Positions 1 through 44,310 of a stretch of DNA of 44,310 nt are shown here, in pieces (within the stretch, counting starts at the first letter, position 1; each line of letters opens with the position of its first letter). The notes beneath the pieces are model-generated. The model ran no database searches, had not been told where the DNA came from, and saw only the letters and a program-made list of their open reading frames with translations. This DNA comes from Actinomycetota bacterium (lineage in GTDB: Bacteria; Actinomycetota; Acidimicrobiia; Acidimicrobiales; Acidimicrobilacustridaceae), in NCBI GenBank assembly GCA_009705225.1, contig WLCQ01000003.1:1-44310 (forward strand), written 5' to 3'. The translations under genes were made by a program, and so were the position numbers.

Positions 1-669
1 GACAGCGGCATCGCTCATGGCATCGCCCATGCGATCGCTGCCGGCACCCTTGCCCAGAACCGAGCGGTCGTGGCCCTCACCGATACCGACGTTCTTGATG
101 ATCCGGAACGTACGGCCCGCGCACTCGCGACGCTCATCGGTGATGAACCGGTGGAACTGGTGGTGTTCGCCCATCTCGACCCCACCGGATTCGTGAGCGC
201 GGCGCTTACCGATATCTCCGAAGAAGCGTGGGATCAGGCCTGTGAGCGGTCGCTGCGCCAAGCGTTCGTCGCTCTGCAGCAGGTCTACTCCCTCGTGGCC
301 GACGGCACGCCGGTCGTTCTCGTTCTTCCCAATGTTGGTGCAGTCGGTGTCGCGGGGCTGGTTCCGTTGTGCAGCGCGGTCGAGGGCATCCGGGTGATGG
401 CCAAGGCCGTCGCCCGCCGATGGGGCGTGCGGTCCATCACGGTCAACACGATCGAAGTCGATCTCGCGACCTTCATGCTCGGTGGTGCCGATGATCCCGA
501 CGCGGCGGCCCTGCTTCCCCAGGTGCCGGTGCTCGGCGCACCTGCGTTGCCGGTTGCCCCGATCCTCGACGATGTCATGGGTCTCATCGGGTTCTTCGCA
601 TCGCCGGCGGGACAGGCCGGTACCGGAGCGTTCCTCATGGCCGATCGGGGCACGGTGATGCTGCCATGA
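1..669 (+). CDS. SDR-fold protein lacking the catalytic triad (5' partial)
   Basis: The reading frame is open from base 1, so the gene starts upstream; the ORF-track GTG at 70 is only an internal codon. The visible 222 residues begin with a glycine-rich stretch (DSGIAHGIAHAIAAG) placed like the Rossmann TGxxxGIG loop, and end with the SDR-like 'GAFLMADRG' segment. The family needs Ser, Tyr and Lys. The Tyr-x-x-x-Lys site here reads CSAVE (C124, E128 in this partial numbering), where the next gene has YSAVK, and the Ser position reads NVGAVG. All three catalytic residues therefore appear lost. It overlaps the next SDR gene by four bases (ATGA), so the two are probably co-translated, and the protein may be a non-catalytic partner subunit. 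Family membership is fairly sure; function is unknown. Confidence 0.75.
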   Translation, partial: DSGIAHGIAHAIAAGTLAQNRAVVALTDTDVLDDPERTARALATLIGDEPVELVVFAHLDPTGFVSAALTDISEEAWDQACERSLRQAFVALQQVYSLVADGTPVVLVLPNVGAVGVAGLVPLCSAVEGIRVMAKAVARRWGVRSITVNTIEVDLATFMLGGADDPDAAALLPQVPVLGAPALPVAPILDDVMGLIGFFASPAGQAGTGAFLMADRGTVMLP

Positions 670-1436
670 ACACCCGGGTGCTCGATGGCCAGGTGGTGCT
701 CGTCACCGGCGCAGCCGCTGGTGTTGGTCGCGGGGTGGCGGTCGCCATGGCTCGCGCCGGAGCGGTGGTGGGCATCGGTGTTCGTCGTCCCGAAGCTGCC
801 GCCGATGTGGCCGATGAGGTCCGTGACGCCGGCGGCACGCCGGTGTTGCTGCGCTGCGATGTCACCAACACAGCTCAGAGCGCCGACGCCATCGGGCAAC
901 TGGTGGCCGAACATGGTCGGCTCGATGCGCTCGTGCACAACGCCGTGAGCAACCGCTCGAGTGAACCCACCGACTTCGAGAACGCCTCGCTCGATCTCTG
1001 GGAGGAGCACGCATCGGTCACGGTGCGAGCCACTTGGCGTCTCGCCGTGCAGGCCCATGCGCATCTGAAGGTCACGCAGGGGGCGTATCTCCTCATGACC
1101 TCTCCGGCCGGCATCGAAGGTTCGGCTCCGCTGCCCTTCTACAGCGCGGTGAAGGCTGCCCAGCGCGGTTTCGTGCGGGCGCTGGCTCGCGAGTGGGGCC
1201 CCGACGGCATCCGCGTGAACAGCATCGCTCCGCTCGCCATCTCACCTGCGCTCGAGAATCTCAAGGCCACCGATCCCGAGCGAGTGGCTCGTATCGAAGG
1301 GCTCGTCCCCCTTGGTCGTTTGGGTGATCCGGGCACTGATATCGGTCCGCCCTCGGTCTTCCTGTGCAGTCAGGAAGCTCGGTACGTGACCGGCCAGACC
1401 CTTGTGGTCAGCGGCGGTCGGTTCACGTCGCTCTAG
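666..1436 (+). CDS. SDR family NAD(P)-dependent oxidoreductase
   Basis: This is a classical short-chain dehydrogenase/reductase of 256 residues, the usual family length. TGAAAGVG (residues 14-21) is the cofactor loop, HNAVSN (91-96) replaces the usual NNAG, S146 lies in MTSPAG, and Y159/K163 form the YSAVK site. The C-terminus 'YVTGQTLVVSGG' is the typical SDR ending. The ATG overlaps the stop of the preceding catalytically degenerate SDR, so the two probably form one transcription unit and perhaps a hetero-oligomer. The substrate cannot be told from sequence; 3-oxoacyl or steroid-like alcohols are typical of such proteins in actinobacteria. Confidence 0.9.
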   Translation: MNTRVLDGQVVLVTGAAAGVGRGVAVAMARAGAVVGIGVRRPEAAADVADEVRDAGGTPVLLRCDVTNTAQSADAIGQLVAEHGRLDALVHNAVSNRSSEPTDFENASLDLWEEHASVTVRATWRLAVQAHAHLKVTQGAYLLMTSPAGIEGSAPLPFYSAVKAAQRGFVRALAREWGPDGIRVNSIAPLAISPALENLKATDPERVARIEGLVPLGRLGDPGTDIGPPSVFLCSQEARYVTGQTLVVSGGRFTSL

Positions 1437-1473
1437 CGGATCACCGCGATCGCAGTCTCACGAGCAGCGCAGA

Positions 1474-1507
1474 TTCACCGATCGCGCAGGTTCACCAATC
1501 GCGCAGG
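1474..1507. repeat. 17-bp tandem duplication at a gene end
   Basis: Two adjacent copies of TTCACC(G/A)ATCGCGCAGG occur at 1474-1490 and 1491-1507, differing at one base. The second copy encodes the last codons and the stop of the minus-strand SDR gene, so the first copy is a duplicated gene end lying in the short gap between convergent genes. It looks like a replication-slippage product. The TTCACC cores are 17 bases apart, not 11, so this is not read as a PHO box. Confidence 0.6.
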
Positions 1508-2334
1508 CGGGCCCGGAGTTCTTCGTTATGCACGAACACCGGCAGTTCCTCACGATCGTTCACGGTGGGCCGAACCGAGGTGCCACCGTCCACGCACAGC
1601 ACCTGACCGGTGACGTAACCGGCCAGTTCGGAGATCATGAACAGCACCGCTGCAGCGATGTCATCGGAGGTTCCGCGACGACGCATCGGGATGACCTCGA
1701 GATCGGTGCCGTCGGTATCGCCAGGTTTGCGGTTCGAGGCGCTCTTGGGTGTGGCGATCGAACCGGGGGCAACGGCATTGACCCGGATATCACGGGCTCC
1801 CCATTCGACCGCGAGTGATCGGGTGAGGGAGAGCACGGCGGCCTTGGCGGCGGCATAGGCCGAGCCATAGGGCATGGAGTTGAGCGCGGAAACCGTGGCG
1901 ATGTTGACGATGGAGCCACCCCGACCCTGCTCGACGAGTCGGCGACCCACAGCGCGCACCGTGTTGACGGTGGACCCGAAGTTGAGATCGACGACGTCGT
2001 CGAAGAACGGGTCGTCACTGGCGAACGGCGACCACTGTGGTGGCCACATCCCGCCGGCCACGGGCACACATCCATGCAGCGGTCCAAGTTCGCATGCAGC
2101 ATCGACGATGCCGGCGTACACGCCACGATCACGGCCATCGGCGATCAGTCCGACATGACTGACACCATTGGCTGTCAGTTCATCGGTACATACAGCGAGC
2201 TTGTTGGCGTCGATGTCGACGGCCACGATCTGCGCCCCGGCACGGCCGAGATGACGACAGACCGCGGTGCCGATGCCGCCACCTCCGGCACCCATGACAA
2301 CAACCGATTTCCCTGAGATCCCCCATACGTCCAT
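1492..2334 (-). CDS. SDR family oxidoreductase
   Basis: This 280-residue short-chain dehydrogenase has GAGGGGIG (15-22) as the cofactor loop, an acidic end to strand 2 (VAVDID, pointing to NAD(H)), S149 in TVSAL, and the catalytic pair Y160/K164 in YAAAK. 'YVTGQVLCVDGG' is the standard C-terminal motif. The NNAG motif is replaced by PVAGG. It is convergent with the SDR pair to its left and lies 41 bases downstream of another SDR on the same strand, so the window opens with a four-gene SDR cluster. The substrate is unknown. Start: ATG at 2334 with the Rossmann fold beginning about ten residues in, as expected. Confidence 0.9.
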   Translation of the reverse strand: MDVWGISGKSVVVMGAGGGGIGTAVCRHLGRAGAQIVAVDIDANKLAVCTDELTANGVSHVGLIADGRDRGVYAGIVDAACELGPLHGCVPVAGGMWPPQWSPFASDDPFFDDVVDLNFGSTVNTVRAVGRRLVEQGRGGSIVNIATVSALNSMPYGSAYAAAKAAVLSLTRSLAVEWGARDIRVNAVAPGSIATPKSASNRKPGDTDGTDLEVIPMRRRGTSDDIAAAVLFMISELAGYVTGQVLCVDGGTSVRPTVNDREELPVFVHNEELRARLRDW

Positions 2335-2375
2335 GGTCAGACTCTAGGGGCGCGGACTGTTGCGTCGGGCCGGGC

Positions 2376-3197
2376 TCAGACGTGCATGGCGTCGGGTTCG
2401 GTCGGGCGATGCCAACCACCCGCGGCCCAGTTGCCGCCGTCAACATGAATTGTGCTTCCGGTGATGAAACGGGACAGATCGCTGGCGAGGAACAGAGCGG
2501 TGGCGGCGGAGTCTTCGGGAGTGCCGAAGTAACCGAGTGGGGGCATGAAGGCCGGGAGGAACTCCGGATCGGAGGCCAACATGGCGAGACGTGCTTCCTG
2601 CTCGCCGGCGCTGGGTTGACCATCGGGGGCGATCGAGTTGATGCGAATCCGACGCGTGCCCAACTCGAGCGCCATCGACTTCGAGAAGCTGGCAACCGCT
2701 GCTTTCATGGCGGCGTAGATGCCGAACGCCGGCCCGGCCTGATGGGCTTCGATCGAGGTGAGGTTGATGATCGAACCTCCGTCGGCCATCACCGGAGCAA
2801 CCCGTCGGATGAAGTGGGTGACCTGGGTGAAGTTCTCGGCGATGATCGAGGCCTCGCCCTTGGGTGCGGTGTCGAGGAACTGCGAGACGAACGTGCCGCC
2901 GGCGTTGTTCACGAGGATGTCGACGTGCCCGAACTTTGCGATCACTGCTTCGACGAACGCGTCGACGGCCGGGGCATCACGCACATCGAGTTCGGCGGTG
3001 ATGACCGGTCGACCCATCGCTTCGATCTCCGCAGCCACTGCGGCCATCTCGGGGCCCTGCCGGTCGCACAGAGCAAGCGAGGCTCCGCATCGTGCGAACA
3101 GCAGGGCGGTGGCGCGGCCGATGCCCTGAGCGGCGCCGGTGACGATGGCGACGCGGTCGGTGAGCAGGATCGATTGTTCGTCGAAAAGATGAGCCAT
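2376..3197 (-). CDS. SDR family oxidoreductase
   Basis: This is a 273-residue classical SDR. TGAAQGIG (20-27), NNAG (97-100), S148 in LTSIE and Y161/K165 in YAAMK make a complete cofactor and catalytic set. The ORF track begins six codons upstream at a GTG, but a GGGAG element lies about eight bases before the ATG at 3197, so the ATG is preferred. Most similar SDRs carry a GG-x-G...D signature and act on 3-hydroxyacyl or cyclic alcohol substrates; the real substrate cannot be seen here. It is probably co-transcribed with the downstream SDR at 1492-2334. Confidence 0.9.
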   Translation of the reverse strand: MAHLFDEQSILLTDRVAIVTGAAQGIGRATALLFARCGASLALCDRQGPEMAAVAAEIEAMGRPVITAELDVRDAPAVDAFVEAVIAKFGHVDILVNNAGGTFVSQFLDTAPKGEASIIAENFTQVTHFIRRVAPVMADGGSIINLTSIEAHQAGPAFGIYAAMKAAVASFSKSMALELGTRRIRINSIAPDGQPSAGEQEARLAMLASDPEFLPAFMPPLGYFGTPEDSAATALFLASDLSRFITGSTIHVDGGNWAAGGWHRPTEPDAMHV

Positions 3198-3220
3198 GGG
3201 GTCACTCTCCCACACGGGCC

Positions 3221-4357
3221 TCAGCGGTCGGCGCTACCGATGGGTCGGCGCCATCCCCGCCTCGAGGCCCAGACCCCCCATGCCACGGCGCCGGTGGGGA
3301 TCTCGAGCAGATAGGTGAATCCACGGAAGAGGAACACGGCGGCGGTGGCGGCCTCTGCATCGCCGCCGAAGGCGATGAGGGTTGCCGCGGCGCCGGTCTC
3401 GACGAAGCCGACCCCACTGGGGGTGATCGGGATGGTCTCGAGCAGCCGGGCGAACGCGAACGCTGCGAATACCTCGATCCAGCCGAGCTCGTGGGTATCG
3501 AGACCGATCGAACGCACGCAGGCGAGAAGTAAGAGGTACTGGATGAGGTTGAACGCGATCACCCAGGCCGTGATCCAGAACCAGTGCTGGCGCAGCAACC
3601 CGATGCTGCGGCGGCGAAAATCAAGGATCGATTGGGTGATGTGGAGTTCGTTCAGGCGACGGACGCGACGACCGAGCGGATCGACGAGGCGTTGCCCGAT
3701 CGCGCCCACACGACTCGCGAGGGCCTCGCTACGCATGATGAGTGCGAGCACCACAACGGCGGAGATGAGCGCAACCACACCGAGGATGGCAGGGATGACG
3801 AGTTGCCCGGTCTCACGGCCGGTGCCGAGCAGGAGCACCACAGCGAGGACAGGCACCGCCAGCTTCACGAACACGTTCCACACCCCCGACACGAGGATTG
3901 AGAGCGTGACGGTGGGCGGTGAGAATCCCCAGGACATGTCCATCGCGTAGGTGGCGCCAACCCCGACCGCTCCACCGAACGGAACCACATTGGACACTGC
4001 GCTGCTGGCCAGATTGACAGTGACCGCCTGTCGTCGTCGTAGCCCGGGAAGGCAGTTCACCATCACGCCGCTGTAGGCCAGCACGGCGAGGGCCCAGATC
4101 CCGATGAGCATGGCGAGCGAAGCGATCGAGAGCGTGGTGATCTGGTTCCAGATCGCTGAGTAATGCGAGCCGCTCACTGCGGGAACGACGAACAGGAACA
4201 TGATCGCCGTGACCGACAGCGACAGCGCGGTCTCGACCAGTCGACGCCGTGGCGTCTTGCGCTGGAGCTCATGTGAGACCGCGGCGACGGCGTCGGTTGA
4301 TTCGTCGATCGGTTCGTCGGATGCTGATTGTCCAGTCCCCGATTCGGAGTGGGTCAC
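3221..4357 (-). CDS. YbhN/UPF0104-type polytopic membrane protein (flippase-like)
   Basis: This is an integral membrane protein of the lysylphosphatidylglycerol synthase transmembrane-region/YbhN family, about 378 residues with some seven or eight hydrophobic segments starting near residue 40. The segment 'ITPSGVGFVETGAAATLI' is the hallmark of the family (P-x-G-x-G-x-x-E). The ORF track starts at 4420, but a GTG at 4357 overlaps the stop of the upstream PIG-L gene as GTGA, which is the commoner arrangement in this window and gives a short hydrophilic N-terminus. Family members are thought to move or integrate lipids and often sit beside glycolipid genes. With a PIG-L deacetylase directly upstream and a GT4 divergent, a role in envelope glycolipid export is plausible but inferred. 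Confidence 0.8.
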   Translation of the reverse strand: MTHSESGTGQSASDEPIDESTDAVAAVSHELQRKTPRRRLVETALSLSVTAIMFLFVVPAVSGSHYSAIWNQITTLSIASLAMLIGIWALAVLAYSGVMVNCLPGLRRRQAVTVNLASSAVSNVVPFGGAVGVGATYAMDMSWGFSPPTVTLSILVSGVWNVFVKLAVPVLAVVLLLGTGRETGQLVIPAILGVVALISAVVVLALIMRSEALASRVGAIGQRLVDPLGRRVRRLNELHITQSILDFRRRSIGLLRQHWFWITAWVIAFNLIQYLLLLACVRSIGLDTHELGWIEVFAAFAFARLLETIPITPSGVGFVETGAAATLIAFGGDAEAATAAVFLFRGFTYLLEIPTGAVAWGVWASRRGWRRPIGSADR

Positions 4358-5178
4358 TGGGTCACCGGGGTGAATAGGGCGGAGAACTGCTCGGGGATCG
4401 GCTGATGACTGACGAACCACTCCGTCGCGAAAGCGATGGCGAAGATGTCTTCTGGTAGCCCGATGAACACCGCCAATGTGCGCACTGAATCGGCGGACTC
4501 GCTGCTGGCCTGCGTGGCGTGTGCCGCCATCGACGCGCGTTTGCGATCGAGAGCGCCCGAGACGTCAACGGTGTGGGTGAGCTGCGAATGCGGGGTGTAC
4601 CAGTTCGAAAGATCGGGCGGAACGAACCCCTCGGGAACCTCGAGGCCGAGGCTGGCGGCGAGATCGATACCCCCGGAGAGGAACTCGCGATCAATGGTGA
4701 CCTCGATGAACGGAAGTTCGAGTTCAGCTGCTGCGGCCAACGCAACGGCATGCACGCGCACATGATCAGGATGCCCGTAGCCACCCGCGGAATCGTCGGC
4801 CATGAGGAGATCGGCGGACTGCTCCTGAAGGATCTTGACGAGGCGTTCGGTCGCTTCGGCGGGCGAAGTGGCGCAGAGCGAACCAGCGGGCCAGTCGCCA
4901 GCGGCCGGCGGTTCGAGTCCGGAGTCGGCGAAGCCGAGGAACAGCAGTTCAGTGACACCGAGGGCTTCGGCCGAGGCCTGTGCTTCACGGCGACGACGAT
5001 CGGCAAGCGTCTCGCCAGCGGCGAGCAGCGAGGGATCGAAGAACCCGGCCCCGCCGTCGGTGGCCAGCACCAGCACGACGCGATGGCCGGCATCAACTGC
5101 CCGGGCGATGGTGCCGGCGCTGATGAGCGCCTCATCATCGGGATGGGCATGGAAGAACACGATTGTGCTGGTTGTCAC
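4354..5178 (-). CDS. PIG-L family N-acetylglucosaminyl deacetylase-like protein
   Basis: This is a zinc-dependent LmbE/PIG-L deacetylase of 274 residues. The HPDDE motif (residues 12-16) supplies metal ligands and the catalytic Asp, and HPDH (136-139) supplies the third ligand. Family members remove N-acetyl groups from GlcNAc conjugates (MshB in mycothiol synthesis, PIG-L in GPI synthesis) or cleave mycothiol conjugates (Mca). Which of these applies is not visible. The gene starts with GTG immediately after a GGGAGG stretch, an unusually tight spacing, so a leaderless or slightly different start is possible. It overlaps the YbhN-type gene by four bases, and a GT4 is transcribed away on the other side. 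Confidence 0.85.
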   Translation of the reverse strand: MTTSTIVFFHAHPDDEALISAGTIARAVDAGHRVVLVLATDGGAGFFDPSLLAAGETLADRRRREAQASAEALGVTELLFLGFADSGLEPPAAGDWPAGSLCATSPAEATERLVKILQEQSADLLMADDSAGGYGHPDHVRVHAVALAAAAELELPFIEVTIDREFLSGGIDLAASLGLEVPEGFVPPDLSNWYTPHSQLTHTVDVSGALDRKRASMAAHATQASSESADSVRTLAVFIGLPEDIFAIAFATEWFVSHQPIPEQFSALFTPVTQ

Positions 5179-5260
5179 CCTCCCATTGTGTCAGGAGCGT
5201 TCTCCAATGGGCGTGAGGAGTACCGTGGCGTGTCGTCGAACGTCGCAGGGGAGGTGAGCC

Positions 5261-6403
5261 GTGGCCGACACCGAACCCACGATCAGCAGTGACCGACCGC
5301 TGCGAATCGGCCTCGTCTCCGATTGCTATGTGCCCCGGCTCGGTGGCATCGAGATGCAGTCCCATGATCTCGCCCGGGAACTGCAGCGGGCGGGCCACGA
5401 GGTGGTGGTGATCACCCCCACGCCCGGCCCCACCATCGTCGACGGCGTCCGTGTGCAGCGGATCGACGTGCCGCTGCTGCCTTTCGACATTCCCTTCACC
5501 CGCAAGGCCTTTCGAGCCGTGGGTTCGCTGCTGCGCAGTGAACGGGTCGATGTTGCGCATTTCCAAGGCGGCATCGCCAGTCCCATGACCTACATCGCGG
5601 CTCGGGCCGCGCAGCGCGCCGGAGTTCCCAGTGTCATCACCCTCCACTGTGTGTGGGGATACGCCGCTCCGGGCTTCGCGCTTCTCGATCGACTCACGGG
5701 CTGGGGGAGTTGGCCGGTGGTGCTCTCGGCGGTGAGCGATGTTGCCGCTGAGCCGATTCGTCGTATCGCCGGACCCGAACACCCAGTGCTGGTGTTACCC
5801 AACGGCATTTCGAACGCTGCCTGGCGCATCGAACCGGCGCCCCGTTCCCCGGGTCGGGTCACGCTGGTGTCAGTGATGCGCCTCGCTCCGCGGAAACGTC
5901 CGATGCATCTTTTGAAGATGCTTCGGCGGGTCGTCGATCAGCTCCCGTTCGGCATCGATCTGCGAGTGGTCATCATCGGCGAGGGCCCCGAGCGCCCCCA
6001 GCTCGAGAAGTATCTCCGCAGCAACGGGCTCACCGAGGTCGTCGAGCTCGTGGGTCGCCGATCCCGCGATGAGATCCGCGAGATCTTCGCGACGGCTGAT
6101 GTTTTCGTTGCGCCGGCCAATCTCGAATCCTTCGGCATCGCCGCCCTCGAGGGTCGATGCGCGGGCCTACCGGTTGTCGCGAAGGCGCAGACCGGAATCC
6201 GCGAATTCATCACCCATGAACGGGAGGGGTTGTTGGCCACCTCTGATGACGACATGGTGGTGCAGCTCACCCGCATCATCAGCGACCACGAGCTGCGCGC
6301 CACGATGGCCGAGCACAACCGCAGCACGCCCTCGTCGGTTGATTGGGCCGATGTGGTGACGAAGAACGTCGAGGCTTATCGGCTGGCGATGACGCTGGTC
6401 TGA
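5261..6403 (+). CDS. Glycosyltransferase family 4 protein
   Basis: This GT-B fold retaining glycosyltransferase has 380 residues. The N-terminal acceptor domain carries 'YVPRLGGIEMQ' (the GG loop typical of GT4), and the C-terminal nucleotide-sugar domain carries the E-x7-E motif ESFGIAALE. It is cytoplasmic or membrane-associated and would transfer a sugar from a nucleotide donor to a lipid or small-molecule acceptor. Start: GTG preceded by AGGGGAGG about six bases upstream, a strong ribosome site. It is divergent from the PIG-L/YbhN pair, and its last 28 bases overlap the convergent PAP2 gene. The context suggests a glycolipid such as an inositol or glucosamine lipid, but donor and acceptor are unknown. 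Confidence 0.88.
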   Translation: MADTEPTISSDRPLRIGLVSDCYVPRLGGIEMQSHDLARELQRAGHEVVVITPTPGPTIVDGVRVQRIDVPLLPFDIPFTRKAFRAVGSLLRSERVDVAHFQGGIASPMTYIAARAAQRAGVPSVITLHCVWGYAAPGFALLDRLTGWGSWPVVLSAVSDVAAEPIRRIAGPEHPVLVLPNGISNAAWRIEPAPRSPGRVTLVSVMRLAPRKRPMHLLKMLRRVVDQLPFGIDLRVVIIGEGPERPQLEKYLRSNGLTEVVELVGRRSRDEIREIFATADVFVAPANLESFGIAALEGRCAGLPVVAKAQTGIREFITHEREGLLATSDDDMVVQLTRIISDHELRATMAEHNRSTPSSVDWADVVTKNVEAYRLAMTLV

Positions 6404-7284
6404 GCTCCGGAATCCTGCTGCTCGTTGTACGGGTTGGTCCGGCGTTCACGGGTGCGAGTCATGAACTGCTGCAGCAGGCGTGCGATCGCGTAGCCGACGA
6501 TGAAGATCACGGCGCCGCCAACGGCGTCGAGCCAATAGTGGTTGGCGGTGATGATGACGACAATGATCGTGACCACCGGATAGAGCACGGCGAGGGTCTT
6601 CGCCCACCAGGAACGAACTCGCGGATAGAACACGGCGGTACCCCACATCGCCCACCCGCAATGTAAAGACGGCATGGCGGCGAATTGGTTCGAGATCGAT
6701 TTCATGCCTTCGGAGTTGAACGACCAGAAGGTGGGGTACTTCACAAGCGTGTCGATGAAGCCGTAATTGGCGCCGCCCATGGAATCGAGCAGGCGGGGCG
6801 GCATGAGCGGGAACGTGGCAAAACCGATCAGCCCGAGCAGGGTGCCGATGAGCAGAGTGCTGCGCCACAGCTGGTAGTCATCAGGGAATCGCCGATAGAG
6901 GAACACCAGCGCGAAGAGGGTGGCGGCCATATAGACCGATCCGTAGAAGTAGTTGGCGACAATGATGAGCGGGATGAAATTGAGTGCCCACTGCTGCATC
7001 TGATGTTCGTGCCACAGGCCGACCATCTGTTGCCAGTCGATGAGTCGCTCTGCATTGGCGTAGGCCCGGGCGGGATTGGCGGAGGAGAAGTTGCGAATGG
7101 TCTCGTACACAATGTCGACGACGACGACCAGCAGCACCTCGCGCCACCAGTAGAGCTTGGAACCATCGGCGAGTGGGCGCCCACGACGCCATCGGGACGC
7201 CCTAGCTGGCGCGATCGATGGTGACGCGCCGGGGCTCGGTGATCCGGACATGGTTGTACCGGATTCGGTTGAGAATTCGCTCAT
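6376..7284 (-). CDS. PAP2-superfamily membrane enzyme (inositolphosphotransferase-like)
   Basis: This is a polytopic membrane protein of 302 residues with about six hydrophobic helices. The active-site motifs PSLHCGW and NHYWLDAVGG match the C2 and C3 motifs of the PAP2/Aur1-like branch, where two histidines and an aspartate carry out phosphoryl transfer. Members dephosphorylate lipid phosphates or transfer phosphoinositol head groups on the outer face of the membrane. The start ATG overlaps the stop of the upstream sugar dehydrogenase (ATGA), so the two are translationally coupled. The C-terminus overlaps the convergent GT4 gene by 28 bases. The upstream gene of this pair faces the PHO-box region of pstC, so phosphate control is possible but inferred. 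Confidence 0.8.
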   Translation of the reverse strand: MSEFSTESGTTMSGSPSPGASPSIAPARASRWRRGRPLADGSKLYWWREVLLVVVVDIVYETIRNFSSANPARAYANAERLIDWQQMVGLWHEHQMQQWALNFIPLIIVANYFYGSVYMAATLFALVFLYRRFPDDYQLWRSTLLIGTLLGLIGFATFPLMPPRLLDSMGGANYGFIDTLVKYPTFWSFNSEGMKSISNQFAAMPSLHCGWAMWGTAVFYPRVRSWWAKTLAVLYPVVTIIVVIITANHYWLDAVGGAVIFIVGYAIARLLQQFMTRTRERRTNPYNEQQDSGAQTSVIASR

Positions 7285-8759
7285 GTCGCACCCATGATGA
7301 CCGAAAGTGTTCCTGAACTGGAGATGACGTACAACTCGCCCTGATCGTCCTGACCGAAACCGGTGAGAGTATTCGGATCAACCGGGGCCCCGAGCGGGTG
7401 ATCGTCGAGTACGACACTGTTGCGACTCAGCAGTCCCCGCAGCACCCCGGTGCAGCGATCGCCATAGACGTAGACGCCTACGAGCGCAGGGATCGCTGCT
7501 CCTCGGTACACGATTCCGCCGATCACGCCGCAGGAACCGTCGTCATGGTTATACGTGAGTATCGGATCGACCAACTTCCGTTCATCAACGGTGTTCGAAC
7601 TGCTGGCTTCGGCACTGGCAGCGTCGATGCTGTTCTCAACAGCCTGATCTCCGTCACGGGACGGCCATCCGAGATCGATCCCACTCCCGGAATCAGCGGC
7701 CACGCGGTTGAGTTCTTCGCGTGATTGGTGGCCCACATCGGTGATCCAGAGGTCGCCATTGCGTCGATCGAAGCTGAACCGCCAGGGATTTCGTAGTCCG
7801 ACAGCCCACACCTCGGCGGCACCACCGTCGAGGAGGAATGGGTTGTCGGGGGGAATTGAGTATTGGAGCGCTCCATCGGGGATGGCGGGATCGATACGTA
7901 GGATCTTGCCGAGCAGTGATTTCGGATCGGCAGCGTTTCCCGTGTCGGAAGGTCGGCCGCCATCGCCAACACCGATGTAGAGGTAGCCGTCGGGGCCGAG
8001 GGCCAACTGTCCGCCGTTGTGGTTCTTGGCATCGCTGTGGTCGATCGTGAGCAGAACGATCCGGCTTGCGGGGTCGATGCGGGGACGGGGGACTGGCCCC
8101 GGCGTGCTGGGCGATGATCTGGGAGGCGGCGCGGTCTCGGATGGGGTCGTGGTCGTCCGCGACCGTGAACTCGGGCGGGTCGTGGTGGTGGTGGTGGGGG
8201 CGCCCGAGAAGTCGAGTGGATCGGTGACGGCGTAGCTGGCCACCACAATGTCGCCGTTGGTGGCGGTGTGATCGACGTAGAGGGTGCGGCCATCGGAGGA
8301 GAACGCCAGCCCGAGCAGGCCGCGTTCGCCCTCGGAGGAGGTGATCGAGGAGAGATCAAGCACCGGGTCCGGGGTCAGCGTGTAGCCGTCGCGCACGACC
8401 TTGCCCGATGAGAGATCCCAATTCGTGTCCTTGGAGATCATCCGGATGCGACCCGCCCGCTCGGCGATCCAGAGCTGATTGCGCATCGGCCGATTGGTCA
8501 TGGCGATGGGCTCGTCGAGGCCGTCGGCAACTTCCTCGAGCACGATGTTGGCGTTGAAGGTCGTGGGCCCCGGACCGGGGTCGACCGGCGGCCGGGTGGT
8601 CGTGACGGCTATCTGCTCACTGTCCGTGGACGTCGAACTGCAGGCAGTGAGGATGATGGGACCGAGGAGCAGTGCGAGCCCGATGGAGCTTCGAAGTGCC
8701 CGAGTCGCTCGTGCCGCAGTGGCTCTGCGGCTGCTCGCTTCCGACTCCGGAGTTCTCAT
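7281..8759 (-). CDS. PQQ-dependent sugar dehydrogenase-like lipoprotein (GSDH family)
   Basis: This is a secreted six-bladed propeller of the glucose/sorbosone dehydrogenase family, about 492 residues. The N-terminus is basic with a hydrophobic core and a lipobox LTAC (lipidated Cys near residue 40), so it should sit on the outer face of the membrane. 'NHNGGQLALGPDGYLYIGVGD' spans the conserved histidine and calcium/PQQ-loop region. A low-complexity Pro/Thr/Ser/Arg insert (around TTTTTRPSSRSR) interrupts one blade. The ORF track begins at a TTG at 8792; the ATG at 8759 is preferred and a TAACCT about ten bases upstream could be a -10 of a near-leaderless mRNA. The gene is divergent from pstC and coupled to the PAP2 gene. 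Substrate unknown. Confidence 0.82.
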   Translation of the reverse strand: MRTPESEASSRRATAARATRALRSSIGLALLLGPIILTACSSTSTDSEQIAVTTTRPPVDPGPGPTTFNANIVLEEVADGLDEPIAMTNRPMRNQLWIAERAGRIRMISKDTNWDLSSGKVVRDGYTLTPDPVLDLSSITSSEGERGLLGLAFSSDGRTLYVDHTATNGDIVVASYAVTDPLDFSGAPTTTTTTRPSSRSRTTTTPSETAPPPRSSPSTPGPVPRPRIDPASRIVLLTIDHSDAKNHNGGQLALGPDGYLYIGVGDGGRPSDTGNAADPKSLLGKILRIDPAIPDGALQYSIPPDNPFLLDGGAAEVWAVGLRNPWRFSFDRRNGDLWITDVGHQSREELNRVAADSGSGIDLGWPSRDGDQAVENSIDAASAEASSSNTVDERKLVDPILTYNHDDGSCGVIGGIVYRGAAIPALVGVYVYGDRCTGVLRGLLSRNSVVLDDHPLGAPVDPNTLTGFGQDDQGELYVISSSGTLSVIMGAT

Positions 8760-8815
8760 AGGTCGTGCAAGGTTAGCGATGGTGGGCCCCAAAGGATCGG
8801 CGTGCTGCTCCAGTA

Positions 8816-8878
8816 CGTCACCTTCCGTTCACCTGAATGACAGACGTTCACCAACTGTTGGCTAAGGGTTGGTTGCCA
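8816..8878 (+). promoter_or_regulatory. Candidate PHO box upstream of pstC (11-nt phased repeats)
   Basis: Five 11-nt units with GTTCACC-like starts are visible: CGTCACC at 8816 and GTTCACC at 8827; then, after an 8-base gap, GTTCACC at 8846, GTTGGCT at 8857 and GTTGGTT at 8868. Exact 11-nt phasing of GTTCACC is how PhoP-binding direct-repeat units are arranged in Streptomyces (established). That a PhoP-type regulator acts here is inference, since no phoPR genes are in the window. The site lies between pstC and the divergent sugar dehydrogenase gene. A further GTTCACT occurs alone at 8895. No convincing -10 was identified for pstC. Confidence 0.6.
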
Positions 8879-8976
8879 GAGGCGGTGGGTTCCCGTTCAC
8901 TTGGCTCATCCGGTCGCTGCGGTCCCCGTGGTCGCGCCCGATGCCCTCTTCCTTCCCCTCTGGAGAACCCCCACCC

Positions 8977-9999
8977 GTGTCCGGAATCGATCTCGAAGAT
9001 CCCCCGACGTCTCCGTCGCCGATGCCCGGCTCCACCCGTACCAAGCGGGTGGTCACCGAGGTGCCCAGCGTTGTTGACAAACGCTTCAACGCCATCACCA
9101 TGGGTGCGGGCATTTCGGTGCTCGTGTTGCTCCTGCTGGTCGGTGCGTTCCTGTTCATCCAGAGCTCCAATGCGATCTCCGAGACCGGAGTCCTTCGGTT
9201 CCTGACCCGCACCGAATGGCGCACTGATGTGCAACCCCCAGCCATCGGCGTCATGGGACTACTCACCGGCACGGTGCTGGTTGCATTCGTCGCTGTGCTC
9301 TTCGCAGTGCCGCTCAGTGTGTTCTGTGCACTTGCCATCACGGAATACTCCACCGCTCGTCGGCGCAAGTGGCTCATCGGTGTTGTCGATCTGCTCGCTG
9401 CGGTGCCGAGTCTGCTGTTCGGCCTCTGGGGTTTCCTGTTCCTATCGGACAAGATGATTCCGATCTCGACCTGGCTCACCCAGAACCTCGGATTCATCCC
9501 CATCTTCAGCACGGAGCAGAACGCAAGCCTCACCGGTTCGATTTTCATCGCCGGTGTGGTGGTGGCCCTTATGGTGCTGCCGATCATCACCTCGGTCACC
9601 CGCGAGGTCTTCTCCCAGACCCCGCCGGGGGAGAAGGAGGCTGCCCTCGCCCTCGGCGGTACCCGCTGGGGCATGATCCGCGCTGTGGTTCTGCCCTATG
9701 GCCGCGGCGGCATCATCGGCGGCTCGATGCTCGGTCTGGGTCGTGCGCTCGGTGAGACCATCGCTGTGGCACTGCTGCTGCCGCAGGTGCCGCAGCAGAT
9801 CGGTGAGAGCATCCACATCCTGCAGAACGGTGGTGCAACAGTTTCGGGTTTCATCGCCAACCGTGCAGGAGCAGACGCGTTCACGACCTCGGGTCTCATG
9901 GCTGCCGGTCTCGTGCTGTTCATCATCACCCTGGCCACCAACATGATCGCTTCGGTGGTTGTGTCGAAGAGCCGTTCGGGTGCGGGGGTCGACCTGTGA
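8977..9999 (+). CDS. pstC: Phosphate ABC transporter permease PstC
   Basis: This is the PstC membrane subunit of the PstSCAB phosphate importer. About 340 residues: a cytoplasmic N-terminal tail of some 40 residues, one helix near 45-65, then the binding-protein-dependent permease domain. The loop 'EKEAALALGGTRWGMIR' is the EAA motif that contacts the ATPase, and LGRALGETIAVALLL is the conserved PstC/PstA region. The ORF-track start at 8869 lies inside the PHO-box region; the GTG at 8977, preceded by GGAGAA, gives a sensible N-terminus. An ATG at 8941 is possible but has no ribosome site. pstA begins at an overlapping GTGA. Confidence 0.93.
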   Translation: MSGIDLEDPPTSPSPMPGSTRTKRVVTEVPSVVDKRFNAITMGAGISVLVLLLLVGAFLFIQSSNAISETGVLRFLTRTEWRTDVQPPAIGVMGLLTGTVLVAFVAVLFAVPLSVFCALAITEYSTARRRKWLIGVVDLLAAVPSLLFGLWGFLFLSDKMIPISTWLTQNLGFIPIFSTEQNASLTGSIFIAGVVVALMVLPIITSVTREVFSQTPPGEKEAALALGGTRWGMIRAVVLPYGRGGIIGGSMLGLGRALGETIAVALLLPQVPQQIGESIHILQNGGATVSGFIANRAGADAFTTSGLMAAGLVLFIITLATNMIASVVVSKSRSGAGVDL

Positions 10000-11264
10000 G
10001 CACGGAAACCCTTTCCCCCGGTTCATCGGCTTCCAGTTCGTCGACCTCGAACGCCTCCCGTCCCACCCCACAGCGTCGGGCCCGTCGACCCCGCGAGTTC
10101 ACCAACTTCGACGTCTGGGTGCTGGTGGGTTCGATCATCAGCGCCTTGTGTCTCAACTGGCTGATCTTCTACCGCCTTACCGCCGGCGCCAGCCTGTTCG
10201 GTTTCCTGCTGTGTTCGTATTTCACGTTCCTCGCCATTTTCGGCGTCGTCACCGCCGATCGGATGGGTCGACTCGTCGCCACCGACAGGGTGATGACTGT
10301 GGTCGTCGTGAGTGCGGCGGCAATTGTGTTCGTGCCGCTCGTGCTGCTCATCGGGTACATCCTGCTCGAGGGCCTCAAGGCGCTCCGACCGAACTTCTTC
10401 ATCAGTGATCAGGAGGGCATCACCCCCGTGTTGCCCTCCACGTCAGGTGGTGCCTCACACGCCATCGTCGGTTCGATCGAGCAGGTCGGCCTCGCCCTGC
10501 TCTGGTCGTTGCCGCTTGCACTCGCAGCGGCAGTGTTCCTGAACGAGTCACGCAGCAAGTGGCGCCGGCCCGTGCGGATCTTCGTGGATGCCATGAGCGG
10601 ACTTCCGTCCATCGTCGCCGGTCTGTTCATCTTCGCCACGCTCATCCTGCCATTCGCCAAGAGCGGTAATCCGCTGTTCGGGTACAACGGCTTCATGGCC
10701 TCGTTGGCGCTTGCCATCACGATGCTTCCCACCATCACCCGCACTGTCGATGTGGTGCTACGTCTCGTTCCCGATGGTCTGCGTGAGGCATCGCTGGCCC
10801 TGGGCGCATCACGAGCCCGCACCGTCTTCTCCGTGGTGTTCCCCACCGCTCGAACCGGAATGACCACTGCGGTCGTGCTCGGTATTGCCCGTGCGGTGGG
10901 TGAGACCGCTCCGCTGCTGTTCACGGCCTTCGGCTACGACCTCATGAACTCAAACCCGTTCGCTGGTTCGCAGGAGAGCTTGCCGCTTTTTGTGTACCGC
11001 AACATTCGCAAGCCCGATATCGCGGCCATTGAGCGCGGTTTCGCCGGTGCCCTCGTGCTGCTGTTGCTCGTGGTTGCGCTGTTCGCGCTTGCCCGATTCA
11101 TCGGCCGCGATCGTTCGAAGCGTCGCGGTGCGCCCAAGGGTGGCGGTGCCGCAGTGCGGACGAATCCCGATGATCCCTTCAACTCCCCAACCAGCCCGAG
11201 CACCTCAGCAGATGCTGATGCGACGGCAACGGGGCAATCCGTCCAGGAGCCGATGACCTCATGA
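9996..11264 (+). CDS. pstA: Phosphate ABC transporter permease PstA
   Basis: This is the second membrane subunit of the Pst importer, 422 residues, longer than a typical PstA of about 280-300. A Ser/Thr-rich, basic N-terminal tail of some 40 residues is followed by two or three extra helices before the permease core. The EAA loop reads '[18 protein letters not shown]', followed by [12 protein letters not shown] hydrophilic C-terminal tail rich in Pro, Ser and Ala (about 50 residues) is unusual. The gene overlaps pstC and pstB by four bases on each side (GTGA and ATGA), so it is translated as part of the pstCABS operon. Confidence 0.93.
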
Positions 11265-12136
11265 CTGCAATCGCCGAAAGGGCAAACCCCATGTCGCAAA
11301 ATTCCACGCTGGTCACAGAACGACCTGCCATCGGTCGCGCCACCATCATCGGCGGCCCGCCCCCGGGTGCGGCAACGCTTGAGGCCCGCGGTGCCTGCGC
11401 ATGGTTCGGCGACCGTCTCGTGCTCGAAGGCGTCGATCTCGTGATGCCCGCAGGTCAGGTCACCGCACTCATCGGCCCATCGGGCTGCGGCAAGTCCACC
11501 TTCCTGCGTCTGCTCAACCGCATGCATGAACTCATCCCCGGCGCGGCACTCGACGGTGAGATCTTCCTCGACGGAACTGATATCTACGCCACCGGAACCC
11601 GGGCCCAGCAGGTGCGTATGCGCATCGGCATGGTCTTCCAGAAGCCGAACCCGTTCCCGGCGATGAGCATCCGCGAGAACGTGCTCGCCGGTCTCAAGCT
11701 TGCCCGCCTCAAGTGCGATGAGAAGGACGATCTCGTCGAGCAGTCACTCCTGCGCGCCGGCCTCTGGAAAGAGGTTCGTGACCGTCTTGACAGTGCCGGT
11801 GGTGCCCTGTCCGGCGGTCAGCAGCAGCGTCTGTGTATCGCTCGTTCGCTCGCTGTGCAGCCCAATGTGCTGCTGATGGATGAGCCTTGTTCAGCGCTCG
11901 ATCCCACCTCGACCCGTCGTGTCGAGGAGACCATCGACGAACTGCGTGGTGAGGTCACCGTTGTGATCGTCACCCACAACATGCAGCAGGCCAACCGCGT
12001 CTCGGATACCTGTGCGTTCTTCCTTGCGGCAGAGAACCAGCCCGGCGTTGTGGTCGAGCAGGGTCCGACCCGCAAGATGTTCGAGAACCCCGACGATCCC
12101 CGCACGCTCGACTACGTCGAAGGCCGCTTCGGCTGA
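11261..12136 (+). CDS. pstB: Phosphate ABC transporter ATP-binding protein PstB
   Basis: This cytoplasmic ATPase powers phosphate import through PstC/PstA. It has Walker [11 protein letters not shown]-loop '[10 protein letters not shown]' (the N-P-F-P form is typical of PstB), signature LSGGQQQR, Walker [14 protein letters not shown] and the H-loop VTHNMQQA. At 291 residues it is about 35 longer than E. coli PstB because of an N-terminal extension before the core. The start ATG overlaps the pstA stop (ATGA), and its own stop shares a base with the pstS ATG (TGATG). An internal ATG eleven codons in is a possible alternative start. Confidence 0.95.
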
Positions 12137-13653
12137 TGTCTCGCTCACGACGCCGCTCCAGTTTCCAGCGAATCGTCGGTGCATTCGTTGCGTTCGTTGT
12201 TGCTGCTCTGGCTGCTGTCGGTGTGGCGCCATCCGCAAGCGCGGCACCGGCACGCATCAATGGTCAGGGCTCGTCCTATGTGGCGCTCGCCATGCAGCAG
12301 TGGGTGGCCGACGCCCAGACCTCGGGCCTGCAGGTCAACTATCTACCCACCGGTTCGCCGGGTGGTCTCACATCCTTCGGTCAGTCGCTCGCCGACTTCG
12401 CCGGCACCGAAGCTGAGTTCAGCGCTCTCTCCACACAGGGGATCGGTGACACTCGTGGCTATCAGTACGTGCCGTCGGTCGCCGGCGCTGTTGCCGTTAT
12501 GTACAACGTGCAGGATGCAGCGGGTCGCAAGGTGGACTACCTGCATCTGAGCCGCCGAACCATCGCCCGGATCTTCACCGGTGACATCACCACATGGAGC
12601 GACCCCGCGATCACCTCTGACAACAAGGGATTGGTACTTCCGAACCAGCCCATCAACGTCGTGTACCGCGGTGGCCAATCGGGAACAACGGGTCTGTTCT
12701 ATGACTTCGTGGCCAATGTCGCCCCTGATGTGTTCGGCCCGTGGGCAGCGCGCAACAGCTTCCCCACAGCGGTTCGAATCATCCAGCTGGACAGCTCCCC
12801 GAGCTTCGTGCCGAAGTCCCAGGCATTCCAAGGTTCCGACCAGATTGCCCAGTTCGTCGGCAGTGGACAGGGCCTGTGGAGTATCGGGTACGACGAGTTC
12901 GGCTATGCCAAGACCTACGACGTCCCCGCAGCTTGGGTCGAGAACGCGGCTGGCGAGTCGGTGCTGCCGTATGCAGAGAACATCTCAGCGGCCCTCGAGA
13001 CGGCCACGCTGCGACCCGATCTCTCGCAGGAACTCTCTGGTGTGTACAACTCCACCAACCCGATCGCCTATCCGATTTCGGCATACAGCTACATCGTGAC
13101 CCAGTGTGCCGAGTCCGCTGATCGACCGACCTGTCGGGGGGCCTACCCGAACGCAGGAATCACCGAGACGCTCACCAAGTGGCTCCGCTACATCGCGTGC
13201 GAGGGACAGGTGAACATGGCCCGGATCGGTTATTCGCCGCTTCCCCCGAACCTCTCGCAGGAGGTGGCCAACTCGATTGCTCGGTTGACCGGTCAGGCCC
13301 CGGAGCAACTGACCCAGGCCAACTGTGCGAACCCCAGGTTCGGTGGTTCTGTTGGCGACGGAGGAACCCCACCTGTCGATCCGATCAAGAACGTCGATGT
13401 CATCGGTGGTGAAAATGCCGTAGGTTCGGAGTTCGACGCCGCCGGTGGTGCAACCACCGGCAACGGCGGAACGACCTCGAGTGGTGGTGGCAGTACCGAC
13501 TGGCGCCGGGCAACTCCGGTCGCCTACGTCGGGCCGTCAATTGCGTCATCGAACGGCATTGCCGTTCTCTTTCTCCTGCTCGTGATGGCTGTCCCGGTCA
13601 TCGTGGGCGCAGTTCTCGCCCGCCGTCGACGGAGTGATTCCTCGCTCGGGTGA
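12136..13653 (+). CDS. pstS: Membrane-anchored phosphate-binding protein PstS
   Basis: This is a PstS-type phosphate-binding protein of 505 residues. A Sec signal peptide (hydrophobic core about residues 13-33, cleavage after SASA) precedes a PBP-like domain with GQGSSYV at its start, FTGDITTW in the middle and the phosphate-loop motif QSGTTG (S182-G186). Unlike ordinary PstS, it continues through a Gly/Thr/Ser-rich linker to a C-terminal helix (about 470-495) and a basic RRRR tail, so it is anchored by its C-terminus rather than by a lipobox. No LPxTG or LAxTG-like sorting motif is visible. It is the last gene of the overlapping pstCABS unit; a 178-base gap with PHO-like repeats follows. Confidence 0.9.
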   Translation: MSRSRRRSSFQRIVGAFVAFVVAALAAVGVAPSASAAPARINGQGSSYVALAMQQWVADAQTSGLQVNYLPTGSPGGLTSFGQSLADFAGTEAEFSALSTQGIGDTRGYQYVPSVAGAVAVMYNVQDAAGRKVDYLHLSRRTIARIFTGDITTWSDPAITSDNKGLVLPNQPINVVYRGGQSGTTGLFYDFVANVAPDVFGPWAARNSFPTAVRIIQLDSSPSFVPKSQAFQGSDQIAQFVGSGQGLWSIGYDEFGYAKTYDVPAAWVENAAGESVLPYAENISAALETATLRPDLSQELSGVYNSTNPIAYPISAYSYIVTQCAESADRPTCRGAYPNAGITETLTKWLRYIACEGQVNMARIGYSPLPPNLSQEVANSIARLTGQAPEQLTQANCANPRFGGSVGDGGTPPVDPIKNVDVIGGENAVGSEFDAAGGATTGNGGTTSSGGGSTDWRRATPVAYVGPSIASSNGIAVLFLLLVMAVPVIVGAVLARRRRSDSSLG

Positions 13654-13682
13654 GCAACACCGGTGAACAAGAGGGCTGAAGT

Positions 13683-13737
13683 GTTGGCCTGTTCTTCACC
13701 TTGTGTTCCATCAGCCTCGGTCGATGGTTCACCTTGA
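13683..13737 (+). promoter_or_regulatory. Candidate PHO box before the second PstS-like operon
   Basis: Five consecutive 11-nt units run from 13683 to 13737: starts are GTTGGCC (13683), CTTCACC (13694), GTTCCAT (13705), CTCGGTC (13716, weak) and GTTCACC (13727). The phase is exact across the whole array. The unit types GTTCACC and GTTGGC are the same two seen before pstC. The array ends three bases before a good -10 (TAGATA, 13741-13746), the geometry expected of PHO-activated promoters. The ORF-track start of the next gene lies inside this array, which is one reason to choose a downstream start. Confidence 0.62.
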
Positions 13738-13740
13738 CCC

Positions 13741-13746
13741 TAGATA
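13741..13746 (+). promoter_or_regulatory. -10 element for the second phosphate operon
   Basis: TAGATA lies immediately downstream of the 11-nt repeat array and about 85 bases before the chosen GTG start. No separate -35 is visible, as expected if a bound activator takes its place. This is inference from spacing and consensus only. Confidence 0.45.
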
Positions 13747-13831
13747 CTTCTCACTGCCGTGCCCCAACTTCGAGCACGGCGTCGACACCACCCAGCAGTC
13801 CACCTCTCCCCTTTTCGAAAGGACCAAAGCT

Positions 13832-15202
13832 GTGAAGAGTTCTCTTCTCAAGCGCAGTCTCATCGCCGGTGCAGTGGTTGCCACTTCCGTGGCCACTTTC
13901 ATCCCGACGATCTCCGCTGCGTCAGCCGCAACAGTCATTGCCGTCGCCGGCTCCGACACGACCGAAAACGTCATGAAGTCGATCATGGAGCAGGTCAGCA
14001 CCGTCGACGTGCCCACCTATAACGTTCCGGTGTACTCGTTGAACCCGTTCACTGTTCCCGCCGACGACTTCTGCCCCTCGGTGGTCTACTCCCCGCAGGG
14101 CACGACCGGGCTCACTGCTCCCAACCAGGTCGCCCCGAATGGTTCCGGCGCCGGCCGTAACGCACTCCGCGATTTCGTTGCGAGTAGCAAGCGCTACACC
14201 GCTGGCGCCGAAGTGCTCAGCAGCTCGGTTGAGGCCTATGCAGTAGCAACTCCGGTGAAGGGCTGCATTGATATCGCCCGCTCGTCGGCCTACAGCTCAG
14301 GCTCGCCCGCTGCCACCAAGGGCCAGTTCTACGCCTTTGCCCTTGACGCCGTGAGTTGGGCGTCCCCCAGCTCGAAGGCTCCGTCCACGCTTTCCATCAG
14401 CGACCTGCAGAAGATCTACAACTGCACCTACACCAACTGGAACCAGGTTCCGGGTGGTTCGGATGGGCAGATCCAGCGCTACCTCCCGCAGGCTGCTTCC
14501 GGTACCCGCGCCTACTTCCTCAGTGATGTGCTGATGGGAGCGGTCACCGACTTCACCGCCAAGACCAACTGCCCGGCAGTCAAGATCCTTGACAAGAACG
14601 GCCTCGAATTCGAGGAGAATCGGGGCGACAGGATCCCCGATGCGGACCTCGAGACTGCGATCCTTCCGTACTCGGCCGGCCAGTGGGCCTATCAGGCCAA
14701 CAACGCCGCCAACCCCTCGATCGACCAGCGCAAGTCATCCACTGGTGTCGTGACCGCCATCAAGGGGATCAACAACTCCGCCTTCGGCAAGACCGGTTCC
14801 GGAGACAACGTGCTGAACAACACCGGTCACGTTGCCTACAACGACATCGATGGCCGCTACCAGCTCAATGATTCTGGCTGGGCCAACGTTGACACCACCG
14901 CTGATGCGGCTGGCTACCCGATCACCGACAGCAACACCGTGCAGGAGTCGGGCAAGTCAAAGACAGCCGTCGATTTCCCGGGTGTACGTCTTGTCTACAA
15001 CGTGCTCCACACCGATTCCCCGAGCTACAGCACCGCCCGCGACCTCGTCGGCTTCAACAACATCGATAGCGGCGCTAAGAGCACCCTTTGCAGCGGTGGT
15101 TTCAAAACCACCATCTCGACCTTCGGGTTCTCACCGCTCACCTCAACAGCGAACGGTGCTTCGAATCTCGCCGGTTCCAGCTGCCGTCGCTACCTGGCCT
15201 AA
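13832..15202 (+). CDS. Second PstS-like periplasmic substrate-binding protein
   Basis: This is a secreted PBP-like protein of about 456 residues. The GTG at 13832 follows GAAAGGA at a good distance and is directly followed by a signal peptide (KSSLLKRSLIAGAV... ending near AASA); the ORF-track start at 13703 would put the promoter inside the gene. 'VAGSDTT' near the mature N-terminus and AASGTRAYF resemble the phosphate loops of PstS-like proteins, and 'LQKIYNCTYTNWNQV' matches the IFTGDITTW region. Several cysteines suggest disulfides. There is no C-terminal anchor, so it should be soluble or cell-wall retained. It is a distant paralogue of the anchored PstS upstream and may be the high-affinity or secreted form. 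Confidence 0.8.
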   Translation: MKSSLLKRSLIAGAVVATSVATFIPTISAASAATVIAVAGSDTTENVMKSIMEQVSTVDVPTYNVPVYSLNPFTVPADDFCPSVVYSPQGTTGLTAPNQVAPNGSGAGRNALRDFVASSKRYTAGAEVLSSSVEAYAVATPVKGCIDIARSSAYSSGSPAATKGQFYAFALDAVSWASPSSKAPSTLSISDLQKIYNCTYTNWNQVPGGSDGQIQRYLPQAASGTRAYFLSDVLMGAVTDFTAKTNCPAVKILDKNGLEFEENRGDRIPDADLETAILPYSAGQWAYQANNAANPSIDQRKSSTGVVTAIKGINNSAFGKTGSGDNVLNNTGHVAYNDIDGRYQLNDSGWANVDTTADAAGYPITDSNTVQESGKSKTAVDFPGVRLVYNVLHTDSPSYSTARDLVGFNNIDSGAKSTLCSGGFKTTISTFGFSPLTSTANGASNLAGSSCRRYLA

Positions 15203-15223
15203 TCAGCAATTACTAGGTCCCAG

Positions 15224-15254
15224 GTCGGGGTTGGCCGCAGTGGCCAACCCCGAC
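15224..15254. terminator. Strong stem-loop between PstS-like and four-Cys genes
   Basis: A perfect inverted repeat has arms CGGGGTTGGCC (15226-15236) and GGCCAACCCCG (15242-15252) around the loop GCAGT, and extends by two more pairs on the outside. It starts 22 bases after the PstS-like stop and ends about 24 bases before the next start codon. There is no U-run, so it is more likely an attenuator, partial terminator or mRNA-stabilising hairpin that lets the first gene be made in excess. Confidence 0.65.
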
Positions 15255-15277
15255 TCGGATCAATCGAAAGGCTCTTG

Positions 15278-15946
15278 ATGACCTCGAATTCCTCATGGCT
15301 CGAACCCAAGGTTTTGGTTCCGTCCGGTGTCGCAGTCGTGGCAGTGGCGCTTCTCATCCTGGTTCTTGTCTTCGGGGGTAACTCGGGCGACTCGGCTGGG
15401 AGCGCCTCTTCAGTCAGCTCGACCTCATCCCCAGTCGTCGACTCGGTAACGGATCCGGTGAGCGGTGCCTCAGGTCCGGTGGAACCCGGCGCGGTGCCTG
15501 CATCGGTTCCGTCGGGTCCGTACACCACGCCGACGATGCCGGTACAGGTGGACGCTCCTCCGGTTGATGGAGCGGTGGATGGCGAGGCCATCACGGTTCA
15601 TGGGAGTCCGGAGCCCGGGTCGAAGCTGTACGGGGTTGAAGCGAGACTCTGCCGGGGAGATGTGGCAGTCGTCGATGACGGCATGTTCACCCCCACCCTC
15701 GGTGGAGTCTGTATCGCCAAGCCCCTTTCCGAGATTTCGGATTCGAAGGTTGCCGTCGTAGGGACCGAGCCGTTCGAAGGCCTGGACATCACGTTCAGGG
15801 TCGGTGTCGGTTCCACCACGTTCAAGACCCAGTACGACGGTCCTTCGACCATCACATGCGGGCCGAGCTCGCCATGTCAGATCGTTCTCAAACTGCAGTA
15901 TCCGAAGGGATTCGGCTTCAAGGGAATCCCTGTCACCTACCGGTGA
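15278..15946 (+). CDS. Membrane-anchored protein with one four-cysteine domain
   Basis: No known family is recognised. The 222-residue protein has one N-terminal helix (about 14-33, uncleaved-anchor type), a Ser/Pro/Val-rich spacer to about residue 100, and a C-terminal globular domain of about 105 residues. That domain has cysteines at 125, 145, 194 and 200 and the motifs RLC, FTPTLGGVC, VGVGSTTFKTQYDG and ITCG. The same pattern occurs twice in the next protein and once, diverged, in the one after. The ATG at 15278 is preferred over the TTG at 15275 because AAAGG lies seven bases upstream. Topology would place the domain outside the cell. Position in the phosphate locus suggests a surface partner of the PstS proteins. 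Confidence 0.75.
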   Translation: MTSNSSWLEPKVLVPSGVAVVAVALLILVLVFGGNSGDSAGSASSVSSTSSPVVDSVTDPVSGASGPVEPGAVPASVPSGPYTTPTMPVQVDAPPVDGAVDGEAITVHGSPEPGSKLYGVEARLCRGDVAVVDDGMFTPTLGGVCIAKPLSEISDSKVAVVGTEPFEGLDITFRVGVGSTTFKTQYDGPSTITCGPSSPCQIVLKLQYPKGFGFKGIPVTYR

Positions 15947-15976
15947 TCGCGGAACTCCCCGCTGATGCTTCGCAGT

Positions 15977-16009
15977 GTTCACTCGCAGTACCGGAACTGT
16001 TCTCCTCGG
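15977..16009 (+). promoter_or_regulatory. Weak third PHO-like repeat set
   Basis: Three 11-nt phased units beginning GTTCACT (15977), GTACCGG (15988) and GTTCTCC (15999) lie just after the four-Cys anchored gene. The outer two fit the GTTCACC type; the middle one does not. It could be an internal promoter element for the FN3 gene or chance. The third unit is also one arm of a hairpin. Confidence 0.25.
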
Positions 16010-16080
16010 GAGAACTGCCCGGAAACCTTCATTCGTCACACTTCAACGGTATTCATCCACTGACTGGGCGCCAGGCGCCC
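15999..16080. other. Two stem-loops in the leader of the FN3/four-Cys gene
   Basis: The first is GTTCTCC-TCG-GGAGAAC (15999-16015, seven pairs). The second is GGGCGCC-A-GGCGCCC (16066-16080), a near-perfect palindrome ending 18 bases before the start codon. The 152-base gap between the two genes thus holds two hairpins and no gene. They may adjust expression of the very large secreted protein downstream. No known riboswitch pattern was recognised. Confidence 0.5.
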
Positions 16081-16098
16081 GAGAGAGGTCACACTCTG

Positions 16099-18531
16099 AT
16101 GATTCGCTCCTTCCGATCCCGCCTTGTGGCGGTGTCAACGGGGGTGCTGCTCACCGCAGCAACTCTCGGGACACTCGCCCCAGTGGCCCAAGCGGAGACT
16201 GTGTCGGGCAATGTGCCGGCCACGATCACTGCCTCACCGACGACCGGGCTCGTCTCGGGCTCCACCGTCACGGTCTCAGCCACCGCCGACCTCAACTGGA
16301 ACATCTATTCGCTGCGGGCTCGCCTGTGTAAGAGCTCGGCGATGATCGACAATGCAGGTGACTTCTCGCCCACGCTTGGCGGCAACTGCATCTCCGGCCC
16401 GTTGGCTGCGAACACCGACAGCGACGTCACCGTGAATACATCTGTCGGAGCTCGTAGCTCGGCGACGCTGGACTTCAATGTTGGCGCCGGGTCCACGACG
16501 TTTGCCACGCAATACGACGGCAACACGACCATTGCTTGCGGTGTCACCTCGACCACAGGTTGCAAGCTCGTCGTTGAAATGTCGGCGAATAACCTCAGTG
16601 GCCGCGTGATCTACAAGTCGTTCCCGCTCACCTACGCCCTGCCGAACGCCCCCACCGGCGTATCAGCAGTTTGGGGTAACGCCAAGGCTGTCGTTTCCTG
16701 GACCGCTTCCGCTGCCCAGACCGGTCTGCCGGCGGTGACCTCCTACACCGTGACTTCCTCGCCCGGTGGCTTCACCTGCACGACGGCGAGCACCAGCTGC
16801 GAGGTTTCGGGACTCACGAACGGAACGCCCTATACCTTCAGCGTGACCGGAACGAGCACTCTCGGTACCTCCGCTGATTCCACTGCCACCTCAGCTGTCA
16901 CGCCCTCGAGCTCGGCCTACGTTGTCTCGTCGACACCGACGGCCGGTCTCTCCTCGGGAACCACTGTCGCCCAGACGGTCACCATGAGCACCGGGCAGAA
17001 CCTCTATTCGGTGCGCACCCGTCTCTGTAAGGCCTCGGCCACCATCAGCAACGCCGGTGATTTCTCGCCGACGCTCGGGGGCAACTGTGTCTCCACGCCG
17101 CTTGCCAGCAACACCGACAGCGACGTCACTGTGACCACATCAGCCGGCAGTCGTGGTTCGGCCTCGCTGAGCTTCAAGGTCGGCGCCGGCACGAAGACGT
17201 TTGCCACCCAGTACGACGGCAACTCCACCATCGCCTGCGGCACCACATTCGCCAATCGTGAATCCTGCAAGCTCGTGACGGAGATCAGCTACACCACCGC
17301 CCTTGGCGTCGCGCGTGTGGTTTACGAGAGCACGGCGATCGCCTTTGCGACGGTTCCCGCCGCCCCTGGTGCTCCCACCGTGGCCATCGGCGCCACTGGT
17401 GGCTCGGCAACTGCATCCTGGACCGCTCCCGCCACTGGTGGCTCAGCGATCACGGGCTATCAGGTGACCGCCACTGGCGGCGTGAGCCCCATTGTCTTCA
17501 CCGTCGGCGCTTCGACACTGTCCCAGGCGTTCGCCGGCTTGTCGAAGACCACCACCTACACATTCACGGTGAAGGCAGTGAACGGCGTGGGTTCCAGCCT
17601 CGCCTCTGCCGGTACCTCGAAGCTCGCTGCCGCTGTTCCGGCAAAGCCGGCAACGATCACGGTGGGCTCGACCGGCAACGGATCCATCACTGTGAACTAC
17701 ACAGCCCCGGCCACCACCGTGCCTGGCGCCCCCGTGACCGGCTACTTGGTGCAGGCGTTTGCCCCCCTTGCCACTACTGCGGCCGACACCTGCAACAACG
17801 GTGACAGCATCTTGACCTGCACGCTCACCGGGCTCACGAACGGCGTGAAGTACGAGATCCGGGTCTCCGCGAAGAACGTGGTCGGCACCGGCGTCAGCTA
17901 CAACAAGGTCAAGAACGTGATCCCCGCCACGACACCGGGCAAGCCGTCGATCACGACGGTCACTGGTGGCAATGGTCAGGTCACCGTGGCCTGGTCGGCA
18001 CCGCTTTCCAACGGCGGCTCGGCAGTCACCGGGTACACGGTTCAGGCCTTCAACGCCGCTGGCACCGACGCCATCGACGGCAAGACCTGCACGCCAACCG
18101 CCGCGACCGGCACCAACTGCATCGTCGCCGGCCTCACCAATGGCACCGCCTACACGTTCAAGGTGACTGCGGCGAACGCCAAGGGCAGCGGTTCGGCCTC
18201 TGATGCTTCGGCAGCAGCGACTCCGGCAACGGTACCTTCGGCTCCGGGCTCCCCGCAGGCCACCGCCAACTCCCTCAAGTCCGTCACGATCAGCTGGAGC
18301 GCCCCGAGCAGCAACGGCTCGGCGATTACCGGCTACACCGTGCAGGCCTACACATGGAACGGCAGCGTCGCCACCATCGTGACGCCGAAGAAGTGCACCA
18401 CCACCTCCGCCACGACCTGCAATATCGGGGGTCTTGTCGCTGGAACCCAGTACAAGTTCAACATCACTGCTACCAACGCCAAGGGGACCAGCTCCGCTGC
18501 GACCACTGCGGCTGTGACTGCGAAGAACTAA
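16099..18531 (+). CDS. Secreted repeat protein: two four-Cys domains plus five FN3 domains
   Basis: This 810-residue secreted protein starts at the ATG at 16099, with a GAGAGAGG ribosome site and a clear signal peptide cleaved near AQA (residue 32); the ORF-track extension to 15856 overlaps the previous gene and is rejected. Order: four-Cys domain (C77, C97, C147, C155), FN3, second four-Cys domain (C310, C330, C380, C390), then four tandem FN3 domains to the end. The two halves repeat at 233 residues (699 bases). Four FN3 domains carry a Cys pair just before the LTNGTxYTF-type motif, probably disulfides. No catalytic domain and no C-terminal anchor are visible. It is probably structural, adhesive or a receptor-like surface protein. 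Confidence 0.8.
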   Translation: MIRSFRSRLVAVSTGVLLTAATLGTLAPVAQAETVSGNVPATITASPTTGLVSGSTVTVSATADLNWNIYSLRARLCKSSAMIDNAGDFSPTLGGNCISGPLAANTDSDVTVNTSVGARSSATLDFNVGAGSTTFATQYDGNTTIACGVTSTTGCKLVVEMSANNLSGRVIYKSFPLTYALPNAPTGVSAVWGNAKAVVSWTASAAQTGLPAVTSYTVTSSPGGFTCTTASTSCEVSGLTNGTPYTFSVTGTSTLGTSADSTATSAVTPSSSAYVVSSTPTAGLSSGTTVAQTVTMSTGQNLYSVRTRLCKASATISNAGDFSPTLGGNCVSTPLASNTDSDVTVTTSAGSRGSASLSFKVGAGTKTFATQYDGNSTIACGTTFANRESCKLVTEISYTTALGVARVVYESTAIAFATVPAAPGAPTVAIGATGGSATASWTAPATGGSAITGYQVTATGGVSPIVFTVGASTLSQAFAGLSKTTTYTFTVKAVNGVGSSLASAGTSKLAAAVPAKPATITVGSTGNGSITVNYTAPATTVPGAPVTGYLVQAFAPLATTAADTCNNGDSILTCTLTGLTNGVKYEIRVSAKNVVGTGVSYNKVKNVIPATTPGKPSITTVTGGNGQVTVAWSAPLSNGGSAVTGYTVQAFNAAGTDAIDGKTCTPTAATGTNCIVAGLTNGTAYTFKVTAANAKGSGSASDASAAATPATVPSAPGSPQATANSLKSVTISWSAPSSNGSAITGYTVQAYTWNGSVATIVTPKKCTTTSATTCNIGGLVAGTQYKFNITATNAKGTSSAATTAAVTAKN
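16318..17345 (+). repeat. Internal 699-bp duplication of four-Cys + FN3 unit
   Basis: The four-Cys domain coding sequence is present twice in direct orientation. For example, the codons for DFSPTLGGNC start at 16360 and again at 17059, exactly 699 bases apart, and all four Cys codons are shifted by about 233 residues. Synonymous differences are scattered, so the duplication is not recent. Confidence 0.7.
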
Positions 18532-18540
18532 AGGAAATTG

Positions 18541-20616
18541 ATGAAACACCGCTCCCTCAAACGAGCGCTCGCAGTGGTGAGTGTCGCAGCTATGGCTGCG
18601 GCACTCACCGCGTTCGGCGTGGCAACTCCTTCCGAAGCTTTGGAATCGGCAACGGCCCCCTGGACCGTGTCGGTGACGCCGAACACCAGCATCACCGATG
18701 GGCAGCTCGTGTCAATCAATCTCCAGACCACGACTGCCCATCGCATCTATGAAGCGAATGCCCAGATCTGCAGACTCGGCGTTGACTACCAGCCGAGTGA
18801 CGGCGATCGTCCGGCGAAGGATTTCGACGCTGGGGATCTCAACTGCCCGGCAATTCCGATCTCATCGAGCTCCGATGTGCAGACCGGCGATGCCAACCTT
18901 TACGGACCGGCCACCCAGCCGGGAGGTTCATCGTTCTCGATGTACGTCGGTAGCGGAGTTGTGGAGTGGCCGGCCGTTTCGACCGGTCGAGCGCAGCGTC
19001 TGACCTGCGACTTCGAGAATCCCTGTGCCCTCGTGGTGGAGGTGTACGGGTCAGTCGCTCCCGGTGTCGCCCGGTGGATCCCGTATGTTCAGACGCTGTC
19101 GTACCGGGTCGACGACCCGGTGGCCGGCTGCGGCGGTCCCGCTGACGGGGTGCTGAACACCGCGGCACCAGAGCGGGTCACTGATCTGTGGATCAACTGG
19201 ACCCTCGATCAGTGCCGCCTCCCCGGCGCGCAGGCAGGCGCAGTATCGCGAACCAGTTTCTCTGATGAGTCCGATGCCATGAATGGATTTTCGAGTGGTG
19301 CACTCGATGTCGGCTACAGCGCAGTCGGTTATGACGCCGGACCTGCGCTCGGTCGAGGATCGCGAACCGAACCCCTCGAAGCCCGACCGTCGACAGCCGT
19401 GCCACTCGCAGTGAACGCCACCGTCGTGGCCGTGGGTAACGGTCGGCGCGGCCCGAACAGCCGAAAGATCCCGTTCACCGATGTACGTGTGACTCGCAGT
19501 CAGCTCGCCCGGATGTTCACCGGGGGTCCTCTCGAGTTCCTCGAATATGAGCGGCAGTCGTTTGCCGATCTCAACCCTCAGTTCGACGAGGCCAGCGTGT
19601 TCATCTCTGCGTCGATTCAGGTTGGTGCGTTCGCTCCCGCAGACGCGTCGTCCTGGTTCCTCACCAGCTTCCTGAAGGAAACGCAACCCGACGAATGGAA
19701 GGTTCCGGACACGAATAAATTCGGGCCCGAACGTGGCCTTACCCGAGGATCCTCAATCGCCTTCGGCATCGCAAACCCCTCGTTCAACGGTGCTGTGGAC
19801 ATGTTCACCGGAAACTCAGTACTCGTGAAGACCCTGCGGAGCCAGAACACCAATGACTTCGGTGGCATCTGGGTGCTCACCGATCTTGCAACTGCAAATC
19901 ATCTCGGTCTGTCGGTCGCCAGTATCGAGAACGACAATGGGGTTTTCGTTGCTCCCACCCCTGAATCGATGAACGCTGCGGTCGCCACGATGAAGCCCAC
20001 CGATGACGGTCGGCTGATGCCTGATCCGGCTGCATCCGTTGACAAAGATGCTGTGCAGCCCTACCCGCTCACATTCGTGGACTACGCAATCGCTCCCACC
20101 TCGAAGCTTGTCGATTCGACGTGCAAGGGACGTACTGCGTCCCAGGCGTTGCTCGGGACCTGGCTGAATTACGCGGTGAGCGAGGGCCAGAGCAAGCTCC
20201 CTGTTGGATACGCACCTCTCACTGATGACCTTCGAGCCACCGCAAGCGAGGCCATTGCCAAGATCGGTTCGGAGACTCCGGACTGTTTCGTCGAGGGAGA
20301 CCCGTTGCCTGTCCTCGCACCACCGCAGGGCGGCGGATCCGGAGCTGGAGGTGGCGGCGGTATCCGCAATCCCGGAATCAATCCGACAGCCACTGGCGGT
20401 GCTGACTCGCCGAACCCTGCATCTGGAACTGTGAAACCCGAAGTTCTTGCCGCAGAGGTCCCCGAGTTCACAGCACGAACTGCGGCCAGCGCTGCAGCCG
20501 CCTTCGGGGGCATGATCCTCGTGTTCGGGCTCTTGTCGCTGATGGCCATGGCCACGACCGGTCGACTGCCCACGATGAGCTCCCTCCGATCCCGTCTGGG
20601 AGGTCTGGGACGATGA
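18541..20616 (+). CDS. Fusion of four-Cys domain and degenerate PstS-like domain, C-terminally anchored
   Basis: This 691-residue protein has a signal peptide ending near SEALES, a diverged four-Cys domain (C77, C102, C156, C162; VGSG replaces VGAG), a PstS-like domain from about 190 to 580, a Gly-rich linker, one helix (about 640-665) and a basic tail. PstS likeness: 'TRSQLARMFTGG' matches TIARIFTGD of the operon PstS, and 'TWLNYAVSEGQSKLPVGYAPL' matches its KWLRYIACEGQ region. The phosphate-loop SGTTG is replaced by PADASSW (about 366-372), so phosphate binding is probably altered or lost. ATG at 18541 follows AAAGGA by five bases, nine bases after the FN3 gene; its stop overlaps the next gene (ATGA). 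Confidence 0.78.
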   Translation: MKHRSLKRALAVVSVAAMAAALTAFGVATPSEALESATAPWTVSVTPNTSITDGQLVSINLQTTTAHRIYEANAQICRLGVDYQPSDGDRPAKDFDAGDLNCPAIPISSSSDVQTGDANLYGPATQPGGSSFSMYVGSGVVEWPAVSTGRAQRLTCDFENPCALVVEVYGSVAPGVARWIPYVQTLSYRVDDPVAGCGGPADGVLNTAAPERVTDLWINWTLDQCRLPGAQAGAVSRTSFSDESDAMNGFSSGALDVGYSAVGYDAGPALGRGSRTEPLEARPSTAVPLAVNATVVAVGNGRRGPNSRKIPFTDVRVTRSQLARMFTGGPLEFLEYERQSFADLNPQFDEASVFISASIQVGAFAPADASSWFLTSFLKETQPDEWKVPDTNKFGPERGLTRGSSIAFGIANPSFNGAVDMFTGNSVLVKTLRSQNTNDFGGIWVLTDLATANHLGLSVASIENDNGVFVAPTPESMNAAVATMKPTDDGRLMPDPAASVDKDAVQPYPLTFVDYAIAPTSKLVDSTCKGRTASQALLGTWLNYAVSEGQSKLPVGYAPLTDDLRATASEAIAKIGSETPDCFVEGDPLPVLAPPQGGGSGAGGGGGIRNPGINPTATGGADSPNPASGTVKPEVLAAEVPEFTARTAASAAAAFGGMILVFGLLSLMAMATTGRLPTMSSLRSRLGGLGR

Positions 20617-21647
20617 CAATCGACGAACAGGTCTCGATGGTCGGTTCCATCGATGTCCTCCCACCCCATCGGGAGTTTGCTCCCAGGCCCGAAGCCACAC
20701 CGATGCATCGACCGGGGGCACCCTCCGGCAAACTCCTGCTCCTGTGGGCCGCTGTGCTCGTGCTCGTGGTCGCAGTAGTTCTCATTGCTGTGGAGCCGAT
20801 GTTCCAACAGCGTGAGCAGGGTTTGCTACTCAGCGACTACCGGTCTTCGATCGACAAGGCGGCCAACCAGGCCACCGGTCTCGGCGGCGTCGAAGTATCG
20901 ACCACCGCGCCTGAGTTCGGTTCGCCCGTGGGCATCATGGAGATCGAGCCAATCGGACTCCAGCAGGTCATTGTCGAAGGTGCTTCGGCTCCGATCATGC
21001 AGAACGGTCCCGGCCATGTGCCCGGCACTGCGGCACCGGGTCAGCCCGGTAACAGCGTTGTCGTTGGTAGGTCGGCGCTGTTCGGCGCACCGTTCGCCGA
21101 CCTCTCGAAACTTGCCGTCGACGACCTCATCGCAGTCACCACCACCCAAGGTCAGGTCGTCTATCGAGTTGCCGAAGCAGCATCGGTGCAGCTGAGCAAT
21201 GCCAAGCCGGAGAGCAAGCCGGCCTTGTCGGGAACTGCTGCTACCCCGGGTGAGTACAAACCGATCCTGGAGTCCGGTCGCATCTCGATCGAGTCGCTCT
21301 ACGGATCGACCACCGACGATCGACTCACGCTCGTCACCTCTGCCAGTGCCTTCCCGCTCAATTCGGCTGAAGCACGTGTGGTCATTGCCGTCATGGCGGG
21401 CAAGCCCTATGCGCCGACGCCGCAGAACGGTCGAACGAACCGCCAGACGGGTACCACCAGCGATACCTCACACTGGCCCTTTGCCCTGCTTGCGGCGCTC
21501 TGCCTCGCTGGGGCGATCGTCGGTGCGGTCCTGCTCTACCGGCGCTCCAGCGCGCGCGTGGCATATCTGCTCACGGTGCCACCGCTCTTGGTGTTTGCGG
21601 TGCTCGCCTCGGAGACACTCAGCCAGCTGCTGCCAGCCTGGTTCTGA
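20613..21647 (+). CDS. Sortase-fold membrane protein without catalytic His and Cys
   Basis: This 344-residue protein has a cytoplasmic N-terminus, one helix (about 40-62), an extracellular sortase-like barrel (about 100-265) and two C-terminal helices. The barrel shows typical sortase landmarks: 'GPGHVPGTAAPGQPGN', then the strand where GHR should occur, 'GAPFADL', 'YRV', TLVT and an Arg at 255. The catalytic His is replaced (VVVGRS, R153) and the catalytic Cys is Ser (TLVTS, S243). Transpeptidation as in known sortases is therefore not expected. The gene overlaps the PstS-like fusion by four bases. It may bind, orient or help assemble the C-terminally anchored surface proteins of this locus; that role is inference. 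Confidence 0.78.
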   Translation: MTIDEQVSMVGSIDVLPPHREFAPRPEATPMHRPGAPSGKLLLLWAAVLVLVVAVVLIAVEPMFQQREQGLLLSDYRSSIDKAANQATGLGGVEVSTTAPEFGSPVGIMEIEPIGLQQVIVEGASAPIMQNGPGHVPGTAAPGQPGNSVVVGRSALFGAPFADLSKLAVDDLIAVTTTQGQVVYRVAEAASVQLSNAKPESKPALSGTAATPGEYKPILESGRISIESLYGSTTDDRLTLVTSASAFPLNSAEARVVIAVMAGKPYAPTPQNGRTNRQTGTTSDTSHWPFALLAALCLAGAIVGAVLLYRRSSARVAYLLTVPPLLVFAVLASETLSQLLPAWF

Positions 21648-21662
21648 GCTTCGACCTTCGAG

Positions 21663-21697
21663 CAGCAGCTCAGCGGTTCAGCAGCTCAGCAGCTCAG
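21663..21697. repeat. Short CAGCTCAG repeats after the phosphate locus
   Basis: CAGCAGCTCAG occurs at 21663 and 21679, followed directly by CAGCTCAG at 21690, in the gap between the convergent pseudo-sortase and thioesterase genes. The repeat reaches the thioesterase stop codon. It looks like slippage-prone sequence; no terminator hairpin with a U-run was found here. Confidence 0.45.
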
Positions 21698-22545
21698 CGT
21701 GGAGGCCGGATCAGGCCTTCCTGCACCACGGTGACGGCAAGTTTGCCGTCGGCGGTGAAGACCTCGCCGCGAGCGAATCCGCGACCACCGGAGGCTGATG
21801 GGGTGTCCTGCGCATAGAGCAGCCACTCATCGGCTCGGAACGGTCGATGGAACCACATCGCGTGGTCAAGGCTGGCCATGAACACGTTGTCGACCGGACC
21901 GAGCGCGTGCGGCAGCAATGCCGTATCGAGCAGTGTCATGTCCGAGGCGTAGGTGAGTGCACAGGCATGCAGCACGGGGTCGTTGGGAAGGTCGCCGGTG
22001 GCCTTGAGCCAGATGCGCTGATAGGGCGGAAGTTCGCGCTCTCGGTCGGCTGGTCCCCAGTCGCAGTTACGCAGATCGAACGGGAGATCGAGTTCGAATC
22101 GATGGTCGCCGTGCTCAGCAGCGATCTCCGCCCAGCGTTCCTTGATGCCGGGCAGCGTTTCGGGTGCAGGCACGTCAGGAATGGTCGCCGAATGGTCGAA
22201 GCCGTCCTCGGGAACCTGGAACGAGGCCGACAGGCTGAAGATGGCCCGACCACTCTGGATGGCGGTGACCCGACGGGTGGTGAACGACAGGCCGTCGCGG
22301 ATTCGCTGCACGTCGTAGAGGATCGGGATGCGGGCATCGCCCGGACGCAGGAAGTACGCGTGCAGAGAATGCACACGGGTTTCGGTTTCGACCGTGCGGG
22401 CGGCGGCCACGAGCGCCTGCCCGGCGACCTGACCGCCGAACACGCGCTGGCGATCAGCATGGGGGCTACTGCCCCGGAAGATGTTGAGTTCGATCTCCTC
22501 GAGGTCGAGGAGGTTCAGAAGTGCGTCGACGGCGGCCTGAGTCAC
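21694..22545 (-). CDS. tesB: Acyl-CoA thioesterase II
   Basis: This is a TesB-type double-hotdog thioesterase that hydrolyses acyl-CoA to free acid and CoA in the cytoplasm. 'LLDLEEIELNIFRG' at the N-terminus, VFGGQVAGQAL, 'DMTLLDTALLPH' (catalytic Asp region) and the final VVQEGLIR (Gln) match the family. The ORF track starts at 22782, which would add some 79 unrelated residues overlapping the divergent gene. The GTG at 22545, with GGGAG nine bases upstream, gives about 283 residues, the usual length; an ATG at 22563 is also possible. It is divergent from the GH1 gene and not obviously linked to neighbours. Confidence 0.9.
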   Translation of the reverse strand: MTQAAVDALLNLLDLEEIELNIFRGSSPHADRQRVFGGQVAGQALVAAARTVETETRVHSLHAYFLRPGDARIPILYDVQRIRDGLSFTTRRVTAIQSGRAIFSLSASFQVPEDGFDHSATIPDVPAPETLPGIKERWAEIAAEHGDHRFELDLPFDLRNCDWGPADRERELPPYQRIWLKATGDLPNDPVLHACALTYASDMTLLDTALLPHALGPVDNVFMASLDHAMWFHRPFRADEWLLYAQDTPSASGGRGFARGEVFTADGKLAVTVVQEGLIRPPR

Positions 22546-22626
22546 CCGACCAATCTCCCACATCAGCACGCACCCGCGCACCGATGCTGCCACTCGCGTA
22601 TGAGTCGGGAAACTAGGGTCCGGTGT

Positions 22627-23817
22627 ATGGCACAGAACTTCCCCGAAGGATTCCGTTGGGGCACCGCCACGGCGGCGCATCAGGTCGAAGGTGGCAACTG
22701 GAACAACGACTGGTGGGCATGGGAGCACGCCGAGGGTTCCCCCTGCGAGGAACCCAGTGGCGACGCTGTGGATCAGTGGCATCTCTATGAGCAGGACATC
22801 GCGCTCTGCGCGGCACTCGGCTTCGACAACTACCGCTTCTCCATCGAATGGTCGCGTATCGAACCCGAGCCCGGCTTGTTCTCACGCGTTGCACTCGACC
22901 ACTACCGACGCGTCTGCGCGGCCTGTCATGCCCACGGCATGGAACCAGTGGTCACCTTCCATCACTTCACCACGCCGCGCTGGGTGGTGGCCGAGGGTGG
23001 CTGGCATACGGCCAGCACTGTTGATCGGTTCCTGCGCTTCAGCGAAGTGGCAGTGGGCGCGCTCGGTGATCTCATCGGTCGCGCCTGCACCATCAATGAA
23101 CCCAACATCGTGGCGATGATCGGCTATCAGATGGCGTTCTTCCCGCCCGGGGTGAGCGATCTCGATCAATACCGTCGGGCCACCGACAACTTCATCGCTG
23201 CCCACCAGCGGGTCGTGCCGATCCTGCGCGGTGGTCCCGGCGACTTCCCGGTGGGGCTCACCTTGTCCATGGCCGATCATCAGGCTGTTCCGGCCGACGA
23301 TCCCGATGCGCTCTCCGCACTCGATGCGCTGCGCCGTGACATGGAGGACCAGTACCTCGACGTCTGCACCGGTGATGACTTTCTCGGCGTGCAGACCTAC
23401 AGCCGCACCCGGGTGGGTCCCAAGGGTGTGATCGGCGGCGAGCCCGGCTACGACATCCTGGAGATGGGCTACGAGTTCTACCCGGAGGCGCTCGAGGCCT
23501 GCATTCGTCGGGCATGGGACTACACCGGTGGTTCCATCCCGTTGCTCGTCACCGAGAACGGCATCGGCACCCACGACGACGGTCAGCGTCGTCGCTATGT
23601 CACGACCGCGCTCGAGGGCGTGCTCGCCTGTCTCGCCGACGGCATCGATGTGCGCGGCTACACGTACTGGAGCCTGCTCGACAACTTCGAATGGTGCTTC
23701 GGCTATCGCCCACGCTTCGGCATCATCGATGTCGACCGCAGCACCCAGCGTCGCATCGTGAAGCCCAGTGGCGAATGGCTCGGGCGTGTTGCCCGCGCGA
23801 ATGCCCTCATCGAGTGA
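22627..23817 (+). CDS. Glycoside hydrolase family 1 (beta-glucosidase-like)
   Basis: This retaining beta-glycosidase has a TIM barrel. The N-terminal 'FRWGTATAAHQVEG' is the family signature, the acid/base Glu is E158 in TINEP and the nucleophile is E310 in VTENG. A late 'YWSLLDNFEW' motif matches the aglycone-side loop. It has 396 residues, shorter than the usual 440-480, with the shortening between the two Glu motifs. No signal peptide is seen, so it is cytoplasmic. The ORF track extends upstream to 21847 only because the antisense of tesB is open; the ATG at 22627 is the real start. Substrate (glucoside, galactoside or other) not determinable. Confidence 0.92.
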   Translation: MAQNFPEGFRWGTATAAHQVEGGNWNNDWWAWEHAEGSPCEEPSGDAVDQWHLYEQDIALCAALGFDNYRFSIEWSRIEPEPGLFSRVALDHYRRVCAACHAHGMEPVVTFHHFTTPRWVVAEGGWHTASTVDRFLRFSEVAVGALGDLIGRACTINEPNIVAMIGYQMAFFPPGVSDLDQYRRATDNFIAAHQRVVPILRGGPGDFPVGLTLSMADHQAVPADDPDALSALDALRRDMEDQYLDVCTGDDFLGVQTYSRTRVGPKGVIGGEPGYDILEMGYEFYPEALEACIRRAWDYTGGSIPLLVTENGIGTHDDGQRRRYVTTALEGVLACLADGIDVRGYTYWSLLDNFEWCFGYRPRFGIIDVDRSTQRRIVKPSGEWLGRVARANALIE

Positions 23818-23917
23818 ACCGCGCTGATTTTTGTGGATCACTGCCAGCGGTAGTGTGGTCATGCTCCAACGGGGCGAGCATCGCCGGCCGCCCCCGGTCG
23901 GCAGGAGAGGTACGCCA

Positions 23918-24406
23918 ATGAGTTCTGACGCTCCTGCAGAGCATGTGATCACTCCGATGCCCGAACCCAAGGGTCGCATCGGACACATCGTCGGACTCGT
24001 GCGCACCAAGGGTCTTCGCTACTCGCTCGTTGCCGCGGTGAACGTTGTTGTCGGTCAGGGGCTGCTGTTCACCCTGCAGCATTGGTGGCAACCGAATGTT
24101 GCGAATGTGATCTCGGTGTCGCTCTCCTCGGTTCCGGCCTATTACATGAACCGCTCGTGGGTCTGGGGCAAGAGCGGGAAGAGCCATCTGCGCAAGGAGG
24201 TCGCTCCGTTCTGGGCCTTCACCGTTCTGGGTCTGGTGCTCTCCACGATCGCGATCACGGTCGTGCAGGACCACACGACCAACAAGTTCCTGATTCTGGG
24301 AACACAGTTGTTCGTGTGGGGTGTCCTCTGGGTGGTTCGATTCTTCGTACTCGACAAGTTGTTCCATGTCGAGGTCTATGAGGACGACACCCCGGACATC
24401 GACTGA
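23918..24406 (+). CDS. GtrA family membrane protein
   Basis: This small polytopic protein has 162 residues and about four helices. 'LRYSLVAAVNVVVGQGLLFTL' at helix 1 and 'YYMNRSWVWG' after helix 2 are typical GtrA landmarks. Members help move or present polyprenyl-linked sugars, usually for teichoic acid, O-antigen or arabinogalactan-like modification. The ATG at 23918 is preceded by GGAGAGG seven bases upstream; the ORF-track start at 23831 is too early. The gene lies between GH1 and a methyltransferase on the same strand, near a GT4 cluster, which suits an envelope-sugar role. Confidence 0.85.
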   Translation: MSSDAPAEHVITPMPEPKGRIGHIVGLVRTKGLRYSLVAAVNVVVGQGLLFTLQHWWQPNVANVISVSLSSVPAYYMNRSWVWGKSGKSHLRKEVAPFWAFTVLGLVLSTIAITVVQDHTTNKFLILGTQLFVWGVLWVVRFFVLDKLFHVEVYEDDTPDID

Positions 24407-24433
24407 GCGCAAACCGACACCGACAGGACTCCG

Positions 24434-25060
24434 ATGAATCCCACTCTCCAACATGCCGCCGAAGCTGCTCGCGGCTTCATGCCTCCCGATGAAGGTCTGG
24501 CGCTGCACGACGCCGCGGCCACTGTGCCTGTTGGTGGTTCGCCCATGCTCGAGATCGGCAGTTACTGCGGCAAGTCCGGGATCTACCTCGGTGCCGCGGC
24601 GCAAGAGCGCGCCACGGTGTTGTTCGCTCTCGACCATCACCGTGGCTCCGAGGAGAACCAGCCGGGTTGGGAATGGCATGAACCCGACCTCGTCGATCCG
24701 GCCGTTGGTCGCATCGACACCCTGCCGAATTTCCGCCGCACAATTTTCGACGCCGGCCTCGAGGGAACAGTCATTGCGGTCGTCGGCGATTCACCCACAC
24801 TGGGTCGCCATTGGCAGATCCCGTTGTCGTTCCTGTTCATCGACGGCGGTCATGGTTCCGAACCGGCCCATCGTGATTTTGAACTCTGGACCCCATGGGT
24901 CGAGCGCGGTGGGCTGCTTGCCATTCACGACGTGTTCCCGGACCCGGCCGACGGTGGGCGCCCACCGTTCGAGATCTACTGCCGGGCCATCGAGTCGGGT
25001 GATTTCGTCGATGTGTCAGCCACCGGCTCGTTGCGGGTGCTGCGCCGGGTGCACGACTGA
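24434..25060 (+). CDS. Class I SAM-dependent methyltransferase-like protein
   Basis: The 208 residues have the class I methyltransferase outline of the Methyltransf_24-like group: 'LEIGSYCGKSGIYLG' is motif I, 'FALDHHRGS' the acidic strand 2 end, and LFIDGGHG the motif around strand 4. In this group the DGGH segment often binds a metal for sugar or catechol O-methylation. Substrate unknown. It starts 27 bases after gtrA and is convergent with the alpha/alpha-barrel gene, 13 bases away. A link to the minus-strand methyltransferase/GT4 cluster is likely but not proven by the order alone. Confidence 0.8.
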   Translation: MNPTLQHAAEAARGFMPPDEGLALHDAAATVPVGGSPMLEIGSYCGKSGIYLGAAAQERATVLFALDHHRGSEENQPGWEWHEPDLVDPAVGRIDTLPNFRRTIFDAGLEGTVIAVVGDSPTLGRHWQIPLSFLFIDGGHGSEPAHRDFELWTPWVERGGLLAIHDVFPDPADGGRPPFEIYCRAIESGDFVDVSATGSLRVLRRVHD

Positions 25061-25073
25061 TCGGTCGGCATGC

Positions 25074-26162
25074 TCAGTCGGCGTGGTCGTCGATCGGGGT
25101 GTCGGTGTCGAGGTCGACCAAGGGCGGAAGCGCGTGGTGGTCGATGAACAGACCAGAGGCTGCCGAGGTTCGGCTGAGCGCATCGGCGGCGAGAATGACC
25201 GCAGCGTCGGTGTAGGTGGTGCGTTCGTCGCCGGGGAAATGCACCTCATCGGGGAACACGATGCCGGTCCAGTAATGGCCGTCATGATCACGGAGTTTCT
25301 GGGCCCAGGAGAACATCTGCAGCGCGATGTCGCGATTGCCGACCGAGAGTTCGGCGATGAGGCATTCGCAGGTCTCGGCAGCCGTGACCCATGGGCGGTC
25401 GCTCACGCAACGAATGCCACGATCCTCGACGAGGAACGTGTTGCGTCGTGAGGCGAGCCGTTCACGGCCCTCCTCATCGGTAAGTACGCCGCCGAGCACC
25501 GGGTAGTACCAATCCATGGCCCAGCGGGCTTTGGGGGCGAACGCGTCGGGGGCGGAACCGAGACAATGGGAGCGCACGATCTGGGCCAGACGGGAAACGC
25601 TGAGTTCCCAGTCGGGTCGCTCATGGCCGAGCAGATTGGCGATGGCCACGGCGCAGCGAAGGCTGTGACAGATGCTTGATGAACCCGTGAGCAATGCGAA
25701 TGACCACGGCGTGCCATCGGCATGACGGGCCCAGAGGATCTCGCCCCGGGGAGTCTGCAGATCAAGAACGAAATCGATCGCCTTCTCGACAGTTGGCCAC
25801 ATCGACTCCACGAACACGAGGTCGCAACTCAGCAGCCAGTGATGCCAGACGCCGGCTGCGATGTAGGCGATGGTGTTGGCGTCGAGCTTGTCCTGTTCGA
25901 TGGAATCGGCGAGGTAGTACTGATGCCAGGAACCGTCTTCGCGCTGCACATCAACCAACCACTGATAGGCCCGAAGCGCTTCGTCGGTGAGGCCGGCAAG
26001 ATCGAGCGCCATCGCAGCTTCGACATGGTTCCAGGGGTCGGCATGGCCGCCCGGGAACCACTGGATCATGCCGTTGGGCAGCTGCCACGAAGCGATGGCC
26101 TCGGCGGTCTCGCGGACCTGCTCTGCGGTGATGATGCCTTCGACGGAGGGGATGATGGTCAT
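25074..26162 (-). CDS. Alpha/alpha-barrel 'prenyltransferase-like' protein
   Basis: This 362-residue soluble protein appears to be an alpha/alpha toroid related to prenyltransferase/squalene-cyclase repeats and some glycosidases. 'PNGMIQWFPGGHADPWNHVEAAMAL' near the N-terminus, 'QREDGSW' and 'DGHYWTGIVFPD' mark repeat units. Close relatives in mycobacteria are annotated 'prenyltransferase', but the DDxxD motif of true prenyltransferases is not seen, so the name is misleading. It overlaps the upstream methyltransferase by four bases (ATGA), which itself lies three bases after a GT4. The three are clearly one operon, probably modifying an envelope saccharide or lipid. The reaction is unknown. 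Confidence 0.75.
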   Translation of the reverse strand: MTIIPSVEGIITAEQVRETAEAIASWQLPNGMIQWFPGGHADPWNHVEAAMALDLAGLTDEALRAYQWLVDVQREDGSWHQYYLADSIEQDKLDANTIAYIAAGVWHHWLLSCDLVFVESMWPTVEKAIDFVLDLQTPRGEILWARHADGTPWSFALLTGSSSICHSLRCAVAIANLLGHERPDWELSVSRLAQIVRSHCLGSAPDAFAPKARWAMDWYYPVLGGVLTDEEGRERLASRRNTFLVEDRGIRCVSDRPWVTAAETCECLIAELSVGNRDIALQMFSWAQKLRDHDGHYWTGIVFPDEVHFPGDERTTYTDAAVILAADALSRTSAASGLFIDHHALPPLVDLDTDTPIDDHAD

Positions 26163-26923
26163 GCGGAGGCTCCCACGGTGGCGGTCCGACGGGTGGACGA
26201 GCCGGTGACCGGCTTGGTGGCGTAGACCACGAGTGATTTACCGAGCACCGGGTTGAGCAGACGTTCGGTGGTGCGGGTGATTGCCGGTGCGGTCATGATG
26301 TCCCACTCGAGCAGCTTGGTGTACTGCTTCACGAGGGGATTGCTGCTGTTGGTGGGCCCAACTGCACAGCGCAACCACCAATAGGGCGCATGGAGGGCGT
26401 GGGCCCGATGGGAAACGGTGGGGTTGAGGCCGGCGGTGCGCATCTTGTCGCGCAATTCGGATTCCGAGTAGATGCGCACATGCCCGCCGACCACGAAAGG
26501 AGCGTGGTATTCGTCGGAGAGCTTCCAGCAGATCTTCTCGGGCAGTTCGGCCGGGATGGTGATGGCAATGGTGCCGCCGGGGCGCAGTACCCGGGTGAGT
26601 TCGTCGAGGGCGGCCATGTCATCGGGGACATGCTCCATGACCTCCGACGCGATGATGCGATCGAAGGCGCCATCGGCGAACGGAAGCTGCGTGCCATCGC
26701 CGTTGACCGAGGTGCATGACAGTCCCGGGGCGATCTCGCCGGCCTCACGCATGGCGTCGGCGGTGTTCACCACCTGCACGAGTTCGGGATAGGCCATATC
26801 GCAGGCAACCACGGTGCTGCCCCGACGCAATGCTTCGAAGGCATGGCGGCCGAATCCACAACCGAGATCGAGCAGGCGATCGCCGGCCTGCAGGCCGAGT
26901 CGGTCGTAGTCGGCGGTGAGCAT
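26159..26923 (-). CDS. Class I SAM-dependent methyltransferase
   Basis: This 254-residue methyltransferase has a UbiE/Methyltransf_11-type core: LLDLGCGFGRHA (motif I, residues 19-29), 'VVACDMA' (motif II), 'LPFADGAFDRIIASEVMEHV' (strand 4 and following) and LRPGG (strand 5). The C-terminal third is extra and may bind the substrate. It sits between a GT4 (three bases upstream) and the alpha/alpha-barrel protein (four-base overlap) in a tight operon, so the acceptor is probably the glycan or lipid made by the GT4. Exact substrate unknown. Confidence 0.87.
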   Translation of the reverse strand: MLTADYDRLGLQAGDRLLDLGCGFGRHAFEALRRGSTVVACDMAYPELVQVVNTADAMREAGEIAPGLSCTSVNGDGTQLPFADGAFDRIIASEVMEHVPDDMAALDELTRVLRPGGTIAITIPAELPEKICWKLSDEYHAPFVVGGHVRIYSESELRDKMRTAGLNPTVSHRAHALHAPYWWLRCAVGPTNSSNPLVKQYTKLLEWDIMTAPAITRTTERLLNPVLGKSLVVYATKPVTGSSTRRTATVGASA

Positions 26924-26926
26924 GGC

Positions 26927-28303
26927 TCAGGCCCCGGTCTTCGGGAGTCGGGAGTGCTGATAGCGCGGAGCCGCGCCCGCGCCACCAGGACGGCGGGCCT
27001 GGATGGCGGCGGTCTCGGCCAGAAGTGCCCGGTAGTGCTCGACGGTGCCGACTGCCGTGTGGCGCCAGGTCCAGCGTTCGATCACGCGTTGGCGGCCGGC
27101 GGCACCGATGCGATCACGCAGTGCTTCGTCGTCGAGGGCCATGGCGATCTTGGCGGCCAAGGCCTCGCTGTCGCCCGGGGGAACGCACAGCGCAGTGTCG
27201 TTATCGGCACCAACGACCTCGGGGAGAGCTCCGCCAGTGGTGGCCACCAGCGGCACACCGCAGCTCATGGCCTCGATCGCCGGCAGGGAGAACCCCTCAT
27301 AGAGCGAAGGGACAACAGCGAGCTGTGCTTCGGAATACAGCTCGATGATGCGCTCCTCGGGAACGCCGGTGATGAACGTGACGGCGTCGCGCAGACCCAG
27401 TTCGTCGATGATGCGGGCCGAGGGGCCGCCCTCTTTGAGGCGCCCGATGACGACCAGTTCGATATGACGTTCGGTGCGGAGCTTGGCCACGGCCTCGAGC
27501 AGATAGCGCAGGCCCTTCATGGTGACGTCAGCGCTGGCGGTGGTGATGAGACGGCCGGGCACTCGCTTCACATGGGGCTGCGGCTTGAAGAGTTCCTGAT
27601 CGACGCCGACCGGCACCACATGTAGACGATCGAGCGGAACGTTCTGATCGGCGTGGATGTCCTTCAGGGAGTTCTGCGACACGGTGATGACCCGCGGCAT
27701 GCGTGAGGCCACGCGGGTCTGCATCTTGGTGAAGCCGTACCAACGACCCTTCGAGAACCGCTTGAAGGCGGTCTCGGCGTGTTCCATCTCGAGACGGCGA
27801 TCGACAGTGATGGGATGGTGGATGGTGGCGAGCACTGGGAGGCCAACTCGTTCCATGGCCAGCAGTCCGTAACCGAGACACTGGTTGTCCTGAACGAGAT
27901 CGAACTCATTGACCCGGCGGCGCAGATGTTGGAACGCGCGCACGCTGAAGGCGAGCGGCTCGGGGAAGCTGCCTCCCATGAAGGAGCTGACCTCGACGAG
28001 ATCGCCGAGGCTCTTGATCTCCCAGGGGCCGGGCAGGCGCATCGGATACTGGTCGTTGTAGATGTCGAGACTGGGTAGGTCGATGAGCGGCACCCGGGGG
28101 TCGACGATCGGATACGGCTGCCCGCTGAGCACCTCGACCTCGTGCCCGAGATCGAGCAGGGCCTTGGTGAGATGGCGGGTATAGACCCCCTGGCCGCCCA
28201 CATGGGGCTTGCCACGGTAGGTCAGGAACGCGATGCGCAGCGGAAGATCGCCGTCAGCAGCGGTGCGTCCCGAGGTTCGGGGGGCATCTGCGGTGGGGGA
28301 CAT
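26927..28303 (-). CDS. Glycosyltransferase family 4 protein
   Basis: This is a 458-residue GT-B glycosyltransferase. 'GKPHVGGQGVYTRHL' is the N-terminal GG loop, and 'EGFSLPAIE' is the E-x7-E nucleotide-sugar motif followed by PLVATTGGALPEVVG. It is longer than the GT4 at 5261 and only distantly similar to it. It is the first gene of a minus-strand trio with a methyltransferase and an alpha/alpha-barrel protein; such trios recur in actinobacteria, from memory of mycobacterial genomes. Starts with ATG at 28303. Donor and acceptor are unknown; cell-envelope glycan or glycolipid is the likely setting. Confidence 0.88.
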   Translation of the reverse strand: MSPTADAPRTSGRTAADGDLPLRIAFLTYRGKPHVGGQGVYTRHLTKALLDLGHEVEVLSGQPYPIVDPRVPLIDLPSLDIYNDQYPMRLPGPWEIKSLGDLVEVSSFMGGSFPEPLAFSVRAFQHLRRRVNEFDLVQDNQCLGYGLLAMERVGLPVLATIHHPITVDRRLEMEHAETAFKRFSKGRWYGFTKMQTRVASRMPRVITVSQNSLKDIHADQNVPLDRLHVVPVGVDQELFKPQPHVKRVPGRLITTASADVTMKGLRYLLEAVAKLRTERHIELVVIGRLKEGGPSARIIDELGLRDAVTFITGVPEERIIELYSEAQLAVVPSLYEGFSLPAIEAMSCGVPLVATTGGALPEVVGADNDTALCVPPGDSEALAAKIAMALDDEALRDRIGAAGRQRVIERWTWRHTAVGTVEHYRALLAETAAIQARRPGGAGAAPRYQHSRLPKTGA

Positions 28304-28337
28304 GAGTCGTCAAGTCTCCCCGCCCACCCTGTACGGG

Positions 28338-29828
28338 TCAAGATGAGAGGGAGTCAGATGACCGTCGCCGCCCCGGGACCGGGCGTCCGAGCGCCAGCCA
28401 CCAGGCCAGCGCCACGAGCAGCGCTGAGGCCCCCACCATGGGATTCGGGCCCATCCGGGTGGCAATGGTGTCCCCTGAGCGCATCCCGACCTCATGCTCC
28501 AGGACGGCTCGTTCGGAGATGCCGGTGCGGTCGATCAATCGCCCAGCGGGGTTGACGATCGCGCTGAACCCGGTCGGGGCGGCCTGCAGCACCCAGCGGT
28601 CGTTCTCGATGGCCCGGAGCCTGCTGGAGGCCACCTGCTGGGACTGGACCTCGGTGAGCCAGTAGCTCGAACCGTTGGTCGGATTGAGCAGGATCTCCCC
28701 GCCGTGGAGCACGCCATCGCGGCCGCGGTTGGTGAAGAAGATCTCCCAGGAGATCGCCACGGCGAGCGATCCGGCTGGGGTGTGCAGCACTGCCGGGCCG
28801 GTTCCGGCGCGGGCATCACGCACCGGCAGTCCGCTGTTCGAACCCCCCGCCCATTCGATGAACGAGCGCATCGGCACGTATTCGCCGAACGGCACGCGGC
28901 GAACCTTCTCGTAACGCTCACCTTCGGAACCATCGGGCAGGTACACCTGGGCGACATTGGTGAATGTGTGAGCGTCGACGCCTTCAGTCACCCCGGCGAC
29001 GAGAGTTGTGTCGAGTTTTTCGGCAAGAGCCGAGAGGGCCGCGCCCTGCAGATTCGCTCCGATCGGCCCCTCGACATCGACGACGTTCTCGGGCCACACC
29101 ACGAGATCCACAGGAGTGTGGACATCGGCGCTGGCATCGAGATGACGACGGAACACCGCCAGGGAATCGGAGGTGGCGGCGTGGGTGCCCTGCGGTCCAC
29201 CGCCCTGCACCACCGCAGCCCGGATCACCCGCACCTCATCACCCCTTGGTGCCACCATGGCGAATCCCCAAAGGGCAACGACGAATGCCAGTGCGCCGCA
29301 TGCGACGACCCACCGACGTTCCCACGCCGCCGAGAGCGACACGCCCACAAGCGCCACAGCGAACACCACGCCGATTGCGCACAGCACCCGGGCGATCTGA
29401 CCGAGCGGCGCGGCGGCTTGGCTCATTGCCGTGGTGGCTAGTGGCACGCCGCCGAACGGAAGGGTCCAGCGGGTGATCTCGGCGAGGGTGAATGCGGCCG
29501 GCACGGCGATCCATCGGATCCAACTACGCGAGGCCTGACCTGGCACCGCGACGCCGGCGAGGCCGACCATGGCGGCGTAGACGATGACGGCGATCGGATA
29601 CCCGACGGCGGTGAGTTCGACCATCCAGAGCATGGTGGGGGCGAACCAGGCCACCGCCATGAGAAAGGACCGCAGGAAGCGGGCCCGGGGCCGGGCGCCG
29701 GCGAGAAGCTGATCCCAGATGGCGACACCGATGAATGCCGCCGGCCACCATCCGAACGGCGGAACCGAAGCTGCCAGCAGCAACCCAGCGAGGATCGCCA
29801 GCGCTGGACCGCGCACGCGCGTTCCCAT
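28338..29828 (-). CDS. lnt: Apolipoprotein N-acyltransferase homologue with Ser at the catalytic Cys site
   Basis: This polytopic protein has 496 residues: six or so N-terminal helices, an extracytoplasmic nitrilase domain (about 200-465) and a last helix before the C-terminus. Lnt attaches the third acyl chain to lipoproteins using a Glu-Lys-Cys triad. E247 (VVWPEN) and K308 (YEKV) are present, but the Cys position is S360 (AVAISWE; usual form CYE or CFE). The codon is TCC, one base from a Cys codon. Similar actinobacterial proteins may share this change, so it may be a lineage variant and not a defect. It shares one base with the upstream PCuAC-like gene (TGATG). Family certain; activity uncertain. 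Confidence 0.82.
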   Translation of the reverse strand: MGTRVRGPALAILAGLLLAASVPPFGWWPAAFIGVAIWDQLLAGARPRARFLRSFLMAVAWFAPTMLWMVELTAVGYPIAVIVYAAMVGLAGVAVPGQASRSWIRWIAVPAAFTLAEITRWTLPFGGVPLATTAMSQAAAPLGQIARVLCAIGVVFAVALVGVSLSAAWERRWVVACGALAFVVALWGFAMVAPRGDEVRVIRAAVVQGGGPQGTHAATSDSLAVFRRHLDASADVHTPVDLVVWPENVVDVEGPIGANLQGAALSALAEKLDTTLVAGVTEGVDAHTFTNVAQVYLPDGSEGERYEKVRRVPFGEYVPMRSFIEWAGGSNSGLPVRDARAGTGPAVLHTPAGSLAVAISWEIFFTNRGRDGVLHGGEILLNPTNGSSYWLTEVQSQQVASSRLRAIENDRWVLQAAPTGFSAIVNPAGRLIDRTGISERAVLEHEVGMRSGDTIATRMGPNPMVGASALLVALAWWLALGRPVPGRRRSSDSLSS

Positions 29829-30400
29829 CAGTTGCCGTTCGAAACCTTCAGGCGGGGCGGCAGCAGACGGTCGGCGATGGTTTCGTAGGTCTGAGCCTCG
29901 GCCTGAACGGTCCGGGTGCCGGAGCGTTCGAACACGAGGGTGATCGCAATGGACTGACCGACTCGAAGCGGTTCGACGAGGCCGCTCAGCAGGAGCTGAT
30001 CGCCACCGGGCTGCATGCGCAGATCGCCGAATCCGGGGACATCGAGACGATCAACGGTGACGGGGTGACCAACGGTCTGGGTGCCGTCGCTGGGCTGGGA
30101 GGTCTGCCACTGTTGAAGCACCACGGTGGCCGCGGCGGGGGTAGATGCGCTGAGCAGTACGTCCGAGCCGCCGCCGTTATGCAGCCAGACGTACGCCGCG
30201 GTCGGGTCGCCCTCGGATGCCACGAGCGGGGTGCGGACCTCGATGGCCACCGGAGGCTTGGAGAAGGGATGGATGATGGCGACGAACACGAGGAGGCCGG
30301 CACAGAACAGCACCACCAGCACGGGCGCGGCGCGCCGGATTCGGGCGTAGATGTCGGTGCGGGGCGCGGGCACGGGTGTTGGCGGTTCGGGCGTAGTCAT
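29828..30400 (-). CDS. PCuAC-like (DUF461) membrane-anchored protein without copper ligands
   Basis: This is a 190-residue protein with one N-terminal helix (about 24-45) and an extracytoplasmic beta domain. The order 'AAYVWLHNGG', 'ASTPAAATVVL', MQPGG, LLLSGLVEPLRVGQ and 'ITLVFERSGT' follows the PCu(A)C copper-chaperone family. The copper ligands expected in that family (His after the TP-A-A strand and HxM after the PGG) read QQW and DQLLL here, so copper binding is doubtful. The ORF track starts at 30505 inside the neighbouring esterase; the ATG at 30400 is preferred. It is coupled to lnt by a one-base overlap. Role unknown. Confidence 0.65.
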   Translation of the reverse strand: MTTPEPPTPVPAPRTDIYARIRRAAPVLVVLFCAGLLVFVAIIHPFSKPPVAIEVRTPLVASEGDPTAAYVWLHNGGGSDVLLSASTPAAATVVLQQWQTSQPSDGTQTVGHPVTVDRLDVPGFGDLRMQPGGDQLLLSGLVEPLRVGQSIAITLVFERSGTRTVQAEAQTYETIADRLLPPRLKVSNGN

Positions 30401-30480
30401 GGGGTCTTTCGGTGATGGCGAGGTGTGTGCATCCTTGTCCCGATCGCGACCGGAGGTCAGATCGGACGGCACCGATTCGC

Positions 30481-31125
30481 TCAGAGATCGAGCGCGGTGA
30501 GCCACTCTCCGAGTGGTTCGAGCAACACCGGCCCGAGATGATGGCCACCCTCGACATCAACCCAGGTGACCTCCGCCCCCGAGCGTTCGAGGAACTTCGC
30601 GGCGGCGCGGCCGCGGGTTTGTTCGACCTGGGCGTCATGGCGACCGTGCACGATGAGTGCCTGGATGCCCTCGACACGCGTGGCGTCGATCTCATCTCGA
30701 TGCAGCAGGTACGGCGAGATCGCCGCGATCGCCCGAGGTCGGATGGAGACGGTGCGATCGAGTGCGACGTTAAGTGCCAGCGCGCCGCCCTGGGAGAATC
30801 CGCCGAGCACGAGGCGGTCGGGGGTCAGCCCGCTGGCCTCGAGTGCGGCGGACATCGCCAGGTCAACCGCATGGATGCTCGCTGTGACCTCGGCGAGATC
30901 AGGTCCGTTCTCGTCGACGTGGTACCAGCAGAGGTTCTCCTCGTGCTCGATCCGCGGTCGTGGTGACACGATCCGCCAACTGGCTTCTGGGTCGAACATC
31001 ATCGCCCGGGACAGGAAGCGCTCGGGGCGGTCTCCGAACCCGGGAAGCAGGAAGAGCATGCGGTCGGCATCCTCGGGCCCGCTGAGAACGAGTTCGAGAG
31101 GTTCTGATTCTGACGGGGCGCTCAT
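30481..31125 (-). CDS. Serine esterase / phospholipase-carboxylesterase family
   Basis: This cytoplasmic alpha/beta hydrolase has 214 residues, the typical length of the carboxylesterase type 2 family. The nucleophile is S111 in GFSQGG, the acid is D164 in VHGRHD and the base is a His at 195-196 in GGHHLG. PGFGD near residue 28 forms the oxyanion loop. It is on the same strand as the PCuAC-like gene 80 bases downstream and the NlpC/P60 gene 117 bases upstream, but the gap upstream holds a hairpin, so it may have its own promoter. Substrate not determinable. Confidence 0.88.
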   Translation of the reverse strand: MSAPSESEPLELVLSGPEDADRMLFLLPGFGDRPERFLSRAMMFDPEASWRIVSPRPRIEHEENLCWYHVDENGPDLAEVTASIHAVDLAMSAALEASGLTPDRLVLGGFSQGGALALNVALDRTVSIRPRAIAAISPYLLHRDEIDATRVEGIQALIVHGRHDAQVEQTRGRAAAKFLERSGAEVTWVDVEGGHHLGPVLLEPLGEWLTALDL

Positions 31126-31204
31126 ATCCGCCCGAAACTATCGGGGATGGCTGCTTCGGGAAGCCCGCTCAGGGACGAGAAATTCACCGAAGCCTGAGGC
31201 AACA

Positions 31205-31238
31205 AAGCTTGCACAGCCAAGCTTGGAACAGCCAAGCC
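31205..31238 (-). terminator. Hairpin and tandem AGCTTGGCTGT repeats after the NlpC/P60 gene
   Basis: On the minus strand AAGCTTG-GCTGTG-CAAGCTT forms a seven-pair stem (31224 down to 31205) followed by TGTTG, placed just after the NlpC/P60 stop. It is a plausible terminator though its U-run is poor. The hairpin is built from a tandem repeat of about 14 bases (AGCTTGGCTGTxCA), with two good copies and a partial third. Confidence 0.5.
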
Positions 31239-31242
31239 TGGG

Positions 31243-31977
31243 TTAGGGCAGGCGGGCGGCGGCGACCGATGCGCCGGTCCACCACCAGATGCTGTCGTAG
31301 CGCACCGAGCCACCGCCATTGGGGGCGTGGATCATCATGCCGTCGCCCAGGTACAGGCCGACGTGGTCAGGAGCGCCGCCGCCGAATCCCCAATTGAAGA
31401 CGAGGTCGCCGGGCTGCAGTTGATCCATTGGGATGTGGATCGTGGTGGCCCACTGGGCACCGCTGTAGTGCGGCAGTTCGATGCCGGCCTGGAGGTAGAC
31501 CCATCGGGTGAAACCGGAACAATCGAAGGCGTAGGGGCCGGCGGAGCCATAGGAGTAGGGGGCACCGAGCTTGGACCGTGCTGCGGCGATTGCGGTTGCG
31601 ATCGCTTCCTGACGGGGATCGGGGGCAGGAGCAACTGGTTCAGCCGCGGCGGGCGTTGCGGGCGTTGCGGACGTTGCGAGAACGGGTGTCACGAGGGCTG
31701 GGGCTTCGATGAGTGGGGCCACGATCATCGGCTCAGCGCCGGGCTGGTGCAGAGCGGTACCGCTCCCGGGGCTGGCGAGAACGATGGGCGCATCGGTGGT
31801 GAGTACTGCCGCAGGGGTGTACTCGCCGGTGACCGATCGGGCGCTGGCGGCCGGCGCTGCAGCAAGCGCGCAGCTGAACGCAGCAATGACAGCGAAGACA
31901 CGGAACGCCCCGGAGATCCGGCGACGGATCAGGGTCTGCGGCCAGTTCGGCAGCTGAAGGAGGAGGTGCGCTCTCAT
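31243..31977 (-). CDS. NlpC/P60 family peptidoglycan endopeptidase
   Basis: This is a 244-residue secreted cell-wall hydrolase. A signal or anchor segment lies at about 24-47 (ends ASA), then a Pro/Ala/Thr-rich linker to about 122 and a C-terminal NlpC/P60 domain. The catalytic residues are C153 (FDCSGF), H205 (DHVGLYLG) and H217 (IHAPNGGG). These enzymes cleave the D-Glu to diamino acid bond in wall peptides during growth and division. The upstream region carries a 20-bp tandem repeat that may bind a regulator. The gene is unlinked in function to the heme genes beyond it. Confidence 0.92.
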   Translation of the reverse strand: MRAHLLLQLPNWPQTLIRRRISGAFRVFAVIAAFSCALAAAPAASARSVTGEYTPAAVLTTDAPIVLASPGSGTALHQPGAEPMIVAPLIEAPALVTPVLATSATPATPAAAEPVAPAPDPRQEAIATAIAAARSKLGAPYSYGSAGPYAFDCSGFTRWVYLQAGIELPHYSGAQWATTIHIPMDQLQPGDLVFNWGFGGGAPDHVGLYLGDGMMIHAPNGGGSVRYDSIWWWTGASVAAARLP

Positions 31978-32018
31978 TGTTGCGAAAGTGTTGCAGTTTC
32001 ATCGCAGGAATGCAACGC

Positions 32019-32058
32019 AATCCGTAACATTTCGAGTGATTCCGTAATATTTGGAACT
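32019..32058. promoter_or_regulatory. 20-bp tandem repeat upstream of the NlpC/P60 gene
   Basis: Two adjacent 20-base copies lie 42 bases before the start codon: AATCCGTAACATTTCGAGTG and ATTCCGTAATATTTGGAACT. Read on the coding strand both contain AAATRTTACGGAWT. The 20-base spacing places the copies on nearly the same helix face, so they look like paired operator half-sites rather than slippage, and they sit where a promoter is expected. The AT-rich core stands out from its high-GC surroundings. The binding protein is unknown. Confidence 0.5.
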
Positions 32059-32113
32059 GATCGACTGGGTTTTCCCCGGTCGTGATCAAGGCCTCAATCA
32101 GCGTGGAAATACG

Positions 32114-33568
32114 TCAAAAGCCCTGTTCAGCGAGGTCAAGTGCGGCTTTGCGACCCTGACGGATACACGCCGGGATCCCCAGGCCTTCATGGGCCGCTCC
32201 AGCAACTGTGAGCCCAGCGGAACCGGCCATGAGTTCGTCATGAAGAGCTCGCACCCGGCCCAGATGTCCGGCCCGGAACTGCGGGAGGGCATCGTTCCAT
32301 CGGGTGATCCGGCACGCAACGAACGGTTCGTCGAGTCCCATGGTCGTGCCGAGGTCATGGTGGATCGCCGCCGCAAGGGCGTGGTCATCGAGTTCGAGCG
32401 CAGCGGTGTCGCCATGCCGACCGGCCGAAACTCGCAGGATGGCGACGTCGGGATCAGCGAGATGCGCCCATTTCGAGGAGGCCCATGAACATGCGGTGAG
32501 TGCTGGCAGTCGGTCGGTGAGCGCGACGAGGAATCCGCTGCCGTCGAGATCGCACCCAAGGGCGTGGCGCTGAACCGCCACGGTGATCATGGCCACCGAG
32601 GCGTACTCGAGTCGGGCCAGATCGGCGGCTCCCTGCGGCGCATGTTCGGCGAGGAGCCCAGCGGCAGGTGCCGCGGGAAGGGCCAGTACGACGGCATCGG
32701 CAGCGACGGCGCCGCTCGGTGTTTCCATGAGCCACTGCCCATCGGAGTGATGGAGTCCGGTGACGGGGGCCGATAACCGAACCTCGCCGCCCAGTTCGAG
32801 GATCCGGGTATGCAGCGTGTCGGTGAGCAGTTGGGTGCCACCGGATAGACCGTTGAACACCGGGGCGGCTGGGTCAGCACCGGCAGCACGGGCCGTTTCG
32901 AGTTGCCTGCGCAACGAGACGATGAGGCTGGGGTGGATCCGGGCCGCCGAGGCAAGTTGGCCCGCTCCCGCGGCAAGACTGAGTTTGTCGGCATCACCGG
33001 CGTTGACCCCGGCGAGTAGCGGTGCGACGAGACGCTCGAACACCTCGTCGCCGAGTCGCGAGCGAATGAGCCAGCCCACCGACTGATCGTCGACGCCATC
33101 GGGATCCGGGCCGGGTGGACCATCGATCCACTCGGTGCGATCGAGATCAAGAGCGGCGCGGGCCACACCGTCGGGGCTGATGATCCCCGACGCAGCGAGC
33201 GCCTCGAGATCAGTCGGCACGCCGAGAACGAGACCGCCCGGAAGTCGGTGGAGCCCGCCTCTCGTCCAGACACCCGCACTCGAGCTGACCGGCGAGGTGA
33301 GCAGATGTGCGAGACCGAGTTCACGGCACAGATCGACGGCATCGGGAACCCGGGCCAGAAACGCATCGGCTCCGCAGTCGACGGTGTGGCCGGCGAACTC
33401 GCCTGATTGGATTCGTCCGCCGACTCGCGCTGTGGCCTCGAGCACCGTGACGTTGCGCGACGAGCGACCGCCCGGTGCTGTTGCATCAGCGAGCAGCGAA
33501 TATGCGGCCGTGAGCCCTGCGATGCCGGCCCCGATGACGACGACATGCGGGCTCATGGGCAGCGGCAT
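32114..33568 (-). CDS. hemY: Protoporphyrinogen/coproporphyrinogen III oxidase (HemY/CgoX type)
   Basis: This 484-residue FAD enzyme oxidises the porphyrinogen ring in heme synthesis. VVVIGAGIAGLTAAYSL at the N-terminus is the FAD-binding loop, VLEATARVGGRIQS the amine-oxidase-like GG motif, and 'GLTVAGAAHEGLGIPACI' the C-terminal FAD contact. In actinobacteria this family usually acts on coproporphyrinogen III (established for the lineage). The order hemE-hemH-hemY on the minus strand, with seven bases between hemH and this gene, supports one operon. The ATG at 33556 is an alternative start four codons in; a GGAG precedes both at imperfect distances. Confidence 0.92.
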   Translation of the reverse strand: MPLPMSPHVVVIGAGIAGLTAAYSLLADATAPGGRSSRNVTVLEATARVGGRIQSGEFAGHTVDCGADAFLARVPDAVDLCRELGLAHLLTSPVSSSAGVWTRGGLHRLPGGLVLGVPTDLEALAASGIISPDGVARAALDLDRTEWIDGPPGPDPDGVDDQSVGWLIRSRLGDEVFERLVAPLLAGVNAGDADKLSLAAGAGQLASAARIHPSLIVSLRRQLETARAAGADPAAPVFNGLSGGTQLLTDTLHTRILELGGEVRLSAPVTGLHHSDGQWLMETPSGAVAADAVVLALPAAPAAGLLAEHAPQGAADLARLEYASVAMITVAVQRHALGCDLDGSGFLVALTDRLPALTACSWASSKWAHLADPDVAILRVSAGRHGDTAALELDDHALAAAIHHDLGTTMGLDEPFVACRITRWNDALPQFRAGHLGRVRALHDELMAGSAGLTVAGAAHEGLGIPACIRQGRKAALDLAEQGF

Positions 33569-33575
33569 CTCCGGG

Positions 33576-34499
33576 TTATTCGCCGAGACCGGCGGTGGCG
33601 ATGACCTGACGAGCCAATGCCGCCATCACCGTGGGTTCATCGTTGAGTGATCGGGTGCGGGAGAACGCCAGACCGAGTTCCGACGCGAGGTGGGCCGCTT
33701 CGATATCGAGGTCGTAGAGCACCTCGAGGTGATCGGCGGTGAAGCCCTGGGCGCAGACCACCACGCCATCCGTGGCATTCGTGTCGGCCAGTTCCCGCAT
33801 GACATCGAGGATGTCGGGACCGCGCCAGGGTTCGGGAGTGCGGCCGGCACTCTGCCAGGCCAGACCCCAGTCGGCGAGACCGAGTCGCTCGGCCACGTTG
33901 GCCGCGCTGGCACCGAGTTCATCGGGGTAGGGGTCATCGACCAACACCCGCTCGGGCAGCGAGTGGGCGGTGAACAGCACCTTGTGGCGTTCGGGTTGGC
34001 CGACGCGGGCTGTGGCCACGGCGTCGGTGAGGAAGTCGAGGTAGGCAGGTTCGAGATGCCAGTTGGTGATCTCGTGCACGGTGAGTCCGACCTCGGCGCC
34101 GGCCTCGGTCGCGCGGCGCTGATATTCGCCCACGCTGAATCCCGAGAAGTGCGGAGCGAGAACAAGTCCGACGGCTTCGGTGATGCCCTCGGCGGCCAAC
34201 TCGGCCACCGCGTCCTCGATGAACGGAGCGGCATGCTTCTGACCGAGCACCACCCGCCACCGACCGGGCATTGCGGCTTCGAGTCCGGCTTCGAGCGCTG
34301 CTCGCTGGGCTTCGGTCCGCTGGGCCAGAGGGGAGATACCGCCGATGGCGTCGTAGCGACTGATGAGATCGGCGAGTTGCTCGGGAGTGGGCGGACGACC
34401 CCGACGGATATGCACGTAATAGGGCTCGATCTCGGCCGGCGAACGCGGTGTCCCATAGGCCATCACGATCAGGCCGATACGGGATTCGGTGGGGCTCAT
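33576..34499 (-). CDS. hemH: Ferrochelatase (coproporphyrin type)
   Basis: This enzyme inserts Fe(II) into the porphyrin. It has 307 residues, the usual bacterial length. '[12 protein letters not shown]' carries the conserved catalytic His, and '[14 protein letters not shown]' is the second family motif (normally DHxExLYELD-like). '[10 protein letters not shown]' near the N-terminus is a family signature. In lineages using the coproporphyrin route the product is coproheme, later decarboxylated by HemQ/ChdC, which is not in this window. It overlaps hemE by four bases (ATGA), so the two are translationally coupled. Confidence 0.94.
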
Positions 34500-35617
34500 G
34501 AAGCGTTGACCTCCGGAGAAATGGTGCCGTCGCAGCGGCCTTCGGTGTGCACGAGTTCAACGACGCGCTCGAGCACGCCGGGATCGGTTTCGGGCATGAC
34601 CCCGTGACCGAGATTGAAGATATGGCCCGGGTGCCCGGCGTTGCGACGCAGCACATCGCGGGTGGCTTCCGCCGTGACCTCCCATGGGGCGAAGCACAGG
34701 GCCGGGTCGAGGTTCCCCTGCAGCGCGGTTCCTGCCGGCACGCGGGTACGGGCCACGTCGAGAGGTACGCGCCAGTCGACGCCCACCACGTCGGCGCCGG
34801 CACTGGCCATGAGTCCGAGCAGTTCGCCCGTGCCCACGCCGAAGTGAATGCGCGGGACGCCGAGATCGGCGACGCCCTCGAACACCCGGCGACTATGGGG
34901 GAGCACGAAGCGCTCGTAGTCGGGTGGGGCAAGTGCCCCGGCCCAGGAATCAAAGATCTGCAGGGCCACTGCGCCATTGTCGATCTGCGATCGAAGCGAG
35001 ACGATTGCCATCTCGGCGAGTCGCTCCATGAGCGCGTGCCACAGCGTGGGGTCGCCGTGCATCATCGCCTTGGTGCGCGTGTAGGTGCGCGAGGGCCGGC
35101 CCTCGATCAGATAACTGGCCACGGTGAACGGAGCCCCGGCGAACCCGATGAGCGGCACCGTGAGCTCACGGGCGAGGATGCGCACTGTTTCGAGCACATA
35201 GGGCGTATCGATCTCGGGCTCGAGCGGCCGGAGGCGCTGGAGATCGGCTGTGCGTTCGAAAGGTTGCTCGACCACCGGGCCGACGCCGGGGGCCACATCG
35301 ACGCCGAAGCCGATCGCTGCGGCCGGCACGACGATGTCCGAATAGAGAATGGCGGCGTCGACTCCATAGCGACGAACCGGCTGCAACGTGATCTCGGCGG
35401 AAAGTTCCGGGTCGGCGATGGCCTCGAGGATGCTGCCGACGCCACGGATCGATCGATACTCGGGCAGGGATCGTCCGGCCTGACGCATGAACCACACCGG
35501 CACCCGATCGCCGGGGCCACCGGGGATGCCCCGACAGGCCCGCAGGAATGCCGGTAGTGCAGCGGGGGAGTCGGGGGCGGTCGGCTCAGAAGGGTTCGGC
35601 TCAGAAGGGTTCGGCAC
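34496..35617 (-). CDS. hemE: Uroporphyrinogen decarboxylase
   Basis: This cytoplasmic TIM-barrel enzyme converts uroporphyrinogen III to coproporphyrinogen III. '[16 protein letters not shown]' is the signature with the substrate-binding Arg residues, ILYSDIV carries the catalytic Asp, and GNLDPA and FNLGHGV are late conserved motifs. The 373 residues include an N-terminal extension made partly of a repeated SEPNP, caused by a 15-bp tandem duplication right after the GTG start. No clear ribosome site precedes the GTG, so a leaderless mRNA is possible. It is first in the heme operon and divergent from the HelD-like gene. Confidence 0.94.
35581..35610. repeat. 15-bp tandem duplication at the hemE start
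   Basis: TCGGCTCAGAAGGGT is present twice in a row (35581-35595 and 35596-35610), in frame, duplicating five residues near the N-terminus of HemE. It is a likely slippage product with no expected effect on the catalytic domain. Confidence 0.65.
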
Positions 35618-35781
35618 GGCGCCACGCTACCGACCGGCCCACCGCAGTGAGAATCCGACGGTCGTCTGGGGGAGCGGTTGCAGCCGCGGGTAGCATTGCC
35701 GATCCCCATCGGCGGGTCCGCAGCGTCTTCGAAACGGCGTGGCGGTGCCCTCGTTGGCCCAACCCCGTCCCGAGGCAGCCC

Positions 35782-37953
35782 ATGGCTCCACACCCCGATC
35801 TCATCGCCGAACAGGCCTACATCGACGAGGCCTACGCGTGTCTGGACGCCTCACGAGTAGCAGCGAGCCGACTCACCTCGATGGTCGAGGTCGGTCGTGG
35901 CGGCACCGAGCAGGCCCGGTTCGAGCGCGAGGTCATCTACGACACCGTCGTGAACCGACTCACCCAACTGCAGCTCGGTGATGCCGCGTTGTGCTTCGGC
36001 CGGATCGATCGGGAACTCGATCGCGACATTGCGAGCGAGCCCGGGCAGCACGGTGGATTCGCGGTTCCCACGCTCGGCGACCTCGACGGTCCCGGTGTCG
36101 AGAGCTTCTACATCGGCCGTATTGCTGTTTCGAACAGCGATCAGGACCCAGTGATCGTTGATTGGCGTGCTCCGATCGCCGAACCGTTCTACCGGGCCAC
36201 CGGCCGCCAGCCCATGGGACTCGCGCGGCGACGCCATTTCGCCACCCGCGGTCGACAACTGCTCGGTATCGAGGACGAGCTCTTCGGTGACACGTTGGCG
36301 AGCTTGGGCATGCCGCCGAGTGATGAGGCTCCGGTGGTCGCCGGTCAGGGTGCGTTGTTCTCCGCGCTCGAAACTGCGCGCACCGGTCGACTCGGAGACA
36401 TCGTCGCCACCATTCAGGGCGAACAGGACGAGATCATCCGGGCGCCGCTGCCCGGTGTGCTGGTCGTGCAGGGTGGCCCCGGGACCGGCAAGACCGTTGT
36501 CGCCCTCCATCGTGCGGCGTATCTGCTCTACACCCACCGGTTCCCGCTCGAGGGCCAGGGTGTGCTCGTCATCGGTCCGAACCGTCTGTTCCTCGGCTAC
36601 ATCGAACAGGTGCTCCCTTCGCTGGGCGAAGCGGGTGTCGAACTGGCGGTGCTCGCCGATCTCGTCCCCGACATCAGCATCCGTTCCTACGACAAGGGAT
36701 TGACGGCCCGCGTCAAGGGCGACCCGCGCATGGTTCGGTTCTTGGAGCGGGCATTACGCGATCGTGAGCGTCCGCTGCGAAGCGATCTCGTGGTGGGCTA
36801 CGGACTGCAACGGCTCACGCTGCGGCGCGAACGAAGCCTCGAGATCATCCGCGATGCCCGTCGCCGCTATCGCAGGCACAACGGAGCCCGCCGCTTCGTC
36901 GAGAACGAGGTCTTCGCCGAACTCGCTCTCTCGTCGCGCGACGAGATTCCGGCTTCAGAGGTGCGCGAGCGACTCCGCCGCGATCCTGTCGTTCGCGAAG
37001 CGCTGGAATGGATGTGGCCGATCCTCACGCCCCAACAGTTCATCCATGATCTCTTCGGAGCCAAGGGTCTGCTGCGTCACGCGGCTGAAGGGGTGTTCAG
37101 CGACGCGGAGTGGTCAGCGCTGCAGCGGCCGTGGTCGGAGACCCTTCGCGAGGTCCCTTGGACCCATGAGGATGCCCCGTTGCTCGATGAGGCCCGGGCG
37201 CTGCTCGGCCCGAAGCCGCGCCGTCGACGCCCCGGTGAGAGCACCGATGACGACGAGATCCGCACCTACGGACACATCGTGGTCGATGAGGCCCAGGATC
37301 TCTCTCCGATGCAGCTACGCATGCTCGAGCGTCGTTCGCTCAACGGCTCGATGACGATTGTGGGTGACATCGCGCAGGCCACTGGCCAGTGGGCGCACAG
37401 TTCGTGGCAGGAGATCCTCGATCGACTTCCGGCCCGGCGCCCGCCTCACCGCGCCGAACTCACGTTGGGCTACCGCCTGCCCGCGCCCATCATGGCGCTG
37501 GCTGCCAGGGTGCTGCGTCACGCGGCGCCCGATCTCCTGCCTCCCCGCTCGGTTCGTGAGGACGGCTCTGAGCCGGTCATCTCCCGCGCTGCTCCCGGGT
37601 ATCTCGCTCGTGCAGTTGCCGAGATCACCATGATCGAACGGGCCGAGGTCGATCCCGGCCAGGTGGCCATCATCTGCCCGCCATCGATCATCGATGAGCT
37701 CTGCGATGCGCTCGATGTCGCCGGCATCGCCTATGGCCGGGCCACGCGTAACGGGCTTGAGCATCGGGTCACTGTGGTTGAGGTCGGGTTGGTGAAGGGC
37801 CTTGAGGTCGACGCCGCCATCGTGGTCGAACCGGCCCTCATGGTGGCTGAGCAGGCCCAGGGCGATCGTGCGCTCTACGTTGCGCTCACCCGGGCCACGA
37901 AGCGATTGGCCGTGGTGCATGAAGCGCCACTGCCGCCGTCGTTGCTGCCCTAG
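35782..37953 (+). CDS. HelD-like superfamily 1 ATPase (RNA polymerase-associated helicase-like)
   Basis: This 723-residue protein is related to HelD/UvrD helicases. An N-terminal segment rich in helices (LIAEQAYIDEAYACLD...) and 'YIGRIAVSN...VDWRAPIAEPFY' are typical of HelD. Walker A is GGPGTGKTVVALHRAAYLLY, motif II VVDEAQDLSPMQ, and the late ALTRATKRL is motif VI. HelD proteins recycle stalled RNA polymerase and in some actinobacteria protect it from rifamycins (established); whether this one does is unknown. The ORF track begins at 35548, but the ATG at 35782 with GAGG upstream fits the family start. A small hairpin (GCCGAT-CCCC-ATCGGC, 35698-35713) lies in the leader. Confidence 0.87.
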   Translation: MAPHPDLIAEQAYIDEAYACLDASRVAASRLTSMVEVGRGGTEQARFEREVIYDTVVNRLTQLQLGDAALCFGRIDRELDRDIASEPGQHGGFAVPTLGDLDGPGVESFYIGRIAVSNSDQDPVIVDWRAPIAEPFYRATGRQPMGLARRRHFATRGRQLLGIEDELFGDTLASLGMPPSDEAPVVAGQGALFSALETARTGRLGDIVATIQGEQDEIIRAPLPGVLVVQGGPGTGKTVVALHRAAYLLYTHRFPLEGQGVLVIGPNRLFLGYIEQVLPSLGEAGVELAVLADLVPDISIRSYDKGLTARVKGDPRMVRFLERALRDRERPLRSDLVVGYGLQRLTLRRERSLEIIRDARRRYRRHNGARRFVENEVFAELALSSRDEIPASEVRERLRRDPVVREALEWMWPILTPQQFIHDLFGAKGLLRHAAEGVFSDAEWSALQRPWSETLREVPWTHEDAPLLDEARALLGPKPRRRRPGESTDDDEIRTYGHIVVDEAQDLSPMQLRMLERRSLNGSMTIVGDIAQATGQWAHSSWQEILDRLPARRPPHRAELTLGYRLPAPIMALAARVLRHAAPDLLPPRSVREDGSEPVISRAAPGYLARAVAEITMIERAEVDPGQVAIICPPSIIDELCDALDVAGIAYGRATRNGLEHRVTVVEVGLVKGLEVDAAIVVEPALMVAEQAQGDRALYVALTRATKRLAVVHEAPLPPSLLP

Positions 37954-38630
37954 AGCGCGCTCACCAGGATGCGGGTGCTGGCGAACTCGTCGATCTCGAC
38001 GAGCTGACCATCGATCTCAACCGTGGTGCCATCGGCGCCTGCAGGGCCCGATGTGGCGATGACTGTTCCCTTATGGCCGGGCAGCAGCGAGGAGCGTTCA
38101 AGGAATTCGAGAAGGCCCGGCGTGAATTCGAGTTCCTCCGGAATGCGCGACACCACGAACTCGGCACCGATGAGGAGCTGGTCAAGACTGACCGTGTCGG
38201 GTGCGTTGTAATCGGTGCCCGGGATGGGGTTGCCGTGCGGACAGGTGGTGGGATCGCCGAGGGCGCGGGTCATTGCGGCTTCGACCGTGGGGGAGATGAC
38301 GTGCTCCCAGCGGCCGGCTTCGACATGGGCATCGGCCCAGGAGAGCCCGAGCATGTCGGTGAGGAATCTTTCGGCCAGACGATGGCGACGCACCACGGTC
38401 TCGGCGAGTGTGAGGCCATCCTCGGTGAGTCGGATGCTGCCGGCGTCGATGGTGACGATCCCGGACTTCTCCATCCGTTTGATCATCTCGGAGACCGCTG
38501 GTCGCGAGACGTCGAGTCGTTCGGCGATGCGGGCCTGAATGACGGCGACATCGTCCTCGCGCAACTCGAAGATGGCTTCGCAGTACTCCTCGAAGGCCGG
38601 ATGCCATTCACGCTGGGTCTGGGGCGCCAT
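37950..38630 (-). CDS. DtxR-family metal-dependent transcriptional regulator
   Basis: This 226-residue regulator has a winged-helix domain ('RIAERLDVSRPAVSEMIKRME'), a dimerisation and metal domain, and a C-terminal SH3-like/FeoA domain. By alignment with DtxR, ancillary ligands H83, E87 and H102 and primary ligands E109 and H110 are present. The Cys of DtxR (C102) is Gly here (G106 in EAGRWEH) and the Met of DtxR (M10) is Glu (E15), closer to Mn-sensing relatives at the second position only. Metal choice is therefore uncertain. Its stop shares the CTAG palindrome with the stop of the convergent HelD-like gene. Confidence 0.87.
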   Translation of the reverse strand: MAPQTQREWHPAFEEYCEAIFELREDDVAVIQARIAERLDVSRPAVSEMIKRMEKSGIVTIDAGSIRLTEDGLTLAETVVRRHRLAERFLTDMLGLSWADAHVEAGRWEHVISPTVEAAMTRALGDPTTCPHGNPIPGTDYNAPDTVSLDQLLIGAEFVVSRIPEELEFTPGLLEFLERSSLLPGHKGTVIATSGPAGADGTTVEIDGQLVEIDEFASTRILVSAL

Positions 38631-38680
38631 GGCACAGAGTCTACGGGAGCAGGGCGTCAGGCAACCCGGCGCGTGCAGAC

Positions 38681-38718
38681 GCCCGATGTTCAGCTGTGCG
38701 CCCGATGTTCAGCTGTTC
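38681..38718. promoter_or_regulatory. 19-bp tandem repeat upstream of the DtxR-family gene
   Basis: Two adjacent copies of GCCCGATGTTCAGCTGTxC (38681-38699 and 38700-38718) differ at one base. They lie 50-90 bases before the regulator's start codon, in the promoter zone. They do not resemble the palindromic IdeR/DtxR operator. They may be an operator for another regulator, or a slippage duplication. A wider inverted repeat (GGGCGTC at 38652, GACGCCC at 38678) overlaps the first copy. Confidence 0.45.
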
Positions 38719-38725
38719 GTAGTTG

Positions 38726-39121
38726 TCAGGCTCTTCCGAGCACCCGGTCGACTGCGATCTCGATCACGACCCGGTCATCGCGCACCTTGGGTTGGCGATA
38801 GCGCCCGGCGTATCGCTCCACAGCGATCGCAACACGTTCGGGATCGGAGGTGACGGTTGCTCGTCCCTCCATGGTGAGCCAACGGCCGCCATCGACCTGA
38901 CACACCGCGGCCGGACTGCCTTGAGCTTGGGCCACATTGCGGGCTTTGCGACTGCCGGCCCAGGTGATGACCCGTACCAGTTGTTCCTCGGGGTCCCAGG
39001 TGAATCCAACGGCCACCACATGCGGCGTACCGTCGGCCCGCATGGTGGTGAGCGTGGCGAGATGTCGCTCGGTGACGAAGGTGACGACCTCGTCGGCGAG
39101 GTCGGAAGGATCATGGGCCAT
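38726..39121 (-). CDS. PPOX-class (FMN/F420-type) oxidoreductase-like protein
   Basis: This 131-residue split-barrel protein belongs to the pyridoxamine-phosphate-oxidase-like fold. 'LATLTTMRADGTPHVVAVGFTWD' is the typical N-terminal strand pair, and 'KARNVAQAQ' is near the cofactor phosphate site in the F420-binding branch. These small proteins reduce diverse substrates with F420H2 or FMN; the cofactor here is inferred from family and lineage. It ends 95 bases before the dtxR start and begins four bases after the FtsX-type gene stop, so it probably belongs to the ABC-exporter operon. Confidence 0.82.
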   Translation of the reverse strand: MAHDPSDLADEVVTFVTERHLATLTTMRADGTPHVVAVGFTWDPEEQLVRVITWAGSRKARNVAQAQGSPAAVCQVDGGRWLTMEGRATVTSDPERVAIAVERYAGRYRQPKVRDDRVVIEIAVDRVLGRA

Positions 39122-39125
39122 CAGG

Positions 39126-41684
39126 TCACTCCGAGGAGATGGCGCGCAGCACGTCGAGACGAGCGGCGCGGCGGGCGGGATAGAGCGCGGCGCCCACGCC
39201 GGCGAGGGCGGCGATGATCACGATGGTGACCAACTGCGCCCACGGAACGGCGAAGCTCGTGATGCCCTCGTCATACAGGGCTTGGACGAGTGCCCAACCG
39301 AACACCAGGCCGATACCGAGACCGATGATGGTGCCGATGAGGCTGATGATGACCGACTCGGCCCGAATGCTGGAGCGAACCTGACGGCGGCTCATACCCA
39401 CTGCTCGCAGCAGACCGAGCTCACGGGTGCGCTCGTAGACCGAGAGCAACAGCGTGTTGATCACACCGATGATGGCGATGATGAGCGCGAGTGCCAACAG
39501 CACATAGACGATCACCAAGAACTGATTGGCCTGATCGGTCTGGGCTTTGGTGAACTCCTTGACACTCTGAAGCTTCGCCCCCGGCACGGTTGCGATGAGC
39601 TGGTCGAGCGGTCCACGGGCTTCGGCGATCCCGGCGTCGCTCGAGTCGTTCAACCCCACATAGATGGATTGAGCGGTCTGCTGATCGGGGGGAGTGACCT
39701 GCGCGAACAACTGGGCGTTGATGAAGTAGCCCGGTCCTTGGATCGGGAACCGCGTGTCGTAGACCGACTCGATAGTGAGCTCCGATGGACCGCCCTGGAG
39801 GAAGCTCACCGCCAACGTGTCGCCGACTGACAGGTGCTTGTCGGCAGCCAGTGTTTTCGGGATCGCTACTCCGGAGTCGGAGAGGTCGGCGAACGAGCCG
39901 GACACGTCAGTGATGGTGACCACCTGCTGAAGTGCGGCAGGGTCGGTGCCCAGCACGACCTTGGCCTTGCCGTCGATATTGGCGAAGCCGGCTCCTACGG
40001 CGGCGGCGACCTTCACTTCGGGGAGAGCAGTGATCTGACCGGCGAGGCTCAGCGGGAGGGCGGTGGCGCCGAAGCTGTCCGTGGTGACCACGTACTGCGC
40101 GGTGACCGAGGTATTGATGGCTTCGACGAGCGAGACCTTCAGCGATTGCGCCGTGACCGAGATGAAGCCCACGAGCCCCACACCGATCATCAGTGCTGAT
40201 GCGGTTGTGGCGGTGCGCTTGGGGTTGCGCATGGCGTTCTCGCGGGCGATCCGACTGCTCACTCCACCGAATCGGGCCATCGGCCAACCGAGGACCCGGG
40301 CCATCGGTGCGGCGATGACGGGACCGATCACCGTGAAACCCATGAACACGAGGAAGGCGCCGAAACCGACGAGCTGCAGGGCGGAATCGCTGTTGCCGTA
40401 GAGACCGAACCAGAGTCCGATAGCGCCGCCGACGAGCAGCAGGGCACCGATCACGATTCGTCGCTTTGAGGTTTTGGTCGATTCGACTGCGACATCGCGC
40501 ATTGCGGCGATCGGGGCGATGGAGGCGGCGCGCCGCGCCGGCAAGATCGCCGAAGCAAGAGTGATCATCGTGCCCACGAGGACTGAAGAGATCACGGCCG
40601 AGGCGGGGATGATGATCGGCGTGTCCGGCCCCGAGAATCCGAAGCTCTGCATCAGTGCGTTGAGACCCATGGCCAGCAGCACGCCGAAGCCGACGCCGAC
40701 GATTGACGCGACGAATCCCACGGCAAATGCCTCGAGCAGTACTGAGGTGAGCACCTGGCGCCGACTCGCACCGAGCGCCCGAAGCAGGGCGAGCTCCTTG
40801 GTGCGCTGGGCAACAATGATCGAGAACGTGTTGTAGATGATGAACGAACCCACGAACAGTGCGATGAGCGCGAACACCAGCAGGAACGTGTTGAAGATCC
40901 CGATGATCTTCTGGAACGCGTCCTGATTCTCGGCGGTGAATTCCGCACCGGTGATGGCCTCGGTGCCGGGAGGGATCACTGCAGCCACGCGCTCGGTCAG
41001 AGCAGTCTGGGATACGCCGGGGTCCCCAGAAACCGAGATCCAGTCAAAGGTGCCGGGCTGGCCCACCAACTGTTGTGCTGTCTTGGTATCGAACAGCGCG
41101 GCCTGCGCGCCTCCCCAGGTATCGAGCTTGCCGAACTTGGCCACGCCGACGATCCGGAATTGCTGGACGCCCTGGGCGGCGAGGATCGAGATGGTGTCAC
41201 CCACGGCGAACTCGCCATCCCTCGCCGACTTGGCGTCGAGCACGACCTCATCCGGGCCGTTCGGTGCCGCGCCGTCAGTGAGATTCCAGCCGTTGAGCGA
41301 TGGCGATGTGAGCCAGTTCAGCAGGAAGTTCGGTGGGCCTTGGGCCGCAACGAGTGGCTTGTTGTCGCGGCCGAGCACCCGAATCTGGCCGAACACCTCG
41401 CCCTCAGCCGCGTCGACGCCGGAGACCGCCTGCACCGCGGGAACCGCTGAGTCGGAGATCCGGTCGCGCTGCGATCCGAACGGAGTTTCGACCTCGTTGC
41501 TGGAGCGGACGACGACATCGATAGACGAATAGACGTCGGAGAAGATCTTGTCGAAGCTGGAACTGATGCTCGAGGTGAGCACCTGGGTGCCGGCCATGAA
41601 CGCGACGCCGAGGATGACAGCGACGCCGGTGGCGATGAGCCTGACCTTGTGCGCGAGGAGACCTCGCAGGGTGACTTTGAGCAT
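39126..41684 (-). CDS. ABC transporter permease with two FtsX domains
   Basis: This 852-residue membrane protein has the architecture of a duplicated MacB/FtsX-type permease: first helix at about 15-35, a periplasmic MacB-PCD-like domain, three helices, a linker with a pair of helices, a second N-terminal helix and periplasmic domain, and three last helices. 'ERTRELGLLRAVGMSRRQV' and 'QRTKELALLRALGASRRQV' are the two FtsX signature loops. Such exporters move lipoproteins, lipids, peptides or drugs, or act mechanically from the membrane. The ORF track starts at 41762; the ATG at 41684, with GGAG upstream and one base after the ATPase stop, is chosen. Confidence 0.9.
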   Translation of the reverse strand: MLKVTLRGLLAHKVRLIATGVAVILGVAFMAGTQVLTSSISSSFDKIFSDVYSSIDVVVRSSNEVETPFGSQRDRISDSAVPAVQAVSGVDAAEGEVFGQIRVLGRDNKPLVAAQGPPNFLLNWLTSPSLNGWNLTDGAAPNGPDEVVLDAKSARDGEFAVGDTISILAAQGVQQFRIVGVAKFGKLDTWGGAQAALFDTKTAQQLVGQPGTFDWISVSGDPGVSQTALTERVAAVIPPGTEAITGAEFTAENQDAFQKIIGIFNTFLLVFALIALFVGSFIIYNTFSIIVAQRTKELALLRALGASRRQVLTSVLLEAFAVGFVASIVGVGFGVLLAMGLNALMQSFGFSGPDTPIIIPASAVISSVLVGTMITLASAILPARRAASIAPIAAMRDVAVESTKTSKRRIVIGALLLVGGAIGLWFGLYGNSDSALQLVGFGAFLVFMGFTVIGPVIAAPMARVLGWPMARFGGVSSRIARENAMRNPKRTATTASALMIGVGLVGFISVTAQSLKVSLVEAINTSVTAQYVVTTDSFGATALPLSLAGQITALPEVKVAAAVGAGFANIDGKAKVVLGTDPAALQQVVTITDVSGSFADLSDSGVAIPKTLAADKHLSVGDTLAVSFLQGGPSELTIESVYDTRFPIQGPGYFINAQLFAQVTPPDQQTAQSIYVGLNDSSDAGIAEARGPLDQLIATVPGAKLQSVKEFTKAQTDQANQFLVIVYVLLALALIIAIIGVINTLLLSVYERTRELGLLRAVGMSRRQVRSSIRAESVIISLIGTIIGLGIGLVFGWALVQALYDEGITSFAVPWAQLVTIVIIAALAGVGAALYPARRAARLDVLRAISSE

Positions 41685-41685
41685 C

Positions 41686-42450
<765 letters not shown>

Positions 42451-42457
42451 GTCGGAG

Positions 42458-42463
42458 AGCCTA
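42458..42463 (-). promoter_or_regulatory. Candidate -10 for a leaderless ABC transcript
   Basis: TAGGCT on the minus strand is followed by seven bases and the GTG of the ATPase gene, the spacing expected of leaderless mRNAs common in actinobacteria. No ribosome site is visible before this GTG. Confidence 0.4.
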
Positions 42464-42477
42464 GGGGTTGGTACGCG

Positions 42478-42506
42478 CAACGGGACAGGCATTGCCTGTC
42501 CCGTTG
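42478..42506 (-). terminator. Perfect inverted repeat after the peroxiredoxin gene
   Basis: Arms CAACGGGACAGGCA and TGCCTGTCCCGTTG (14 pairs) surround a single T, between the peroxiredoxin stop and the ABC operon. It is the strongest hairpin in the window and is most simply the peroxiredoxin terminator, although no U-run follows. The ORF-track start of the ATPase lies at its centre. Confidence 0.7.
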
Positions 42507-42543
42507 ACGGTGTTCACGACGAAGGTGGCAGCACCACCCGGGC

Positions 42544-43179
42544 TCACTTGTTGGGCTGGGGGGTGATGCGCAGGTAGGGCTTGAGCTTCGTGAAGCCCTT
42601 CGGGAATCGCTCGGTGGCTTCCTCGTCAGACAGTGCGGGGGCCACGATGACGTCGCCGCCGTCGGTCCAGTTGGCCGGGGTGGCCACCTTGTAGCCGTCG
42701 GTGAGCTGCAGGGAGTCGATGACCCGGAGCAGTTCATCGAAGTTACGACCGGTGCTGGCTGGGTAGGTGAGTATGAGACGCACCTTGTTGGCCGGATCGA
42801 TGATGAACACCGAGCGCACGGTCATCGTGTCGCTGGCATTCGGGTGGATCATGTCGTAGAGATCGGCGACCGCTCGGTCGGGATCGGCGATGACCGGAAA
42901 GTTCACGGCCTGACCCTGGGTCTCCTCGATGTCGCCCTCCCACTTGTGATGTGAGTCGACGGGATCGACCGACAGGCCGATGGGCTTCACGTTGCGCTTG
43001 TCCCATTCGGGCTTGAGCTTGGCCACGGTGCCGAGTTCGGTGGTGCACACCGGGGTGAAATCCTTCGGGTGCGAGAAGAGCACCGCCCAGCTATCGCCCT
43101 TCCAGTCGTGGAACGAGAGCGTGCCGTGGGTGGTGTCGGCAGAGAAATCTGGGGCGATATCGCCGAGACGAAGAGTCAT
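42544..43179 (-). CDS. 1-Cys peroxiredoxin
   Basis: This thiol peroxidase of the Prx6 group has 211 residues. The peroxidatic Cys is C45 in FTPVCTTE, and no other Cys is present, so it needs an external thiol. The long C-terminal domain after 'LQLTDGYKVATPANW' is characteristic of 1-Cys peroxiredoxins. It reduces hydrogen peroxide and organic hydroperoxides in the cytoplasm. The ATG at 43179 follows GGAGG at six bases. A good promoter lies about 55 bases upstream, and a strong inverted repeat follows the stop, so it is probably monocistronic. Confidence 0.94.
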   Translation of the reverse strand: MTLRLGDIAPDFSADTTHGTLSFHDWKGDSWAVLFSHPKDFTPVCTTELGTVAKLKPEWDKRNVKPIGLSVDPVDSHHKWEGDIEETQGQAVNFPVIADPDRAVADLYDMIHPNASDTMTVRSVFIIDPANKVRLILTYPASTGRNFDELLRVIDSLQLTDGYKVATPANWTDGGDVIVAPALSDEEATERFPKGFTKLKPYLRITPQPNK

Positions 43180-43232
43180 CAGGGGCCTCCGGGGGCTTTG
43201 ATACGGGCCATGGGTCCATGGTCGGGTAGCCC

Positions 43233-43260
43233 ATTCTATGGCCTGAGCCGCAAAAGTCGA
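43233..43260 (-). promoter_or_regulatory. Sigma70-type promoter of the peroxiredoxin gene
   Basis: On the minus strand TCGACT (43260-43255) and TAGAAT (43238-43233) are separated by 16 bases, matching -35 and -10 consensus at four and five positions out of six. They lie 54-81 bases before the start codon. A direct repeat CCATGG-GT-CCATGG lies in the leader (43208-43221). Confidence 0.5.
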
Positions 43261-43269
43261 CCCAATTGG

Positions 43270-44187
43270 TCAGATTTCGGCCCGATGGATATCCGGCTCG
43301 ATGAAGATGCGGGTTGCCTCGGGCACAACGGCGCGGATCGACGCTTCGATCGCGTTGATGATCGCGGCCAGTTCGGTCATGGTGAGGTCCCCGGTGAACT
43401 GGAGCTTCGTGGCCACCAAGATGTCGTCGGGACCGATGTGTTCGGTGCGCAAATTGATGAGTCGCTCAACACCGGGGTGCTTCTCGATGGTTTCGCGGAT
43501 AGCGGCTTCGTGCGTCGAACTGGCCGATTCGCCGATCAACAGGCTTTTCATCTCGATGCACAGGACGATTGCGATGATCCCGAGCAGCAAACCGATGCTC
43601 AGCGTGCCGATGCCATCCCAAACGGCATTGCCCGTGACGGTGTCGAGGATGACTGCGGTGAGCGCGATGACCAAACCGATAAGCGCACCGGTGTCCTCGA
43701 GCAGCACCACCGGGATCTCGGGCGACTTGGAGTGCCGGATATATCGGAACCAACTCCCGGAGCCCTTTGCCGGCCTGGCTTCCTGGACGGCAGTCCGGAA
43801 CGAGAGTGACTCGAGTACGAGCGCGACGCTCAGGATGCCGATGGCCCAACCGGGTGATTCGAGTTGGTGGGGGTGCAGGATCTTCTCGATCCCCTCGAAG
43901 ACTGCGAATGCCGACCCGAGCGTGAAGAGCACGATCGAAACCACGAAGGCCCAGAAGAACCTCTCGCGTCCGAAGCCGAACTGATGATCCGCCGTCGGAG
44001 CCCGGCTGGCACGTTTCCCGCCGAGCAGAAGCAGCACCTGGTTTCCCGTGTCGGCCACGGAGTGCACAGCTTCGGCGAGCATCGAACTCGACATCGTGAA
44101 GGCGAAGCCCACGAATTTCGCGATAGCGATACCGAGGTTCGCCAACAGTGCAGCAAGGATCGCTCGTTTGGATCCGCCAGTTGACAT
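43270..44187 (-). CDS. Cation diffusion facilitator family transporter
   Basis: This 305-residue metal-proton antiporter has about six helices and a cytoplasmic ferredoxin-like C-terminal domain. AEAVHSVADTGNQ in helix 2 carries the HxxxD metal site; the helix 5 site is 'LEDTGALIG', with Glu-Asp rather than Asp/His, as in a distinct CDF branch. The substrate (Zn, Fe, Mn or Co) cannot be assigned. The C-terminal domain (about 205-300) has no clear metal motif. It lies 18 bases after the stop of a further minus-strand gene and may be co-transcribed with it. Confidence 0.9.
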   Translation of the reverse strand: MSTGGSKRAILAALLANLGIAIAKFVGFAFTMSSSMLAEAVHSVADTGNQVLLLLGGKRASRAPTADHQFGFGRERFFWAFVVSIVLFTLGSAFAVFEGIEKILHPHQLESPGWAIGILSVALVLESLSFRTAVQEARPAKGSGSWFRYIRHSKSPEIPVVLLEDTGALIGLVIALTAVILDTVTGNAVWDGIGTLSIGLLLGIIAIVLCIEMKSLLIGESASSTHEAAIRETIEKHPGVERLINLRTEHIGPDDILVATKLQFTGDLTMTELAAIINAIEASIRAVVPEATRIFIEPDIHRAEI

Positions 44188-44205
44188 CGTGGTTCCGCCG
44201 TTCGT

Positions 44206-44310
44206 TCAGTGAGTGCCGTGTGAACCGGGAACGTAGCGCGCCCGGGAGGCCGCGATCTCGGACCACGCTGCTTCGCGGCCCTCGAACTCCTCGATGATCG
44301 AGAACTTGCC
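44206..44310 (-). CDS. C-terminal end of an unidentified protein (partial)
   Basis: An open minus-strand frame enters from the right edge and ends at the TGA at 44206-44208. The 34 visible residues include FSIIEEFEGRE and end YVPGSHGTH. The ORF track missed it because it has no start in the window. It lies 18 bases upstream of the CDF gene on the same strand. Too short for a family call. Confidence 0.55.
   Translation of the reverse strand, partial: GKFSIIEEFEGREAAWSEIAASRARYVPGSHGTH

Follow-up and report, generated by a model that had tools for sequence, protein, structure and literature searches.

A phosphate-import locus of Actinomycetota with membrane-tethered binding proteins and a sortase-fold protein lacking the catalytic cysteine

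The analysis of a 44,310-bp window, one contig of a 2.59-Mb draft genome, has shown that five genes following pstC, pstA, pstB and pstS belong to an Actinomycetota-wide locus (hereafter, the module), which combines genes of a Pst importer with those of additional binding proteins, surface proteins and a sortase-fold protein without the catalytic cysteine (the pseudosortase). The preliminary description of this stretch had picked out a real arrangement, which is larger than first described, while its interpretation is partly supported. We propose, at a probability of roughly one half, that the module may encode a phosphate-regulated, envelope-tethered phosphate-acquisition assembly, in which the pseudosortase would be a non-catalytic docking part.

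Results

Gene content of the window locus

Gene calling identified pstC, pstA, pstB, pstS1 and five further genes, all on the plus strand, with gaps of -4, -4, -1, 178, 75, 152, 9 and -4 bp, in this order, across the nine-gene run. The second block of five same-strand genes after pstCAB-pstS, as preliminarily described, is confirmed; the short or absent gaps ascribed to it are seen at 75, 9 and -4 bp, but not at 178 and 152 bp.

Homologs of PstC, PstA, PstB and PstS, the components of the Pst importer, are all present. pstC (8977–9999) and pstA (9996–11264) encode module-type permeases matching TIGR02138 (247 bits) and TIGR00974 (217 bits), respectively, above the cut-offs; the former shows 43–68% identity to other module pstC, and the latter falls in the module PstA clade described below. 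The matches to TIGR00972 for the ATPase gene pstB (11261–12136; 328 bits, cut-off 343) and to TIGR00975 (167 bits vs. 205) are strong, yet fall under the equivalog cut-offs. pstS1 (12136–13653) encodes a phosphate-binding protein (PF12849, E=2.8e-30; E=7e-26 to solved PstS) with a C-terminal transmembrane (TM) anchor; since this protein is also membrane-anchored, the module begins at pstC and not at position 13832.

The first gene of the second block, pstS2 (13832–15202), encodes a secreted soluble PstS-like protein (PF12849, E=1.9e-13), whose profile matches solved phosphate-binding proteins. It is followed by the gene of a small protein (15278–15946) with an N-terminal TM segment and a single four-Cys domain, identified by the four-Cys alignment and having no Pfam match; its ortholog (L077, 687–1352) lies inside the pst locus of genome G001. 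The product of the next gene (16099–18531) is secreted and combines five FN3 stretches (PF00041) with a pair of four-Cys domains (domain alignment). The fourth product, here called Big (18541–20616), has one four-Cys domain, a PstS-fold domain (residues 199–582 in the AlphaFold model) and a C-terminal TM anchor, so that four four-Cys domains are encoded in the window. The last gene (20613–21647) encodes the pseudosortase, a membrane protein with an N-terminal TM segment and stalk, a sortase barrel and two C-terminal TM helices.

Elsewhere, the same genome carries a canonical pst locus (contig C68) and a sortase in which the catalytic triad is complete (contig C176). Judged by sequence, the window locus is therefore a second Pst system in this bacterium.

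Conservation and linkage to pst genes

To characterize linkage, loci were selected by PstA similarity alone, as the best 80 from a GTDB-wide collection. Big was found in 62 of these 80 loci, in 59 by gene calling and in three by TBLASTN (L169, weakly, L170 and L171). All 62 are among the 68 loci of the module type; the remaining six (L180, L187, L194, L207, L233 and L235) are cut by a contig edge and end beside the pst genes. Big is absent from the other 12 of the 80, which are canonical or unassigned. Five loci (L170, L171, L217, L223 and L239) were examined by TBLASTN and not by gene calls. Some loci are near-duplicates (L120/L212 and L162/L177), so the counts are not fully independent. L171 and L217 are metagenome-assembled contigs titled 'Bifidobacterium breve'; the genes of L171 are Acidimicrobiia-like, and the label looks wrong.

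A search with the Big profile yielded strong matches (E<1e-90) in 14 of 148 genomes of the same order and matches with E<1e-60 in 10 of 396 genomes of the phylum. Wherever the contig was long enough, pstCAB/pstS, PstS2 and a sortase-fold gene were found beside Big. The module is carried by Streptomyces, Kitasatospora, Amycolatopsis, Actinoplanes, Nocardioides, Microbacteriaceae, Catenulispora and Acidimicrobiia; plasmid records contained one partial match. In the PstA tree (82 rows) all module rows form a single clade (support 99/84) with canonical PstA outside; L161, the only row in the clade labeled as canonical, carries a weak match to Big and a sortase match. Linkage to pst, chosen beforehand as the point at which the preliminary interpretation could fail, therefore holds, the arrangement recurring in dozens of genomes.

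PHO-box-like repeats

The PHO box of the Streptomyces type consists of GTTCACC units at 11-bp spacing. We scored candidate sites with such units. The top-scoring site in all 44,310 bp precedes pstC and starts at 8816 (P=0.001 against 1000 Markov sequences of equal length); it comprises direct repeats of GTTCACC-type units with 11-bp spacing at 8816–8833 and 8846–8863 on the plus strand, and the close relative L164 has a site of equal score. Among 49 loci, 21 have repeats with P<0.05 ahead of the module pstC; the corresponding figures are 7 of 8 for canonical pstS (positive control), and one of 20 for the sortase gene and one of 13 for canonical pstC (negative controls). OmpR-type response regulators adjoin the locus in L077, L116 and L124. 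The upstream region holding the repeats in the window is shared with a divergent gene (7281–8543) for a secreted protein resembling glucose/sorbosone dehydrogenases.

A possible PHO-type triple repeat (plus strand, 13683–13711, P=0.011; three units, 11-bp spacing) precedes pstS2. Because of this repeat, the five genes, preliminarily placed in one operon, could form a second, co-regulated unit, that is, they may be transcribed separately from a PHO-type site of their own.

Binding proteins

Phosphate ligands, numbered as in E. coli PstS, are mostly retained in the alignment of PstS1: Ser38 in 80, Arg135 in 78, Ser139 in 78 and Gly140 in all 82 of the 82 sequences. The equivalent of Asp56 is Glu in 57 of the 82, including the window protein, vs. 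Asp in 15 of 15 canonical PstS, so the ligand or the affinity of PstS1 may differ. As judged by eye, PstS2 has Ser at this position. A C-terminal TM-like segment is present in 76 of 82 PstS1 and 71 of 81 Big proteins, but in none of 77 PstS2 and 14 canonical PstS. Four Nocardioides loci (L191, 16528–18117, and also L189, L190 and L196) encode a longer PstS2 of about 520 aa, apparently fused to an Ig-like surface domain.

The PstS profile matches the second half of Big (Pfam/NCBIfam). In the AlphaFold model, residues 199–582 superimpose on M. tuberculosis PstS-1 with Z of 27.8 and rmsd of 3.3 over 313 aligned residues at 19% identity; the mean pLDDT of the entire Big model is just 67.8. The S-G-T phosphate loop is changed or lost where the alignment resolves it (about 20 of 81 sequences). 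For this reason Big is not an obvious phosphate binder and may be a pseudo-binding protein.

These replacements would fit a Pst-derived importer or sensor for a ligand other than free orthophosphate, for example, a phosphate ester, a wall polymer carrying phosphate or some different oxyanion; the surface proteins would then be its specific receptors. The canonical pst locus in the same genome, next to which a plain second importer looks redundant, fits this explanation as well. On the other hand, the remaining ligands of PstS1 are nearly invariant and PHO-like repeats lie upstream; we consider this main rival to our proposal unlikely, though worth keeping in mind.

Surface proteins and sorting signals

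The four-Cys/FN3 proteins are specific to the branch of the window, and other branches have different surface proteins. The four-Cys domain could not be accepted as a true neocarzinostatin member, as the matches were sub-threshold (NF040680, 22 bits vs. 86, for window Big; PF00960, 18.5 vs. 25, for an accessory protein of L124) and the PDB profile search gave no meaningful match.

Accessory genes of other module loci encode WxL/WxLIP, LPxTG/LAxTG or PEP-CTERM-like proteins. LxxTG sorting signals occur on 15 of 117 accessory proteins inside the locus vs. 9 of 681 outside (p=6e-8), WxLIP_PGBD was found in all but one of the 17 accessory proteins that were aligned (16 with E<=0.01), and the WxL domain in six of 32 selected proteins. 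Window proteins had no WxL or WxLIP match in Pfam, its accessory proteins carry no recognizable sorting signal, and window PstS1 and Big have a C-terminal TM segment and tail and no LxxTG motif. Proteins with WxL and WxLIP_PGBD domains are encoded beside pst in L185 (17223–19898) and the related L188, L211 and L219; a published survey of WxL proteins (PMC9772566) deals chiefly with Firmicutes/Bacilli, and Actinobacteria are not mentioned in it.

An exosortase subfamily is present in seven of the 148 genomes of the order, in six of them beside the module, and proteins neighboring the exosortase have VPEAP...LLP-TM-RRR tails. The subfamily matches no named exosortase model at the cut-off, only the family signature TIGR04178. 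The window and its genome contain no exosortase. Small PEP-CTERM-like proteins (VPEAP/VPEIP...LLP-TM-RRR) are encoded near the exosortase gene in L124 (11189–11803), L075 (11606–12190), L082 (696–1283) and L120 (3446–4237); two of these, as well as window Big, show weak neocarzinostatin-family matches.

Along with the PHO-box-like repeats, the sortase-substrate, WxL/WxLIP and PEP-CTERM-like genes within the loci of other genomes lend sequence support to the earlier idea of a phosphate-regulated surface assembly. The diversity of the accessory surface proteins, often with WxLIP/WxL domains and sorting signals, could even indicate that the module, under phosphate regulation, chiefly serves the wall or adhesion (WxL/WxLIP, LPxTG, FN3), and that its PstS-like parts are sensors that do not aid transport. 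This is improbable, as pstC and pstA are always retained alongside and pstA forms a clade of its own.

The pseudosortase

The sortase fold of the last protein is supported by PF04203 (E=1.2e-15) and by the AlphaFold model (pLDDT 86.8), which matches sortases from the PDB (best E=5.9e-11) and features a long N-terminal helix, the sortase barrel and two C-terminal helices. At the NCBIfam cut-offs the window protein belongs to no sortase class (class E model NF033747, 68 bits vs. 160).

We aligned the module sortases with six intact control sortases from related genomes, all six of which have the catalytic His, Cys and Arg. The catalytic Cys is not retained in any of 66 module sortases, being replaced by Ala (40), Ser (18), Gly (5) or Thr (3). 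The His is retained in five of 67, whereas 59 have Arg at this position; the catalytic Arg is kept by eight of 67. The loss of catalytic residues preliminarily noted for the window protein is thereby borne out: Cys is replaced by Ser (TLVTS) and His by Arg (GR and not GH).

In S. coelicolor SrtE1, Tyr229 of the β3/β4 loop is the class E residue for LAxTG (PMC5148588). Its equivalent in the 67 module sortases is Arg in 39, Val in nine, Leu in nine and Tyr in two, and the following residue is Arg in 51. As the class E Tyr and, mostly, the catalytic Arg are lost, the pseudosortase may not bind sorting signals as sortases normally do. At the same time, Gly, Gln and Glu positions are invariant in 40 aligned module sortases and the reading frames are open across the phylum. 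Judging by these alignments, the pseudosortase is not a randomly decayed protein but a conserved pseudoenzyme, the former active site of which is rich in arginine.

It is very improbable that the protein is still an enzyme, with an altered active site, or a partner of a second, intact sortase. The arginines at the His site and in the β3/β4 loop would be compatible with the former and the intact sortase elsewhere in the genome with the latter, but the nucleophile site is mostly occupied by Ala, and neither Ala nor Gly can replace Cys. An ordinary pst operon lying by chance beside unrelated surface genes, with the sortase a decaying pseudogene, would account for the lost catalytic residues and the low class E score, but is contradicted by the open frames, the invariant positions, the phylum-wide conservation and the constant pst neighborhood, and we dismiss it.

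In two Streptomyces loci, L205 (6979–7419) and L229 (6982–7617), an additional sortase-domain protein with the catalytic Cys (TCGG) is encoded just upstream of pstC, so that one and the same locus has an intact sortase on one side and a dead one on the other.

Module loci with an intact sortase

Two loci from two families of the order, L125 (1329–4776) and L126 (6799–10180), contain within the module an intact class E-like sortase with His, Cys and Arg, together with an exosortase. Here, Big ends in LAFTG or LAYTG followed by a TM segment and a basic tail, and the tail of PstS1 has an LSFTG-like motif in L125 and LxxTG in L126. In the pseudosortase loci an LxxTG tail was found on one of 82 PstS1 and two of 81 Big proteins. 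As the simplest reading, we hypothesize, with caution because there are just two active loci, that anchoring of the binding proteins was once the task of the sortase, and that its catalysis disappeared jointly with their sorting signals; what remains would be partners held by TM segments and a sortase that no longer catalyzes.

Discussion

Relation to known systems

The module shares with the canonical PstSCAB system the PstC, PstA, PstB and PstS families, PHO-type upstream repeats and the mostly retained ligands of PstS1. It differs in having its own PstA clade, a TM-anchored PstS1, the additional PstS2 and Big, the pseudosortase and surface proteins; pstB is often the last gene, after the sortase, and no phoU was seen in the module of the window.

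In the Isd system of Staphylococcus, which takes up heme, receptors anchored by sortase B relay their ligand to an ABC importer. The module resembles this system in logic without being a member: surface receptors for a limiting nutrient, a membrane binding protein, an ABC importer and a sortase-fold protein are co-encoded. Unlike Isd, it has no NEAT domains, concerns a different nutrient and has a catalytically dead sortase, and the relay itself is only a putative one.

Among the sortase classes, class E (SrtE1, PMC5148588; PDB 5cuw and 5go6) is the nearest sequence family, and the barrel is shared, but the pseudosortase has lost Cys, His and usually Arg, mostly has Arg for the substrate Tyr, and is encoded within a pst locus. 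Its C-terminal hydrophobic segments are similar to those of the intact acidimicrobial control sortases. The Firmicutes WxL/Csc clusters (PMC9772566, PMC10599100) likewise group WxL, WxLIP_PGBD (DUF916-type) and LPxTG proteins; the module, in contrast, occurs in Actinomycetota beside pst, has WxL types in a part of the loci, that of the window not among them, and 'small WxL' was not identified. Adjacency and tails similarly link the module to exosortase/PEP-CTERM systems (PF09721, TIGR04178) in other genomes of the order, but not in that of the window.

In the libraries searched and the open-access literature we found no paper or family model describing the module locus or a family of sortase pseudoenzymes, which is no proof of novelty. 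The same literature yielded no account of inactive sortases, of a sortase with PstS or PhoP in Streptomyces, or of WxL with phosphate in Actinobacteria.

Proposed function

According to the preferred reading, the module would encode a second, specialized Pst importer with envelope-tethered binding proteins and, alongside it, a surface apparatus. Phosphate limitation would act through control of the PhoP/RegX3 type, as the PHO-box-like repeats suggest, and lead to production of PstCAB, membrane-anchored PstS1, free PstS2, membrane-anchored Big and beta-domain proteins attached to the wall or the membrane. PstS2 might collect phosphate in or outside the wall and pass it to PstS1 at PstCA. The beta-domain proteins, together with Big, would keep the assembly in place across the thick wall. 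The pseudosortase probably derives from a class E-like sortase of the membrane, for which the same module proteins are the likely original substrates; it would now be a docking or assembly factor binding anchors or partners without cutting them.

At somewhat less than even odds, we further suggest that the pseudosortase is the first recognized conserved family of sortase pseudoenzymes, in which the Arg-lined former active site has taken on a new non-catalytic role, for example, binding of an anion or of the anchors of the Pst-binding proteins, and so connects the importer with the cell wall across the phylum.

Phosphate is often growth-limiting for soil and freshwater Actinomycetota, and, to our knowledge, the way in which nutrients pass the thick walls of these bacteria to reach importers in the membrane is poorly understood. 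The question becomes testable with a Pst variant that is spread over the phylum and combines tethered binding proteins and wall proteins with a dead sortase. In the module the sortase fold may, for the first time, be seen in a conserved role without catalysis, no other case having been found in the searchable literature, and sister loci of the L125/L126 type provide a natural before-and-after comparison for the conversion of an anchoring enzyme into a structural part.
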